From positions 124,001 to 188,000 of the forward strand of contig NZ_WSQA01000006.1 of assembly GCF_009768885.1 (NCBI RefSeq): a stretch of DNA of 64,000 bases, in the 5' to 3' direction. Made by a program: the position numbers and the translations under genes. Of the stretch, positions 1 to 64,000 are shown piece by piece. The notes under the pieces were generated by a model that was not told the origin of the DNA, did not search any database, and worked only from the letters and a program-made list of their open reading frames with translations. This DNA comes from Sphingobacterium humi. GTDB lineage: Bacteria > Bacteroidota > Bacteroidia > Sphingobacteriales > Sphingobacteriaceae. Position 1 is the first letter of the stretch. Every line of letters starts with the position of its first letter.

Positions 1-827
1 AACACCTCGGCCAATGGGGTAAGATTCAAGGCTTTCATCTTTTCCTCGCTCATCAAGATAACGGCAGCAGCGCCATCCGATAGTGTCGACGCATTGGCCG
101 CTGTAATGGTACCATCGGCTTTGAAGGCAGGCTTCAATTGGGGTAATTTATCAAAATTAACCTGTTTGAATTCCTCATCCTCGGCAACCAGCGTTGTTCC
201 TTTGCGAGAAACCACCTCTACCGGGGCAACCTCCTGCTTAAATTTACCGGTTTCCCAGGCTATTTTACTGCGGGTATAGGATTGGATGGCATAATTATCT
301 TGGTCGGCACGCGAGATTTCATACTTATCGGCACAAAGCTCGCCACAGTTTCCCATAGCCTGATTGGAATACACATCGGTCAACCCATCCTTTTGTAGGC
401 CATCAATTAAGGATTGATCGCCATATTTGGCACCCCATCTTGTGGAGGCACTGTAGTAAGGCACTTGGCTCATACATTCCATTCCGCCTGCAACAACTAC
501 ATCGGCATCACCCAACAAGATTTGCTGTACGCCCAAGCTAATGGCTTTCATGCCCGATGCACACACCTTATTAATGGTAGTTGCAGGAATATGGTCGGGT
601 AAGCCTGCCATGCGAGCCGCCTGCCGTGCCGGCGCCTGACCTACATTCGCCTGCAACACACAGCCGAATAGCACTTCGTTAATCTGGTTTTTATCTAAGG
701 AAATTTCATTTACAACGGCTTCAATGGCTTTTGCACCCAACTGGCTAGCTGTAAAGGAAGAAAGTGCACCAGCAAAACTACCCATAGGCGTGCGTTTTGC
801 CGCAACGATATATACTTTTTTAGACAT
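1..827 (-). CDS. Acetyl-CoA acetyltransferase (thiolase), 3' end cut off by window
   Basis: Thiolase that joins or cleaves acetoacetyl-CoA and acetyl-CoA. About 275 residues are in the window. The N-terminus MSKKVYIVAA and the segment NKVCASGMKAISLG with the nucleophilic cysteine near residue 90 are typical, as is GTITAANASTLSDGAA near the window edge. The C-terminal third, with the catalytic His and second Cys, lies outside, so activity cannot be judged. The ATG (827-825) overlaps the end of the upstream CoA-transferase gene by 8 bases, so the two are translationally linked. The neighbour points to ketone-body/acetoacetate metabolism rather than polyhydroxybutyrate synthesis. The family is certain; the exact substrate is inferred. 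Confidence 0.93.
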   Translation of the reverse strand, partial: MSKKVYIVAAKRTPMGSFAGALSSFTASQLGAKAIEAVVNEISLDKNQINEVLFGCVLQANVGQAPARQAARMAGLPDHIPATTINKVCASGMKAISLGVQQILLGDADVVVAGGMECMSQVPYYSASTRWGAKYGDQSLIDGLQKDGLTDVYSNQAMGNCGELCADKYEISRADQDNYAIQSYTRSKIAWETGKFKQEVAPVEVVSRKGTTLVAEDEEFKQVNFDKLPQLKPAFKADGTITAANASTLSDGAAAVILMSEEKMKALNLTPLAEV

Positions 828-1542
828 GATCTTCTTTTGTTCTTACAGTTCTTTGTTCTATTCGTTTTTCGTAGCTATCACCCTGGAATATTTTATGGAC
901 AAATACTCCTGGTGTATGGATGAAATTAGGATCCAACTCCCCAGGTTCTACTAATTCTTCCACCTCGGCAATGGTAATTTTCCCACACATGGCAACCACA
1001 TGATTAAAATTTTCGGCTGTACCACGGTACACCAAGTTACCCGCTTTATCGCCCTTCCATGCTTTCACAAAAGCATAATCCGGCTCGAAGGCTGCTTCCA
1101 TCAGGTAGTCCTTCTCAACGCCATGAAAAGTAAAACGGCGGACTTCCTTTCCCTCGGCCACCTCGGTTCCTACGCCTGCCGGGGTAAAAATGGCCGGCAT
1201 ACCATAGCCTCCGGCCAATAGGCGCGTAGCCAGGGTTCCTTGCGGAATAAGCTCCACCTCCAATTCGCCACTCAGCATCTGTCTTTCAAACTCGGCATTT
1301 TCACCAACATAAGAGGCAATCATTTTCTTTATCTGCTTCTTCTGCAACAATAAGCCTAGGCCAAAGTCGTCAACACCGGCGTTATTACTGATACAAGTCA
1401 GGTTTTTAGTTCCCTTTTTCAACAGGGCATCGATTAAATTTTCCGGAATACCGCAAAGTCCAAAACCACCTAGAGAGATGCTCATCCCATCTTCTACTCC
1501 TTGAATGGCTTCCATGGCATTTGCTACGGTTTTATCTATCAT
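820..1542 (-). CDS. scoA: 3-oxoacid CoA-transferase subunit A
   Basis: Alpha subunit of succinyl-CoA:3-oxoacid CoA-transferase, which moves CoA between succinyl-CoA and acetoacetate. The 240 residues match the usual subunit length. The N-terminal family signature (SISLGGFGLCGIPENLI, about residues 21-37) and the following SNNAG segment are clear. The partner beta subunit normally follows directly, but here a thiolase gene overlaps the stop codon instead; the beta subunit may lie beyond the thiolase, outside the window. Only a weak -7-like element (TATCTTTA, about 90 bases upstream on the minus strand) was seen. AtoD is the close alternative name. Confidence 0.92.
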   Translation of the reverse strand: MIDKTVANAMEAIQGVEDGMSISLGGFGLCGIPENLIDALLKKGTKNLTCISNNAGVDDFGLGLLLQKKQIKKMIASYVGENAEFERQMLSGELEVELIPQGTLATRLLAGGYGMPAIFTPAGVGTEVAEGKEVRRFTFHGVEKDYLMEAAFEPDYAFVKAWKGDKAGNLVYRGTAENFNHVVAMCGKITIAEVEELVEPGELDPNFIHTPGVFVHKIFQGDSYEKRIEQRTVRTKEDHV

Positions 1543-1925
1543 ATGAATATTGGGTTTTCCAGCGGCAGCAGGTTCCTTCAGGCGCTAAAGGCCATGAATT
1601 TCAGCGCATGCGCTGGCTTAAGTTTATAATAGTCTAAAGATAAGAATATTTTGTGAAGCATTTATGTTTCCCTAATTTTTACAAATAAAACATTAGGCAA
1701 ACCAAATTTTTAAAAAGATGACAGCAATCAAAATGAAAATTTAATAAGTTGATGCCTTTTATTAGGCTTCTTTTTTATCCATGTACGCTGCAAATGTTAT
1801 AAATCAACAAATATTAACTTGGCTAATCAATTTTAATAGAATACATTAAATAGTTAATTTTTAATTTTTTTTAGTTTTCATAATATAATTGCTAAAATTG
1901 ACGTGTAAAGCTTAATCGAAACCCT
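1543..1925. other. Intergenic region between divergent genes, 383 bp
   Basis: AT-rich spacer between scoA (minus) and the coiled-coil gene (plus), presumably holding both promoters. It contains a perfect 14-bp palindrome at 1602-1615. I see no open frame or RNA gene worth calling. Confidence 0.6.
1602..1615. repeat. 14-bp perfect palindrome (CAGCGCATGCGCTG)
   Basis: A GC-rich perfect palindrome in AT-rich DNA, 60 bases upstream of the scoA start. With no loop it is a better candidate for a dimeric protein-binding site than for a terminator. Its role is not known. Confidence 0.45.
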
Positions 1926-2513
1926 ATGCGTGTACTAATTTATTCCATTTTCCTTTTATGTTTGATCCCGACAGCACAGGGACAGATGTTGCAACAGAAG
2001 CTGAAAACATCGAGCCTAGATAGCCAGTTTGTGTATTTGAATTTATACTCTAAATCGCAGAGTGCCGACTTCAAGATCATCAGGAGGGCAAACCTAGAGA
2101 CCATCCGCCACAATGTGCGGGACTCGCTTAGCACTTACCGCAAAAAAATTGCTGAACTTTCCAACAATGCCTCCTCTTCCGCAGGAAATATTAAAGGCCT
2201 TCAAGATTCTGTGCAATCCTTAAGCAGCCAATTGGAACAGGAACAGCAAAAAACAGATAGCATTTCTTTCTTGGGCATCAACTTCGCCAAAGGTTCTTAC
2301 CATACCCTAGTTTGGGTCATTATTATTGTCTTAGCTGCAGCTTTCGCCGGCACCTTATTCGCCTTCCGTAAAGCAAAGGTGGATACCGTGGACTCTAAAA
2401 ACACCGTAGATGAATTGCAAGAAGAACTGCAAACCCTACGTAAGAAGTCGATGGAAAGAGAACAACATTTAAAACGCCAATTGCTGGATGAGCAGTTAAA
2501 GCGTAATTCATAA
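1926..2513 (+). CDS. Signal-anchored coiled-coil membrane protein, unknown function
   Basis: 195 residues. A signal peptide (residues 1-19, ending TAQGQ) is followed by a charged, heptad-rich stretch at about 60-115. A single hydrophobic segment (VWVIIIVLAAAFAGTLFAF, about 128-147) comes next, then a second coiled coil rich in Glu, Lys and Gln to the C-terminus. The topology predicts a short periplasmic coiled coil and a cytoplasmic coiled coil joined by one membrane helix. I do not recognise a catalytic domain. Similar proteins in this phylum sometimes carry a tRNA methyltransferase label, which nothing here supports. It stands alone, and a strong hairpin terminator follows. Confidence 0.8.
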   Translation: MRVLIYSIFLLCLIPTAQGQMLQQKLKTSSLDSQFVYLNLYSKSQSADFKIIRRANLETIRHNVRDSLSTYRKKIAELSNNASSSAGNIKGLQDSVQSLSSQLEQEQQKTDSISFLGINFAKGSYHTLVWVIIIVLAAAFAGTLFAFRKAKVDTVDSKNTVDELQEELQTLRKKSMEREQHLKRQLLDEQLKRNS

Positions 2514-2540
2514 GTAGTAGACTTTAAAATATATTCCTTT

Positions 2541-2573
2541 AAAAAGGCGCTGCCAGCTGGCAGCGCCTTTTTT
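2541..2573 (+). terminator. Intrinsic terminator after the coiled-coil gene
   Basis: A perfect inverted repeat (GGCGCTGCCAG / CTGGCAGCGCC) is flanked by A5 on the left and T6 on the right. It could work in both directions. Confidence 0.85.
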
Positions 2574-2584
2574 ACAATACATAA

Positions 2585-2614
2585 AAATCCCCGGTACTCA
2601 TCGTCCGGGGATTT
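2585..2614 (-). terminator. Intrinsic terminator for the minus-strand SusCD operon
   Basis: The stem AAATCCCCGG / CCGGGGATTT has a 10-nt loop. Read on the minus strand it ends in a T-rich tail, 20 bases after the last gene of the operon. Together with the neighbouring hairpin it separates convergent genes. Confidence 0.8.
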
Positions 2615-2634
2615 CTTCTTTATGTTACAATAAC

Positions 2635-3183
2635 TTATTGCATTTTGGTAGCAGGAATAGATTTTGGCTTACTCTTAAAATAATTTGTAAAACCTATTTT
2701 ATACTGGTCTATTTCCTTTTTTAGGGTCTGCATCATTAGCTCTTTTGCTTCCTTCTTTCCTTCCAGCAAACCTTTCCAAGTAAGTACAGTTTTTCCATCG
2801 GCTAATTCTTCCGTAAATATGGCTACTTGAACAAGTTTTAAATCTTTAGGCAACTGATCATCTTGAAAATGGTAAACTAAAAAGCGGTGTTGTTCTTCCT
2901 GCTGTGTTACCTCATCATTTCGAATCGATCCATCTTTGAATGTCGTTTTCCGCGAGAACGGCAATTCATTACCTTGATTTTCCACGGATTGCACATAGCC
3001 GTTCGAAAGTTTAGCTGCCATTTCCGGATTCTTTAATACCGTCCAAATAGCATCACGATCGGCCGCAATGGTTAGCTTTTCATCGATATCCCAAGCTACA
3101 GTTCTGGCGGCTCCCATTTGTGCATAGCTTGTTCCGAACATCGCCAGGAGAAACAACAAGCATAATATAAAAGGCTTTTGCAT
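2635..3183 (-). CDS. Exported SRPBCC-like (START-fold) protein
   Basis: 182 residues with a clear signal peptide (cut near SYAQ, residue 21). The mature part has the outline of an SRPBCC ligand-binding protein: a strand (WDIDEKLTIAADRDAIWTVL), a helix-like stretch, strands with a VxxxGN turn, and a long C-terminal amphipathic helix. SRPBCC proteins bind hydrophobic ligands; an exported one is less usual, and the ligand is unknown. The ATG overlaps the TAA of the upstream TlpA-like gene by one base, so it is the last gene of the SusCD operon. The family is assigned by pattern, not by a conserved catalytic motif. Confidence 0.72.
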   Translation of the reverse strand: MQKPFILCLLFLLAMFGTSYAQMGAARTVAWDIDEKLTIAADRDAIWTVLKNPEMAAKLSNGYVQSVENQGNELPFSRKTTFKDGSIRNDEVTQQEEQHRFLVYHFQDDQLPKDLKLVQVAIFTEELADGKTVLTWKGLLEGKKEAKELMMQTLKKEIDQYKIGFTNYFKSKPKSIPATKMQ

Positions 3184-4352
3184 TATTTACCTCCTAACAA
3201 TTTTGCGATTTCTTTTTCCAAATTATCACCTCTTAAATTCTTAGCAACAATCTTTCCATCGCTATCTAACAAATAATTCATCGGAATTGCTGTGATGTTA
3301 TAATATTGAGCAGCCTCATTTTTCCATCCTTTTAAGTCAGAGACCTGAGCCCATGGCATTTTATCATCCTTCACAGCCTTTAACCAATTATCTTTTTTAT
3401 CATCTAATGAAATGGCAAACACATCAAAACCTTGGCCTTTATACTTGTCATAAACCTTTAACACATGGGGATTTTCAGCACGACAAGGACCACACCAAGA
3501 AGCCCAAAAATCAACCAATACATATTTCTTACCTTTCAGGTAATCGTATAAATTGATATTTTTCCCTTCCTGATTAGGCTGGGTGATATTGATAAATTTC
3601 GCTCCCATTTCTGTTTTCTTGGCTGCCGCCATTTCCTTATCAATACTAGCTTTAACATCTTTTGCTTCCTGCAACCAAGGGTATTTTTCAATCAAAGGAT
3701 TTACATGAGCCAAAATAAAATCCTTCTCCCGGCGGGCACTCACAAAATTCAATGCATATACCACCTGTGGATCGTTTTTATAGTTTCTAACGTACCATTT
3801 TGCACGAGTAGCCATATTATCATACTGTTCCATCATCATATCCGTCAAAGATTTTGTCATGGCTGTATCTTTCGCTTTCATCGCCATATATTGTCTTTTC
3901 CCGATAGCTATGGTATTTTGATAATTCTGATAATTTTCCCAGTTCAGCATATTGATCAATTGGTTGTCTTTTCCTTCTGATTCAATAAATACATAAGGTG
4001 GGTTTTTAATCTTCACCTTGGCTGTATCTTCACCACGGAAATCAATTTTTAAATCATCATTTCCTGCCCAAAACGTAATCCTATCCCAACCAAACACATC
4101 TAAAGTATACAAGCGAGGTGTTTTTGCTGGCACTTTTATTTCATAAGTACTATCGGCTTTTAATTTGATAGTTTGATAAACTTCTGCATCCTTCATGGAT
4201 TTATCCTTTAATACGAAAGGGAATTTTTCTTGGTTTTCGGCACTTGGCGGGAAATTAACTTTTCCTTTTACGGTGATAAACTCACGCGTTTGAGCACTTA
4301 ATCCGGCGCACATTACTAATCCAATAAAAGTGCTTAATAATAGTTTCTTCAT
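3183..4352 (-). CDS. TlpA-like periplasmic thioredoxin protein
   Basis: 389 residues. After a signal peptide (residues 1-20) comes a beta-rich N-terminal region of about 100 residues, like the DUF4369 class. A helical linker follows, then a thioredoxin/AhpC-type domain from about 255 to the end. The redox motif is WASWCGPCR (Cys287 and Cys290) and the cis-proline lies in NITAIP (about 357). Such Bacteroidota proteins sit in the periplasm or on the membrane and reduce or shuffle disulfides. It lies 17 bases after a paralogue with a different CxxC dipeptide. The partner substrate is not known; cargo or components of the adjacent SusCD system are plausible. Confidence 0.9.
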   Translation of the reverse strand: MKKLLLSTFIGLVMCAGLSAQTREFITVKGKVNFPPSAENQEKFPFVLKDKSMKDAEVYQTIKLKADSTYEIKVPAKTPRLYTLDVFGWDRITFWAGNDDLKIDFRGEDTAKVKIKNPPYVFIESEGKDNQLINMLNWENYQNYQNTIAIGKRQYMAMKAKDTAMTKSLTDMMMEQYDNMATRAKWYVRNYKNDPQVVYALNFVSARREKDFILAHVNPLIEKYPWLQEAKDVKASIDKEMAAAKKTEMGAKFINITQPNQEGKNINLYDYLKGKKYVLVDFWASWCGPCRAENPHVLKVYDKYKGQGFDVFAISLDDKKDNWLKAVKDDKMPWAQVSDLKGWKNEAAQYYNITAIPMNYLLDSDGKIVAKNLRGDNLEKEIAKLLGGK

Positions 4353-4369
4353 GTTATTTAAGGTTTATT

Positions 4370-5491
4370 TTAAAATTTAATGTTGAATAATTCTTCTAAT
4401 TTCTTTTCCATAGCTCCTCCTCCTTTTGGATCAAAGCCGATTTCCTTCATTATAATTTTTCCTGATGGATCAATTAAATAGGACGTAGGCACCGCACTCA
4501 CGTTAAACAGGGCAGATGACATCAATGTATTATCATACAATTGCGGCCAAGGATTTGCCTCCTCTTTCACGGCATTTAGCCATGCTTCTTTATTTTTATC
4601 AATGGAAACATTGACAATGACAAAATCCTTTCCTTTTAGTTTCGCATTCACTTCCCGAATGCGTGGGAAGGACGCGCGACATGGCGCACACCAGGATGCC
4701 CAGAAATCCAAAAGCACATACTTCCCTTTGAATTCCGCAAAAGAACGCTGTTTGTTATCCTGATCTGGTAAGGAAAAATCAGGAACCATGGCTCCTACTT
4801 TTCCATTTTTCATTCCTTGTAGTTTTGCCTGTACCACTCGTCCTGTTTCAGAAGCCTTTACCTCTTTGCTCAATCCCTGATAATAACGATCCAACTTATT
4901 TTCAGGAAGCGAGGAAAGAAGATTTAACAATAGATTGACAGTAACCAGTTCTGCAGGTTTATAATAAGCCTGCATTAAAGAGTCGTTCTTTTGTTGCATA
5001 ATCGATTCCATATAGGTATTGGCTTTTTCAAAATCTACATGGTTTTGCTTGAGGGCATCGGTTCCGAATTTATCAGTGGCCGCTTTCCGGGCAGCCATAT
5101 AAATTTTAGGGCGCGCCGCATTAAAATCAAAATACGTTGCAGCCGATGGCAAGCCTGAAACCTGAGCTGAAGACAGTCCTTTTTCGATATCAAAGGACAC
5201 ATTAATATCGCCTGACTTGTCGAAGAATAAAACTACCGGTGAATACATACGTCGTTTCGCGCGATCGTACTCTAAGGATATGGCACGTGATCCAGGCTCT
5301 TCCTCCTGCAGCGTAATTTCAAACCTGCCGTTTTCAATACTGGCTGAATCTTTTTTCAATTGGTTGTAGAAATACACTTTATTATGCCCCTCGGTATCTC
5401 CCGACACTTTCCCATGGATTTGTAGGGCAATCTGTCCGAAGGCAAATTGACAAGCTAAGAGTGCCAACCCTGATAATGCAATATTTTTCAT
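4370..5491 (-). CDS. TlpA-like periplasmic thioredoxin protein (second copy)
   Basis: 373 residues with the same architecture as its neighbour: signal peptide (ending FAFGQ), beta-rich N-terminal domain, helical linker, then a thioredoxin-like domain. The redox motif is WASWCAPCR (Cys268 and Cys271), with the cis-proline in NVSAVP. The CAPC versus CGPC dipeptide and weak similarity outside the thioredoxin domain suggest an old duplication with separate roles. It starts 19 bases after the M43-like lipoprotein gene, so it belongs to the same transcript. A role in keeping cysteines of uptake components reduced is inference. Confidence 0.9.
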   Translation of the reverse strand: MKNIALSGLALLACQFAFGQIALQIHGKVSGDTEGHNKVYFYNQLKKDSASIENGRFEITLQEEEPGSRAISLEYDRAKRRMYSPVVLFFDKSGDINVSFDIEKGLSSAQVSGLPSAATYFDFNAARPKIYMAARKAATDKFGTDALKQNHVDFEKANTYMESIMQQKNDSLMQAYYKPAELVTVNLLLNLLSSLPENKLDRYYQGLSKEVKASETGRVVQAKLQGMKNGKVGAMVPDFSLPDQDNKQRSFAEFKGKYVLLDFWASWCAPCRASFPRIREVNAKLKGKDFVIVNVSIDKNKEAWLNAVKEEANPWPQLYDNTLMSSALFNVSAVPTSYLIDPSGKIIMKEIGFDPKGGGAMEKKLEELFNIKF

Positions 5492-5510
5492 GCTATGATT
5501 TTATTAAATG

Positions 5511-6761
5511 TTAGTTTTCTGTTGTCCAATTGCTACGAACGGGCGAGCGTTCCATAAGCAAGCGCATCCGTTCAACTTGGCCTAAGGTAAATGAATTCCT
5601 TAACGAAGGATAGCGAATGTCGTCCAAAGCATTATTTGCTAAGAATTTCTCCCCATCATTCCCAATTTTTAATAGGCTGTTCGTGATATTATTACTAAAC
5701 GTATATTTTCGAGTATCTGAAACATAGTCATCAACCACTGTTGTTCTATACAAGCCATAATATACGCCCAAATAAGAGGCAATTTCAATATTTCTGTCCA
5801 TTCCTGGGAAGAATATATTGCGATGTATGCCTAATCCAAAAGTCGTATAAAAATCAGTTGTTGGCACGTCGGCAATGGAATTCACAATATTAGCCACCCC
5901 TGGTATTGGCGTGCTACCAGCGGGCACAATTTGATAATTCGCGCGTTGAATTCCTAAACTGTTACTTGCAGTTAAGGGTAATAAATAAATATTCAAGAAC
6001 TTCTCTTTATTCCATTGATAGGCATTTGTAGCATTAATTTTCTTGGTAAAATCCGCTAGACTAAAAAAGCTTGAAGCACGCCAGCTGGAGTTATACATGA
6101 TTTTATTATAACCCGGCAAGGCTAAATTCGCCCCTGCAACATTCTTTTTGGCCAAACGGAATTCAATAGCAGCATTTGCGCCATTCGGATCCTTACCATT
6201 GGCGTTCGCAAAAACAAGGTTAGCATAAGCAACTGCTTGTTCCAAATGCCGTTGTTCAATAACCTGATAGGTTAACGGATCATAACTTGGATCTGTAGGT
6301 TCCAGTTCAAAGACATGGAAAACAACATCAACCACCCGCTTTGCAACTGCAACAGGAGGCTTTCTCAATTTTATAGTCTTCACTTTTGACTTCACCTTGC
6401 CCACCTGTGCATACAGGCTAATTTCCTGATTTCCGAGGTCTTTTGTTTTAAATTCCATTTCCTGCTGCGCTTTTCCATCGACGAAAATCTGCACTTGCTC
6501 AGCAGGTAGCGTATGGTAGTCTACAAACATCATGGTATCCTTCTTGCTGCCGTTTGGACCTGAGACAGCTACTTTTCGAAACGCTTCCAATACAAATTGT
6601 AATGTGGCCTTCCCATCCGCAATTAAGGAGTTACTGCCAGGTGAAAAATAAATAGAATCAATCTCATCCGCATTTGCTTGATACGTTTCATAGGGAAAAG
6701 ATTCCTTTTCGCAAGATTGAAATAAGCATAAGAAACCGATTAGATATAGTATTTTTTTCAT
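5511..6761 (-). CDS. M43/BF0631-like metzincin lipoprotein lacking the zinc site
   Basis: 416 residues with a lipoprotein signal (LFQSC, Cys17). Residues 140-400 follow the layout of Bacteroidota zinc-dependent metalloprotease lipoproteins: a VDVVFHVF strand, a helix with HLEQAVAYAN, FLNIYLLPL, a DDYVSDT segment (about 344-350) and the C-terminal FTLGQVERMR (391-400). Where the family has HExxHxxGxxH, this protein reads SYLGVYYGLYR (329-339; bases 5777-5745). Ser replaces the first His, Tyr the catalytic Glu, Val the second His and Arg the third His. The Cys usually found in the following Asp-rich segment is also absent. The open frame is intact, so this looks like a functional pseudoenzyme, perhaps a binding lipoprotein for the SusCD pair. 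Confidence 0.8.
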   Translation of the reverse strand: MKKILYLIGFLCLFQSCEKESFPYETYQANADEIDSIYFSPGSNSLIADGKATLQFVLEAFRKVAVSGPNGSKKDTMMFVDYHTLPAEQVQIFVDGKAQQEMEFKTKDLGNQEISLYAQVGKVKSKVKTIKLRKPPVAVAKRVVDVVFHVFELEPTDPSYDPLTYQVIEQRHLEQAVAYANLVFANANGKDPNGANAAIEFRLAKKNVAGANLALPGYNKIMYNSSWRASSFFSLADFTKKINATNAYQWNKEKFLNIYLLPLTASNSLGIQRANYQIVPAGSTPIPGVANIVNSIADVPTTDFYTTFGLGIHRNIFFPGMDRNIEIASYLGVYYGLYRTTVVDDYVSDTRKYTFSNNITNSLLKIGNDGEKFLANNALDDIRYPSLRNSFTLGQVERMRLLMERSPVRSNWTTEN

Positions 6762-6779
6762 GATTTCAAGTTTTAAAAA

Positions 6780-8264
6780 TTAAAAGATTAGCGGTTCCCA
6801 GCCTTCATTTGGAACGATATGAGGATTTTCCTGAAGCTCAGATAGCGGAATAGGCAAAGAATAATGAAAATCACCTGCCGCCACCTTCATGTTAAAATCT
6901 ATGTTAAAGAACTTCAATGATCTATTGATAGTACCCAATTTATAGCGTTTAAGATCCAACCAGCGCTTATCGGTATCTGTAAAAAATTCCTTTCGTCTTT
7001 CGTTAATTATTTCGTTCAACAGCTCAGTGGCATTTCCAGAGCTAAGCTCCTTAGCGTTTCGGAATCGTTTAAAGGTATTTAATAGCTTTCTTCCCTCTTC
7101 CATGTTATTACTTCTGCAATAGGCTTCCGCTAGCATCAGGTAAGCTTCCTCAGGAGTAAATAAGTGCACCCGCACATACTTGGCGCCATAGGCTGCCCCA
7201 TCGGGCCAAGAAGACGATATAGTGTTATTATTGAAATAGACCGCTTTCCGGATATCCTGTTCATCAAACAACTGTAGTAAAGCAGGGGCAACCTTTAAAT
7301 TGGCAGGTGCGAAACCCATGTAATCCCAAGTCGATCCATAAATCGCAGAAATTCCCCCATAGTTCATTCCCTGCATATAATATGCGGGGTATTGCGAGAG
7401 TAGATTCTGCTGCACTTGCTGCAGGCTGGCCGTACTATTCGGGATAAAAGATTCTGTATTTTCCAAAGCAGCAGCGGCATATTTTATCACCTGCTGATAA
7501 TCGGAGGTTTCCTTGGCGGAAGATTCTGCTTTAAACCAATACACCTGGGCCAATAAATGTTGAATAAAACGGTCGTTAAAAAAACGGTTGTATCCAATAT
7601 TTGCACCGGCCTCTGTATAATAGCTTAATGCTTGCGAGAGATCATTTATTAAAACGGCATATATTTCCGTACTCGGCTTACGTTTCATCTCAATGCCCAT
7701 CACTTCTTTCCCCGTATGTAGGTATAAGGGAATACCCATTTCCTCCCGATCCATCGGTGCAAAGTATTGTTGAAGCTTGAAGATATAGAAAGCTCTATGC
7801 ACCAACATTTCTCCTTTTACACGTTTCAATTCCTGAGGATCGGCCTCCTTCAACTCCTCACATTGATCAATCAAGGCATTCAAAAACCCGATTGCTTCAT
7901 AATAGCTATTCCATATTTGGGTAGTCGTTTCATAATCGTTCCACAACAACTTATTCGCATAGAACTTTTCATTGCCATGGTTATTTTGTCTATTGATGTA
8001 TTGCGACATATTGCCTTCAAAATCGAAGTTATCAGCATAGCTTTCGAACATCATATTCTGTGCTTCCGTAATGATGGGATAAGGTCCCACAATAGGTCGG
8101 ATATTATTACGTGCGAAAGCATCTAAATAACCCGCCAACACTGATTTCACATCATTTAAGGTGGTTACTGCCCGCTGATTTTTCGGCGGCAGATCTAAAA
8201 AATCCTTACAGGAAGTCAATAAACTTCCCAGCATAATTATATAGAGATAAAATATCTTTTTCAT
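6780..8264 (-). CDS. SusD/RagB family outer-membrane lipoprotein
   Basis: Surface substrate-binding lipoprotein that forms the lid of the SusC transporter. About 494 residues with a lipoprotein signal (MLGSLLTSCKDFLDL, Cys19). The family's helical repeats follow, with a typical C-terminal part (EIINERRKEFFTDTDKRWLDL and a final P.I...E). I chose the ATG at 8264, four bases after the susC stop codon; an upstream in-frame TTG at 8279 would overlap susC and lengthen the signal peptide for no gain. The substrate cannot be read from the sequence. No glycosidase lies next to it, so peptides or other non-glycan ligands are possible. Confidence 0.93.
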   Translation of the reverse strand: MKKIFYLYIIMLGSLLTSCKDFLDLPPKNQRAVTTLNDVKSVLAGYLDAFARNNIRPIVGPYPIITEAQNMMFESYADNFDFEGNMSQYINRQNNHGNEKFYANKLLWNDYETTTQIWNSYYEAIGFLNALIDQCEELKEADPQELKRVKGEMLVHRAFYIFKLQQYFAPMDREEMGIPLYLHTGKEVMGIEMKRKPSTEIYAVLINDLSQALSYYTEAGANIGYNRFFNDRFIQHLLAQVYWFKAESSAKETSDYQQVIKYAAAALENTESFIPNSTASLQQVQQNLLSQYPAYYMQGMNYGGISAIYGSTWDYMGFAPANLKVAPALLQLFDEQDIRKAVYFNNNTISSSWPDGAAYGAKYVRVHLFTPEEAYLMLAEAYCRSNNMEEGRKLLNTFKRFRNAKELSSGNATELLNEIINERRKEFFTDTDKRWLDLKRYKLGTINRSLKFFNIDFNMKVAAGDFHYSLPIPLSELQENPHIVPNEGWEPLIF

Positions 8265-8268
8265 GTTT

Positions 8269-11200
8269 TTAAAAGCCAACGTTTAAAGAAAAGGTATAAC
8301 TCGCTGTTGTGGGATAACCAAAGGCCGTTTGTGTCTCTGGATCAGTACCCGAATACGGAGATATGGTGAATAGGTTATTCGCATATAAACCAAGCTGCAA
8401 TTGCTTAACGATTTTTTTGAACATCGTCGGATTTGCACGCCAGCTCAATCCCAACTCGGTACATTTAATATATGCACCAGACTCAACATCCTTGTCGATG
8501 AGGTAAGAGGCATAATTGGAGAATCCTTGCGAGTAAAATGCGACATCCGTCATATCGCCATACTGACGCCAGCGATACTGTTGATTCTTCAGGCGGTTTG
8601 TACGGCTGGCTGTCACATCATCCGTCGCACCACTAGGTCCTTCACGACGGTCCTGGAAGCCTTTGATCATATTCCCTTGAGCAAATACAAAATTGCTGGT
8701 TAGGCTCAAACTCTTATACCGAATCCGGGTATTAAAACCACCATATAGTTTCGGATCCTGTTGTCCCAAGAAATACGTCCGATACTTAGCTTGTAGATCT
8801 GCCGATGAAATTTTAGACAGGTCAATTACTTCATCGCCTGTAATATTTCCACTTGCATCTATAGCTTGGGCATGCACCATCATATGCCCATTGCTTGGAT
8901 CAATATGACTGAATTTATAACCGAACCAAGATCGAACCGCATAATTCTCTACATTTTGAGCAGCTAATGAGGAAACAGTTGGTGTCTTTTTATAGTATAC
9001 TTTATCCAGGTTGTTTTTTACTGTGGTTAGGTTTGCTCCCACTTCCCATAACCAATCCTCATTTTTAACGGCTTCTACCCGGGCCGAAAGCTCCCAACCT
9101 TTATTAGATAGTACGCCCGCATTAACGATGGAAGAAGTTCTTCCCACAGAGGCTGGCAAGGCAACCCGATCTAGCAAGTCGGTTACTTTATTATCATAAT
9201 AATTCGCCTCCAAATTTAAGCGGCTATTGAAAACCGATAGTTGGACCCCATAATTGATATCGCGTTTTTTCTCCCATTTCAACACCGGATTTCCATAATC
9301 AAAACGGCTTGCTTTGGCCACATCATCATACACAAGTGCACTTAGCGTATAGGTATGAAATGGATAAACGGAACGGTTGATGCTACCCGTATAGCCATAT
9401 CCAAAAGAGAACACCAAGCGATTTAACCAAGGCATTTGCTCTTTAACAAGCATTTCTTCATGGGCATTCCATTTGAATCCGGCCGACCATAATGGCGTAA
9501 ATTGATTTTTAGAACCAATGATATCGACACCATCGGAACGGAAATTCGCATTAACTACATAGCGATTTGCATAGGCGTAAGCAAAAGAGCTGATAAAAGA
9601 AACCGATCGATCGCGCTCATAATAGGTACCGCCTAAGCGCGAGAGGTCCAATCTTTTATAGGTAGATGCTGGAATATCATCCCAAGAAGGATAACCGGCC
9701 ATACGATATTCCTGTAAATACACGGGGTTATAGTGGAAGAAACGATTGTTGGTTCGCTCTGATACCTCATTGGCTACGAAAGCCTGAACATAATGTTTCT
9801 CCTGAAACGTCCGATTATACTCTAGGGTATTGCGAACGGTATAGTCGATTGTTTTTCCCGAGTTCTCTTCCAAGAATCCATAGTTGAATTTCGGAAGGAT
9901 GCCGGCACCACCAGTAATGGCTGAATTCAACCAGTTTTCCGCATAAGAACGATAGGTTCCGGCGCGGGATTCATCGGTAGTTTGCACATTCGTATAATTC
10001 AACACCCCTGTACCCCTGTATTGAAATCCATTTAAGAATTTCCATTCAAAGCCCAATTGACTACGAATGTTACCATAATCGGTAGACAAGGTATTTTCCT
10101 TTAATTCCCGGATGATATTAAAGGTTTTGTAATTCAGATCGGAATAATAATTCAGGTCATTACTTAAGTTTCTATAGGTATTATCCCATGCGAAAGAACC
10201 ATCTTGTAAATATGGTTGTTCATATGGATTGGCAAACAGTGCATAGCGAAAGGGATCCTGGTTAGATTGTCCTTCTCTATTTTTCTTGATCGTGGAATTG
10301 ATATTAAAGTCGATTAAAATGCGATCATTAATGTTTCTTGTCAGTTTCAAATTCATTCCACCTTGCTTAAACTGATTCTCCATTAAGGTTCCATTCGCAT
10401 CCTGATAATTTAAGGATGCATTATATTGTAATTTGGTACTTCCGCCACTCATCGCGATGTTATGCGACTGTTGATAAGCGTGGTCATAAAGCACATCAAC
10501 CCAATCCGTATTAATTGCTGCTAAGGCATTTATTTGTGCTTCGGCTTCTTCCCGACTCAGGTTTCCATTGTCAGCCTGATAGAGCAATTGATTAACGCGT
10601 CCACCATATACGGGGTGAAAATCACCATAAATCTGACGTTCAAATGCGATCTTTTCCTGCGAATTCATAAAATTGAAGGTATTAATCGGTCGCATCGTTA
10701 GCCCTTGCTTCGTACTGTAGTTGATATAATCTTTACCAGCTTCACCTCTTTTGGTCGTGATCACAATAACGCCATTGGCAGCACGCGCACCATAAATGGA
10801 GGCCGCCGTTGCATCGCGTAAAATATCTATGGTCGCAATATCTTCAGGAGGGATATTTCCAATTCCGTTGGTGAGTAGGTTATTAATATTTGAATTGGTC
10901 TTGTCCATACCCGCCACATCGCCAGTTTGCAAAGGCATCCCATCGAGGATAATTAAAGGCTCGGCACTCCCCGTCATGGTATTACTTCCTCGGATGATAA
11001 TCGACCCTGTTTCTCCTGGACGGCCTGAATTCGAACGCACATAAACACCGGTCATTTTCCCACGCAAGGCTTTATCAATACTGGTAATTCCAGCACCTTC
11101 CAAATCTTCCCCTTTGATAGAAGAAATATTACCGACTAGTTTGCTTCTTTCGCGCTTTTGAATACCCGTGGAAACCAATACATCCTCAATCTGTTGGGCC

Positions 11201-11799
11201 TTCATCCGCAGGCGGATTAATAGTTGTTTTTGGTTCCCCACTTGGATCACTTCAGGATGGTATCCCAAGGAATTCGCTTCAATTTCTTTGGCATTTTCTA
11301 ACTTGAGCATTTTAAAGGTACCGGCTTGATCCGTTGCTGTTCCGATCCGGGTTCCCTTAATGAGCACTGTCGCACCAATAATAGGCTTTCCATCTTCATT
11401 GACCACCCGCCCATGGATGGTATCTTGCTTGGAAGGTGTTAATTTCATCATCTCCCTATCCGTTGACTCATTCTTTTCTACCTTCTTCTTCACCAGAATT
11501 TGCTGGCCAGAAATCTTGAACTCTAAATTCGTTTTACTTTCCAGTTCCCGAATAATCTGTGCTAAGGGACAACTTGCGCAGGAGAAGGTAAGATTTGGAA
11601 TCTGAGTTACCTCCTTATCGTAAAGAAAAACATAATTGGTTTGTTTTTCTATCTGATTAAAGATGCTTACAATAGACTTTTCGCCCGCTGACACCCGAAT
11701 TTGTGCCCCTACTTGTAAGCTTTGCAACAGCAATAATAAGCAGATAGAAACCCCTAGTCCCCACGGTGAAATCGGGACTCTTTTAAAAAAATACTTCAT
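8269..11799 (-). CDS. SusC/RagA TonB-dependent transporter with STN signalling domain
   Basis: 1176-residue outer-membrane transporter. In order: signal peptide (1-33), STN secretin/TonB N-terminal domain (about 36-105), carboxypeptidase-regulatory-like beta domain (about 127-200), plug (about 210-350, with ASIYGARAANGVI) and a 22-strand type barrel ending in Phe (LNVGF). The linker to the plug has VSTGIQKRERSKL in place of the common VVVGYG form. The STN domain normally touches the periplasmic part of a FecR protein, and fecR and a sigma-factor gene lie just upstream. Substrate sensing at the outer membrane therefore likely controls transcription of this operon. The cargo is unknown. Confidence 0.95.
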   Translation of the reverse strand: MKYFFKRVPISPWGLGVSICLLLLLQSLQVGAQIRVSAGEKSIVSIFNQIEKQTNYVFLYDKEVTQIPNLTFSCASCPLAQIIRELESKTNLEFKISGQQILVKKKVEKNESTDREMMKLTPSKQDTIHGRVVNEDGKPIIGATVLIKGTRIGTATDQAGTFKMLKLENAKEIEANSLGYHPEVIQVGNQKQLLIRLRMKAQQIEDVLVSTGIQKRERSKLVGNISSIKGEDLEGAGITSIDKALRGKMTGVYVRSNSGRPGETGSIIIRGSNTMTGSAEPLIILDGMPLQTGDVAGMDKTNSNINNLLTNGIGNIPPEDIATIDILRDATAASIYGARAANGVIVITTKRGEAGKDYINYSTKQGLTMRPINTFNFMNSQEKIAFERQIYGDFHPVYGGRVNQLLYQADNGNLSREEAEAQINALAAINTDWVDVLYDHAYQQSHNIAMSGGSTKLQYNASLNYQDANGTLMENQFKQGGMNLKLTRNINDRILIDFNINSTIKKNREGQSNQDPFRYALFANPYEQPYLQDGSFAWDNTYRNLSNDLNYYSDLNYKTFNIIRELKENTLSTDYGNIRSQLGFEWKFLNGFQYRGTGVLNYTNVQTTDESRAGTYRSYAENWLNSAITGGAGILPKFNYGFLEENSGKTIDYTVRNTLEYNRTFQEKHYVQAFVANEVSERTNNRFFHYNPVYLQEYRMAGYPSWDDIPASTYKRLDLSRLGGTYYERDRSVSFISSFAYAYANRYVVNANFRSDGVDIIGSKNQFTPLWSAGFKWNAHEEMLVKEQMPWLNRLVFSFGYGYTGSINRSVYPFHTYTLSALVYDDVAKASRFDYGNPVLKWEKKRDINYGVQLSVFNSRLNLEANYYDNKVTDLLDRVALPASVGRTSSIVNAGVLSNKGWELSARVEAVKNEDWLWEVGANLTTVKNNLDKVYYKKTPTVSSLAAQNVENYAVRSWFGYKFSHIDPSNGHMMVHAQAIDASGNITGDEVIDLSKISSADLQAKYRTYFLGQQDPKLYGGFNTRIRYKSLSLTSNFVFAQGNMIKGFQDRREGPSGATDDVTASRTNRLKNQQYRWRQYGDMTDVAFYSQGFSNYASYLIDKDVESGAYIKCTELGLSWRANPTMFKKIVKQLQLGLYANNLFTISPYSGTDPETQTAFGYPTTASYTFSLNVGF

Positions 11800-11847
11800 A
11801 ATTTTTTAGTGGTTTTGGTGTATTTGTTGATTTGATTTATTTGATGG

Positions 11848-12870
11848 TTATTCTTCTTTTTGAATTAACAAGTCGATGTCAAAGAAGTGCAGCATATCCA
11901 CCACTTCCTGCATAGAACCTTTTCTTTTTATCCGTCCGGAAATTTTCTTGCCCCTATCAGCCTCCTTTAACTTAATTTTTACAGGATACCAACGTTCCAA
12001 TTCCTGAATAATCATTTGCGGACTGGCATCTTCGAAATAAAAGTCACCTTCTTTCCAGGCAACTACAGCAGTCGGATTTTGTAACAGCTGTACATATTGG
12101 GTGCCTTGGGTTTTATTCGACACAAACTGTTCCGCCGGGGCCAACTGTAGCGCTTTTTGCTGTGCGTTGCTGATTTCCACTTTCCCTTCTAATAGGGTAA
12201 CTGACCCCATTTGCTCGTTAGCGTAATTGCGTGTATTAAAATGAGTACCTAACACTCGAACCTGTTGTTGTGGGGTATGTACGATAAAAGGCTTCTCTTT
12301 ATTAGGCGCGACTTCAAAGTATACTTCGCCTTCCACCTGTACCTCCCTAGTATCCCCTTCGAAGCTGGCCGGAAAAGTAATTTTGGAGAATGCATTTAAC
12401 CAAACGGCTGTTCCATCGGCCAATATCACCTGTTGTTGGCGTCCTCTACCTGTTTCTATCCATTGTTCTTTTCCAAGCGGGCTATCTACGTTCCATTTTC
12501 TAAAATCCAACTGTCCATGCTCGTCCATCACATTGGCCAGCTCCGCTGTTACCGTTTCTAGGTTATCTAATAAAATGGTATCGCCATTGGCCAATACCAA
12601 TTTTGAAATCGAGGCTGTATCTGCAAAAACCGTTTTTAACTCAGGTTCCTTTAAATAAGATGGACTGTTTATAAACCATAGGCCTAGCACAAGGAATACA
12701 CAGGCAACGGCTGCCGCGACCATCCAGGGCGTTTTAGCCGAACCAACTTCCGCATCCTCGAGAAGATGATTTAAACTCGAATCCCCATCTTGTTGTGCCC
12801 GCATCACAATTCCACGCCACAACTGCTGTTTCTTCTTACGGTCTTGATTTTTTTGAAATAGGTTTATCAT
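11848..12870 (-). CDS. FecR-family anti-sigma factor
   Basis: 340-residue inner-membrane regulator. A cytoplasmic N-terminal part (1-48) should bind the sigma factor, and a single membrane helix follows at about 49-68. The periplasmic part holds a FecR domain (about 140-236, with VILADGTAVWLNAFSKITFP and VEGEVYFEV) and a C-terminal DUF4974 domain (about 268-338, GDFYFEDASPQMIIQELERW). It sits between the ECF sigma gene (111 bases upstream) and the STN-bearing susC (48 bases downstream), the usual order for transporter-controlled signalling in this phylum. Release of the sigma factor on substrate binding is family knowledge, not shown here. Confidence 0.94.
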   Translation of the reverse strand: MINLFQKNQDRKKKQQLWRGIVMRAQQDGDSSLNHLLEDAEVGSAKTPWMVAAAVACVFLVLGLWFINSPSYLKEPELKTVFADTASISKLVLANGDTILLDNLETVTAELANVMDEHGQLDFRKWNVDSPLGKEQWIETGRGRQQQVILADGTAVWLNAFSKITFPASFEGDTREVQVEGEVYFEVAPNKEKPFIVHTPQQQVRVLGTHFNTRNYANEQMGSVTLLEGKVEISNAQQKALQLAPAEQFVSNKTQGTQYVQLLQNPTAVVAWKEGDFYFEDASPQMIIQELERWYPVKIKLKEADRGKKISGRIKRKGSMQEVVDMLHFFDIDLLIQKEE

Positions 12871-12981
12871 ATATAATTCAGGGTCTACAGGTATAGTCTG
12901 TCTTTTTTGAAAAACATACTATAGCAAATGAAAAAAAATGAAAAAATTATTGGAAAGGAAGTAAATCCTCGGTAAAAGAGC

Positions 12982-13560
12982 TTACCAATGGATGAAAAAC
13001 AAAAATAATAACCAGGTGGTTTTATTACCAAAGCGATCTCGAAGACGTTTTAAGGCACTTGAAATTTGGTTTCTCACGGTTTGCACAGAAATACCTAATT
13101 TCTCTGCAATTTGGAGGGCAGATAGGTTTTCAAATCGACTCAACAAAAATATCTCTTTCATCTTTTCCGGCATCGCATCTATCTCCTTACGCACAAGCAG
13201 ATTTTCTTCGGTATAATCCTCACGAGTACTTTCAGCGAAATTATAATCCCAATATTCTTCTTGATCATCAAGCGGCACGAAGACAGGAAGTTTATCTCTT
13301 TTAGCATAAAAGTCATAAATTTTATGGCGGAGCATAGAGGTTAAATATCCTTCAATATGATTCTTGACCTGCCAGTATCCTCTATTTTTCCAAATAACAT
13401 AAAAAACGTCTTGTGTAATATCGGAGGCATCCTCTTCATTGGCTAGCTTTTGCTTGGCGAGTCTATATATTTTTTTCCAATAGCTATCAAACAAGCGTTT
13501 AAAAGCTTCTGGATTAGCATCATTGATACCGTTTACCAAATCTTGATCTTCCTTTTTCAC
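12982..13560 (-). CDS. ECF RNA polymerase sigma factor (FecI-like)
   Basis: 192 residues. The sigma-2 region (FKRLFDSYWKKIYRLAKQKL, then DASDITQDVFYVIWKNR) and sigma-4 helix-turn-helix (LSALQIAEKLGISVQTVRNQ) are intact, with the MPEKMKEIFLLSRFE linker typical of Bacteroidota ECF factors. The only suitable start is a GTG at 13560; no ATG occurs nearby in frame. The C-terminus ends in an unusual hydrophobic run (TTWLLFLFFIHW) after the DNA-binding helix, which might aid contact with the membrane or FecR. It heads the FecR/SusCD cluster and likely turns on the susC promoter and possibly its own. Confidence 0.93.
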   Translation of the reverse strand: MKKEDQDLVNGINDANPEAFKRLFDSYWKKIYRLAKQKLANEEDASDITQDVFYVIWKNRGYWQVKNHIEGYLTSMLRHKIYDFYAKRDKLPVFVPLDDQEEYWDYNFAESTREDYTEENLLVRKEIDAMPEKMKEIFLLSRFENLSALQIAEKLGISVQTVRNQISSALKRLRDRFGNKTTWLLFLFFIHW

Positions 13561-13784
13561 CTTAAAAAAATGAAATCCTTGCTAGCAGCGTTTATAGCGT
13601 ATTCTTCAATAATAGAAAAAATCCCTTAAAGTCAAAAAATTTAATTTATAAGAGCTTCCCCTACACGAGGGAAATTACCGCGATTAAGGCGCGCTAGAAT
13701 TTGGACAGCCCTTAGCTAACTCATGTATCCTTCCCTGCCAATACTCCCCCCTCCAAATCCCCTTTCTCTCCCCTATCCTCTCCC

Positions 13785-13817
13785 ATTGCAAAGGGGATTA
13801 ATACGGCTGTGAAAGGG
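13785..13817 (-). repeat. 33-bp dispersed repeat, copy A
   Basis: On the minus strand this starts CCCTTTCACAGCCGTATT and ends AATCCCCTTTGCAAT. It matches the plus strand at 55533-55565 with 3 differences in 33. The right half also pairs with 13756-13765 as a hairpin. Confidence 0.7.
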
Positions 13818-14124
13818 AAGTAAAAGGGCAGAGAACAAAAGCATCCTCAGCCTTTAGCCGAAGAAGCCTGCCATAAAGAGCCAACCAGCCTAGCCCAGCT
13901 CTCCCATAAATCCTACAGTTTCCCTTAAACTTCGCTTAGCAAAATCAAGCGACTGCGCAACGCTTCCTCCAACTTCCTGTTACACACCCTTTAGCAACAA
14001 GCTGAAAACGCCATAATATTATCGATATCAGTCAAAAAATCAAGGCTTTAAATAGCCTTAAATAGCATCCTAACAGCCTTTCCTCGCATTTTCAAAAAAA
14101 TATAAATTTATTTAGCACTTGTCT

Positions 14125-14155
14125 TTTGGTTTTAAGGAGATAAAACTTATTTTTG
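14125..14155 (+). promoter_or_regulatory. atpD promoter, Bacteroidota housekeeping type
   Basis: TTTG (14125-14128) is followed after 19 bases by TATTTTTG (14148-14155). This is an exact fit to the TTTG / TAnnTTTG consensus and predicts a leader of about 60 nt. Confidence 0.8.
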
Positions 14156-14182
14156 CATTCCGAAATACAGCGTGTAAAATAG

Positions 14183-15724
<1,542 letters not shown>

Positions 15725-16050
15725 GTTGAGTAGTGAGTAATGAGTACTTTGTAGTTAGACCTAAATCGGAATAACTTAATGCAAAGACGAATTACTCAAG
15801 CAAAAAACTTAAATTGCCCCAAAGCATAAAAATAAGTAATACGTAGTTCGTCATTAAAAGAGAACTTCAACGCGAACTACGTATTATTTAATTCCAGCAT
15901 ATCGATAAAAACAAAAGTAAAAAGTAGTTATAGGTCCAAGTATTAAGCAGCAAGGTCTAAATACGAAAGTCTAACAAACAAGTACTATATACACAACACC
16001 AAGGTCTAAATACTAAATACTAACTACTAAATACTACATACAACACATCC
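15725..16050. repeat. Heptanucleotide-repeat intergenic element, atpD-atpC spacer
   Basis: The whole spacer appears built from one element. The left arm starts 4 bases after the atpD stop as 7-mers GAGTAGT, GAGTAAT, GAGTACT, TTGTAGT and ends TAGACC. The right arm (16003-16041) starts GGTC, then reads TAAATAC, TAAATAC, TAACTAC, TAAATAC, TACATAC, and stops 9 bases before the atpC ATG. The arms are roughly inverted copies. In the middle is a perfect 14-bp inverted repeat (TAATACGTAGTTCG at 15837-15850, complement at 15873-15886) with a 22-nt loop. Degenerate single units occur between. No gene is seen. Confidence 0.75.
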
Positions 16051-16299
16051 ATGAATTTAACAATTATTACTCCAGATAAATTAGCCTTCGAAGGACCAGT
16101 TACCGCGGTAACTGTACCAGGTTCTGCAGGATCCTTTCAGATTTTGAAGGACCACGCGGCTATTGTATCTACGCTGGATGATGGAAAGGTCATTATTAAA
16201 AATAATAATGACGAACAAGTCATTATTATTAAAGGTGGTGTGGTTGAAGTAAAGGACAACAAAATCATCATTTTAGCGGAAGGAATTGCCGGAGAATAG
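16051..16299 (+). CDS. atpC: F1 ATP synthase epsilon subunit (short form)
   Basis: 82 residues: only the N-terminal beta-sandwich that joins gamma to the c-ring (MNLTIITPDKLAFEGPV..., GSAGSFQILKDHAAIVSTL). The C-terminal helical hairpin that inhibits the enzyme in many bacteria is absent, so that form of inhibition is unlikely here. Short epsilon subunits are usual in Bacteroidota. A terminator follows 22 bases after the stop codon. Confidence 0.95.
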   Translation: MNLTIITPDKLAFEGPVTAVTVPGSAGSFQILKDHAAIVSTLDDGKVIIKNNNDEQVIIIKGGVVEVKDNKIIILAEGIAGE

Positions 16300-16320
16300 A
16301 TAGATAAAATAACGATAATG

Positions 16321-16358
16321 TAGCCCTTAAAACTTCAAGTTCTAAGGGCTATTTTTTT
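16321..16358 (+). terminator. Intrinsic terminator after atpC
   Basis: The stem TAGCCCTTA / TAAGGGCTA has a 13-nt loop and is followed by T7. Confidence 0.88.
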
Positions 16359-16664
16359 GCAAGTTTTTCCGAGCTTCCGCCCGTTTTAGGAAGAATTTTC
16401 ACCCTTTTTCAAAAAGTGAAGAATTCTTAAAGATATACCAATTTTAATTTTGGTCTACCAACGTCAAAATTAAAATCGATAAAATAACCAGTTTAATAAA
16501 ATTTAATATTGTTAATTTTAAATCAACCAAATAAAAAACTTTATCAAAATACTTTGTTTGCCTATTGTAGGAAATTTGAAATCCGAGTATCTTACAAAGT
16601 AAATTATGCAAGGAAAGTGTAAAACGAAAATTAAGTAGAATTCATTACCCCAAAAGCTAGGCAT
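16359..16664. other. ilvE upstream region, 306 bp
   Basis: AT-rich leader of the branched-chain operon. An imperfect hairpin (AAGAATTTTCAC / GTGAAGAATTCTT) at about 16390-16430 may act as a second terminator for atpC. A possible -7 box (TACTTTG, 16551-16557) is one base short of consensus. A small frame at 16606 (MQGKCKTKIK) has no run of Ile, Leu or Val codons, so no classic attenuator is evident. Confidence 0.5.
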
Positions 16665-17555
16665 ATGCAGTATTATAATCAAGACACCCTGATTTACTTA
16701 AACAACGAATTCGTGAAAGCGAGTAACGCTGGGGTCGACCTGTTTGGCCAATCGCTACATTATGGCTACGGCGCATTTGAAGGACTACGGGCTTACAGTA
16801 CCCATAATGGTACGCGCATCTTCAAAGCGGAAGAGCATTTCGAGCGTTTACAGCACTCTTGCAAAGCCATTGGCTTGCCTTATACCTGGAACAACCGCGA
16901 GCTGATTGAGCGCTCCTACGAACTGTTGGAAGCGAACAACCTGCGGGCAGCGTATATCCGTCCGTTAATCTACTCCGGTTCCAACATGCACCTGACCACG
17001 GCAAGCTCAGCAAACATCATGATTGCGGCTTGGGAATGGGGTCCTTATTTAGGGCAGAACCTGGTTAAAGTAAACATCTCCAAGATCGAGCGGCCCAATC
17101 CGAAGTCCTTCCCTGTTGATGCGAAGGTATCCGGTCAGTTTATCAATTCCATTTTGGCTACCAGCGATGCCATTCAACACGGCTTTGATGAGGCTTTATT
17201 GGTCGATCAGGAAGGCTTTGTTGCCCAGGCATCCAGTGAGAACCTCTTTATTGAGAAAGATTTTAAAATTTACACGCCCCCATTGGGCAATATATTCCCG
17301 GGTATTACCCGACAAACAGTCATCGACATCTGTAAAGGCCTGAATTTCGATATCATCGAAAAACGCCTTACACCACAGGATGTCTACCAGGCTGACTCTG
17401 CCTTCTTAAGCGGCACCGCAGCTGGCATTATCGGTATTAAACAAGTAGACCATGTGTTGTACCCAGAGGCCTGGGAAGACAGCATTGGCGCATCTATCCA
17501 ACGAAAATATAAAAACTTAGTATTAGAGCAAGAGAATTATGAAGTCATCATCTGA
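16665..17555 (+). CDS. ilvE: Branched-chain amino-acid aminotransferase
   Basis: 296-residue fold-type IV PLP enzyme that makes or breaks down Ile, Leu and Val by transamination with glutamate. The PLP lysine is likely Lys154 (VDAKVSGQF). [11 protein letters not shown] near the N-terminus, ASSENLFI and the SGTAAGI loop near the C-terminus are diagnostic. It is the first gene of the operon. Its last 17 bases overlap the start of ilvD in another frame, so the two are coupled in translation. Confidence 0.97.
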
Positions 17556-19239
17556 TAACGAAAAGGGGATCAACAAGTACAGTCGCATCTTTACGCAAGA
17601 TCAGACACAACCAGCAGCCAAAGCCATGCTATATGGTATTGGGCTCACCGACCAAGACATGGAAAAAGCACAGGTCGGTATTGCCAGTATGGGCTACGAT
17701 GGGAACACCTGTAACATGCACCTAAACGATTTGGCGCAAATCGTGAAAAAAGGCATTTGGAACAGTGACCTGGTCGGGTTGACTTTTGGTACCATTGGCG
17801 TCAGTGATGGTATGAGTAATGGAACAGACGGAATGCGCTACTCCTTGGTATCACGCGATGTGATTGCCGACAGTATCGAGACCATCTGCGGCGGACAATA
17901 CTACGATGGCGTAGTGGCTATTCCTGGCTGTGATAAAAACATGCCCGGCGCTATTATGGCGATGGGACGTTTAGACCGCCCTGCCATAATGGTATACGGA
18001 GGAACAATTGCTCCGGGCCATTATAAAGGCGAAGAGCTAAACATTGTTTCGGCCTTTGAAGCCTTAGGTAAGAAAATCGCAGGCACCATCTCTGATGAAG
18101 ATTACGACGGGGTGATTCGTCATACCTGTCCGGGAGCCGGCGCATGTGGGGGTATGTATACCGCCAATACCATGGCCTCGGCCATTGAAGCCATGGGGAT
18201 GAGCTTACCTTACTCCTCTTCAAACCCGGCGACCTCCGAAGAAAAGAAAAACGAATGTTTGGAAGTGGGTAAATACATCCGCATCCTCTTAGAAAAAGAT
18301 ATTAAGCCGTCGGATATTATGACGCGTAAGGCTTTTGAAAACGCCATGCGTGCGATTGTTATCCTTGGTGGATCCACCAATGCGGTATTGCACTTTATTG
18401 CCATGGGTAAATCGGTAGGCGTAGATATTACGCCGGATGATTTCCAACGCATGTCGGATGAAACCCCGGTATTGGCCGACTTTAAACCATCGGGTAAATT
18501 CCTGATGCAAGACCTGCACCAATACGGAGGTATCCCTGCGGTATTGCGCTATTTATTAGATGAAGGTCTATTGCATGGCGACTGCTTAACCGTAACAGGA
18601 AAAACCATGGCCGAAAACTTGGCGGATGTAAAATCGATAATGGATTACAACCAGCCTATTATTCAGCCATTGAATAAGCCAATTAAGCAAACGGGTCACT
18701 TGCAAATCCTTTACGGAAACTTAGCAGAACAAGGTTCTGTAGCGAAGATCTCGGGTAAAGAAGGTGAAAAATTCACCGGCCCGGCTCGCGTTTTCGACGG
18801 AGAGCATGACCTCGTAAACGGCCTTGCCAGCGGAAGAATTAAATCGGGTGACGTAGTGGTCATCAAGAATGAAGGCCCGAAAGGTGCCCCAGGCATGCCC
18901 GAAATGTTGAAACCTACCTCCCTTATAATTGGTGCAGGCTTAGGATCATCGGTAGCCTTGATTACAGACGGTCGTTTCTCGGGCGGTACCCACGGCTTTG
19001 TCGTTGGACACATTACCCCGGAAGCTTACGAAGGTGGATTGATCGGTTTAGTGCAAGACGATGATATCATTGAAATCGACGCCGTCAACAACAGCATCAA
19101 CCTGCAAGTCGACGAAGCCGAGATTGCGGCTCGCCGCGCAAACTGGAGCCAACCCGCCCTGAAAGTCAGCAAAGGCGTGTTGTATAAATACGCGAAGACC
19201 GTGGCAAATGCATCCCAGGGTTGTGTGACGGATGAGTAG
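17539..19239 (+). CDS. ilvD: Dihydroxy-acid dehydratase
   Basis: 566 residues. It dehydrates dihydroxyisovalerate and dihydroxymethylvalerate to the 2-oxo acids. The three cluster cysteines are present: Cys58 (GNTCNMHL), Cys131 (GCDKNMPG) and about Cys203 ([14 protein letters not shown]). The ATG at 17539 lies inside the end of ilvE. After the stop codon comes a 405-bp spacer of heptad repeats before ilvB, far longer than other gaps in the operon. Confidence 0.98.
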
Positions 19240-19644
19240 ATTTTTTGTAGTAGTTAGTATTTAGTACTTAGTATTTAGACCGTGGGTTGAGTATATAGTA
19301 CTTAGTATATAGTATATAGTACTTAGTATTTAGACCTCGGTTGAAAATAAGAAAGGAAAGAATTTAGAGAATAGCACGGCTTACTAATTCTAGATCTAAG
19401 ACAAAGACTAATAATGACTAACACTACAGCATTTGGAACTAACTATTTAGAGAGATAAAATTCAAGTAAAAAATAAAAACAAAAATTTTGGAGTATTAAT
19501 AAGCAAACCGTTACGACGAAGGACAATTACTTAGCATGAAGTATATATTTAAAACTTCCACGTTCTAAATACTAAGTACTAAATACTAAATACTCGCCCA
19601 ACGATCTAACTACTAAATACTCCATACTAAATACTAAATCAACC
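19240..19644. repeat. Heptanucleotide-repeat intergenic element, ilvD-ilvB spacer
   Basis: The left arm reads in 7-mers TAGTAGT, TAGTATT, TAGTACT, TAGTATT, TAGACC, and a second block (GAGTATA, TAGTACT, TAGTATA, TAGTATA, TAGTACT, TAGTATT, TAGACC) ends at 19336. The right arm (19564-19640) reads TAAATAC, TAAGTAC, TAAATAC, TAAATAC, then TAACTAC, TAAATAC, TCCATAC, TAAATAC, ending 5 bases before the ilvB ATG. A perfect 26-bp inverted repeat joins 19254-19279 and 19564-19589. The AT-rich core between the arms (about 19340-19560) has no open frame of note. The stretch 19605-19630 is identical over 26 bases to 55472-55497. Confidence 0.8.
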
Positions 19645-21387
19645 ATGAGTACACTTGAAAAAACGGAAACATTGCAAGCGAAAACCATTGCGGCAAACAC
19701 GCAGATTAGTGGGTCGCAGGCGGTATTAGAAGCGTTGATCCACGAGGGAGTGGATACCGTATTCGGTTATCCAGGTGGCGCAATTATGCCAATCTACGAC
19801 GCATTGTATGATTACAATGAGAAGTTGACGCATATTTTGGTGCGTCACGAGCAAGGTGGAATTCATGCTGCACAAGGATACGCACGTACATCAGGACGTG
19901 TGGGTGTGGCTTTTGCAACAAGTGGTCCGGGAGCTACCAACCTGGTAACAGGATTGGCCGATGCCATGATCGACAGTAACCCTGTGGTCTGCATTACAGG
20001 ACAGGTTTTTGCCTCCCTGTTAGGAACGGATGCTTTTCAAGAAACTGATGTCGTCAATATTACCACACCGATTACCAAGTGGAACTACCAGGTAACCGAT
20101 GCCAATGAAATTCCAAGTGTCTTAGCGAAGGCCTTTTACATTGCGCAGACGGGACGTCCAGGTCCAGTATTAATAGATATTACCAAGAACGCACAGATCC
20201 AGCTTTTCGATTATGAAGGCTACGAGAAGTGTAACCATATTCGTTCTTACCGCCCTACTCCGATTATTCGTAAAGAGTATGTGGAGGAGGCTGCGAAACT
20301 GATCAATTCGGCCAAAAAACCGTTTGTATTATTCGGTCAGGGTATCATTTTAGGAAAAGCGGAGCAGGAGTTCAAACGCTTCATTGAAAAGGGAGGATTC
20401 CCTTCGGCAGCGACCGTAATGGGATTGAGCGCCTTAGAAACCGAGCACCCTTTACACGTAGGCATGTTGGGTATGCATGGTAACTATGCACCAAACGTGA
20501 TGACCAATGAGTGTGATGTACTAATTGCGGTGGGGATGCGTTTTGACGACCGTGTAACCGGCCGTTTAGATAAATATGCAAAACAAGCGAAAGTTGTTCA
20601 CTTAGACATTGACCCGGCAGAAATCGATAAGAACGTAAAAACAACCGTACCGGTTTGGGGCGATTGTAAAGAAACTTTGCCTATGCTGACGGCCTTACTC
20701 GATAAGGTGGACCATAGCGAATGGTTACAACAATTCCGCGAATTGGAGAAAGAGGAAGTGAAGGAAGTTATTTTTGATGAGCTAAACCCTACCTCCGATA
20801 TCATGACCATGGGTGAGGTGATTAAAGAACTGAACGAACTGACCGGCGGAAATGCGGTTATTGTGACCGACGTGGGTCAGCACCAGATGGTGACCTGTCG
20901 TTATGCCAACTTCAAACAATCCAAATCCAACGTAACGTCCGGCGGACTAGGTACCATGGGCTTCGGCCTACCGGCAGCCATCGGCGCGTGGTATGGTGCA
21001 CCAGATCGGGATGTGATTGCCATTATTGGTGATGGAGGGATCCAGATGACCATTCAGGAATTGGGAACCATTATGCAGTTTGGGGCGAAGGTGAAAATCT
21101 TAATTCTGAACAACGAATTCTTAGGCATGGTTCGCCAATGGCAACAATTATTCAACGACCGCCGCTATTCCTTTGTGAATATCACCAGTCCTGATTTTGT
21201 AGCCGTAGCCAAAGGCTATTACATTGATGGGGCGAAGGTTTGCGAGCGTAAGGATTTAAAAGGCGCCTTGAAAACCATGCTAGAGCATGACGGATCTTAT
21301 TTATTAGAAGTGATGGTAGGGAAAGAAAACAACGTTTTCCCAATGGTTGCACAAGGAACAAGCGTTTCTGAAATTAGATTGAAGTAA
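19645..21387 (+). CDS. ilvB: Acetolactate synthase large subunit
   Basis: 580 residues. This thiamine-diphosphate enzyme condenses pyruvate with pyruvate or 2-oxobutyrate. The catalytic Glu69 (VRHEQGGIHAAQGYA), the FAD-binding middle domain and the ThDP motif GDGGIQMTIQELG...NNEFLGMV are present. Its N-terminal 20 residues are a variable tail. The small subunit gene follows after 2 bases. The start is directly preceded by the heptad-repeat arm rather than by a Shine-Dalgarno sequence. Confidence 0.98.
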   Translation: MSTLEKTETLQAKTIAANTQISGSQAVLEALIHEGVDTVFGYPGGAIMPIYDALYDYNEKLTHILVRHEQGGIHAAQGYARTSGRVGVAFATSGPGATNLVTGLADAMIDSNPVVCITGQVFASLLGTDAFQETDVVNITTPITKWNYQVTDANEIPSVLAKAFYIAQTGRPGPVLIDITKNAQIQLFDYEGYEKCNHIRSYRPTPIIRKEYVEEAAKLINSAKKPFVLFGQGIILGKAEQEFKRFIEKGGFPSAATVMGLSALETEHPLHVGMLGMHGNYAPNVMTNECDVLIAVGMRFDDRVTGRLDKYAKQAKVVHLDIDPAEIDKNVKTTVPVWGDCKETLPMLTALLDKVDHSEWLQQFRELEKEEVKEVIFDELNPTSDIMTMGEVIKELNELTGGNAVIVTDVGQHQMVTCRYANFKQSKSNVTSGGLGTMGFGLPAAIGAWYGAPDRDVIAIIGDGGIQMTIQELGTIMQFGAKVKILILNNEFLGMVRQWQQLFNDRRYSFVNITSPDFVAVAKGYYIDGAKVCERKDLKGALKTMLEHDGSYLLEVMVGKENNVFPMVAQGTSVSEIRLK

Positions 21388-21389
21388 AA

Positions 21390-21980
21390 ATGGAAAAACA
21401 GGAATTTACCATAACCGTATATACGGAGAATTCGATCGGGATGATCGGCCGCATCACCGGTATCTTTTCCCGTCGTAAAATAAATATTGAAAGCCTCAAC
21501 ACCTCCCCTTCGGAGGTGGAAGGCATTCACCGCTTCACCATCCTGATCTCAGAATCGGAAGAGGTGGTGCGTAAATTATGCCGTCAGATCGAGAAACAAG
21601 TGGAGGTATTAAAAGCCTACTTCAACACCAATGAGGAGTTGATTTGGCAAGAACAAGCCCTTTACAAAGTTCCGGCGGATGTGATTGCCGAGAAAGCCTA
21701 TGTCGAGCGCCTATTGCGTCAATATGGTGCCAATGTAGTGGTTATCCGTAACGATTATATCGTCTTTGAAACGGCAGGCCACCGGGAGGAAATCGACCGC
21801 TTAACGGAAGAGTTAGGAAAATATAACCTGATTGAGTTTGTTCGCGGTGCCCGTATTGCGATTATCAAAGATAGCGCAGGCTTCCACGCCAAGATAAAAC
21901 AGTTTGAACGTGAAGAACCTGGTCAGGAAATCGTAGAGAACGAGTTCTTGGATCAGCGTGACGATGTATTTACGATGTAA
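21390..21980 (+). CDS. ilvN: Acetolactate synthase small (regulatory) subunit
   Basis: 196 residues. An N-terminal ACT domain (about 5-75: FTITVYTENSIGMIGRITGI, NIESLNTSPSE) is followed by the C-terminal small-subunit domain. It confers valine feedback on IlvB in known systems. The length fits the IlvH/IlvN family, slightly longer than the E. coli form. The two-base gap to ilvB indicates coupled translation. Confidence 0.96.
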   Translation: MEKQEFTITVYTENSIGMIGRITGIFSRRKINIESLNTSPSEVEGIHRFTILISESEEVVRKLCRQIEKQVEVLKAYFNTNEELIWQEQALYKVPADVIAEKAYVERLLRQYGANVVVIRNDYIVFETAGHREEIDRLTEELGKYNLIEFVRGARIAIIKDSAGFHAKIKQFEREEPGQEIVENEFLDQRDDVFTM

Positions 21981-22004
21981 TAACAAAAATAAGGAAAGGA
22001 AGAA

Positions 22005-22478
22005 ATGGAATCAGTTTTCAAATTTATCAAAGAAAGCCGTCAAGCTTTTATCCAACTTGTGGATAGCCTGAGCTTAGCGCAACTTAACAGCATTCCCGAA
22101 GGGTTCAATAATAATATTATCTGGAACTTCGGCCATATTGTGGTAAGTAGCCAAACCCTGTGCTATACCCGTACCGGCATTAAGGAAGGGGTTAGCTGGG
22201 TGAAATATGTGGATGCCTATGCCAAAGGTACGAAGCCCACCTATTTTGTAGAGCAGGCCGAAGTTGATGAATTGAAAGCCATTGCCCTTTCCAGTATTGA
22301 CGCGATAGAAAACGACTATAAAGCTGGGGTGTTTGACATCATTACGGCTTATGACACGGCAACTTACGGTGCTACGATGAATAGCATCGAAGATGTATTG
22401 ACGACTTCTATCGGCCATGACAACCTGCATTTCGGATATGCAGTAGCCCAAAAACGCATAATCAACAATAATCTATAA
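22005..22478 (+). CDS. DinB-family metal-binding protein
   Basis: 157-residue four-helix-bundle protein. The three likely metal ligands of the DinB/YfiT fold are visible: a His in the first helix pair ([13 protein letters not shown]) and two in the last helix ([12 protein letters not shown]). Family members include thiol-dependent transferases, but most are uncharacterised. It lies 24 bases after ilvN and 38 before ilvC, in the same direction, so it is probably co-transcribed with the valine genes. A purine-rich AAGGAAAGGAAG precedes the start, unusual for this phylum. No link to branched-chain synthesis is known to me. Confidence 0.85.
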
Positions 22479-22516
22479 CCAAATCTGAAAAGAAAAATAT
22501 TTTAAACAGTATTACA

Positions 22517-23998
22517 ATGGCAAATTATTTCAACACATTACCTCTTAGAGAGCAATTAAACCAATTAGGTGTAGCGGAATTTATGGATTCATCGGCCTTC
22601 GCCGATGGCGTAAATGCTTTAAAAGGTAAAAAAATCGTAATCGTAGGATGCGGTGCTCAAGGCTTAAACCAAGGCTTGAACTTAAGAGACAGCGGTTTGG
22701 ATGTATCTTACGCCTTACGTAAAGAAGCTATTGAACAAAAAAGAGATTCTTGGAAAAATGCTACAGATAACAACTTCAAAGTTGGAACCTACGAAGAGCT
22801 TATTCCTACGGCGGATTTAGTAATCAACCTAACGCCAGACAAGCAACACACTTCTGTAATAAACGCCGTAATGCCTTTGATGAAAGAAGGTGCTACCCTA
22901 TCCTACTCTCACGGTTTTAACATTGTGGAAGAAGGCATGCAGATCCGTAAAGATATTACGGTGATTATGGTTGCTCCAAAATGTCCGGGTTCAGAGGTTC
23001 GTGCTGAATACCTTAGAGGCTTTGGTGTACCGACCTTAATTGCGGTTCACCCAGAAAACGACCCACAAGGAAAAGGCTGGGCCGAAGCAAAAGCATACTG
23101 TGTAGGCACCGGTGGTCACCGTGCAGGTGTGCTTAAGTCTTCTTTCGTAGCGGAAGTAAAATCGGATTTAATGGGCGAGCAAACCATCCTTTGTGGTTTA
23201 TTGCAAACCGGTTCTATCCTATCTTTCGACAAGATGATTGAAAAAGGAATTGAGCCAGGCTATGCGGCGAAATTAGTGCAATACGGTGTTGAGGTAATTA
23301 CAGAAGCCTTAAAACACGGTGGTGTAAGCGGTATGTTCGATCGTTTAAGCAACCCTGCAAAAGTAAAAGCCTTCCAATTGTCGGAGGAATTAAAAGATAT
23401 CATGCGTCCCTTATTCCAAAAACACCAAGACGATATTATGTCGGGTGAATTCAGCAAAACGATGATGGAAGACTGGGCAAACGGCGATGCGAACCTTTTG
23501 AAATGGCGCGCAGAGACGGGCGAAACGGCTTTTGAGAAAACGCCAGCAGGTGATGTTAAAATTGACGATCAGGAATATTTTGACAACTACTTATTGATGT
23601 CAGCTTTTGTGCGTGCCGGTGTAGAGTTAGCTTTCGAAACGATGGTTGAAGCTGGTATTAAACCGGAGTCGGCATATTACGAATCCTTACACGAAACACC
23701 ACTTATCGCGAACACCATTGCGCGTAAGAAATTATTCGAGATGAACCGTGTTATTTCTGATACGGCAGAATATGGTTGTTACTTATTCGACCAAGCATGT
23801 AAGCCATTATTGAAAGATTTTATGGCCAAAGTGGATACCGACGTTGTAGGTAAAAACTTCAATGAAGGAAAAAGTGGCGCTGTAGATAACATTACTTTAG
23901 TTCAGGTAAATGATATCTTACGCAATCACCAAGTAGAAATCGTGGGTAAAGAATTACGAAAAGCGATGACTGCGATGAAAGCTATTAAAACTATTTAA
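22517..23998 (+). CDS. ilvC: Ketol-acid reductoisomerase, class II (long form)
   Basis: 493 residues, the long, plant- and E. coli-like class. It isomerises and reduces acetolactate and acetohydroxybutyrate with NADPH. The Rossmann motif [17 protein letters not shown] is near residue 42. The doubled C-terminal knotted domain ([11 protein letters not shown], then [20 protein letters not shown]) explains the length. It sits between the DinB gene and leuC. Confidence 0.98.
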
Positions 23999-24022
23999 TT
24001 TTTCGTAAATTAGATAGCCAAT

Positions 24023-24060
24023 AATGGGGTAAAATTACCATATTTTAATTTTACCCCATT
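24023..24060 (+). other. Perfect 15-bp hairpin between ilvC and leuC
   Basis: AATGGGGTAAAATTA pairs with TAATTTTACCCCATT around an 8-nt loop. No T-tract follows, so it may set mRNA stability or processing rather than end transcription. It splits the ilv half from the leu half of the run. Confidence 0.7.
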
Positions 24061-24095
24061 CATAATTATAAAACCAAACAGTATTTTTAGGAACA

Positions 24096-25493
24096 ATGGG
24101 AAAAACATTAGTAGAAAAAATTTGGGATGCGCATGTCGTCAAGAGTCAAGAGGGGTTCCCGGATATCTTATATATCGATACCCACCTTATCCATGAAGTG
24201 ACCTCACCACAGGCCTTCGATGGATTACGCAAAAGAGGACTACCGGTATTCCGTCCACAACAAACGATAGCCACCGCTGACCACAACGTGCCAACCTTGG
24301 ATCAGCACCTTCCTATTAAAGAAGAGCTATCGCGCTACCAAGTGGATATGCTAACAAAAAACTGCAAAGAATTTGGTGTTGAACTTTACGGCTTAGGCCA
24401 CCCTTACCAGGGTATTGTCCATGTAATTGGGCCAGAGTTAGGCATTACCCAACCTGGAAAAACCATGGTATGTGGCGATAGCCATACCTCTACGCACGGT
24501 GCTTTTGGCGCCATTGCCTTCGGTATAGGTACTTCGCAGGTAGAGCAGGTTTTTGCGACCCAATGTTTACTACAACAAAAGCCGAAGACCATGAAGATTG
24601 AGGTGAACGGAGAGTTGGGTAAAGGTGTCGGTGCAAAAGATATTATCCTGTACATTATTTCCAAAATATCAGCAGCCGGTGGTACGGGCTATTTTGTGGA
24701 ATATGCAGGGTCGGCCATTCGCTCCTTGAGTATGGAAGGCCGTATGACCATTTGTAACATGAGTATCGAGATGGGTGCTCGTGGTGGATTAATTGCTCCG
24801 GATCAGACTACCTTCGATTATGTGAAGGGCCGTGAGTTTGCTCCAGCAGGAGAAGAATGGGATAAAGCCTTGGCCTATTGGCAAACCCTTTATTCCGATG
24901 AAGATGCGCAATTCGACTCGGTATTAACCTTCGATGCCGCAGATATTCAACCGATGATTACCTACGGTACTAATCCAGGTATGGGCATCGGAATTACCCA
25001 AGAAATTCCTACCACTTCATCGCAACCGGAGAATGAGCAGCCTTCTTTCCAAAAAGCGCTTGACTATATGGGTTTCCACGATGGCGAAGCTGTATTGGGC
25101 AAACCTGTAGACTATGTGTTTATTGGTAGCTGCACCAACTCGCGCATTGAAGACCTACGTCAGGTTGCAGCCTTTGTGCAAGGGAAGAAAAAAGCAGATA
25201 ATGTAGAGGTTTGGATTGTACCGGGATCGAAGCAAGTTGAAGCCCAAGCAAAGCTAGAAGGTATCGACAAGGTATTTGAAGCCGCTGGTTTTATGTTGCG
25301 TGAGCCTGGTTGTTCGGCATGTTTGGGGATGAACGAGGATAAAATTCCAGCAGGAAAATATTGTGTATCCACCTCGAACCGCAACTTTGAAGGCCGTCAA
25401 GGGCCTAATGCGCGCACCATGCTGGTAAGTCCGCTTACCGCGGCCGCGGCAGCCGTGACCGGAAGAATTGTTGATGTAAGAGAATTGGTGTAA
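24096..25493 (+). CDS. leuC: 3-isopropylmalate dehydratase large subunit
   Basis: 465-residue aconitase-family subunit that converts 2- to 3-isopropylmalate. The iron-sulfur cysteines are in GSCTNSR and CSACLGMN, and [20 protein letters not shown] is diagnostic. Length is typical. leuD follows after 10 bases and together they form the active heterodimer. Confidence 0.98.
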
Positions 25494-25503
25494 TAAGATA
25501 AGG

Positions 25504-26088
25504 ATGAAAAAATTTGAAAAATTAGCCTCTCGCGTAGTTCCACTACCGATAGAAAATATAGATACTGACCAAATTATTCCGGCACGCTTTCTAAAAGCAA
25601 CAACCCGGGAAGGTTTTGGTAATAATTTATTCCGTGACTGGCGGTTCGATAGCAATGAGCAGCCCAAGGCTGACTTTGTGATGAACAACCCGACTTACCA
25701 AGGTAAGATTTTGGTGGCCGGTAAAAACTTCGGCTGTGGCTCTTCCAGAGAGCATGCGGCATGGGCGATTCAAGACTATGGCTTTGATGTGGTGGTGAGT
25801 TCGTTCTTTGCGGATATCTTCAAAGGAAATGCCTTAAACAATGGCGTATTACCGATTACGGTTCCTGAGGAGTTCTTAGAAAAGATTTTTGCGCAGGTAT
25901 TTGCCAATCCGGCAACAGCATTGGCGATTGATCTGGAAGCACAGACCATTCGTATCGAGGAAACCGGTGATGAATTCATCTTTGAAATCAATCCGTATAA
26001 GAAGTCATGCTTAATCAATGGATATGATGACATTGATTATATTTTAAGTCAACGCGAAGCGATCGAAAATTTCGAGGAAAACAGATAA
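25504..26088 (+). CDS. leuD: 3-isopropylmalate dehydratase small subunit
   Basis: 194 residues, the swivel domain that completes the LeuC active site. [15 protein letters not shown] is the family hallmark, and [12 protein letters not shown] near residue 19 is also conserved. Its TAA shares a base with the ATG of the next gene, an ABC ATPase (TAATG), so a non-biosynthetic protein is translationally coupled to it. Confidence 0.98.
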
Positions 26089-27551
26089 TGCCAGTTCGAG
26101 TCCAAGTTAAAGATCTTCATGTTAGCTATCCGGATCAGGTTGTTTTAGAGCAGCTGAACTGGGAGATGGCCGCGGGTGATCAGGTTGTTATTGCCGGCCG
26201 TTCGGGCTCGGGCAAAACAAGCTTGGCCAAGGCAATTGCTGGTATCCTACAAGGTACTGGACAGATTGATATTACTTTCGACCCGTCCAGCTCCTTTGTT
26301 CGGAAAGCGATTTACATTTCCAATTGGTACCAATTCACCAACTTAGAAGGCGATCGTAATTTTTATTACCAGCAACGCTACAACCGGCATCAGGGTCATG
26401 ATACCTGGACGGTAAAAGCGGAGCTATTGCATTTTGCCCAGAAGGAAGGATTGGATTTTGCCGACATCGAGCAGCGTATTCAGGATTTCGGTTTCGAGAA
26501 TGTGCAAGAATCGCAATTGATTGAGCTGTCCAGCGGGGAGCATAAAAAATTGCAGTTGATTAAAGGCTTGTGGCAAAAACCACAGTTGCTATTGATTGAT
26601 GAACCCTATACCGGGTTAGATAAAAATTCACGCCAGGTGTTAAACCAATGGCTGGATGAATTGGCCGCGGAAGGAATCAGTATGATGTTGATCAGTAATG
26701 ATCAGCAACTTCCGAAATGCATCAACCGCTATATCCAATTGCATGATGGCCAGATTGAAGAAGTGAGTTCCATGGAAGCCATTCGTCAGGATGCAAAACG
26801 GGTGAAGAAAGAATTACCGGCTTTCTTAAAAGAAAAGCCAGAAACATCCTATAGCCACGTTGCGGAATTGAAGCATATTTACATCCGCTATGGCGAGAAG
26901 GAAGTATTGAAGGATGTTTCCTGGTCGGTTAAAGTGGGTGAAAAATGGTTGTTACAAGGGCCCAATGGCTCTGGAAAATCGACCTTATTAAGCTTAATCA
27001 ATGGCGACCATCCGCAATCCTACGGCTTGGATATTCATTTATTCGGACAGGCCCGTGGTTCGGGGGAGAGCATTTGGGATATCAAGGAAAAAATCGGCAT
27101 GATTTCGCCGGAGATGCATTGGTATTTTGATCAGCAAGCCACCGTATGGCATACCTTGGCATCTGGCTTTTACGATAGCATCGGTTGGTTTATCGATGTA
27201 AAGTTTCAGGAAAAGAAACAAATGGAGGAATTGATGGCCTTTTTCGATTTAACCGAACATAAGGATCAATTGCTACATACCTTGCCATTAGGCAAACAGC
27301 GCCTGGCCATGTTGGCCCGGAGCATTATTAAGAATCCGCCTCTGTTGGTGTTGGATGAACCCTGCCAGGGATTGGATACCGTGCAAGCCAGCTACTTCAA
27401 CGATGTGGTAGATGAGCTGTGCCAGTATGGCAAAACCCTGATTTATGTGGGGCATTACGAAAGTCAGCTTCCGAGCTGTCTGGAGCATAAAATTGTATTA
27501 GAGCGTGGCGAGGTACTAGCCATTGAACATAAAGTAGAAAACGTTTTATAG
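26088..27551 (+). CDS. ModF-like protein with two ABC ATPase domains
   Basis: 487 residues and no membrane segment. The first ABC domain has Walker A GRSGSGKT (37-44), signature LSSGEHKK and Walker B LLLIDEPYTGLD. The second has Walker A GPNGSGKST (about 290), a degenerate signature LPLGKQRLAM in place of LSGGQ, and Walker B LLVLDEPCQGLD. The order and length match ModF/PhrA ATPases, whose cellular role is poorly defined; no permease or binding protein is present. It is coupled to leuD by overlap and lies 3 bases before leuB, so it is embedded in the leucine genes. A regulatory or translation-associated role is as likely as transport. Confidence 0.85.
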   Translation: MPVRVQVKDLHVSYPDQVVLEQLNWEMAAGDQVVIAGRSGSGKTSLAKAIAGILQGTGQIDITFDPSSSFVRKAIYISNWYQFTNLEGDRNFYYQQRYNRHQGHDTWTVKAELLHFAQKEGLDFADIEQRIQDFGFENVQESQLIELSSGEHKKLQLIKGLWQKPQLLLIDEPYTGLDKNSRQVLNQWLDELAAEGISMMLISNDQQLPKCINRYIQLHDGQIEEVSSMEAIRQDAKRVKKELPAFLKEKPETSYSHVAELKHIYIRYGEKEVLKDVSWSVKVGEKWLLQGPNGSGKSTLLSLINGDHPQSYGLDIHLFGQARGSGESIWDIKEKIGMISPEMHWYFDQQATVWHTLASGFYDSIGWFIDVKFQEKKQMEELMAFFDLTEHKDQLLHTLPLGKQRLAMLARSIIKNPPLLVLDEPCQGLDTVQASYFNDVVDELCQYGKTLIYVGHYESQLPSCLEHKIVLERGEVLAIEHKVENVL

Positions 27552-27554
27552 TAT

Positions 27555-28628
27555 ATGAGAAAGAACATTCTTATCATTCCGGGAGATGGAATTGGACAGG
27601 AAGTAACGACCTGGGGGAAGCAGGTTTTGGAGGCTATTGCCGCTAAATACGGTCATGAGTTTGCCTTTGACGAGGCCATTATGGGCCACACTGCCATTGA
27701 AGCTACCGGAAATCCTTTGCCAGATGAAACCTTAGCGAAAGCAAAAGCTTCAGATGCGATTTTATTTGGTGCCATTGGACATGCTAAATATGATAATGAC
27801 CCTTCCGCGAAAGTTCGCCCGGAGCAAGGTCTGTTAAAAATACGCAAAGAGCTTGGCCTATATGCCAACTTGCGCCCGATATTATTATTTGATGAACTCT
27901 TGGATGCCTCTAGCCTAAAACCAGAGGTTTTACGTGGAACAGACATCCTTTTCTTCCGTGAGCTGACCGGTGATGTGTATTTCGGCGAGAAGAACCGCAA
28001 CGCGGATAATACCTTCGCTTCCGATTTGATGAACTACCACCGTTATGAAGTGGAGCGCATTGCCCGCAAAGCCTTTGAAGCCGCCAGAACCCGTAGCAAA
28101 AAACTATGCTCGGTAGATAAAGCTAATGTATTGGAAACGTCCAGACTATGGCGTGAGGTGGTGCAAGAACTGGCTTTACAATACCCGGATGTAGAAACGG
28201 AGCATATGTTCATTGACAATGCAGCCATGCAGTTGGTGAAGAATCCGAAGAAATTTGATGTGGTATTAACGGCGAACCTCTTCGGGGATATCTTAACCGA
28301 TGAGGCTTCTCAAATTGCCGGATCGATGGGCATGTTGGCCTCGGCATCGATGGGCGATGGTACAGGTTTCTTTGAGCCTATCCACGGATCAGCACATGAT
28401 ATCGCTGGCCAGAACAAGGCGAATCCATTAGCCTCTATCCTATCGGCAGCTTTAATGCTGGATATTGCTTTCGGTCTTCAAGAGGAGGCCAAAGCGGTGA
28501 CCAACGCCGTTGCTGACACCCTAAAAGCAGGCTGGAGAACAGGCGACATCGCCAATGCAGAAACTCCTGCCGACAAGATTTTAGGAACCAATGAAATGGG
28601 CGCTAAAGTATTAGCATTTATCAAGTAG
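27555..28628 (+). CDS. leuB: 3-isopropylmalate dehydrogenase
   Basis: 357 residues. NAD-dependent oxidative decarboxylation of 3-isopropylmalate in leucine synthesis. [10 protein letters not shown] near the N-terminus, the ELTGDVYFG loop that marks LeuB rather than isocitrate dehydrogenase, and [19 protein letters not shown] are seen. It starts 3 bases after the ModF-like gene. Confidence 0.97.
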
Positions 28629-28662
28629 AATTAACCAAGGCATAAACATAAATACAAACGAT

Positions 28663-29817
28663 ATGTTACACGATCCTAATCACTTATACATTTTCGATAC
28701 TACTTTACGAGATGGTGAACAAGTACCGGGCTGTCAATTGACTACGCCGGAGAAAGTCGAAATTGCCAAAGATTTGGAGCGCTTAGGCGTTGATATTATT
28801 GAAGCAGGCTTCCCTGTTTCCAGTCCTGGCGATTTCCAATCCGTGGTTGAGCTTTCTAAAGCTGTAAACGATGTGATCATCTGTGCATTGACCCGTGCAA
28901 ATAAAAACGATATTGATGTCGCTGCGGAAGCCTTGCAATATGCAAAAAGACCACGTATCCATACCGGTATCGGTTCTTCGGATATGCACATCAAATACAA
29001 ATTCAACAGTACCCGCGAGGAAATCTTGGAGCGTGCTGTGGCCGCAGTAAAACATGCTAAATCTTATGTGGAGGATGTGGAATTCTACGCGGAAGATGCT
29101 GGCCGTGCTGATCTGGCTTTCCTAGCCCAGATGATTGAGGCTGTAATTAGCGCCGGAGCAACCGTCGTAAACATTCCAGATACCAACGGTTATTGTTTAC
29201 CCGATCAATACGGTTCAAAAATAAAGTACTTGAAAGAGCATGTGCAAAACATCGATCAAGCGATTATTTCTGCGCATTGCCATAACGACTTAGGTTTGGC
29301 GACTGCAAACTCCATCGCAGCCGTGCAGAATGGTGCCCGCCAGGTAGAATGTACCATCAATGGTATTGGCGAGCGTGCCGGCAATACGTCCCTTGAAGAG
29401 GTGGCTATGATTTTAAAAGTGCATAACCAAGCCTTCGGTGGGGTAAGCTCGAACATCGACAGCCGTATGTTTACTTACATCTCGCGCAAAGTGAGTGAGA
29501 TGATGAACATGCCGGTGCAACCCAATAAAGCAATTGTGGGCCGCAATGCCTTTGCCCATAGCTCGGGTATTCACCAGGATGGCTTCTTGAAACATAGAGA
29601 GAACTACGAGATTATCCGTCCGGAAGATGTAGGCTTGGAAGAAGCCGACATCATCTTAACGGCTCGCTCAGGTCGCCATGCTTTAAAACACCATTTAGAG
29701 CGCCTAGGTTACAATCTAGATAAAGATAGTCTATCTGACTGCTACCAACGTTTCTTAACCTTGGCGGATGCTAAAAAAGACATCAACGACGAGGATTTAT
29801 TATCCTTAGTGAAATAA
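28663..29817 (+). CDS. leuA: 2-isopropylmalate synthase, short form without regulatory domain
   Basis: 384 residues. It condenses acetyl-CoA with 2-oxoisovalerate, the first committed step to leucine. The catalytic barrel has [14 protein letters not shown] (11-24) and the metal-binding [19 protein letters not shown] lies in the linker region. The protein ends soon after the linker helices, so the C-terminal LeuA dimer domain (about 120 residues, leucine feedback site) is missing. The DNA after the stop codon is a hairpin and then ilvA, so no frameshifted remnant exists. A homocitrate- or citramalate-synthase relative is possible, but leuBCD next to it favours LeuA. Confidence 0.9.
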
Positions 29818-29821
29818 TATG

Positions 29822-29847
29822 AAAAAGGCTGGCCATCCAGCCTTTTT
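29822..29847 (+). terminator. Terminator-like hairpin between leuA and ilvA
   Basis: AAAAAGGCTGG pairs perfectly with CCAGCCTTTTT around a CCAT loop, 4 bases after the leuA stop codon. It ends in T5 and so has full intrinsic-terminator form in both directions. It may reduce ilvA expression or give ilvA its own unit. Confidence 0.75.
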
Positions 29848-29875
29848 ATCCACACATACTAAAATATCAGAACGA

Positions 29876-31129
29876 ATGAGTTTGGATTTATCAACCTTAA
29901 CCATAGATAGTGTTCAAGCGAAAGATAGGATTAAAGAGGTTGTTACAAGAACTCCCTTGCAATACAACCATCACCTTTCGGAAACCTATGGCGCTGAGGT
30001 ATACTTAAAACGGGAAGACCTGCAAGTGGTTCGCTCCTATAAATTACGAGGTGCTTTCAATAAAATCAGCAGCTTGACTGCCGAAGAACGATCTCGCGGG
30101 GTGGTTTGTGCCAGTGCAGGAAACCATGCGCAGGGTGTTGCGCTTTCCTGCAAGCGGCTCGATATTAAAGGGGTGATCTTTATGCCGGGGCCTACCCCAC
30201 GTCAGAAAATTACCCAAACCGAAATGTGGGGAAATGGAAATATCGAGATCGTCTTAACCGGCGATACCTTTGACGATTGTCAAAAAGGTGCGTTGGCCTA
30301 TGCCGCCGAGCATAACATGACCTTCATTCCTCCATTTGATGATTTAAAGATTATTGAAGGCCAAGGTACCGTAGCGGTGGAAATTTTGGAAGACTTACCG
30401 GATGTTGATGCAGTCTTTATTCCTATTGGCGGTGGAGGCTTATCCTCCGGGGTGAGTTATCACTTGCATAAAGTAGCACCACAGGTAAAATGCTATGGTG
30501 TGGAACCTGAAGGTGCGCCTTCGATGCGGGCCGCACTGGATCATGGCGAGCCCTTCGAATTGGATCAGATCAATAAGTTTGTGGATGGTGCTGCCGTTAA
30601 AAAAATCGGTAAATTAAACTACGATATCAGCAGTCAATTGTTGACCAGTGTAAAATCTATTCCAGAAGGCAAGATCTGCACGACGATTTTACAGCTGTAT
30701 AACAAGGATGCCATTGTTGCAGAACCTGCCGGGGCGCTTTCTATTGCGGCCCTAGCCTTCCATAAGGAAGAAATTAAAGGCAAAAAGGTTGTCTGCATTA
30801 TTTCTGGCGGAAATAACGATATCGATCGGATGAGCGAGATTAAGGAAATGTCTTTACTTTACGAAGGGTTTAAGCATTACTTTATCGTGCGCTTCCCGCA
30901 GCGTCCAGGTGCTTTACGCCTGTTGGTAACTGAGGTATTGGGTCCGAAAGATGATATTACCCGCTTTGAATATATCAAGAAAACGGAACGCGAACGCGGC
31001 CCAGCCCTGATTGGTATTGAGCTGAACGATCCGAAAGACTATATTTCTTTAATTGAAAGATTGAAGGCCTATAAATTTGACTTTATCGAGGTGAATAAGG
31101 ATCAAACCTTATTCGAATACCTGGTGTAA
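29876..31129 (+). CDS. ilvA: Threonine dehydratase (biosynthetic)
   Basis: 417 residues from the ATG at 29876. PLP enzyme that makes 2-oxobutyrate from threonine for isoleucine. The PLP lysine is in RSYKLRGAFNK, ASAGNHAQGVA binds substrate and GGGGLSSG holds the phosphate. One ACT-like regulatory domain covers about the last 85 residues (FIVRFPQRPGALRLLVTEVL). The frame stays open upstream to an ATG at 29819, but that start would translate through the leuA-ilvA hairpin and adds residues unlike the family, so I reject it. Strong terminator downstream. Confidence 0.96.
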   Translation: MSLDLSTLTIDSVQAKDRIKEVVTRTPLQYNHHLSETYGAEVYLKREDLQVVRSYKLRGAFNKISSLTAEERSRGVVCASAGNHAQGVALSCKRLDIKGVIFMPGPTPRQKITQTEMWGNGNIEIVLTGDTFDDCQKGALAYAAEHNMTFIPPFDDLKIIEGQGTVAVEILEDLPDVDAVFIPIGGGGLSSGVSYHLHKVAPQVKCYGVEPEGAPSMRAALDHGEPFELDQINKFVDGAAVKKIGKLNYDISSQLLTSVKSIPEGKICTTILQLYNKDAIVAEPAGALSIAALAFHKEEIKGKKVVCIISGGNNDIDRMSEIKEMSLLYEGFKHYFIVRFPQRPGALRLLVTEVLGPKDDITRFEYIKKTERERGPALIGIELNDPKDYISLIERLKAYKFDFIEVNKDQTLFEYLV

Positions 31130-31153
31130 TAAAAGGGAAAAACAGCCCTATAC

Positions 31154-31192
31154 ACAAAGCCCAAGCAGGATTTCTGCTTGGGCTTTGTTTTT
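31154..31192 (+). terminator. Intrinsic terminator ending the branched-chain run
   Basis: A perfect 15-bp stem (ACAAAGCCCAAGCAG / CTGCTTGGGCTTTGT) with a 5-nt loop, followed by a T-rich tail. Confidence 0.9.
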
Positions 31193-31310
31193 ATTCGACC
31201 ATGCAGCAGCCCCCTTAAAAGCATTGACACTGAAAACTTTAAGAATAAAATACACAAACAATTCCTAAGTGAGATTGTACTATAGAAGTACACCTAACAA
31301 AGGAGGGAAT

Positions 31311-31880
31311 ATGAAAAACGCAACATTCCTAATCGCATTTCTGTTATTGTTCCTGATGGGACATGCGCAGACCCCACCCATGCCCAAAGTGCCACCTACC
31401 GGCAACAGCGGAATGAAAATGAATAAGCCTAAACAAGTGGCCAGTCCAGCAGATAGCTCCATGGTCATGACCAGTGATGGCGTGAATATCAAGATTCGCT
31501 ATGGTAGCCCTTCCCTAAAAGGAAGAACCATAGGAACGGATATTGTGAAACCAGGCGAACGCTGGCGTGCGGGTGCCAATGAAACGACCACCATTTCTTT
31601 TGATAAAGATGTGACGATTAATGGACAAGCCCTAGCCGCGGGAAAATATGGCCTAAATGTCATTCCGGGTGAGCAAAACAGCACCTTGATTTTCAATAAA
31701 AGCTGGCAACAATGGGGCACAAAATTTAACGAAGCAGACGATGTGTTAAAAGTGGAGGTGCCGAATGAAAACCTCAGCAGTTCGCAGGAACGATTAAAGA
31801 TTTCTGCCGATGCTTCAGGAAAAATTCATATGGCTTGGGGAAATTATGGCTTGAGTATGGAGGCAAAAGCTGCTAAATAA
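31311..31880 (+). CDS. Exported DUF2911 protein
   Basis: 189 residues from the ATG at 31311, starting with a signal peptide (FLIAFLLLFLMGHAQ). The remainder is a DUF2911 domain (about 45-150: IRYGSPSLKGRTIG, GERWRAGANETTTI, LAAGKYGLNVIP). Its function is unknown. An in-frame ATG at 31269 exists but would put charged residues ahead of the signal peptide. A near-perfect Shine-Dalgarno sequence (AGGAGG, 5 bases before the chosen ATG) settles the start and is rare in this phylum. It ends against a bidirectional terminator. Confidence 0.9.
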   Translation: MKNATFLIAFLLLFLMGHAQTPPMPKVPPTGNSGMKMNKPKQVASPADSSMVMTSDGVNIKIRYGSPSLKGRTIGTDIVKPGERWRAGANETTTISFDKDVTINGQALAAGKYGLNVIPGEQNSTLIFNKSWQQWGTKFNEADDVLKVEVPNENLSSSQERLKISADASGKIHMAWGNYGLSMEAKAAK

Positions 31881-31898
31881 TAGCACACTAAGCTAGAA

Positions 31899-31942
31899 AA
31901 AAACATCCCCGAGGATTTGACTAAATCCTGGGGGATGTTTTT
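31899..31942. terminator. Bidirectional terminator between convergent genes
   Basis: A long stem AAAAACATCCCC-GAGGATTT / AAATCCT-GGGGGATGTTTTT (one mismatch) with a GACT loop. It has A-rich and T-rich flanks and serves both the DUF2911 gene and the S9 peptidase gene. Confidence 0.88.
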
Positions 31943-31963
31943 ATTGTTCAATGGGTATTGGAA

Positions 31964-34381
31964 CTATTGCTTATCCTGTCCCCCATTCTTAAGGTATTTT
32001 TCTAAAAAGCGATCTTGCTCCCATAAGAGGTGGAAGATGTTCTCTTGTGCGGCATAACCATGCGACTCGCGCGGAAGAATGACCATACGAACTTTTGCTC
32101 CCAGGTTTTTCAAGGCTTGGAAATAACGCTCGGTCTGTAAAGTGAAGGTTCCGGGATTATTATCGGCAGCACCGTGCACCAATAACATCGGGGTCTTCAT
32201 GCGGTCAGCACTCATAAACGGTGACATCGTGCTGTAGAGCTTCGGATCATCCCAGAAGTTACGCTGTTCGCTTTGGAAACCGAATGGTGTTAAAGTCCGA
32301 TTATAGGCTCCTGAGCGTGCAATACCGGCTGCAAAAAGGTTGGAATTGCTCAGCAAGTGTGCCGTCATAAAAGCACCGTAAGAGTGCCCACCAACTGCAA
32401 CGCGCTTGCGATCGATATAACCCAGCTGATCTACGGCATCGATAGCTGCCTCTGCATTGGCCACCAACTGTGGAATAAAGGTATCGTTAGGTTCTTGCTT
32501 ACCTTCACCAACAATAGGGAAAGCTGCATCATCTAACACCGCATAGCCTTTAGTTACCCAATAAACGAAGGATCCGTAATTCGGGAAGGTGAATTCTTTT
32601 GGATTAGCAGTACTTTGACCAGCGGTATTTTTATCCTTAAACTCTTGCGGATAGGCCCAGATTAATAAAGGAAGCTTCTCTTGGCTATTCTTATCGTAAT
32701 TAGCCGGTAAGTATAAGGTTCCGGATAAGGCGACCCCATCTTTACGCTTATAGTTCAACACTTCTTTATGCACATTATCCAAGGATTTGAATGGATTTTC
32801 AATGCTGGTAATGGCTTTCTGTTTGCCTGATTTAATGTTTTTGCTGTAATAGTTCGGGAATTGCTTGGCCGATTGTAAAGAAACGATAATATCACCTTTG
32901 GCCATATCCACAATACTAGAAATACGCTCCTGCATATCAGATGCCTTCGCGGTATACAAGCGTTTTTTCTTTAAGGTTTTCAGGTCCATTTCATCAATAA
33001 ATGGAAACTCCCCTTCTTTGGTATATCCTGCACCCAAGTAGTAGATCTTATTATTCTTGATGTACATGCTGTAGGTTCCGAAAGCGTTCTTATCCATGTA
33101 AGGTCTTCCCGGATCGTTGTAAACATCCTGGCTATTGCGGTCTTCAATTAATTGTTGCTGACCCGTGCTCGGGTTGATTAAGAAGGTTTTCACATTTCTT
33201 GTATCATACCAGCGAGAGCTTACCAAGGCATGGTTTTCATCGCCATAGATGACACCGCCAAAGCGATCGGCTAATTTAATCAGGGATTTCGGCGCTTGAT
33301 CAAAAGGAGCTACCCAGTTGAAAAGCTCATCACGGAATTCTGCCGGTTTGCTGGCATCCCCCCCGTCGATAGCTTCTACATAAGAAAGCGTTGCAGCCTG
33401 ATCTGGGCGCCAATTAAAGCCACGCTTACCCGCACGAACGGAAGAGAAGCCTTTCGGCATCACTTCAAATAAAGGCGTTTCATTTACCTTTTTTACCAAC
33501 TTGCCCTGCAAGTCATACACATTGGTTTCCATCGGAAAACTGCTTACCGGTACCACATAAGAGAATGGTTTTTTCAAGGTCATAATCATCACATAATTGC
33601 CATCCGGAGAAAAATTGGCGCCTACATACATATCGGCTTCCTTGTAAGGGCTCACATTTCCGCTTAGATCGACCCATTTTAATTCTGAGGTTCCCAATTC
33701 CATGAACTCGGCTTCATCTTCTGGGGTTTTCAATAAGTCTTGGTAGGTGCGCAATTGCGACACTTGGCCATCGCTAGATGAGATAATAGGTCCGCTTGGT
33801 AATGCGCCACCAGGGGTATCCTTCTTTACGCTTGGTTCAATACGGAAGCTCACCAAAAGGCGGTCTGAATTTCGGTTCCAGCTAAATGGGGAGTTCAAAA
33901 TCGCATTTAACTTATACTGCGTTAAACGTGTAACTTTCCGTGTTGCCAACTCCATGACATACAGCGCCGCACCTTGATCATCCGTTAAAGTAAAAGCTAA
34001 CTTCTTGGAATCTGGGGAGAAGGCAAGATTGGAAATCTGTGGATTGTTAGGAAGCGGCAGTTTATTAAAAACCTGCTTGCCATCAATAGATTGCAGGGTC
34101 ATCTTGTTAAAGAATACCTCATCGCTGGCCATACCGGTTTTCGCATTAATACGTAATCCGGCTAAGCGGGTTTCCGATTGTCCCAGATCTTTTAAACTCT
34201 TATACGTGGGACGATACAAGAAGACCACCCAATTTTTATCGGGGCTGATGCTTACGGAAGGTGGCCGTTCATAATCGGCAAGTGCGAGAATCTCGGCCGA
34301 AGGTTTTTGGTAGCTTAAGTTTTCCTGTGCAAAGCCAATATGGCTTAGCAATAGAAAAACCAACCATAAATAATTTTTCAT
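31964..34381 (-). CDS. S9D-type glutamyl endopeptidase (prolyl oligopeptidase fold)
   Basis: About 805 residues with a signal peptide (cut near GFAQ). An N-terminal beta-propeller (about 40-540) covers an alpha/beta-hydrolase domain. The catalytic serine is in GGHSYGAFM, the Asp in HGAADNNPGT and the His in ESHGYAAQ. The runs GIARSGAYNRTLTPFGFQ and the spacing around the triad match plant chloroplast glutamyl endopeptidases (MEROPS S9D) more closely than dipeptidyl peptidases. I take the ATG at 34381; an in-frame TTG two codons earlier is less likely. Role: peptide turnover in the periplasm, inferred from the signal peptide. Confidence 0.88.
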   Translation of the reverse strand: MKNYLWLVFLLLSHIGFAQENLSYQKPSAEILALADYERPPSVSISPDKNWVVFLYRPTYKSLKDLGQSETRLAGLRINAKTGMASDEVFFNKMTLQSIDGKQVFNKLPLPNNPQISNLAFSPDSKKLAFTLTDDQGAALYVMELATRKVTRLTQYKLNAILNSPFSWNRNSDRLLVSFRIEPSVKKDTPGGALPSGPIISSSDGQVSQLRTYQDLLKTPEDEAEFMELGTSELKWVDLSGNVSPYKEADMYVGANFSPDGNYVMIMTLKKPFSYVVPVSSFPMETNVYDLQGKLVKKVNETPLFEVMPKGFSSVRAGKRGFNWRPDQAATLSYVEAIDGGDASKPAEFRDELFNWVAPFDQAPKSLIKLADRFGGVIYGDENHALVSSRWYDTRNVKTFLINPSTGQQQLIEDRNSQDVYNDPGRPYMDKNAFGTYSMYIKNNKIYYLGAGYTKEGEFPFIDEMDLKTLKKKRLYTAKASDMQERISSIVDMAKGDIIVSLQSAKQFPNYYSKNIKSGKQKAITSIENPFKSLDNVHKEVLNYKRKDGVALSGTLYLPANYDKNSQEKLPLLIWAYPQEFKDKNTAGQSTANPKEFTFPNYGSFVYWVTKGYAVLDDAAFPIVGEGKQEPNDTFIPQLVANAEAAIDAVDQLGYIDRKRVAVGGHSYGAFMTAHLLSNSNLFAAGIARSGAYNRTLTPFGFQSEQRNFWDDPKLYSTMSPFMSADRMKTPMLLVHGAADNNPGTFTLQTERYFQALKNLGAKVRMVILPRESHGYAAQENIFHLLWEQDRFLEKYLKNGGQDKQ

Positions 34382-34855
34382 AATCAATCGTGTTAATGTA
34401 ATATTTCAAAAAATAGGATGGGCTAAAATTAAGAATTACCCTGAATATTTTGTTTATTGCGACAATCCTTTTACATGGCAGGAAAGCCTCCTTTATACGG
34501 TTATTTTTATGCCCGTAGAATATATACATTTTAAGGCTGATTTAACAATTACTGAAGGATAATTTGACAATAAAAAAACCGAAAAAAAACATGTAGTTTC
34601 TTAGCTACAGCAAGGCTTCGACAAGTTATCAACATCTTCTACCTGCTGAAAATCAATAGCTTATTAATAAGCGAGTGTTGCCAAGCGTGTTTTAAGCTGA
34701 TTGTTGTTCACAATGTGGAAAAGTATGACTAACTGCCTGAAGAAATAAATGGGATATTTGTTCTACTTGAGAATACAGCCTTCTCAAATCAAACGTTTTT
34801 TTATTTATCAAAGAGCTCTACTTTCCAGTTTGGCTTCTTTAAATCTTAATATAAC
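34382..34855. other. Divergent region upstream of the nrd operon, 474 bp
   Basis: AT-rich spacer. It holds TTATCAACA (34626-34634) and, inverted, TGTGGAAAA (34714-34722; complement TTTTCCACA), both close to DnaA boxes. No NrdR-box pair was recognised. No coding frame is convincing. Confidence 0.5.
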
Positions 34856-35089
34856 ATGGCAAGAATCATTAAATTCGAAAAAAATGACTGTGCACCATGC
34901 GCACAGGTATCGGCATATCTCGACAACAAAGGTATAGCCTACGAAACCATTAATCCATTCGACGAGCCGGAATTAGCAGTTAAGTTTAAAGTACGAACGG
35001 TGCCTACGGTCATCGTATTAGAAAACGACGAAATCAAAAACAGAATCATTGGCTTCAACCCGGCAGAATTAGATCAGATTGCTTTATAA
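34856..35089 (+). CDS. NrdH-like thioredoxin-fold protein
   Basis: 77 residues with a glutaredoxin/thioredoxin fold. The redox motif is CAPC (residues 12-15) and the cis-proline is in RTVPTVIVL. Size and position before nrdI-nrdE-nrdF fit the electron donor of class Ib ribonucleotide reductase, but classic NrdH has CMQC or CVQC, so the name is by context. It starts the operon, 24 bases before nrdI. Confidence 0.85.
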   Translation: MARIIKFEKNDCAPCAQVSAYLDNKGIAYETINPFDEPELAVKFKVRTVPTVIVLENDEIKNRIIGFNPAELDQIAL

Positions 35090-35113
35090 GTTAACCCTTT
35101 AAAACGCCAGCCA

Positions 35114-35521
35114 ATGATCTATCTATATTACGACTCACGAACAGGTAACGTGGAACGCTTTATCAACAAAGTGATCCAAATTACCGGATGGACAGCCATC
35201 CGTATTCAAGAGGGTATGCAGATTACCCAAGCAGGGCATCTGGTGACTTATACCACGAACTTTGGGAAAGTGCCAGATAAAACGGAAGCCTTCGCCAAAC
35301 AATTCGGCGAATTGCTTTATTCCATCTCCTCCAGCGGAAACCGCAACTGGGGAAGGAACTTCGCCGTAGCCGCAGATAAGGTTTCTGACCATTACGCCAT
35401 CCCATTAGCCATGAAGTTTGAACTTTCTGGCACTATGGAAGATATTAACCAATTTATTGACATCATCAAAAATCAGCACTATGATAGCAAACGAGGTAGC
35501 GAAAAACTGGATATTGCTTAA
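35114..35521 (+). CDS. nrdI: Ribonucleotide reductase activator NrdI (flavodoxin-like)
   Basis: 135 residues. An FMN flavodoxin that supplies the oxidant for making the dimanganese-tyrosyl cofactor of NrdF. YYDSRTGNVERFINKV is the phosphate-binding loop; TTNFGKVPD and SSGNRNWGRNFAVAADK are the family's FMN-loop signatures. It lies between the thioredoxin-like gene and nrdE, as expected for class Ib systems. Confidence 0.95.
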   Translation: MIYLYYDSRTGNVERFINKVIQITGWTAIRIQEGMQITQAGHLVTYTTNFGKVPDKTEAFAKQFGELLYSISSSGNRNWGRNFAVAADKVSDHYAIPLAMKFELSGTMEDINQFIDIIKNQHYDSKRGSEKLDIA

Positions 35522-35531
35522 CAACGAAATC

Positions 35532-37586
35532 ATGATCAAACATGATGACGAGTTCAGCCTTCACAAAGACAAAGAGGCTGTACGCGCCTATTTCCTGGAA
35601 TATGTAAATAAGAATACCGTATTCTTTTACACCCTAAAGGAAAAAGTCGACTATTTAATCGAAAACAACTACTACATTGATTTCTATCAATGGTTTACTT
35701 TCGAACAAATGGAAGAAGTGTACAATTATGTATTCGCCAAGAAATTCCGTTTCCAATCCTTTATGGCTGCATTTAAGTTCTTCCAGAGCTACGCCCTACG
35801 CGATGACTCTGGCGAGAAATTCTTAGAGCGTTATGAAGACCGCGTTGTTGCTGTATCCTTATTCTTAGCAAGAGAAGAAGGTGTACAGAAAGCTATCGAG
35901 TATGCGGAAATCATGATCAATCAAGAGTATCAGCCAGCTACCCCGACATTCTTGAACGCCGGTAAAAAACGTTCCGGTGAACTGGTATCATGTTTCTTAG
36001 ATGAAATTGGTGATAACTTAAACGGTATTGGCTACGCTGTAGACTCTGCGATGAAGCTTTCCTCCATCGGTGGTGGGGTATCCTTCAATATCTCTAAAAT
36101 CCGTGCGCGTGGCGAAGCGATCAAAGGTGTTGAAGGTCGCGCAGGTGGAGTACTTCCAATCATGAAAATCATGGAAGATACCTTCTCCTATGCCAACCAA
36201 TTAGGACAACGTCCAGGTGCTGGTGCCGTATATTTAAACATCTTCCACTCAGATATCGAGGAGTTCTTAGACTGTAAAAAGATCAACGTGGATGAGAAAG
36301 TGCGTATTAAATCCTTATCCATCGGTATCATCGTTCCGGATAAGTTCATGGAATTAGCTGAGAAGGATGAGCCTTGCTACTTAATTTATCCGCATACGGT
36401 AATGCAAGAGTATGGTCAATATCTAGATGAGTTGGATATGGATGAGATGTACGATGAATTGATCACCAATCCGAACGTTAAAAAGAAAAAAATCAACGCC
36501 CGTCACCTATTGGTGAAAATTGCTCAAACACAGAAAGAGTCGGGATACCCATACATCTTCTTCAAGGAGAATACCAACCGCGAGCATGCATTGAACGGCT
36601 TAGGTCGCGTAAAATTCTCCAACCTTTGTACCGAGATTATGCAAATCTCCGAAGTATCGGATATCAATATCTACGGTAAAGAAGATACCATCCGTTACGG
36701 AATTTCTTGTAACCTTGGTTCCTTGAACGTTGCAACGGTTATGGACAATAAACGCATCAAAGAAACAGTGAAAACCGCTATGCGTGCATTAACTGTAGTA
36801 ACGGATGTAACGGATATCGAAATGGTTCCTTCCATTGCCAAAGCAAACCGTGAATTACACTCGGTAGGATTAGGCGCTATGAACCTTCATGGATACCTAG
36901 CGAAGAGCTTTATCATGTATGAATCTACTGAGGCTTTAGATTTCGCAAACACTTTCTTCATGATGATGAACTACTATTCATTAGAAGCATCAATGGAGAT
37001 TGCTAAAGAACGTAACAGAACTTTCGTTGGGTTTGAGAAATCAGGCTATGCAGATGGCACTTACTTCGATAAATACACCAGCCGCGACTATATGCCTAAA
37101 ACAGAAAAGGTAAAAGAGTTGTTCGCAGGAGTGCACATACCTACCATTGAAGATTGGGAAAACTTGAAAGCACAAGTGAAGGAGCATGGTATTTACCACG
37201 CTTACCGCTTAGCTATTGCGCCGAACCAATCTACTTCTTACATCATGAATGCTACGGCTTCGGTGATGCCAATTGTAGACATTATTGAAGTGCGTGAGTA
37301 TGGCGATAGTACAACCTACTACCCAATGCCTTATTTAACAAACGACAACTACTTCTACTTCAAGTCGGCATACGATATGGATCAGATGAAAGTATTGAAA
37401 TTAATTTCGGTAATCCAACGCCATATTGACCAAGGTGTATCAACCATCTTGCATACCAACTCAAAAGATTCAACACGTGATTTAGCGAAGTACTATATCT
37501 ATGCGCACAAGCTGGGTTTGAAATCCTTGTACTACACAAGAACGCGTAAATCGACGATCGAAGAGTGTATCTCTTGTTCGGCATAA
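35532..37586 (+). CDS. nrdE: Class Ib ribonucleotide reductase large subunit
   Basis: About 684 residues. It reduces ribonucleoside diphosphates to deoxy forms. Active-site cysteines are in LVSCFLDEIGD and SNLCTEI, and SCNLGSLNVA is diagnostic. The C-terminal CISCSA carries the CxxC pair that takes electrons from the NrdH-like protein. There is no N-terminal ATP cone, as usual for class Ib. The frame is open upstream to 35418, which lies inside nrdI; I take the ATG at 35532, 10 bases after the nrdI stop. ATG 35481 is an alternative. Confidence 0.95.
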   Translation: MIKHDDEFSLHKDKEAVRAYFLEYVNKNTVFFYTLKEKVDYLIENNYYIDFYQWFTFEQMEEVYNYVFAKKFRFQSFMAAFKFFQSYALRDDSGEKFLERYEDRVVAVSLFLAREEGVQKAIEYAEIMINQEYQPATPTFLNAGKKRSGELVSCFLDEIGDNLNGIGYAVDSAMKLSSIGGGVSFNISKIRARGEAIKGVEGRAGGVLPIMKIMEDTFSYANQLGQRPGAGAVYLNIFHSDIEEFLDCKKINVDEKVRIKSLSIGIIVPDKFMELAEKDEPCYLIYPHTVMQEYGQYLDELDMDEMYDELITNPNVKKKKINARHLLVKIAQTQKESGYPYIFFKENTNREHALNGLGRVKFSNLCTEIMQISEVSDINIYGKEDTIRYGISCNLGSLNVATVMDNKRIKETVKTAMRALTVVTDVTDIEMVPSIAKANRELHSVGLGAMNLHGYLAKSFIMYESTEALDFANTFFMMMNYYSLEASMEIAKERNRTFVGFEKSGYADGTYFDKYTSRDYMPKTEKVKELFAGVHIPTIEDWENLKAQVKEHGIYHAYRLAIAPNQSTSYIMNATASVMPIVDIIEVREYGDSTTYYPMPYLTNDNYFYFKSAYDMDQMKVLKLISVIQRHIDQGVSTILHTNSKDSTRDLAKYYIYAHKLGLKSLYYTRTRKSTIEECISCSA

Positions 37587-37685
37587 GGCGTCAAACAAAC
37601 CGTATTTAAACATACTAAGAGCTGAATTGATTGCGGCATGTCCAAGATCAGTTCAGCTTCTTTCACCCAAGATATTCGATTAAAC

Positions 37686-38672
37686 ATGAGCAAACAATTT
37701 ACCGCTGTAAACTGGAATACCCCAGAGAACGACTACGCCCTAATGTTCTGGGAGCAAAATATAAAACAATTCTGGATTGATACGGAGTACATCCCATCAA
37801 AAGATATCGATAGCTGGAAGGGCCTAAGCTGGGATATGAAGGAATGCTACAAAAAAGCATTAGGTGGATTGACCCTTCTTGACACGTTGCAATCGCATAC
37901 CGGTATGCCTAAAATCATCGATCATATCGACTCCTTACAGAACAAAGCTGTATTATCGTATATGTGTATGATGGAAGCCATCCACGCGAAATCCTATTCT
38001 ACCATCTTTACGACTGTTTCTACAACAAACGAGATTAACGATGTATTCGGATGGGTATCGCAAAATAAATTCTTACAATATAAAGCTGGTACTATCGATA
38101 AGCACTACCGTGCTATTGATAAGGAAAAAGTTAGCGATGAAGAGTTGTTCATGGCATTAGCAGCTTCAGTATTGTTAGAATCTTTCTTATTCTACTCCGG
38201 ATTCTTCTTGCCATTATGGTTATGTGGCCAAGGACAAATGGTAGCATCAGCAGATATCATCAAGAAGATTGTGGCCGATGAATCGATCCACGGTGTATTC
38301 GTTGGATTAATCGGTCAAGAAGTATTTGCTCGCCTTCCAAACAAGGAAGAAGTGAAAGAACGCTTCCTTGCTTTATTGAATGATCTATACGAAAACGAGA
38401 TTAAGTATACAGAAGAATTATACACGGTTGTAGGTCTTACCGCTGAGGTAAAAGAATACGTTCGCTACAACGGTAACAAAGCTTTAATGAACTTAGGATT
38501 CGAGCCTATCTTCGAAGTGAAGCAAGTAAACCCGATTGTATTAAACGGATTAAATACCGAAACAACACAACACGACTTCTTCTCTAAGAAATCGACCAAC
38601 TACGAAAAAGCCATGGAAATCGTGCATTTGAAAAATGAAGATTTCATGTTGGATGCGACGGTGGAAATATAA
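37686..38672 (+). CDS. nrdF: Class Ib ribonucleotide reductase small subunit
   Basis: About 328 residues. It carries the metal-tyrosyl radical cofactor. Ligand-bearing segments are LTLLDTLQSHTGMP, MMEAIHAKSYS (with the radical Tyr) and KIVADESIHGVFVG. I chose the ATG at 37686 (MSKQFTAVNWNTPENDYA), which matches the usual family start; an in-frame ATG at 37638 would add 16 residues. It is the last gene of the nrd unit. A tandem 63-bp repeat begins at the base after its stop codon. Confidence 0.95.
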   Translation: MSKQFTAVNWNTPENDYALMFWEQNIKQFWIDTEYIPSKDIDSWKGLSWDMKECYKKALGGLTLLDTLQSHTGMPKIIDHIDSLQNKAVLSYMCMMEAIHAKSYSTIFTTVSTTNEINDVFGWVSQNKFLQYKAGTIDKHYRAIDKEKVSDEELFMALAASVLLESFLFYSGFFLPLWLCGQGQMVASADIIKKIVADESIHGVFVGLIGQEVFARLPNKEEVKERFLALLNDLYENEIKYTEELYTVVGLTAEVKEYVRYNGNKALMNLGFEPIFEVKQVNPIVLNGLNTETTQHDFFSKKSTNYEKAMEIVHLKNEDFMLDATVEI

Positions 38673-38798
38673 TTAGATATGAGACAAGAGATTTGAGATA
38701 GGAGAGCAAAGCGGCTAACCTAGTTCAACCTCTTGTTAGATATGAGAAAAGAGATTTGAGATAGAAGAGCAAAGCGGCTAACCTAGTTCAACCCTATT
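38673..38798 (+). repeat. Two tandem 63-bp repeats made of heptads, after nrdF
   Basis: Copies at 38673-38735 and 38736-38798 differ at only a few bases. Each begins with 7-mers GATATGA, GACAAGA (or GAAAAGA), GATTTGA, GATAGGA (or GATAGAA), followed by a non-heptad part GCGGCTAACCTAGTTCAACC. This is the left arm of a third heptad-type spacer: GAGATAGGAGAGC (38695-38707) recurs inverted at 38952-38964. Confidence 0.8.
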
Positions 38799-38800
38799 AA

Positions 38801-38841
38801 AAGAAAAAGAGACACTACTTGTAATAGTGTCTCTTTTTCTT
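38801..38841. terminator. Intrinsic terminator after nrdF
   Basis: A perfect 17-bp stem (AAGAAAAAGAGACACTA and complement) with a 7-nt loop, A-rich and T-rich at its ends, usable on both strands. It sits inside the repeat-filled spacer. Confidence 0.88.
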
Positions 38842-38919
38842 ATTATATGGTTGATGGTATTCTTAATAGATTTGAGGCTTCTATATAACAGTCGCTTCCA
38901 AGTGCATAAGTCAGATTTC

Positions 38920-39058
38920 GATTCTCTGCTCTCATATCATGTTCACACAACGCTCTCCTATCTCCTGTCGCAAATTTTAAAGTCTAAAGCCTTCTGTTTC
39001 ACATCTCGCTCTCACATCTCACATCTCACATCTCATATCTCACATCTCATTTCTCATA
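38920..39058 (-). repeat. Heptad-repeat right arm reaching the GMC stop codon
   Basis: From about 39009 the plus strand reads TCTCACA three times, then TCTCATA, TCTCACA, TCTCATT and TCTCATA. Scattered units (TCTCATA, TCTCCTA, TCTCCTG) lie at 38931-38970. The array runs over the TGA stop of the GMC oxidoreductase gene (39056-39054). It is inverted relative to the GAnnnGA units after nrdF. Confidence 0.8.
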
Positions 39059-40751
39059 GATGCTTCACCGCATAGTCAACAGCACGGGCAGCGAAAGCCA
39101 TATACGTAAGCGATGGATTTTGCGTGGAGGTGGAAGTCATGCAAGCGCCGTCTGTGACAAATACATTAGGACAACTATGCAGTTGGTTCCATTTGTTGAG
39201 CATGGAGGTCTTCGGGTCATGGCCCATTCGGACGCCGCCCATTTCGTGGATATCCAAACCTGGAGCCTGGCCGGCATCGTTTCTTTTGATATTGATAAAG
39301 CCAGCTGTTGTAAACATCTCTTCCATCGTATCGAGGTAGTCTTGTTTCATTTTAGCGTCGTTATCATCATAATCTACTGATATTTTCAACTGCGGCATTC
39401 CCCATTCATCCTTTAGGTTAGCATCCAAAGCCACATAATTCGATTCTTTAGGAATGGTCTCCCCCATCATATGCGAGCCAATACTCCACAGCCCCAGTTT
39501 CGGATTTAGCAAAGATTCTTTCAGATCCGTTCCAAATCCCGACTGGTCTGCTGATTTTGAGCGCGAAGCACCAAAGCCAGCGGCATAGCCGCGCAGGAAG
39601 TCCATTTCTTGTTTGTGAAGATTGCGGAATCGCGGAATATAAACTCCTCCAGGTCTGCGGCCTTCGGTGGTATAATCCAGATGCCCTTCATACTGGGCGG
39701 AAATACGGGCACTATAATTATGGAAGGCCACGTACTTCCCTAAGGTACCACTATCATTGCCTAGACCATTCGGGAACCGGGAAGATTTCGAATTCAATAA
39801 AATTAAATTACTATTTAGGGCACCAGCATTCAAGAAAATAACATCAGCGAAGAAGTCCATTTCCTCTTTGCTATTCTTATCGATTACTTTTACCCCCACG
39901 GCTTTTCCTTTGGCATCATCATAGAGGATGGAGTGTACCACTGAATCGGGTCTCAGGGTCATATTACCGGTCTTTGCTGCCCAAGGTAAGGTGGAAGCAT
40001 TGGAGCTGAAATAGCCCCCAAAAGGACAGCCACGTTGGCACAGCACCCTATTCTGACACTGTACACGTCCTTGATCGATATGGATCTGTTTAGGCTGTGA
40101 TAAATGCGCGCACCGGGCGGAAATCACCTTACGCCCCGGATACTTCGACTCGATCTGTTGTTTAAAATACTTTTCAACGATATTCAGCGGATAAGCGGGC
40201 AGGAACTCCCCATCGGGAAGCTCTGGCAAGCCATCCCGATCACCCGAGATGCCTGCAAAGCGTTCAACATGATCATACCAAGGCTTTAAATCCTGATAGC
40301 GGATAGGCCAATCTACAGCAAATTGATCCCGCGCGGGGCCTTCAAAGTCAAAGTCCGACCAGCGTTGGGTCTGTCTGGCCCAGAGTAGCGACTTCCCCCC
40401 TACCTGATAGCCACGAATCCAATCGAAAGGCTTCTCCTGCACATAGGGATGCTCCACATCTTTCACGAAGAAATGAGCAGCATCCTCCCTATAGGCATAG
40501 CAACGACTCACAATCGGATTCTCCTGCTTAATCGCATAGGGAATCTCATTACGATGCTCAAACTCCCAAGGGTATTTATTGGTGGTTGGGTAATCTTTAA
40601 TATGTTTTACATCACGACCTCGTTCCAGCACCAAGGTCTTCAATCCTTTTTCGCAAAGCTCTTTGGCGGCCCAGCCCCCTGAAATGCCAGATCCAATTAC
40701 AATGGCGTCGTAGGTTCGTTGCTTTGCCGAATCATTCAATAGGTTAGCCAT
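39054..40751 (-). CDS. GMC-family oxidoreductase (gluconate 2-dehydrogenase large-subunit type)
   Basis: 565-residue FAD enzyme that oxidises a sugar or polyol alcohol group. The FAD-binding motif VIGSGISGGWAAKELCEKG is near residue 18. The C-terminal part has HEMGGVRMG and TSTSTQNPSLTYMAFAARA, where His and Asn form the active site. A Cys-containing stretch (CQNRVLCQRGCPFGG) is typical of the two-subunit family. It lies 3 bases after the small subunit gene. It has no signal peptide of its own; export may depend on the RR-bearing partner. The substrate is not defined. Confidence 0.92.
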   Translation of the reverse strand: MANLLNDSAKQRTYDAIVIGSGISGGWAAKELCEKGLKTLVLERGRDVKHIKDYPTTNKYPWEFEHRNEIPYAIKQENPIVSRCYAYREDAAHFFVKDVEHPYVQEKPFDWIRGYQVGGKSLLWARQTQRWSDFDFEGPARDQFAVDWPIRYQDLKPWYDHVERFAGISGDRDGLPELPDGEFLPAYPLNIVEKYFKQQIESKYPGRKVISARCAHLSQPKQIHIDQGRVQCQNRVLCQRGCPFGGYFSSNASTLPWAAKTGNMTLRPDSVVHSILYDDAKGKAVGVKVIDKNSKEEMDFFADVIFLNAGALNSNLILLNSKSSRFPNGLGNDSGTLGKYVAFHNYSARISAQYEGHLDYTTEGRRPGGVYIPRFRNLHKQEMDFLRGYAAGFGASRSKSADQSGFGTDLKESLLNPKLGLWSIGSHMMGETIPKESNYVALDANLKDEWGMPQLKISVDYDDNDAKMKQDYLDTMEEMFTTAGFINIKRNDAGQAPGLDIHEMGGVRMGHDPKTSMLNKWNQLHSCPNVFVTDGACMTSTSTQNPSLTYMAFAARAVDYAVKHL

Positions 40752-40754
40752 AGT

Positions 40755-41234
40755 TTAGGCATTTATTTTTACAGCGCCATTATATCGCGATGGCACCAAT
40801 TCATAGATTAATTTGTTTTTCATGACGTACTCCGAATTCAGGTATCCCTGTATTGTACGGCGTTTCAAGATACTCACAAAAGCATCTTCGGCCGGCAATG
40901 CAGCCAGGTAGCTTTGCCAGTCCTGTTGGTTCTTAGCGTTGCTCTTTGCCGCTTGTTGCAATCCCTGTAGAAAGTTCGCTTGATCTTCCGGGTTAGCACA
41001 ATCGTCGACCATTTTCATCACAAAAAGGTGCAGATTTAGGTCTTTTGCGCCAGGTGAGTCGGTTTTAGGAAGGATGGCTTCGGTTAATTCGGCAAGCAAA
41101 TCTTCATCCGCCTTGTTTAGTTTGATATGATTAAGCGCAATGCTGGTTGCCTGAGGGCCAGAATCGCAGGAAGTAGCAATCAGCATACCTCCGGCGACAA
41201 CAAACAGCTGCTTAATCGCTGTACGTCTATTCAT
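40755..41234 (-). CDS. Gluconate 2-dehydrogenase subunit 3 family protein
   Basis: 159 residues. The N-terminus MNRRTAIKQLFVVAGGMLI combines a twin-arginine-like start with a lipobox (IATSC, Cys23), so it is probably a membrane-attached partner exported in a folded state. The mature part matches the small subunit of membrane GMC dehydrogenases (DEDLLAELTEAILPKTDSPG). It is coupled to the GMC gene by a 3-base gap and probably carries it across the membrane. Confidence 0.88.
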   Translation of the reverse strand: MNRRTAIKQLFVVAGGMLIATSCDSGPQATSIALNHIKLNKADEDLLAELTEAILPKTDSPGAKDLNLHLFVMKMVDDCANPEDQANFLQGLQQAAKSNAKNQQDWQSYLAALPAEDAFVSILKRRTIQGYLNSEYVMKNKLIYELVPSRYNGAVKINA

Positions 41235-41286
41235 AAGATTTATCTTCTAAGATTAAATCTACGAATAAAATGGAAAAGAAAAATAC

Positions 41287-41946
41287 TTAAGATGCTGAAA
41301 ACAGGATGTTTTCCAACTCTTTTAAATTCGTTGTTAATACATCAGCATGGTTGAGACGCTCGCGCTCAACGGCCTGTTTAGAGACTGCTGCGCAAAATAA
41401 GCCTGCTTCTTTGGCTGCCGTACAGCCGGTGCTGGTATCTTCCACAACAAGGATATCGGCTTTGGCCAATTCCAGATTTTTATGTGCTAATAGATAGGGT
41501 TCCGGATGCGGCTTAGGATTTTCCACTGATTCGCGCGTGACGAAAAAAGAGAAATAATCCAACAGCTTATGCTCGCCCAGTACGGTATCTACCGTTGTTT
41601 TATAACTGGAGGTTACTAACCCAATTGTTAGCTCTTTCGATTTAACTACCTCCAAAAGTTCTTGTGCATGTGGCATTAAACGGATGGTTCGCATATCGGC
41701 TTTTGCATAGCGCGATCGGGTGGCAAACCACATATCCTCTTCATCCACCTTCAATTTAAAATCCCGATTCAGCATGGCCACATTATGGGCCAAGGTATGC
41801 CCTGCAAAGTGGCTAATCCAATCCTCAAAGTTAATGGTCAACCCATAATCTTCCGAAAGTATCGGTGCCCAATTGCTAAAGTAAAAATGTTCCGAATCGA
41901 TCAAGGTACCATCTAAATCAAATAATACCGCTTTAAAATTGTTCAT
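41287..41946 (-). CDS. HAD-family phosphatase (beta-phosphoglucomutase-like)
   Basis: 219 residues. All HAD motifs are present: FDLDGTLIDSE (motif I), VTSSYK (II), NPKPHPEPYL with the lysine (III) and VVEDTSTGCTAAK (IV). A helical cap (about 18-85) places it in the subfamily with beta-phosphoglucomutase and 2-deoxyglucose-6-phosphatase. The substrate cannot be told. It lies 52 bases upstream of the dehydrogenase pair on the same strand and may share their transcript. Confidence 0.93.
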   Translation of the reverse strand: MNNFKAVLFDLDGTLIDSEHFYFSNWAPILSEDYGLTINFEDWISHFAGHTLAHNVAMLNRDFKLKVDEEDMWFATRSRYAKADMRTIRLMPHAQELLEVVKSKELTIGLVTSSYKTTVDTVLGEHKLLDYFSFFVTRESVENPKPHPEPYLLAHKNLELAKADILVVEDTSTGCTAAKEAGLFCAAVSKQAVERERLNHADVLTTNLKELENILFSAS

Positions 41947-41950
41947 ACCA

Positions 41951-41958
41951 CAAAAATA
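41951..41958 (-). promoter_or_regulatory. -7 box of the HAD gene, close to the start codon
   Basis: TATTTTTG on the minus strand ends 4 bases before the ATG (41946). It fits TAnnTTTG exactly and predicts an almost leaderless transcript. A -33 element is not clear. Confidence 0.55.
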
Positions 41959-42059
41959 AGGATTACAATATTAATATAGTGTTAATTTAGCAGTAGTTAA
42001 CATAGCAGGCCGCTTTCCCCTTTGCAAGCCGCTAACTTGCTATTCCCTGCATCTTTTCC

Positions 42060-42067
42060 TAAGTTTG
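42060..42067 (+). promoter_or_regulatory. Likely -7 box upstream of the FAH gene
   Basis: TAAGTTTG is an exact TAnnTTTG match, 43 bases before the ATG. A TTTG at 42031-42034 is a possible but distant -33 element (25 bases). Confidence 0.45.
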
Positions 42068-42110
42068 TTCATGGCGGCCATCAAGGCCCACAACTAATCC
42101 CTTTAATCAC

Positions 42111-42722
42111 ATGAAAATAGTCGCAGTAGGTAGAAATTATAAAGACCATGCAAAAGAATTAAACAATCCGGTGCCTGAAAAACCCGTCATTTTCCTCAAA
42201 CCAGACACCGCGGTTTTAAAGGATAACAAAGACTTTTACTTTCCGGAATTTTCCAAGGATGTCCATTATGAGGTTGAAGTAGTCCTGCGTATTTGCAATG
42301 AAGGCAAGCATGTTTCCAAGAAATTCGCCCATAAATACTATGATGCTATAGGCTTAGGTATCGACTTTACTGCTCGTGATATTCAAGCCGATCATAAAGC
42401 CAAGGGTCTCCCTTGGGAGCTCGCCAAAGCTTTCGACCATTCCGCCGTCATCAGTCCACTCATTCCGAAGGAAGAATTTGCCGATAGTCAATCCCTAAGC
42501 TTTTCCCTACAGAAAAATGGGGAAACCGTACAGGAAGGCCATACCAAGGATATGATGTTTGATTACGACAGCCTGATTAGCTTTATTTCAACATACATTA
42601 CCCTCCGCAAGGGTGATTTAATCTATACAGGCACGCCTGCTGGCGTTGGTCCTGTTCAAGTCGGCGATAAACTGGAAGGATTTTTGGAGGGAAAATCCAT
42701 GTTTACTTGCCAAATAAAATAA
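42111..42722 (+). CDS. Fumarylacetoacetate hydrolase family protein
   Basis: 203 residues, the short FAH type. FAH enzymes cleave or decarboxylate 2-oxo acids; short members include acylpyruvases and oxaloacetate decarboxylases. The metal-binding set is visible: VHYEVEVVLRI (Glu pair), GIDFTARDIQ (Asp) and the C-terminal GDLIYTGTPAGVGPVQ. It heads a close run of genes (gap of 1 base to the M23 peptidase gene). The substrate is not determined. Confidence 0.93.
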   Translation: MKIVAVGRNYKDHAKELNNPVPEKPVIFLKPDTAVLKDNKDFYFPEFSKDVHYEVEVVLRICNEGKHVSKKFAHKYYDAIGLGIDFTARDIQADHKAKGLPWELAKAFDHSAVISPLIPKEEFADSQSLSFSLQKNGETVQEGHTKDMMFDYDSLISFISTYITLRKGDLIYTGTPAGVGPVQVGDKLEGFLEGKSMFTCQIK

Positions 42723-42723
42723 T

Positions 42724-44445
42724 ATGACAAAAACAGTATCCAGCATTTTACTTGCACTTACCTGTTGTGGCGCAGCCTATGCGCAGAATAACAACGTTTA
42801 TACTTCCCGAAACTATCCACAAGGCTATTTCCGTAATCCATTAAACATTGCGCCCGATGCCTCGGGTACCTTTGGCGAATTACGGTCTACCCATTTCCAT
42901 GCTGGTGATGATTATCGCACGCAACAACGTATCGGTTTGCCCTTACATGCTGCCGCAGCGGGCTATGTTTCCCGCGTACGGGTGCAAATTGGTGGCGGCG
43001 GTAACTCCGTATACATCAATCATCCAAACGGCTATACCAGCGTTTATCTTCATATGGATAGCTTCAACGATGCGTTGACCCAAGTTATCCGAGCAGAACA
43101 ATACAAACAACAACGCTTTGATGTTGATGTCGAGGTCAAGGAAGGTCAGGTGAAATTAACCAAGGGGCAGTTTATTGGCAATGCCGGCAATACCGGCGGT
43201 TCTGCAGGCCCGCATCTTCATTTTGAAATCCGCGACAGCAAGACCCAGCGGCCATTAAATCCACAATTGTTTGGTTTGCATTTCAGGGATAATTTTGCGC
43301 CAACCATCAATGGAATTATGGTCTACGATTTAAACGAGGGTCCTTTCAATGAGTTTACAGGTCGCCGCTATCAACAGCTTAAGGCCTTGGGCTCCGGGCG
43401 CTATGCTTTGGCCGCAGGAGCACCTATATCTGTTAATGGCAAGTTTGGCTTAGGAATCAACAGCATCGATAGGCATCGTGCCGGAGGTTTCCAAAACGGT
43501 GTCTATTCCATCGAGCTCTTTTTAGACGGCAAGGCCATCTCTACGGCAGTTTTCGAAGAAATAGACTTCAATACCTCCCGGGCCATCCATTCCTATATCG
43601 ATTATCCACATTGGAAGAAAACGAAAGTTAAAGTTCAAAAAAGCTTTAAAGATCCGGGAAATCCTATTGAATTATTCAAACATTTGGAAAACCAAGGGAT
43701 TATTGAGCTTCATGATCAGGAAGTACACGATGTTAAATATGTGGTGAAGGATGTACATGGCAATTGCAGCGAATTAAACTTCAAAGTGCGGAATAATAAA
43801 GACTATCAGCCCAAAGCGAACCCTACAAAAGGCGAATTATTTGCCTACAACAAGGATAATAAGTTTACGGCCGATCATGTGCAGATCGAAATCCCAACCG
43901 AGGTATTATACGATAACTTAGATTTTGTGTATAGCCAAAGTGCCCCAAGGACAAACAGCTATTCCCATGTTCATCATATCCACAATTCGTCGATACCTTT
44001 ATTTTCCAGCTATATTCTACAGATCAAACCGACGAATCTGCCGCCGCATTTAGAGAGCAAGGCAATCATTGCTTCAGTCGAGAACGGATCAGAGGGAGGC
44101 AAGTTTGAAAATGGGTGGGTAAGTGTCAACACCCGCAGCTTTGGATCCTTCTACGTCACGGTAGATACTATTGCCCCAACCATTAGCCCGCGAAACTTCT
44201 CCGCCGGCAAAAATGTAAGTGCTCAAGCAAAAATAGACTTCAGCATCGCCGATAATTTCTCAGGCATCCAATCTTTTAATGCCTATATTGACGATAAGTG
44301 GGTGCTAATGGAATACGATTCTAAAAACCGACATCTATGGCATCGGTTCGACCCTGCCTTACCCAAAGGACAGCATCGGTTTAAACTGATTGTGAAAGAC
44401 TGGAAAGACAACGAAAAAATTTACGAAGCATCATTTACACGATAG
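42724..44445 (+). CDS. Exported M23-family metallopeptidase
   Basis: 573 residues with a signal peptide (cut near AAYAQ). The LytM/M23 domain lies at about 50-190. Zinc ligands are in STHFHAGDDYRT and GGSAGPHLHFEIRD (HxH), so the enzyme is probably active on peptidoglycan cross-links. The long C-terminal part (about 200-573) is beta-rich, with Ig-like segments (VDTIAPTISPRNFSAG, KGQHRFKLIVKDWKDNE). It is 5 bases before the peroxiredoxin gene. Confidence 0.92.
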   Translation: MTKTVSSILLALTCCGAAYAQNNNVYTSRNYPQGYFRNPLNIAPDASGTFGELRSTHFHAGDDYRTQQRIGLPLHAAAAGYVSRVRVQIGGGGNSVYINHPNGYTSVYLHMDSFNDALTQVIRAEQYKQQRFDVDVEVKEGQVKLTKGQFIGNAGNTGGSAGPHLHFEIRDSKTQRPLNPQLFGLHFRDNFAPTINGIMVYDLNEGPFNEFTGRRYQQLKALGSGRYALAAGAPISVNGKFGLGINSIDRHRAGGFQNGVYSIELFLDGKAISTAVFEEIDFNTSRAIHSYIDYPHWKKTKVKVQKSFKDPGNPIELFKHLENQGIIELHDQEVHDVKYVVKDVHGNCSELNFKVRNNKDYQPKANPTKGELFAYNKDNKFTADHVQIEIPTEVLYDNLDFVYSQSAPRTNSYSHVHHIHNSSIPLFSSYILQIKPTNLPPHLESKAIIASVENGSEGGKFENGWVSVNTRSFGSFYVTVDTIAPTISPRNFSAGKNVSAQAKIDFSIADNFSGIQSFNAYIDDKWVLMEYDSKNRHLWHRFDPALPKGQHRFKLIVKDWKDNEKIYEASFTR

Positions 44446-44450
44446 ACATT

Positions 44451-44915
44451 ATGGCAACATTAGCAATTGGAGATCAAGCTCCCGCAATACAAGCAAAAAA
44501 CCAAGCAGGAAAAGAAGTAAAACTATCCGATTTCCTCGGAAAGAAGGTCATTCTTTATTTCTATCCCAAAGATAACACCCCCGGCTGTACCACAGAGGCC
44601 TGTAATTTTAGAGACAATTACCAAAGCTTGCTCAAGGATGGCTTTGAAGTTATCGGCGTGAGTATTGACAGCGAGCAATCGCATCAGAAATTTATCGCCA
44701 AGCATGAATTGCCCTTCAACCTACTGGCCGATGAGGACCAAAAGATCGTCAATGACTATGGCGTTTGGGTAGAAAAAAATATGTATGGCAAGAAATATAT
44801 GGGTACGGCCAGAACCACTTTTATCATTGATGAAAAGGGCATTATCCAACATATAATCAAAAAAGTAGACAATAAAAACGCCAGCCAACAAATTCGTGAC
44901 TTAATGGCAAAATAA
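44451..44915 (+). CDS. bcp: Thioredoxin-dependent peroxiredoxin (BCP/PrxQ)
   Basis: 154 residues. It reduces hydroperoxides in the cytoplasm. The motif TPGCTTEACNFRDNY holds the peroxidatic cysteine and, five residues on, the resolving one, as in the atypical two-Cys BCP group. No signal peptide. It lies between the M23 peptidase and glyS genes in the same direction. Confidence 0.96.
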   Translation: MATLAIGDQAPAIQAKNQAGKEVKLSDFLGKKVILYFYPKDNTPGCTTEACNFRDNYQSLLKDGFEVIGVSIDSEQSHQKFIAKHELPFNLLADEDQKIVNDYGVWVEKNMYGKKYMGTARTTFIIDEKGIIQHIIKKVDNKNASQQIRDLMAK

Positions 44916-44930
44916 GTCATACGAATACAT

Positions 44931-44938
44931 TATATTTG
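44931..44938 (+). promoter_or_regulatory. -7 box directly before glyS
   Basis: TATATTTG fits TAnnTTTG and ends 6 bases before the glyS ATG, so a transcript from here would have nearly no leader. No good -33 TTTG is seen. Confidence 0.5.
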
Positions 44939-44944
44939 CCCCTT

Positions 44945-46414
44945 ATGAGCAAGCAAACAGAAGATTTTTTCAAGAATATTATTTCGCATGCGAAGGAATA
45001 TGGTTTTGTGTTTCCTTCAAGTGAAATTTATGACGGCCTCAGTGCTGTTTATGATTACGGTCAGTTAGGTTCCGAGTTGAAGAACAACTTGAAGTCCTAT
45101 TGGTGGAAATCCATGGTTCAGTTGAATGAGAACATTGTAGGTATTGATGCTGCAATTTTCATGCATCCAACAACATGGAAAGCTTCCGGACACGTGGACG
45201 GCTTTAACGACCCGATGATCGATAATAAGGATTCCAAAAAGCGCTATCGTGCCGATCAATTGATCGAGGATAAAATCGACCGCTACGAAAAAGATGGAAA
45301 AACCGAAAAAGCCGCTCAATTACAGAAAGACTTAGACGATGCTTTAAATGCCGATGATTTAGTGCGTTTAAAAACCATCATTGAAGAACATAATATTGTA
45401 TGTCCTATTTCAGGCACCAAGAACTGGACGGATGTACGTCAATTCAACCTGATGTTTGCTACCCAAATGGGTGCCATGGCCGACGGTGCTGAGCAGGTGT
45501 ACTTACGCCCCGAAACAGCGCAGGGTATCTTTGTAAACTTCCTGAATGTGCAAAAAACAGGACGTATGAAGATTCCTTTTGGTATTGCTCAAATCGGGAA
45601 AGCCTTCCGTAATGAAGTTATTGCACGGCAGTTCATCATGCGTATGCGTGAATTTGAACAAATGGAGATGCAATTCTTTGTACGCCCAGGTTCCGAATTA
45701 GACTGGTACCAGAAATGGAAAGAAACACGCCTGAAATGGCACTTAGCCTTAGGTGCTGATCCAGCAAAATACCGCTTCCACGATCACGTGAAACTAGCAC
45801 ACTACGCCAATGCCGCTGTCGATGTGGAATACCAATTCCCATTCGGTTTCAAAGAAGTAGAAGGTATTCACTCGCGTACAGATTTCGACTTAAAACAACA
45901 TATGGAGTTCTCCGGAAAGAAAATGCAATATTTCGACCCAGAGATCAACCAAAGTTACATCCCTTACGTTATTGAAACGTCTATCGGTTTAGACCGCTTA
46001 TTCTTAACGGTATTAGCAAATTGCTTAGTACAAGAAGACCTTTCAACGGAAGAGAAACAAGATTCCCGCGTGGTATTGAAGTTCCACCCAGCCATTGCGC
46101 CAGTAAAAGCTGCCGTATTGCCATTAACTAAGAAAGATGGTCTTCCGGAAAAAGCGAGAGAAATCATGGCGAAATTACGCTTGGATTACAATATTCAATA
46201 CGACGAAAAAGATTCAATCGGTAAACGCTATCGCCGTCAAGACGCGATCGGTACGCCGTTTTGTATCACGGTAGATCACCAATCCTTAGAAGACAATACC
46301 GTAACCATCCGTCACCGCGACAGCATGGAACAGGAACGTGTAAATGTAGATCAGTTGGAGCAAATCATTGGCGATTTAGTGAGCATGAGCAACTTATTGA
46401 AAAAATTGCTGTAA
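44945..46414 (+). CDS. glyS: Glycyl-tRNA synthetase (homodimeric class II)
   Basis: 489 residues. Charges tRNA-Gly. This is the alpha2 type (eukaryote/archaea/Thermus-like) common in Bacteroidota, not the alpha-beta type. Motif 2 is in FRNEVIARQFIMRMREFEQ and motif 3 near ETSIGLDRLFL; the C-terminal anticodon-binding domain begins near VVLKFHPAIAPVK. I take the ATG at 44945; an upstream in-frame start adds only three residues and overlaps the -7 box. Confidence 0.97.
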   Translation: MSKQTEDFFKNIISHAKEYGFVFPSSEIYDGLSAVYDYGQLGSELKNNLKSYWWKSMVQLNENIVGIDAAIFMHPTTWKASGHVDGFNDPMIDNKDSKKRYRADQLIEDKIDRYEKDGKTEKAAQLQKDLDDALNADDLVRLKTIIEEHNIVCPISGTKNWTDVRQFNLMFATQMGAMADGAEQVYLRPETAQGIFVNFLNVQKTGRMKIPFGIAQIGKAFRNEVIARQFIMRMREFEQMEMQFFVRPGSELDWYQKWKETRLKWHLALGADPAKYRFHDHVKLAHYANAAVDVEYQFPFGFKEVEGIHSRTDFDLKQHMEFSGKKMQYFDPEINQSYIPYVIETSIGLDRLFLTVLANCLVQEDLSTEEKQDSRVVLKFHPAIAPVKAAVLPLTKKDGLPEKAREIMAKLRLDYNIQYDEKDSIGKRYRRQDAIGTPFCITVDHQSLEDNTVTIRHRDSMEQERVNVDQLEQIIGDLVSMSNLLKKLL

Positions 46415-46435
46415 ACCACAGCCATAACATTATTC

Positions 46436-46468
46436 AATAGGCTTCCTGAAAAGGGAGCCTATTTTTTT
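46436..46468 (+). terminator. Intrinsic terminator after glyS
   Basis: AATAGGCTTCC pairs with GGGAGCCTATT (one G-T pair) and is followed by T7. Its tail reaches the stop codon of the convergent AraC-type gene. Confidence 0.85.
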
Positions 46469-47552
46469 AGGATACACTATAGATCGTCTTGGCTAAGTAC
46501 TGCTTCGGATTCATGCGGTAATGCTTTTTGAAGGTTCGATAAAACTTATACTTACTGGAGAAGCCCGCTTCACCCGCCAGCCTCAAAATACTAGCCCCCG
46601 ACCCATCCAATTCGCTACAGTTTTCCATAAAATACCGCAGCCTAAACATATTCAAATAATCGTCAAAGCTCATATCCAATCCTTCCAGCAATATCTCCTG
46701 CAACTCGGCAACATTTAAGTTTAACATATTCGCCAAATCCCGAATGTGGAAATTCTTCATCCGAAACAAGTATTTCTCCTGCATCCATTTATCACAGAGG
46801 TTCAGGTAGAATTTATGCGACCGAACGACACTTAGGCGCGGGAGTCCAATTGCTCGGTTTTCCCGACGAAAAATATACTTTCTATAGCGAATCAGTGAAA
46901 GATGAATCTTATTGAAATACAACTGATAATAGGTGCCGAAGAAAAATAACAAAGCCGTACTCAACACCGGAAACTCAACAATGGCTTCCTGTCCTTTCAA
47001 CAGGCTATTCCCCAACACCAGCAGCACTAATGAAAGCTTGAGCAGCACAAACATAAGCCCCACCTGACCATCCAATGCGGAAAAACAGCAAGCCCATTTT
47101 TTCCGAAAACTTGCCAATAAGATCAGCTCATAGGCCAAAACTACCAACAGGATGAGGTTCTTTGCTTTAAGAAACAGCAGGTCTAAGTAATAATACACGC
47201 TACTTTCTAATATCTGATTCTGGTAGGATAAATATAGGATCAGGAATACCATCAACAACACCATGGGCGAACAGGCCAAGAAGATCAAATAACCAGAGGT
47301 GCGCTGCTCCACCAATACTAAGCGCAGGTAAATAGCAGAAAGATTCAATACACAAACCGATAAAGTTCCGGAATAGAATAACAAAAGAGAAGAATCATGC
47401 TTGGGGATGAGTGCTTCAATAAATAACACCGAAAGACTACAACTTAAAATGAGGTATAGGAGCTTTCCTTTTTCTTCTTTCATTGATCGCTTATGCAAAT
47501 AAAGCCAGGAGATAAAAAATTGAAGGATAACGACCGCCAAAAGTAGAACCAT
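46467..47552 (-). CDS. Membrane-anchored AraC-family transcriptional regulator
   Basis: 361 residues. The N-terminal 215 or so form about seven hydrophobic helices (LLLAVVILQFFISWLYL, then further segments such as LVLLVLGNSLL). The C-terminal 110 are an AraC DNA-binding domain with two helix-turn-helix units (IRDLANMLNLNVAELQEIL; ILRLAGEAGFSSKYKFYRTF). The layout suggests a membrane sensor that binds DNA directly. The gene diverges from the CotH-kinase lipoprotein gene, its most likely target. A near-consensus -7 box (TAAACTTG) lies a few bases before the ATG. The signal it detects is unknown. Confidence 0.9.
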   Translation of the reverse strand: MVLLLAVVILQFFISWLYLHKRSMKEEKGKLLYLILSCSLSVLFIEALIPKHDSSLLLFYSGTLSVCVLNLSAIYLRLVLVEQRTSGYLIFLACSPMVLLMVFLILYLSYQNQILESSVYYYLDLLFLKAKNLILLVVLAYELILLASFRKKWACCFSALDGQVGLMFVLLKLSLVLLVLGNSLLKGQEAIVEFPVLSTALLFFFGTYYQLYFNKIHLSLIRYRKYIFRRENRAIGLPRLSVVRSHKFYLNLCDKWMQEKYLFRMKNFHIRDLANMLNLNVAELQEILLEGLDMSFDDYLNMFRLRYFMENCSELDGSGASILRLAGEAGFSSKYKFYRTFKKHYRMNPKQYLAKTIYSVS

Positions 47553-47847
47553 ATAACAAGTTTACTTTTATTCTATTAACTTATTAAAAAGAGCCTATTA
47601 AATTTACAATTGCACTTTTAACCTTCAAACTATTACCCTTTCCCTACCCCATGACAATCATTAGGGAACTCGTATTCATTAACAGAAAATGAGACAGCGT
47701 TAACAAGATTTTATAACACACTCATTATCAGCAACAACAACTGTCTTATCTTGTATCTCATTTCCTTTAGTGGCAAACATAGGCGTAGATTTTCTTTAAA
47801 AAACAAGCAAGGCGATGCTAATTTTGCCCAGCAAATCTACCATTGTT
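47553..47847. other. Divergent promoter region, AraC regulator / CotH protein, 295 bp
   Basis: AT-rich spacer with no coding frame seen. It probably holds both promoters and a binding site for the AraC-type protein; I could not pick out a clear direct repeat for it. Confidence 0.4.
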
Positions 47848-49101
47848 ATGAAATCTATAAAAACCCTGATTTACGTGTGCATCAGCACGCTATTCCTGTT
47901 TTCGGCCTGTACAAAACCCACAGGGGAAAAACCGGATGAAATCCCAGACTTCGATGAAAAAGCCGAATTAAACGAGCAAATCGAGGCCAAAATTCCACAT
48001 ATCTATATTACTACCGAGGGTGGAGCACCTGTCGTGAGTAAAGAAATATACCTCAATGGGGAAGTAGAGATTAATGGAAATGGCGTTCAAATGGACTTCA
48101 TTAAGACCAAAACCCGCATTAAAGGCCGCGGAAACAGTACCTGGGTAAGACCTAAGAAACCATACCGTCTAAAATTAGATGTTGCTGCCAGTATTTTTGG
48201 GCTACCAGCAGCAAAAGACTGGGTGCTTTTGGCCAACCACATCGATTATACCTTAATGTGTAATGCGGTGGCCATGAAAATTGGTCAGCAATTAAACATG
48301 CCTTTTACCAACAGCATCATTCCTGTCGATCTTACCTTAAACGGCGTTTATATGGGGAATTATACGCTTACCCAACAAGTGGAAGCAAAACCAACGCGCA
48401 TCGATGTGGGCGAAGGTGGCGTATTATTAGAAATGGATAGCTATTTCGATGAAGACTTCAAATTTAAATCTGCAGGACTATCCCTACCGGTGATGATTAA
48501 AAGTCCGGATATTACTTCGGATGCCCAGTTTGAAAAAATTAAAAAGGAATTTGAGGACTTTGAAAAGCTAATTGTGGATTCTAAATTCCCCAATACCAAC
48601 TATGGCAATGTTTTCGACAAACAGCAACTGGTAAACTACCTGATTGTAAACAACCTGGCTGGAAACTTCGAAATCAATCACCCTAAAAGTGTGTATATGC
48701 ATAAAAAAGCCAATGGAAAATACACCATGGGCCCTATCTGGGATTTTGACTATGGCTTCGGCTTCGATGAAGTTAAACGCAGTTATTTTAACTTCATAGA
48801 GTTCCCTTTACTGAAAACGAACGATACCCGTCCGGGCTATTATTTCTATACCATTTTCTTAAAAGATCCGGAAATCCGTCAGCTGTATAAAACGACCTGG
48901 AGCAACTTCAAATCAAATCAATTCGATAAACTCCTCACCTACATCGAGGAATATGCCGCCAGCATTCGTGAAAGTAAAAAGAAAGATCATGAACTCTGGA
49001 AAGTGGGCAGCAACGATCTACCCACTATCAAAAGAGACCTTAAACTCTATTTACACAAAAGAGCACGCTATATAGATCAGTACCTGAGTACCTTAAAATA
49101 A
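47848..49101 (+). CDS. CotH-kinase family lipoprotein
   Basis: About 417 residues from the ATG at 47848, with a lipoprotein signal (LFLFSAC). The CotH domain fills most of the chain: RIKGRGNSTWVRPKKPYRLKL, KDWVLLANHIDYTLMCNAVA, GVYMGNYTLTQQVE, and the metal-binding GPIWDFDYGFG. CotH proteins are atypical protein kinases known from spore coats; those of Bacteroidota are mostly uncharacterised and exported. An upstream ATG at 47815 would spoil the signal peptide. Whether the surface form has kinase activity, and where ATP would come from, is unclear. Confidence 0.9.
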   Translation: MKSIKTLIYVCISTLFLFSACTKPTGEKPDEIPDFDEKAELNEQIEAKIPHIYITTEGGAPVVSKEIYLNGEVEINGNGVQMDFIKTKTRIKGRGNSTWVRPKKPYRLKLDVAASIFGLPAAKDWVLLANHIDYTLMCNAVAMKIGQQLNMPFTNSIIPVDLTLNGVYMGNYTLTQQVEAKPTRIDVGEGGVLLEMDSYFDEDFKFKSAGLSLPVMIKSPDITSDAQFEKIKKEFEDFEKLIVDSKFPNTNYGNVFDKQQLVNYLIVNNLAGNFEINHPKSVYMHKKANGKYTMGPIWDFDYGFGFDEVKRSYFNFIEFPLLKTNDTRPGYYFYTIFLKDPEIRQLYKTTWSNFKSNQFDKLLTYIEEYAASIRESKKKDHELWKVGSNDLPTIKRDLKLYLHKRARYIDQYLSTLK

Positions 49102-49104
49102 CAA

Positions 49105-49135
49105 TAAAAAAAAGAAGGGGGGCCATGCCCCCTTT
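49105..49135 (-). terminator. Intrinsic terminator between cotH-like gene and lipoprotein gene
   Basis: GGGGGC pairs with GCCCCC, extended by AAG/CTT with one bulged G, around a short CAT loop. The T-rich tail is best on the minus strand, where it lies just past the lipoprotein stop codon. Confidence 0.75.
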
Positions 49136-49136
49136 C

Positions 49137-50621
49137 CTAATTAAATTCGATCAGCACCTCCTTATCCCATGCTTCAACTAACTTGATCTCAAATCCAGCA
49201 ACAGCAGTAGTTCGCGGTAGTAATTGCCCCCGAAAAACCAATTGCATATTATTTTTGGCTTCACCTTGCACATCAATTGTCCGCAATATCTTGTTGTCAT
49301 CCCACACCTCCAGGATATAATGCAGCTTTTTACCCTGCACCTGTAATCCTAAAAACTGATTAAACACAATTTCCTTGTGCACATTAAAATCCTGCTCCAC
49401 TTCCAAGCTATGGCTAGGTTCTTCGGCAGCTTTGCTTTCCCCAACAGGGCTGAAAGGGCGCCAGCGAACCGGCGGATGCTGGGGTTTTATTAACACACGC
49501 TTCACTTCCTTCAAGTCCCGACTGTCCGTAAATTCAAAACGAACTTGCCCATAGGCTCGACGTAAAGCAATTTCCTTCGCAAAAGATTTGCTCACCTCAA
49601 TGGTATCGCAGGAAGCAAACATACGCCCCTCAAAACCGATATCATCAGGAAAGTGCAAATCTTCCAGCCGGCTAATCTGCCCGGTCCTTATGACGTCTTT
49701 ATTGACATAATGATAAGTACTCATCAAGATATACTCGCCTAAGGGCAACTCCAGATTTAAGTGAGGATTTGCATCCTTCAACAGCACCTGCCCCGAGTCT
49801 ACCAAGGCATGTGTCCCCTTCTGGAATAAGTAATACCTTAATTTACTTTTCATCCGTACATCCAGCGCCTTCTTGTAGCCCGTTAAACGGACATTATCAA
49901 ACCTATAGGTCCCAAATTGCATCCGTCCGACTTCCTTATCCTCCTGACTCCGTCGGAAATGGACTTCAACCAACATCATCTGCTCCTGCTCGACAGGCAG
50001 ACTGGATAGGTCAAATTTTATCCGAGTCTTCGCAAAATCATCCTTTTTATTTTCCATATCGATACGCACCGGAAAATTGGTTCTTTTGATGCCATCAGCA
50101 AAGCGATATTGAAATTCAACGGTCTTTCCGGCGAGGGAATCACTGCCCAAATCAAAGGAGAAGATTCCTAATTTTTTAAGCTCCGCAATCGGAAATTGAA
50201 GGCTTAAAAAAGTCATATGCTTCAATTGCAAGGCTTTATCGCCGAAAAAGCTGTTTTCAAAACTGGGAACAAAGGTTGCAGGGAAAGCCTTGGGAAAATG
50301 ATCAAAACTAACCACAGGACCAAGCTGATAATCGCTTATTAACTTACCCGAATTGAAGTTCCAATTTAATACCGTTACAGGCGATTCATCGCCGGTTCCT
50401 AAGGAGCGAGCAGGGGAAGGTGCCGATATGCTGGGGGAGGCAGTTTCTTTCAGGGGCCGCAGGATGGTTTCAAATCCCGCATAGCCAATGTTCACCTGAT
50501 ATTTTTTCCCCGACTCTGCTTGCTGTTCCGGGAAACGCTTGCAAGCAAAAGTCAGTGGTATAAGCCAGATAAGGGCAGTTCCGACCCTCCATGCTTTGCT
50601 GAAAAACTTTTTCATATTCAT
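49137..50621 (-). CDS. Lipoprotein of unknown function next to fucosidases
   Basis: 494 residues with a lipoprotein signal (LIPLTFACKRFPEQ, Cys27). A region at about 80-260 looks like a beta-sandwich of the jelly-roll kind (NWNFNSGKLISDYQLGP, VEFQYRFADGIKRTNFPV, RFDNVRLTGYKKAL). A second beta-rich part covers 270-494. I recognise no catalytic motif. It could be a carbohydrate-binding or FimA-like surface protein. Two close start codons (50621 and 50615) are equally possible. It follows the GH95 gene on the same strand, but a strong terminator lies between, so it likely has its own promoter. Confidence 0.75.
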   Translation of the reverse strand: MNMKKFFSKAWRVGTALIWLIPLTFACKRFPEQQAESGKKYQVNIGYAGFETILRPLKETASPSISAPSPARSLGTGDESPVTVLNWNFNSGKLISDYQLGPVVSFDHFPKAFPATFVPSFENSFFGDKALQLKHMTFLSLQFPIAELKKLGIFSFDLGSDSLAGKTVEFQYRFADGIKRTNFPVRIDMENKKDDFAKTRIKFDLSSLPVEQEQMMLVEVHFRRSQEDKEVGRMQFGTYRFDNVRLTGYKKALDVRMKSKLRYYLFQKGTHALVDSGQVLLKDANPHLNLELPLGEYILMSTYHYVNKDVIRTGQISRLEDLHFPDDIGFEGRMFASCDTIEVSKSFAKEIALRRAYGQVRFEFTDSRDLKEVKRVLIKPQHPPVRWRPFSPVGESKAAEEPSHSLEVEQDFNVHKEIVFNQFLGLQVQGKKLHYILEVWDDNKILRTIDVQGEAKNNMQLVFRGQLLPRTTAVAGFEIKLVEAWDKEVLIEFN

Positions 50622-50700
50622 ATTCTTTGAAGCATATGCTTATGAAAAGATACAGGAAGCAGGGAAAATAAAGGCCTATTCAAAACCAATAAGCCTCCAC

Positions 50701-50746
50701 AAAAAAGCCCGGTTTGTTCGGGAGTACCATACCGAACAAACCGGGC
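50701..50746 (-). terminator. Intrinsic terminator after the fucosidase pair
   Basis: A perfect 15-bp stem (GCCCGGTTTGTTCGG and complement, 50707-50746) with a 10-nt loop. On the minus strand it is followed by T6, 22 bases after the GH95 stop codon. Confidence 0.9.
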
Positions 50747-50768
50747 CATGCGGCGTTTGTAACAAATC

Positions 50769-53099
50769 TTATCGTCGACTTGCCACGATGTCTCTAAATT
50801 CACCGTTCAGCAAAACCTTAACAGGCTTTGCATCGGCGTTGAGCACCTTATAATGCTGCACTTTCCCATCCTTCCATTGAATATCTACAGTAAAATTACC
50901 ACGGGCTTTTAAGCCCTTCACTTCGCCGTTTGGCCAATGACTTGGCAAGGCGGGCAGTAAATGAATATAACCATCATGGCTTTGCAACAGCATTTCAGCA
51001 ATACCTGCCGAGCCGCCGAAATTCCCATCTATCTGAAAAGGAGGATGCGCACAGAATAAATTCGGATAGGTTCCGGCGCCAGCACCTGCATAGCTATTGG
51101 CACCAATGGCGGCCGGGCGCAGCAATTGCCGCAATATTTCTAAGGCATGGTCGCCATCGTGCAACCTGGCCCAGAATAACACTTTCCATGCCCGCGACCA
51201 GCCCGTTCCCTCATCCCCACGTACGGCCAAGGTTTTCTTCGCCGCCTCCGCCCATTCCGGACTACTTACCGGCGAGATAAAGGCCGCCGGATATAAGCCA
51301 TACAAATGGGAAACATGGCGATGCTGCGGATCGGTTTCCTGGTAATCTTCCAACCATTCCATCACCCGCCCCGAAGGACTAATTTGAACCGCCGGAGGAA
51401 CCTGCGTTAAATCCGCCTTTAACGAAGCCGCAAAATCAGCATCCGTATTCAATACCTGCGCGGCAGAAATCACCGACTCATACAATTCCCGAACAATCTG
51501 ATTATCGATGGTAGGGCCCATCACCACCGAGGCACGCTTGCCGTTGGTCATAATAAAACCGTTCTCCGGTGATACAGATGGCGAAGTAACCAGCCATCCC
51601 GTTTTCGGATCTTTCACCAAAGTGGCTTTATAAAATGTGGCTGCACCTTTTAATATGGGGTAAATCTCTGCTAAATAAGTCTTATCCTGCGTAAATTGAT
51701 AATGTTCCCAAAGGTGGTTGCACAACCATCCGGAGGCTGTGCTGGCGCCCCAAGACGCATGCTCGCCAGGAGCCGTATAGCCCCAGATATTTGTAATCAT
51801 GTAAGACACCCATCCCGGCGCATTATAATAGGCTTTTGCTGTTTTCTTGCCCTCCTTCGCTAATCGTTTGATCAGCTCAATAAAGGGTTTATGATATTCT
51901 GAAAGATTACTCACCTCCACGCCCCAATGGTTCATTTGGGCATTGATATTCAAGTGATAGTCACCATTCCATGGGGTTTGAATTTCATGCGCCCATAAGC
52001 CCTGTAAATTTGGAGGCAATGCTTTGGCCACTTTTGGCGCGGTAGAGGCTAAACTCAAGTAGCGCCCAAACTGATAATACAAGGTCGCTAAGCCCGGATC
52101 GGAACTTGGCTTCTCGTAAAAATTAGCCAAGCGCTTGTCTGTAGGCAGCTTACTATAGCTTTGATCGCCTTCCAGTTTCAGGCTTACCCGATTGAAGAGG
52201 GGTTGATAGGCCTTTAGATGCGCCTTCGACAGGTTTTTAAAAGTCTTGGCGGTTAATTGTTGCATTTCCTTAGCCACATAAGCTTCCGGATCATGCCCAT
52301 AATAATCGGTACTGGCCACAAATAAGATCGTCGCCTCATCCGCCTTCTTCAGTAAAATCTGATTATCGTAATTACTGATTTCCCCACCTTTGGCAAGCAC
52401 TTTAATCTTGGCGGCAAAACGTATGCCCTGCCCGTCTTTGCCATCCGGTAACCAGCCCGAAATGCTAATTTCATTGCCATTAATACGATGCGATTTCACC
52501 TGCTCATCTCGGTAAAAATGAAGCGCAAAGCCAATGGACTTCCGTTTATCTGCCTGCAGCTGAATGACGCCTGCATTTTCCGCAAAGGATGTAAAATAGG
52601 TCCGCTCATAATTTACCCCATCCGATCGGAACCGGGTATGGGCTTGTGCCGTTTCCAAATCCAAGGTCCGCTCGTACTGCTCAATATCGCCCAAATCAAA
52701 ATGCAGGATATTTAAAAAGCCAAAATTCTGATAACAGCCATAGGGCGCATTGGCACCCTTGCCACCAGCAGAACCAAGACCGGTACATACGAAGTTTTTA
52801 TTCACCAAGGCTTCGGCCTGATCGTTTTTCCCCGCAAATAAAAGCGATTGAATTTCCGAAACACTGCGATGTGCCTGGTAATTATTGGCGTCTTGCGGAC
52901 TGCCCGACCACATCGATATTTCATTTAAAATCACTTGTTCTTCCCCGGGGCCACCATTGGGCATCATACCGATTTGTCCATTCCCCAAGGGCATGGACTC
53001 CTCCCAGTATTCGCCATAATTATCGTACCTCAGCTTTAAGTCCTGCCCCAAAAGTGTACTGCTTAAGCCGAGTGCTAGTATTGTGCAAAAAATCCTCAT
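50769..53099 (-). CDS. GH95 family alpha-L-fucosidase (or related alpha-L-galactosidase)
   Basis: 776 residues with a signal peptide (cut near LLGQ). The N-terminal beta domain starts [24 protein letters not shown] in split form, typical of GH95. The catalytic residues of the family are in place: the Asn pair in [11 protein letters not shown] (384, 386), the acid Glu512 in SPENGF, and Asp691 in IDGNFGG. GH95 enzymes act by inversion, mostly on terminal alpha-1,2-fucose; some act on galactose. It starts one base after the GH29 gene ends, forming a two-enzyme fucose-release unit. Confidence 0.93.
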
Positions 53100-53100
53100 A

Positions 53101-55002
53101 TTAATCCATCAATAAATCAAACTCTGCCACTGAGAATTGCTTATCCCCACTTAAAATTTCCAAAGGTTCAAAACGGATGTAATGCGCCTCTATGGCTTTC
53201 GGAAAAGCAATCGTCTGTACCGTAGCATTTGCTTTAATATTCGAAAACTCACCGCTAGCCATCAACTCCCATTGCTTGCCGTCTACACTGGTATACAGCT
53301 TAAACTTCGTCGGGATGCCCTGCAATTTTCCATCTTGCCGAGGGACGTATTGCAACCCGGAAATCAATTGCGTTTTCGCCAAGCGCAATTCAATATACTT
53401 ACTGCGACTAAGGCTACTTTGCCATATCGTTTGCAGGTTATCATCCAGCGCAAAATGGGCTTGCTTATCGGCCGAAATCAAAGTCAACTCTTTTTTGGCA
53501 ACTCTTTTTCTGTCTATCGTTTGGCTCGCAAATACCGCATCGGCCTCTTTAAATAGGGCAAACTCACTTAAAGTCGGTGCTACCGGCGCAAAGAGCTTCA
53601 CTTTTAAACGTTGCGCCGTCACCGGTTCTGCTAGCTTCAATATTCTATTAGCGCCGATGCTGCTAGCCTTCGCTAAGGACTGCCAACCTTGCCCATCCCA
53701 ACGATAAACGGCTACACTATCCAGGCGTTGGCCAAGTTTAATGTTCTCTCGAATACGAATAAGATCAAATGTTTGCGACGAGCCCAAATCAATTTCCAGT
53801 TCCGGTTGCAATTCCAAATCGTCTGCCGCATAATAAGAATAGCGATCGGCATCGAACAGATTTGCCGTTCCGAAACGCTGATTATTGCCACGTACATTAC
53901 TGGCTTTTGCTGTAGCCTGTGCCGCCAGGTTAACGCTAAATGTTTGTTTCAGTTTTTGGCCAAAAGCCTTCAGCGATAGGATATCGTTATCATGCAGGTA
54001 TCCCTCCGGCATAGGTGCCAGCCCCAGGTTCATGCCTCCTCCGCGGCCCACCGATTTTAAATAGATCTCAAATAGCTGATCGGGGGTTTTCACTTTATCG
54101 TTCTCGCGTTCGTGGTAAAACCATCCTGGTCGCAGGGGCACGTCACATTCCGCCGGAATCCAGAATTTGCCATTACGGTCGCCCGTTCCGAGGTTGGCAT
54201 TATCCACCTGTCCCGGCACCGGTTTCTGCCCGTCTAAGGTTCTTGGCGTAATGGTTGCCCAGCTGGTTTCCGGGGCAAATCCTTTCTCATTGCCTACCCA
54301 ACGCATATCGGGACCCACATCCGAGAAAATCATTGCCATAGGCTGTAATTCTCGAACAATGGGCCATGTTTTTTCGTCCCATTCATAATAGCTGGTCCGG
54401 TCTATGGTTCTTTTTTCATTTTTACCCCCATAATAGCCATCGCCGCCATTGGCACCATCATGCCAAGAGGTAAACAGGTCGCCATAATTGCTCATCAATT
54501 CCCGCAACTGCGTGCGGTAAGCATCCGCATAGGCTTTGCTGCCATAGCGCACATCGTTCCGATCCCAGGCAGAGAGGTAAAGCCCAAATTTCAAACCCTG
54601 ATCGTGCGATGCTTGCATAAATTCTTTAACCATATCGCCCTTGCCCTGCTTCCATGGCGAACTGGCCACAGAATAGTTAGTCGTGCTTGTTGGCCATAAA
54701 CAAAACCCATCATGGTGCTTGGCCACGGAGATTAATCCTTTAAATCCACCAGCAACGCTGGCTTCCGCAATTTGGCGCGCATCGAAATGGCTCGGATTAA
54801 AAAGCTTCGGATCCGCGTCGCCAAATCCCCACTCTTTATCTTGAAAAGTGGTTGGCGTAAAGTGAATTAAGGTATACATTTCCATTTCGTGCCATTGCAG
54901 TTGTCTGGCGCTAGGCAAAGCTCCATAAGGAGCAGGTTCGCTCTGCGAAAAACCCAAAAATGGAGTTAAAAGTAATAAAGAAAATAGGCTTGATCTTTTC
55001 AT
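53101..55002 (-). CDS. GH29 family alpha-L-fucosidase with C-terminal F5/8-type domains
   Basis: 633 residues with a signal peptide (cut near GFSQ). The GH29 barrel covers about 25-345 ([26 protein letters not shown]). The nucleophile is Asp182 in SWHDGANGG, the form seen in the alpha-1,3/4-selective subfamily B. Two discoidin-like (F5/8C, CBM32-type) modules follow at about 355-480 and 500-633. It is exported and paired with GH95, so alpha-1,2- and alpha-1,3/4-linked fucose could both be removed from host- or plant-type glycans. No SusC/SusD pair lies beside them. Confidence 0.94.
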
Positions 55003-55161
55003 AATGCAAATTGAAGGTTCAAGATAAAGATTATGTAAAGGATTTATGGAAAATAGAGGATGCTTATCATGTGATTTTGAATAGTTATAAAGGATTTATC
55101 CTTGGTTAGTAAAAGAAATTATCATTGTGTTATCATCATATTATAAAGTGTTGTCATCGTC

Positions 55162-55455
55162 TTGTCATCGTGAGCGGAGTCGAACGACTGGTACGTCAGT
55201 GCAATCCACCCTACTTAACAACTTTGTTACCAGAACTTTACAAAAATATTTTATTGGTAATTGTCATCAACTTCCAATAAGTTTTACAAACATTTTACCT
55301 GCTCACGATGACAGCATGTACCACAACTTTAAACAATGCGTGCCAACGCCTACAAATGACGAGCATTTATAAAGCGTTGTTAATAAAGTTGTGAAATAGG
55401 GTGGATTGCATTGACGTACCAGTCGTTCGTGGTTCGACTCCGCTCACCATGACAA
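55162..55455. repeat. Nested palindromic (REP/MITE-like) element
   Basis: A left arm (55162-55229) and a right arm (55380-55455) are inverted copies over about 65 bases, including GTGAGCGGAGTCGAA and CGACTGGTACGTCA. They differ by a few substitutions and a 7-base insertion (GTGGTTC) in the right arm. A third, 13-base inverted copy of TGTCATCGTGAGC lies in the loop at 55301-55313. The core motif GTCATnnTGAGCGGAGTCGAA resembles widespread extragenic repeats of this phylum. No flanking duplication was found. Confidence 0.8.
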
Positions 55456-55471
55456 ATTGATGACAAAGTAT

Positions 55472-55504
55472 TCTAACTACTAAATACTCCATACTAACTA
55501 CTAC
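55472..55504 (+). repeat. Isolated heptad-repeat arm (TAAATAC type)
   Basis: Units TAACTAC, TAAATAC, TCCATAC, TAACTAC, TACGC. The first 26 bases are identical to 19605-19630 in the ilvD-ilvB spacer. No inverted partner arm is visible nearby. Confidence 0.8.
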
Positions 55505-55532
55505 GCTACCCCCTTCCTCACCCCTTTCTCAC

Positions 55533-55565
55533 CCCTTTCACACCCGTATCAATCCCCTTTACAAT
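55533..55565 (+). repeat. 33-bp dispersed repeat, copy B
   Basis: Begins CCCTTTCACACCCGTATC and ends AATCCCCTTTACAAT. It matches the minus strand at 13785-13817 with 3 differences. It is preceded by a run of CACCCCTTTCT-like units. Confidence 0.7.
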
Positions 55566-55723
55566 TGGCTGTACAAGGGAACAGCAAGGAAATACCAAAG
55601 CCAAAAGAATGGCTAAAATAAAACGAATACCCCTTGAATTGCTGCGCATTACCCTTCGCTACAAGGCGGAAAAAAAATCTAAAATAAATGCTACAAGATT
55701 AGTAGTTTATCCATAAAAGTGAA

Positions 55724-55731
55724 TAAATTTG
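55724..55731 (+). promoter_or_regulatory. -7 box directly before the sulfhydrylase gene
   Basis: TAAATTTG fits TAnnTTTG exactly and ends 6 bases before the ATG (55738), implying a leaderless or nearly leaderless mRNA. Confidence 0.55.
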
Positions 55732-55737
55732 TTTATC

Positions 55738-56910
55738 ATGAATAACGAACAATCCAAGATTATCCGCGAACAGGCCGATCGTTCGGCACTTCGGGAACAC
55801 TCGGTACCACTATACCTCACCTCTAGTTTTATTTTTGACTCTGCTGAACAAGGCCGGGCCGTTTTTGCCGAAGAGGAAGAAGGCATGGTCTACTCCAGAT
55901 ATGCCAATCCGAATACCACGGAATTTATCAACAAGGTTTGCCTGATGGAAGGTGCCGAAGCGGGCTTAGCCTTTTCTTCGGGCATGGCTGCCGTTTTTGC
56001 CTCCTTTGCGGCATTTATGCAAAGTGGCGATCATATTGTTTCCTCGCGTGCTATTTTTGGATCCACCCATCAGTTGTTTACCCAGTTATTTCCACGTTGG
56101 GGAGTAACCTGCACCTATGTAGATGCGATTCATCCGGAAGAATGGGAACAGGCCATTCAGGAAAATACGAAGTTTATCTTTTTAGAATCGCCTTCCAATC
56201 CGGGCTTAGAATTGGTAGACTTAGCGTGGTTGGGTAGCTTAAAACAGAAGTATCCGCATATCATTTTTGCAATTGATAATTGCTTTGCAACGCCTTACCT
56301 GCAAAAACCATTGCCCTTAGGATTTGACTTATCCATCCACTCGGCCACCAAGTATATGGATGGTCAGGGCAGGGTATTAGGCGGTGTTGTGGTCGGAAAA
56401 AAAGAATTGATGGATAAAATGATGTTCTTGATCCGGCATACAGGGCCATCGATGTCGCCATTTAACGCTTGGATTTTATCCAAGAGTATTGAAACCTTGG
56501 GGCTTCGCATGGATCGTCACTGTTCCAATGCCCTGGCCTTAGCGAAAGCTTTGGAAGCACATGCCGAAATTGCCGATGTTAAATATCCATTCCTCCCCTC
56601 GCATCCGCAGTATGAACTCGCGAAAAAACAGATGAAGGCTGGGGGCGGTATTGTGACTTTTGAAGTGAAAGGTGGCAAAGAAAGAGCTTTCCAATTCTTA
56701 GATGCCTTAAAGATGATTAAATATACCTCCAACTTGGGCGATGCGCGTAGTATTGCGACCCACCCGGCCACCACCACGCACTCGAAGCTGTCGGAAGCCG
56801 AGCGGGAAAAGTTAGGTATTCGCCAAGGTACCGTAAGGCTATCGGTTGGCATTGAAGAACAAGAAGATATTATACAAGATATTTTACAGGCCTTAGAAGC
56901 CAGTAAGTAA
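55738..56910 (+). CDS. metZ: O-succinylhomoserine/O-acetylhomoserine sulfhydrylase-type PLP enzyme
   Basis: 390 residues from the ATG at 55738. Cys/Met metabolism PLP family. The PLP lysine is in HSATKYMDGQGRVLGG; other family marks are FSSGMAAVFASF, FLESPSNPGLELVDL and GDARSIATHPATTTHSKL. The last pattern and overall length fit MetZ-type sulfhydrylases (homocysteine from activated homoserine and sulfide) better than cystathionine gamma-lyase, but cystathionine gamma-synthase cannot be excluded. The short leader leaves no room for a SAM riboswitch. Confidence 0.85.
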   Translation: MNNEQSKIIREQADRSALREHSVPLYLTSSFIFDSAEQGRAVFAEEEEGMVYSRYANPNTTEFINKVCLMEGAEAGLAFSSGMAAVFASFAAFMQSGDHIVSSRAIFGSTHQLFTQLFPRWGVTCTYVDAIHPEEWEQAIQENTKFIFLESPSNPGLELVDLAWLGSLKQKYPHIIFAIDNCFATPYLQKPLPLGFDLSIHSATKYMDGQGRVLGGVVVGKKELMDKMMFLIRHTGPSMSPFNAWILSKSIETLGLRMDRHCSNALALAKALEAHAEIADVKYPFLPSHPQYELAKKQMKAGGGIVTFEVKGGKERAFQFLDALKMIKYTSNLGDARSIATHPATTTHSKLSEAEREKLGIRQGTVRLSVGIEEQEDIIQDILQALEASK

Positions 56911-56925
56911 ACGCATGTATAGCAA

Positions 56926-56952
56926 AAAAGCCTAAGTTGACCTTAGGCTTTT
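56926..56952. terminator. Bidirectional terminator between metZ and tpx
   Basis: AAAAGCCTAAG pairs with CTTAGGCTTTT around a TTGAC loop, between convergent genes. Confidence 0.85.
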
Positions 56953-56976
56953 AACATCTTTATTTATCCGAGTGGC

Positions 56977-57474
56977 TTATAAACTAGCCAGAGCAGCCTC
57001 ATAATTCGGCTCTTCTACGGTCTCTGCAACCTGCTCGTTATAAATTACTTTTCCGTTTTCGTCAATAACCACTACGGAACGGCTTAATAAGCCGGCTAAA
57101 GGGCCATCGCTGAACTTCACCCCATAGGCATCAGCAAAGCTATTATCCTTGAAGTCAGATAAGCTGACCACGTTTTCTAAGCCTTCGGCAGCACAAAAAC
57201 GAGATTGTGCAAAAGGTAAGTCTTTGGAGATACAAAGCACCACGGTATTGTCTAATCCCGATGCTTCTTCGTTGAACTTACGTACCGATGCGGCACATAC
57301 GCCAGTATCGATACTAGGGAATATATTTAAAATAACTTTCTTACCTTTGAAGTCGCTCAAGGACTTTGCGGAAAGGTCTCCGGATGTCAATGTAAAGTTT
57401 GGAGCAGTATCACCAACTTGAGGTAAATTCCCTTCGGTATGAACTGCATTTCCTTTAAATGTTATTTGTGCCAT
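56977..57474 (-). CDS. tpx: Thiol peroxidase (Tpx, atypical 2-Cys peroxiredoxin)
   Basis: 165 residues from the ATG at 57474 ([16 protein letters not shown]). It detoxifies peroxides with thioredoxin. The peroxidatic cysteine is in [14 protein letters not shown] and the resolving one in [12 protein letters not shown]. The frame is open for 26 further codons upstream, but these encode an unrelated hydrophobic stretch, and the family start is clear. A near-consensus -7 box (TATCTTTA on the minus strand) lies about 30 bases upstream. Confidence 0.96.
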
Positions 57475-57594
57475 AATAATGAATAAGATTGTCTGTCCTA
57501 AAGATAACCAATAAATCGGCAAATATGTTTGGATGAAAATCAAATCCTTCATTATTATTAAAAATTGACAAAAATTTAAAAATTTAATAAAAAA

Positions 57595-57625
57595 ATGCTA
57601 TGTTAGCATATTAAATCTAGATTTG
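57595..57625 (+). promoter_or_regulatory. Promoter with overlapping palindrome, fadL-like gene
   Basis: TAGATTTG (57618-57625) fits the -7 consensus. ATGCTA-TGT-TAGCAT (57595-57609), a perfect 6-bp inverted repeat, lies where a -33 element would be expected. This suggests an operator rather than a strong -33 box. Confidence 0.45.
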
Positions 57626-57648
57626 AAAAAACGCTAATCAATATTTAT

Positions 57649-58869
57649 ATGAAACGATTATTACTCAGTTTGTTATTAGCTTCCCCGTTGCTATTGCATG
57701 CTCAGGGTTCACAAGTGAATACGCAAAGCCAGAAAGCTGTTGGTATGGCCGGTGCGGGTTCAGCCTTGTTCATAGATGAAACATCTATATTCTACAATCC
57801 TGGAGCCTTAGTAAAGATGGATCATAATGCTGTACAAGTGGGCGCCAGCGCGGTGATGTACCGCTCGGCCTTCCGTGAAGCCGGAAGCAACCAAGTACAC
57901 GATACTAAATTTCAAATATCGCCTCCATTTGGCGCATACGCGACTTTTGGCCCCAAAAATGCCTGGTGGAAAGCCGGTATTGGGGTTTATACACCTTTTG
58001 GTGGCGGCGTAGATTGGGGTAAAGAATGGCCAGGACGCTTTTCTTTAACGCATCTTTCCATGCGTGCTATTTACATTCAACCGACCTTAAGCTTTAAAAT
58101 CACCGAGCAATTTAGTGTGGGTGGTGGTTTTGTCTATAACATCGGTTTGGTTGATTTGGGGCGTGCCCTTCCTGTCTTCTATCCAGATGGCTCGGCCGGT
58201 CAAGCAACCTTAAAAGGAACCGGAACAGGCATGGGATATAACTTAGGAGTACATTATAACCTGGAAGATCAGTTTGCTATTTCCTTGAGCTACCGTTCCA
58301 AAGTTGTTACAAAGTTGAAAGATGGCGATGCAACGTTTGAGGTACCCGGATCTTTAGCTGCTAATTTCCCGAATGGTAAATTTGACGCAGAATTACCCCT
58401 TCCTTCCACCTTTAATGTGGGCATCAGCTTCCCATTATCCGAGAAAGTAGATGCCGCTATGGATGCATCTTTCATTAATTATGACATCTACAAGGAACTG
58501 GTATTTGACTACGCAAACAACACCCCGGTATTGCAAGACACGCGTTCGGCGAAAAAATATCAGAATGCCTTCTCCGGAAAAGTAGGTGTCAATTACGATG
58601 TGAATGATAAATTGGCATTACGTGCAGGTGTGGGTTATGTATATACGCCGGTTCAAGGAAAATACGTATACCCGGAAACACCAGATAACAACCGCGCGAT
58701 GGCGGCTGGAGGTGTAACCTATGCCTTCTCGCCAAAATGGGAAATGTCGGCCGCTTATGTATTCCAACATATCTTAGCCCGTACAACAACCAATGCGGAA
58801 ACGCAATTACGCGGAACGTATCAAACCAATATTCACGCGCCAGGTATCTCGGTATCCTATAAGTGGTAA
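57649..58869 (+). CDS. OmpP1/FadL-family outer-membrane transporter
   Basis: 406 residues with a signal peptide (cut near LLHAQG). The N-terminal segment SQKAVGMAGAGSALFIDETSIFYNPGAL is, in part, the FadL plug region (NPG motif); a beta-barrel with alternating patterns follows and ends in a YKW tail. FadL proteins pass long-chain fatty acids or other hydrophobic compounds. The next gene, 17 bases on, encodes an SGNH lipoprotein, so lipid or ester uptake and hydrolysis may be linked. Confidence 0.9.
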   Translation: MKRLLLSLLLASPLLLHAQGSQVNTQSQKAVGMAGAGSALFIDETSIFYNPGALVKMDHNAVQVGASAVMYRSAFREAGSNQVHDTKFQISPPFGAYATFGPKNAWWKAGIGVYTPFGGGVDWGKEWPGRFSLTHLSMRAIYIQPTLSFKITEQFSVGGGFVYNIGLVDLGRALPVFYPDGSAGQATLKGTGTGMGYNLGVHYNLEDQFAISLSYRSKVVTKLKDGDATFEVPGSLAANFPNGKFDAELPLPSTFNVGISFPLSEKVDAAMDASFINYDIYKELVFDYANNTPVLQDTRSAKKYQNAFSGKVGVNYDVNDKLALRAGVGYVYTPVQGKYVYPETPDNNRAMAAGGVTYAFSPKWEMSAAYVFQHILARTTTNAETQLRGTYQTNIHAPGISVSYKW

Positions 58870-58886
58870 GCCTTAATTGAAAAACA

Positions 58887-60194
58887 ATGAAAAAGAATTT
58901 TAAATACTATATAGGACTTGCAATTTTAGGAATTGTAAGTTCATGTAAGCCGGAACTTGAAACCAAAACATTCAGTAAAGGATCTGCCGATTTCTCCAGC
59001 TTTATTGCCGTGGGAAACTCCTTAACTTCTGGCTTTGCCGATGGCGGTTTATACCTTGAAGGTCAGCAAGTGGCTTTCCCGAACCTGATGGCGGCACAAA
59101 TGAAAGCTGTTGGTGGCGGCGAATTTACCTCGCCATTCTTTAGCGTAGAGCAAGCAAACGGTTCAGGTTATATTCGTTTAGTTTCTTTAAAAGATGGCAA
59201 CCCGGTTACTGAACCTGTGACCGATAAAGTAGCTGTTCGTGGAGCGAATCCGGCTGGAAAACCATTATACACGAAATTCACGAACCCGATTCAGAACTTA
59301 GGCGTACCAGGCATGCGTTTGGATATGGCCTTTGCGCCAGGCATTGGTACGGTAATGGGTAACCCCTATTTTGAGCGTCTTTTACCAGATAATACCCCAG
59401 CTACCTTAACCTATCAAGCTTATGCAGCTGGACATGCACATACCTTCTTCTCCTTTTGGTTAGGAAACAATGATGTATTGGGTTATGCCACAAATGGTGC
59501 GGTGAGTACCATAGACGTGAATGGTGTTCCTGTAGAGGACCCAACCAAAGCGTTAATCTCCCTACCGGTATTTACAAACCTGTATACCAAGTTTATTGAA
59601 AGCTTAACCCTTAAACAAGAAAAAGGAGTTGTAGCAACAGTGCCCGATGTAACAGCGGTTCCATTCTTCAATACGGTGACCACGGCACGTTTAAGCGCAG
59701 CCATTCAAGCGGGATCGCAGGGAAAGGCCAAAGATGTTTACATTAAAACGAAAACAACCGTACGCGCAGCTACAGATAAAGATCTATTCCCATTAACCTT
59801 CAATACAGCTATGCTGATGCAAGGCGTAGGTACTTCGCCTTTAAATCCGGTTCCGGATAAGGATGTATTGGATGCTGACGAGGTGAAATTGGTAGCCCAG
59901 CGCGTTGTTGATATCAACAAAGAAATCAAACGCATTGCCGCCAGCAAATCGCTTGCCGTAGCGGATGTTTATACCTTCTTAAACAAAGTGAAAACAGGCT
60001 ATGTCTATAATGGCATCCTGATCAGTTCGGCCTTTATTACAGGAAATGCCTTCTCTTTAGATGGTATTCACTTAACGCCGATGGGAAATGCAATTGTAGC
60101 AAACCTATTTATCGATGCGATTAATAAAACCTATAGTTCATCGCTTCCAAAGGTAGATATCTCTTTATATAGAGGTGTGAAATACCCGAACTAA
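58887..60194 (+). CDS. SGNH/GDSL-hydrolase lipoprotein
   Basis: 435 residues with a lipoprotein signal (LGIVSSCKPELE, Cys20). The SGNH blocks are recognisable: AVGNSLTSGFADG (block I with the nucleophilic Ser; GNS instead of GDS), NLGVPGMRLD (block II Gly), FWLGNNDVLGY (block III Asn) and LDGIHLTPMGNAIVAN (block V Asp and His). It probably removes acyl or acetyl esters at the outer membrane. It follows the FadL-type porin gene and ends at a terminator. Confidence 0.9.
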   Translation: MKKNFKYYIGLAILGIVSSCKPELETKTFSKGSADFSSFIAVGNSLTSGFADGGLYLEGQQVAFPNLMAAQMKAVGGGEFTSPFFSVEQANGSGYIRLVSLKDGNPVTEPVTDKVAVRGANPAGKPLYTKFTNPIQNLGVPGMRLDMAFAPGIGTVMGNPYFERLLPDNTPATLTYQAYAAGHAHTFFSFWLGNNDVLGYATNGAVSTIDVNGVPVEDPTKALISLPVFTNLYTKFIESLTLKQEKGVVATVPDVTAVPFFNTVTTARLSAAIQAGSQGKAKDVYIKTKTTVRAATDKDLFPLTFNTAMLMQGVGTSPLNPVPDKDVLDADEVKLVAQRVVDINKEIKRIAASKSLAVADVYTFLNKVKTGYVYNGILISSAFITGNAFSLDGIHLTPMGNAIVANLFIDAINKTYSSSLPKVDISLYRGVKYPN

Positions 60195-60214
60195 ACATTA
60201 AAAATCATATAGGA

Positions 60215-60248
60215 ATAGGGCTGCCCATTGGTAGCCCTATCTTTTTTT
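60215..60248 (+). terminator. Intrinsic terminator after the SGNH lipoprotein gene
   Basis: ATAGGGCTGCC pairs with GGTAGCCCTAT (one G-T pair) and is followed by CT7. Confidence 0.87.
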
Positions 60249-60253
60249 ATTCG

Positions 60254-60261
60254 TATCTTTG
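60254..60261 (+). promoter_or_regulatory. -7 box directly before nth
   Basis: TATCTTTG fits TAnnTTTG and ends 3 bases before the nth ATG (60265), so the transcript should be leaderless. It abuts the preceding terminator, which leaves the -33 region inside the hairpin. Confidence 0.55.
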
Positions 60262-60264
60262 ACT

Positions 60265-60936
60265 ATGCTGAAAAAAGATAGGTACAAAGCTTTTGTGGCG
60301 TATTTTTCGACCCATAACCCAGATGCCCAGACGGAGTTAAATTACGGGAATCCCTATGAATTACTCGTGGCGGTGATCTTATCGGCGCAATGCACCGACA
60401 AACGGATCAACCAGGTGACCCCGGCTCTTTTTGCGCGCTTTCCAGATCCGGAATCGCTGGCGGCAAGCTCGGTGGATGAGATATTTACCTACATCCGATC
60501 GGTGAGCTATCCGAACAATAAAGCCAAGCACTTACATGGCATGGCCCAGAAGCTATTGGCTGAATTTAATGGCGTGGTTCCAGAACAGGTAGACGATCTG
60601 ATTAAACTTCCGGGGGTTGGGCGCAAAACAGCCAACGTTATTTCCTCCGTTGTTTACCATAATCCGGCGATGGCGGTAGATACGCATGTGTTTCGGGTGA
60701 GCAGACGCTTGGGCCTAACCTCCCGCGCCACGACGCCCCTAGCTGCGGAAAAACAATTGGTTAAAAACCTACCCAAAGATACCATTGCCATGGCCCATCA
60801 TTGGCTGATTTTACATGGCCGCTATGTATGCTTGGCCCGCAAACCCAAATGTGAGGAATGCAAAATCAGTTATTTTTGTAAATACTATGCACAAACGCAT
60901 AAAATTGTGGAGGTAGCAGAAGCCAAAGAAGCCTAG
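60265..60936 (+). CDS. nth: Endonuclease III
   Basis: 223 residues. DNA glycosylase/AP lyase for oxidised pyrimidines. The helix-hairpin-helix and catalytic Lys are in LIKLPGVGRKTANVISS, the catalytic Asp in AVDTHVFRVSRRLG, and the 4Fe-4S cluster in CLARKPKCEECKISYFC (Cys-x6-Cys-x2-Cys-x5-Cys). I take the ATG at 60265; the frame extends only two codons upstream to a TTG that lies within the -7 box. Confidence 0.97.
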   Translation: MLKKDRYKAFVAYFSTHNPDAQTELNYGNPYELLVAVILSAQCTDKRINQVTPALFARFPDPESLAASSVDEIFTYIRSVSYPNNKAKHLHGMAQKLLAEFNGVVPEQVDDLIKLPGVGRKTANVISSVVYHNPAMAVDTHVFRVSRRLGLTSRATTPLAAEKQLVKNLPKDTIAMAHHWLILHGRYVCLARKPKCEECKISYFCKYYAQTHKIVEVAEAKEA

Positions 60937-61004
60937 GCCTCTTTGAGATAGCGAACTAAGAAGACAAGCTAAAAACAAAATAAACTAATTTTTTTAGCAT
61001 AAAA

Positions 61005-61036
61005 TTTGGAGATAAGCAAACTATAAATTACTTTTG
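61005..61036 (+). promoter_or_regulatory. recA promoter, Bacteroidota housekeeping type
   Basis: TTTG (61005-61008) is followed after 20 bases by TACTTTTG (61029-61036), an exact consensus match, with a predicted leader of roughly 13 nt. I see no palindrome resembling an SOS box. Confidence 0.75.
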
Positions 61037-61055
61037 AATACGATATACTAAAAAT

Positions 61056-62081
61056 ATGAGCAACGCAGATAAATTAAAAGCATTACAGCTGACCTTAGAT
61101 AAGCTAGAGAAATCCTACGGAAAAGGAACCATTATGAAATTGGGTGATTCAGCGGTTGAACCGATAGAATCTATTTCCACAGGATCTTTAGGCTTAGACA
61201 TCGCCTTAGGTATTGGCGGTGTTCCTAAAGGACGTGTTATCGAAATCTATGGCCCTGAGTCTTCAGGTAAAACTACTTTAGCGACTCATATTGTTGCAGA
61301 AGCACAGAAAAAAGGAGGTATCGCCGCTATTATTGATGCGGAACATGCCTTTGATAAATATTACGCACAGAAATTAGGAGTTGATATCGAGAACCTTTTG
61401 ATCTCGCAACCGGATAATGGTGAGCAAGCCTTAGAAATTGCCGACAACCTAATCCGTTCAGGTGCTATTGATGTAATCGTGATTGACTCGGTTGCCGCAT
61501 TAGTACCTAAGGGTGAGATTGAAGGAGAAATGGGTGAGTCTAAAATGGGGCTTCAAGCACGATTGATGTCACAGGCGCTACGTAAATTAACTGGTACGAT
61601 TGCAAAAACAAACTGTTGTTGTATTTTCATCAACCAGTTGCGCGAGAAGATTGGCGTGATGTTCGGAAATCCGGAAACCACTACCGGTGGTAATGCCTTG
61701 AAATTCTATGCTTCCGTTCGTTTAGACATCCGTCGTACTTCGCAGATTAAAGAGGCTGATGAAGTTGCCGGTAACCGCGTGAAAGTGAAGATCGTGAAAA
61801 ACAAGGTCGCTCCTCCTTTCCGTATTGCTGAATTTGACATCATGTTTGGCGAGGGTATTTCCAAAGTTGGTGAAATCATCGACTTAGGTGTAGAATACGG
61901 CATCGTGAAAAAATCAGGTTCTTGGTTTAGCTATGGCGATACCAAATTAGGACAAGGCCGTGATGCAGTGAAAACCCTCTTGCTTGATAATCCGGATTTA
62001 ATGGATGAATTAGAAGGGAAGATTCGCGCACAAGTATCAGGGGTTGATTTAGATCAGGCTCAAGTACAAGGAGAAGATTAA
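61056..62081 (+). CDS. recA: Recombinase RecA
   Basis: 341 residues. Strand-exchange ATPase for recombination and repair. Walker A GPESSGKT is at 66-73. The signature [14 protein letters not shown] and the L1/L2 loop segments ([25 protein letters not shown]) are intact. Length is typical, with the short acidic C-terminal tail. It is a single-gene unit with its own promoter and terminator. Confidence 0.99.
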
Positions 62082-62127
62082 TCTTTTTACAATCATATTC
62101 CCGCTAGGTTTCATAAAAAGGGAGAAA

Positions 62128-62161
62128 AACAGCAGTCGTTTCCGACTGTTGTTTTTTTTTT
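62128..62161 (+). terminator. Intrinsic terminator after recA
   Basis: AACAGCAGTCG pairs with CGACTGTTGTT (one G-T pair) around TTTC and is followed by a run of T. Confidence 0.88.
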
Positions 62162-62163
62162 GC

Positions 62164-62190
62164 ATAAAAAAAGGAGGCCGAGCCTCCTTC
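62164..62190 (-). terminator. Intrinsic terminator after pruA
   Basis: AAGGAGGC pairs with GCCTCCTT around a 3-nt loop. On the minus strand it is followed by T7. Confidence 0.82.
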
Positions 62191-62213
62191 TTATAGGGTT
62201 AATTCTTAACGCC

Positions 62214-63848
62214 TTATTCAGCGGATAAGAAAGGATATCTGTAATCTGTATCTGGATTAAAGGTTTCTTTAATCGTTCTTGGCGATACCCAACGTAAAAG
62301 GTTGATCATCGATCCGGCTTTATCGTTTGTACCGGAACCACGTGCACCACCAAATGGTTGCTGACCTACCACGGCACCTGTACATTTATCGTTAATGTAG
62401 AAGTTACCTGCAGCATGACGTAAAGCTTGGCTAGCCTCTGCAATGGCGTAACGATCTTGCGAAATGATGGAACCTGTTAAGGCGTAGATGGATGTGCTAT
62501 CTACCAATTTCAAGGTTTCTGCCCATTTCTTATCTTCATATACATAAACCGTTAATACCGGGCCAAATAACTCTTCCGATAGGGTTTCGTAATCACCAGT
62601 CTTGGCTTCAATAACCGTAGGCTCGATAAAGTAACCTGTCGATTTATCATAACCTCCACCAATAATCACTTCTGCATCTTTAGAATCTTTCGCTCTATCG
62701 ATGTATTTGGTAATTTTATCAAAGGCTTTCTCGTCGATTACGGCATTGATAAAATTGCTGAAGTCTTCGGTTCCGCCCATTTTGAAAGATTTAATATCTT
62801 TCTCCATCATGGCTTTCAACTCTTTCCATAAGGACTTAGGCACATAGGCACGGGAAGCCGCTGAACATTTCTGACCTTGGAATTCGAAAGCACCACGCAC
62901 TAGCGCAGTATTCAATACATTTAGATCAGCAGATGGGTGAGCTAAGATAAAATCCTTACCTCCTGTTTCACCAACAATACGTGGGTAAGTTTTGTAAAGA
63001 TGGATGTTCTCGCCAATGGTTTTCCAAATGTCCTGGAATACGCCGGTAGAACCTGTAAAGTGGATACCTGCGAAATCAGGGTGTTTAAAAATTACATCGC
63101 CGGCATCAGGACCAGAAACATACACCAAGTTGATAACACCATCAGGTACACCTGCTTCTTGGAAGATCTCCATCAACACATTAGCCGAATAGATTTGTGC
63201 GTTGGATGGTTTCCATACCACCACATTCCCCATCATAGCTACCGAAGTAGGTAAGTTTCCGGCAATAGCGGTAAAGTTGAATGGCGTTAAAGCAAATACG
63301 AAACCTTCTAATGGGCGTTGCTCCACGCGGTTCCATACATTTTTAGGGCTGATTGGCGGTTGTTGTTCGTAGATTTCAGACATGTATTTCACGTTGAAAC
63401 GTAAGAAGTCTGCAATCTCACATGCCGAGTCAATCTCTGCCTGGTAAGGGTTTTTCGACTGACCTAACATGGTCGCCGCATTCAATTTATAACGGTATTT
63501 GCTGGAAATTAATTCCGCAGCTTTTAAGAAAATAGCAGCACGTTGCTCCCACGCTAGGTTTTCCCAGTCTTCTTTGGCCGCTAATGCCGCATTGATGGCA
63601 TCCGTCACATGAGCTTTTGTACCTTGGTGATAGTAACCTAATACATGTTTATGATCGTGCGGAGGGGTGATTTTCACTTTTTTATCGCTTCTCACCTCTT
63701 TCCCAGCAATATACATAGGAATATCAATTTCCGTTGCTCTGGCAGCAGCGATTGCTTCTTTCAACAAGCTTCTTTCTTTGGTTCCAGGAGCGTAGCTGTA
63801 TACAGGCTCATTGGTAGGAACTGGAACATTAAAAAATCCTTTTAACAT
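62214..63848 (-). CDS. pruA: L-glutamate gamma-semialdehyde dehydrogenase (1-pyrroline-5-carboxylate dehydrogenase)
   Basis: 544 residues. NAD-dependent oxidation of glutamate semialdehyde, second step of proline breakdown. The catalytic cysteine is in FQGQKCSAASRAYVP and the general-base Glu in VGETGGKDF. The N-terminus and the ending GGARGSGTNDKAGSMINLLRW in split form match the monofunctional (eukaryote-like) PruA type, not the PutA fusion. No proline dehydrogenase gene lies in the window. Confidence 0.96.
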   Translation of the reverse strand: MLKGFFNVPVPTNEPVYSYAPGTKERSLLKEAIAAARATEIDIPMYIAGKEVRSDKKVKITPPHDHKHVLGYYHQGTKAHVTDAINAALAAKEDWENLAWEQRAAIFLKAAELISSKYRYKLNAATMLGQSKNPYQAEIDSACEIADFLRFNVKYMSEIYEQQPPISPKNVWNRVEQRPLEGFVFALTPFNFTAIAGNLPTSVAMMGNVVVWKPSNAQIYSANVLMEIFQEAGVPDGVINLVYVSGPDAGDVIFKHPDFAGIHFTGSTGVFQDIWKTIGENIHLYKTYPRIVGETGGKDFILAHPSADLNVLNTALVRGAFEFQGQKCSAASRAYVPKSLWKELKAMMEKDIKSFKMGGTEDFSNFINAVIDEKAFDKITKYIDRAKDSKDAEVIIGGGYDKSTGYFIEPTVIEAKTGDYETLSEELFGPVLTVYVYEDKKWAETLKLVDSTSIYALTGSIISQDRYAIAEASQALRHAAGNFYINDKCTGAVVGQQPFGGARGSGTNDKAGSMINLLRWVSPRTIKETFNPDTDYRYPFLSAE

Positions 63849-64000
63849 AATTAAATCTATTTTATGAGCTGGCTAACATTGCTTAAAAACCAATAGGGTT
63901 TAGGCTTAACCAGCGTTTCAATTACAAATTATTTCTTGGTAGCAGCACGTTCTATGGCGAAAAGGGTATTGGAATAACCTGGTCATAGTTAACGCATTTT
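63849..64000. other. Region upstream of pruA to window end
   Basis: 152 bases. On the minus strand a short frame ending at a TAG (63954-63952) runs off the window and could be the tail of a gene, but 16 codons are too few to judge. Another frame there closes at TAA and TGA. Confidence 0.3.

Follow-up and report, generated by a model that had tools for sequence, protein, structure and literature searches.

A pappalysin-type lipoprotein encoded behind SusD in Sphingobacterium lacks the zinc and catalytic site and probably serves in substrate capture

According to our analysis, the gene at positions 5511 to 6761 of the reverse strand in the 64,000-nucleotide stretch of Sphingobacterium humi DNA studied here (the window) encodes a pseudo-pappalysin, a predicted lipoprotein whose C-terminal domain resembles the pappalysin (M43) metzincins but carries none of their zinc ligands, nor the catalytic Glu. 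We think it probable that this dead protease was recruited as a surface substrate-capture lipoprotein of a SusCD system, in the slot otherwise held by surface glycan-binding proteins (SGBPs). The reading frame, its intactness and its coordinates as given in the initial annotation were all correct. The gene and its parts are as follows.

5511..6761, reverse strand: pseudo-pappalysin lipoprotein, 416 aa (open reading frame call, no frame break)
6708..6761, reverse strand: signal peptide and lipobox Cys17, C-E-K-E-S (sequence)
6360..6674, reverse strand: predicted N-terminal beta-sandwich domain, Ig-like, about residues 30-134 (AF2 strands)
5514..6341, reverse strand: predicted metzincin (M43) domain, residues 141-416 (hhalign, AF2, structure match)
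5745..5777, reverse strand: former zinc helix SYLGVYYGLYR, residues 329-339 (aligned to HELGHYLGLYH)
5712..5729, reverse strand: kept D345-x3-D349-T350 (DDYVSDT), in the loop behind the zinc helix
5562..5633, reverse strand: former Met-turn (NALDD) and C-terminal helix FTLGQVERMR

The metzincin signal of the single sequence is modest, whereas that of the family is clear. The window protein alone matches both models with which it was to be checked, but under the cut-off in each case, with 21.7 bits for PF05572 (gathering score 23) and 57 bits for TIGR03952 (curated cut-off 208); the TIGR03952 matches flank the active site on both sides, and an orthologue (L005) reaches 82 bits against the same cut-off of 208. 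When the 17-member clade described below was compared by hhalign with 13 zinc-intact M43 proteins, the probability was 100 and the E value 3.1e-40, and the 17-row clade profile matched mirolysin at 5.9e-16 and ulilysin at 1.5e-8 among PDB sequences. The segment SYLGVYYGLYR sits without gaps on HELGHYLGLYH in the hhalign comparison, and a 51-row MAFFT alignment places it in the same register. AF2 modeling of the metzincin domain alone (23 rows) gave a pLDDT of 71 and a pTM of 0.76, with a helix at residues 328-334. The domain model matches mirolysin and ulilysin with Foldseek E values of about 1e-10 to 1e-8 and with VIA Z scores of 19.3 for ulilysin and 19.1 for mirolysin, over 221-228 residues. 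Because zinc-intact relatives found on viral contigs were among the 23 input rows, this model cannot count as independent evidence beside the sequence comparison, as the profile comparisons can. Full-length AF2 modeling with four orthologues did not recover the domain, the pLDDT of which was mostly below 40. Taken at the level of profiles and a predicted domain, both of which match pappalysins and not an unrelated fold, the C-terminal domain (about residues 141-416) is confirmed as a pappalysin-type (M43) metzincin, in line with the metzincin-like protein called at the outset.

Bases 5777 to 5745 of the reverse strand do encode SYLGVYYGLYR, as the initial annotation had it, and the three zinc-binding His and the catalytic Glu are gone. 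There is no HExxH anywhere in the 416 residues of the window protein, which contains only four His (83, 149, 172, and 313) and two Cys, one in the signal peptide (Cys12) and one in the lipobox (Cys17), with none in the metzincin domain. Two further losses, beyond those first described, concern the structural disulfide Cys of the pappalysin family (mirolysin has two structural disulfides [PMC6949598]) and the Met of the Met-turn, which is Leu379 in the window copy and Met in 9 of 11 orthologues. None of the four active-site residues occurs in any clade member, so the survey of SusCD-adjacent homologues found the same loss at 17 of 17 loci. Among the orthologues, the ligand positions vary (S/Q/P/G at 329, V/T/I/R/A/L/K/S at 333, and R/P/A/S at 339), ten have Tyr and one has His at position 330, formerly Glu, and Tyr330 and the pair Tyr334-Tyr335 persist in nearly every orthologue. 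The Asp-rich and FTxGQxERMR segments downstream were said to persist, and they do: D345-x3-D349-T350 is invariant in all 17 members and common to zinc-intact relatives too, and conservation is highest in the C-terminal part. The enzyme motif HExxHxxGxxH/D is absent from the window protein, and its pseudoenzyme status is well supported.

At the N terminus, the lipobox Cys17 is invariant across the clade (17/17). All 11 orthologues carry K at +3 and D/E at +4, i.e., one acidic residue and not two, a partial match to the C-X-K-(D/E)2 consensus for surface export, which was described for Capnocytophaga (PMC5080379). On the basis of this partial match, the pseudo-pappalysin may be displayed on the cell surface. 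The N-terminal domain, in which AF2 places strands between residues 36 and 133 with a pLDDT of about 66-89, gave weak matches of Ig type in a fold search, the best being LigA at an E value of 0.02.

The gene belongs to an operon running in the order ECF sigma factor, FecR, SusC, SusD, pseudo-pappalysin, two TlpA-like proteins, and an SRPBCC-like protein. Its other members, all on the reverse strand, are the following.

12982..13560, reverse strand: ECF sigma factor (Sigma70_r2, r4_2, Sigma70_ECF)
11848..12870, reverse strand: FecR-type anti-sigma factor (PF04773)
8269..11799, reverse strand: SusC-like TonB-dependent transporter (Plug and CarboxypepD_reg domains)
6780..8264, reverse strand: SusD-like lipoprotein, likely ATG start at 8264 (PF14322 and PF07980)
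4370..5491, reverse strand: TlpA-like thioredoxin protein with DUF4369, CxxC (PF08534 and PF14289)
3183..4352, reverse strand: second TlpA-like thioredoxin protein, CxxC (PF00578)
2635..3183, reverse strand: SRPBCC-like protein with signal peptide, last operon gene (PF10604 at 27.3 bits, gathering score 27.4)

The longest SusD reading frame (6780-8279) has a TTG start in the stop region of SusC; a start at the ATG at position 8264 yields a better signal peptide. Between the SusD stop and the pseudo-pappalysin start lie 18 bp, and 19 bp separate the end of the pseudo-pappalysin from the next gene; a gap of 17 bp and a 1-bp overlap follow, so that the description of a tight operon is upheld. Every operon gene in the window could be assigned, and none encodes a carbohydrate-active enzyme. 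The SRPBCC-like last gene is kept in most orthologous operons; in one of them it is tandemly duplicated (L104:5594-6735).

This setting is maintained across the clade, the pseudo-pappalysin being directly behind SusD at 17 of 17 loci and directly followed by a thioredoxin-fold gene at 16. The thioredoxin-fold partners differ in architecture (TlpA with DUF4369, N-terminal thioredoxin, or a fusion), which favors a functional link over mere hitchhiking. When 93 Sphingobacterium genomes were searched with the window SusD, scoring 16 candidates per genome in genomes that hold dozens of SusD-like candidates, the matches at an E value of 1e-40 or better were all at pseudo-pappalysin loci. Pairwise divergence of SusD and of the pseudo-pappalysin is correlated at 0.99 over 13 operons, a value that shared descent also gives. 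The pseudo-pappalysin thus travels with one SusCD lineage, a linkage that is well supported, and with thioredoxin-fold partners. The closest solved relatives of the SusC and SusD proteins do not indicate a single substrate class.

The same 93 genomes, searched as samples, contain orthologues (54-61% identical) in 11, the window genome included, in a patchy distribution, and six remote paralogues of about 20-27% identity, which makes 17 loci in all. One Sphingobacterium assembly (G041), for which 4% contamination is reported, has two operon copies with identical match scores on contigs C7 and C20 (L002 and L016), possibly an assembly duplication. All 17 dead members fall into one clade in the tree (support 94/92), which is grouped (97/89) with the zinc-intact TIGR03952-type lipoproteins L052, L145, L146, L067, and L068. 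The first three are the nearest zinc-intact relatives and the last two are nearby, but the exact sister of the dead clade is unsure because several rows of the tree have long branches. On the simplest reading of this tree, the zinc site would have been lost in one ancestral event. The reading frames are full length and open at all 17 loci. Among the orthologues, dS is saturated for most pairs; the few in which it is not give a median dN/dS of about 0.11, and pN/pS is 0.34 overall, 0.31 in the domain, 0.38 in the former zinc helix, and 0.15 in the C-terminal part. The orthologues are under purifying selection and the gene is not decaying.

The initial annotation had also considered that homologues with an intact HExxH might occur in the same operon setting. 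Inside the dead clade none was found, but among about 40 M43 loci outside it, screened for neighboring SusC and SusD, two operons of another Bacteroidota family have one (L182:845-9178 and L189:1144-9327), two genes away from SusD: SusC and SusD are followed there by a pair of small lipoproteins and then by the zinc-intact M43 protein. No other SusCD operon among the loci screened had an intact M43; in these two, the M43 protein has PKD and T9SS sorting domains and is a T9SS-secreted enzyme of another, distant branch, so that the whole looks like a protein-degrading SusCD operon. Pappalysins and SusCD have thus been joined at least twice, once as an active, secreted enzyme and once as a dead, lipid-anchored protein. 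The zinc-intact proteins nearest to the dead clade on L052, L067, and L068, as well as a Sphingobacteriaceae enzyme (L045), are not encoded beside SusCD. The L052 gene adjoins Omp28 and DUF6029 genes, and at L090:2034-7183 a zinc-intact TIGR03952 lipoprotein scoring above the cut-off is encoded behind a DUF6029 gene and a gene for a thioredoxin-like lipoprotein of the Omp28 type; hence, even an intact TIGR03952 member is linked to the thioredoxin-like fold. The zinc-intact TIGR03952-type lipoprotein genes L145 and L146 are located at the ends of IMG/VR contigs, beside an opposite-strand gene of about 390 aa; these ends are perhaps the borders of mobile elements in host genomes. A class-wide profile search returned mostly ordinary zinc-intact M43 enzymes, and among 301 genomes of the family (5 scored candidates per genome) no SusCD-linked member was found outside Sphingobacterium.

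The pseudo-pappalysin domain has the fold of mirolysin and ulilysin but is devoid of their zinc motif, catalytic Glu, disulfide Cys, and cysteine-switch pro-segment, and it has a lipid anchor and a predicted Ig-like stalk instead. It is a lipoprotein with the same domain as the TIGR03952 proteins (metzin_BF0631, zinc-dependent metalloproteinase lipoprotein), yet it scores under their cut-off and its zinc site is lost. The levan SGBP Bt1761, which sits on SusC, has Ig-like domains ahead of its globular binding domain (PMC7618045). SGBPs of this SusE/SusF type are, like the pseudo-pappalysin, lipoproteins of SusCD operons with a C-terminal globular domain behind an N-terminal part that is, here, predicted to be Ig-like; in contrast to them, the globular domain of the pseudo-pappalysin is a dead protease and its operon has thioredoxin partners and no glycoside hydrolase. 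A precedent for metzincins turned receptors is provided by ADAM11, ADAM22, and ADAM23, which are inactive (PMC11266112) and likewise have a metzincin domain without catalysis, although they belong to the animal M12B family, represent an unrelated lineage of loss, and involve no transporter. It is the SusE/SusF-like layout together with this precedent that leads us to read the protein as a substrate-capture lipoprotein of SusCD, and the fold, the clade-wide loss, the purifying selection, and the fixed place behind SusD all speak for the recruited pseudoenzyme proposed in the initial annotation. The lipoprotein would be flipped to the cell surface and stand on its Ig-like stalk beside SusCD, where the former substrate cleft would hold the ligand and hand it to SusD. 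As a pappalysin cleft evolved for binding an extended chain, the ligand would most likely be a peptide or protein. After import, the TlpA-like partners would reduce disulfides, and through SusC, FecR, and the ECF sigma factor, substrate uptake would probably induce the operon. More tentatively, and as a possibility that we rate below even chances, the SusCD system may import peptides or small disulfide-bonded proteins, with the pseudo-pappalysin as its capture subunit and the thioredoxin-like partners then reducing the cargo.

Binding in the cleft should not be taken for granted, since the partner of ADAM22 is bound by the domain surface and not by the pseudo-active site (PMC11266112). By pN/pS, the former zinc helix of the pseudo-pappalysin is no better conserved than the rest of the domain, and the C-terminal part is conserved best. 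Both points suit a subunit with an accessory or scaffold role and no substrate binding, which positions or stabilizes SusCD on the cell surface or takes part in signaling to FecR, and whose metzincin fold only offers a convenient surface. We hold this to be unlikely, though worth serious consideration, because Tyr330 and Tyr334-Tyr335, kept in nearly all orthologues, would suit a putative binding site. In characterized Sus-type loci, moreover, the gene right behind SusD usually encodes a binding protein or an enzyme. The same aromatic residues, with the SGBP-like operon position and layout, could belong to a dead cleft rebuilt for carbohydrate, but with thioredoxin-fold partners in place of any carbohydrate-active enzyme, and with peptidases as the intact M43 relatives, we regard a glycan-binding protein as improbable.

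Two other explanations are rejected. The kept Asp/Thr loop behind the helix would suit a hydrolase that continues to depend on metal, bound by rearranged ligands, but of the four His of the protein only H313 is near the former site in sequence, the two Cys are confined to the signal peptide and lipobox, and orthologues differ freely at the three ligand positions, which makes such a site very improbable. A gene heading for loss would fit the patchy presence (11 of 93 genomes) and is harder still to credit given the full-length frames at every locus, the low median dN/dS, and the fixed operon position.

The Pfam M43 cut-off is exceeded by several orthologues even though they miss every zinc ligand, so that automatic annotation may label them zinc proteases. 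M43 goes unmentioned in a 2024 review of metallopeptidase homologues that are inactive, and our literature search found no paper mentioning TIGR03952. Substrate capture by the pseudo-pappalysin would be a documented case in which an entire clade of dead pappalysins was taken over by a SusCD importer, and it would help in finding the substrate of an uncharacterized, thioredoxin-linked SusCD class. If the more tentative reading of peptide import is true, the system would represent a peptide-uptake counterpart of the glycan utilisomes, its binding protein derived from an ancestral protease.
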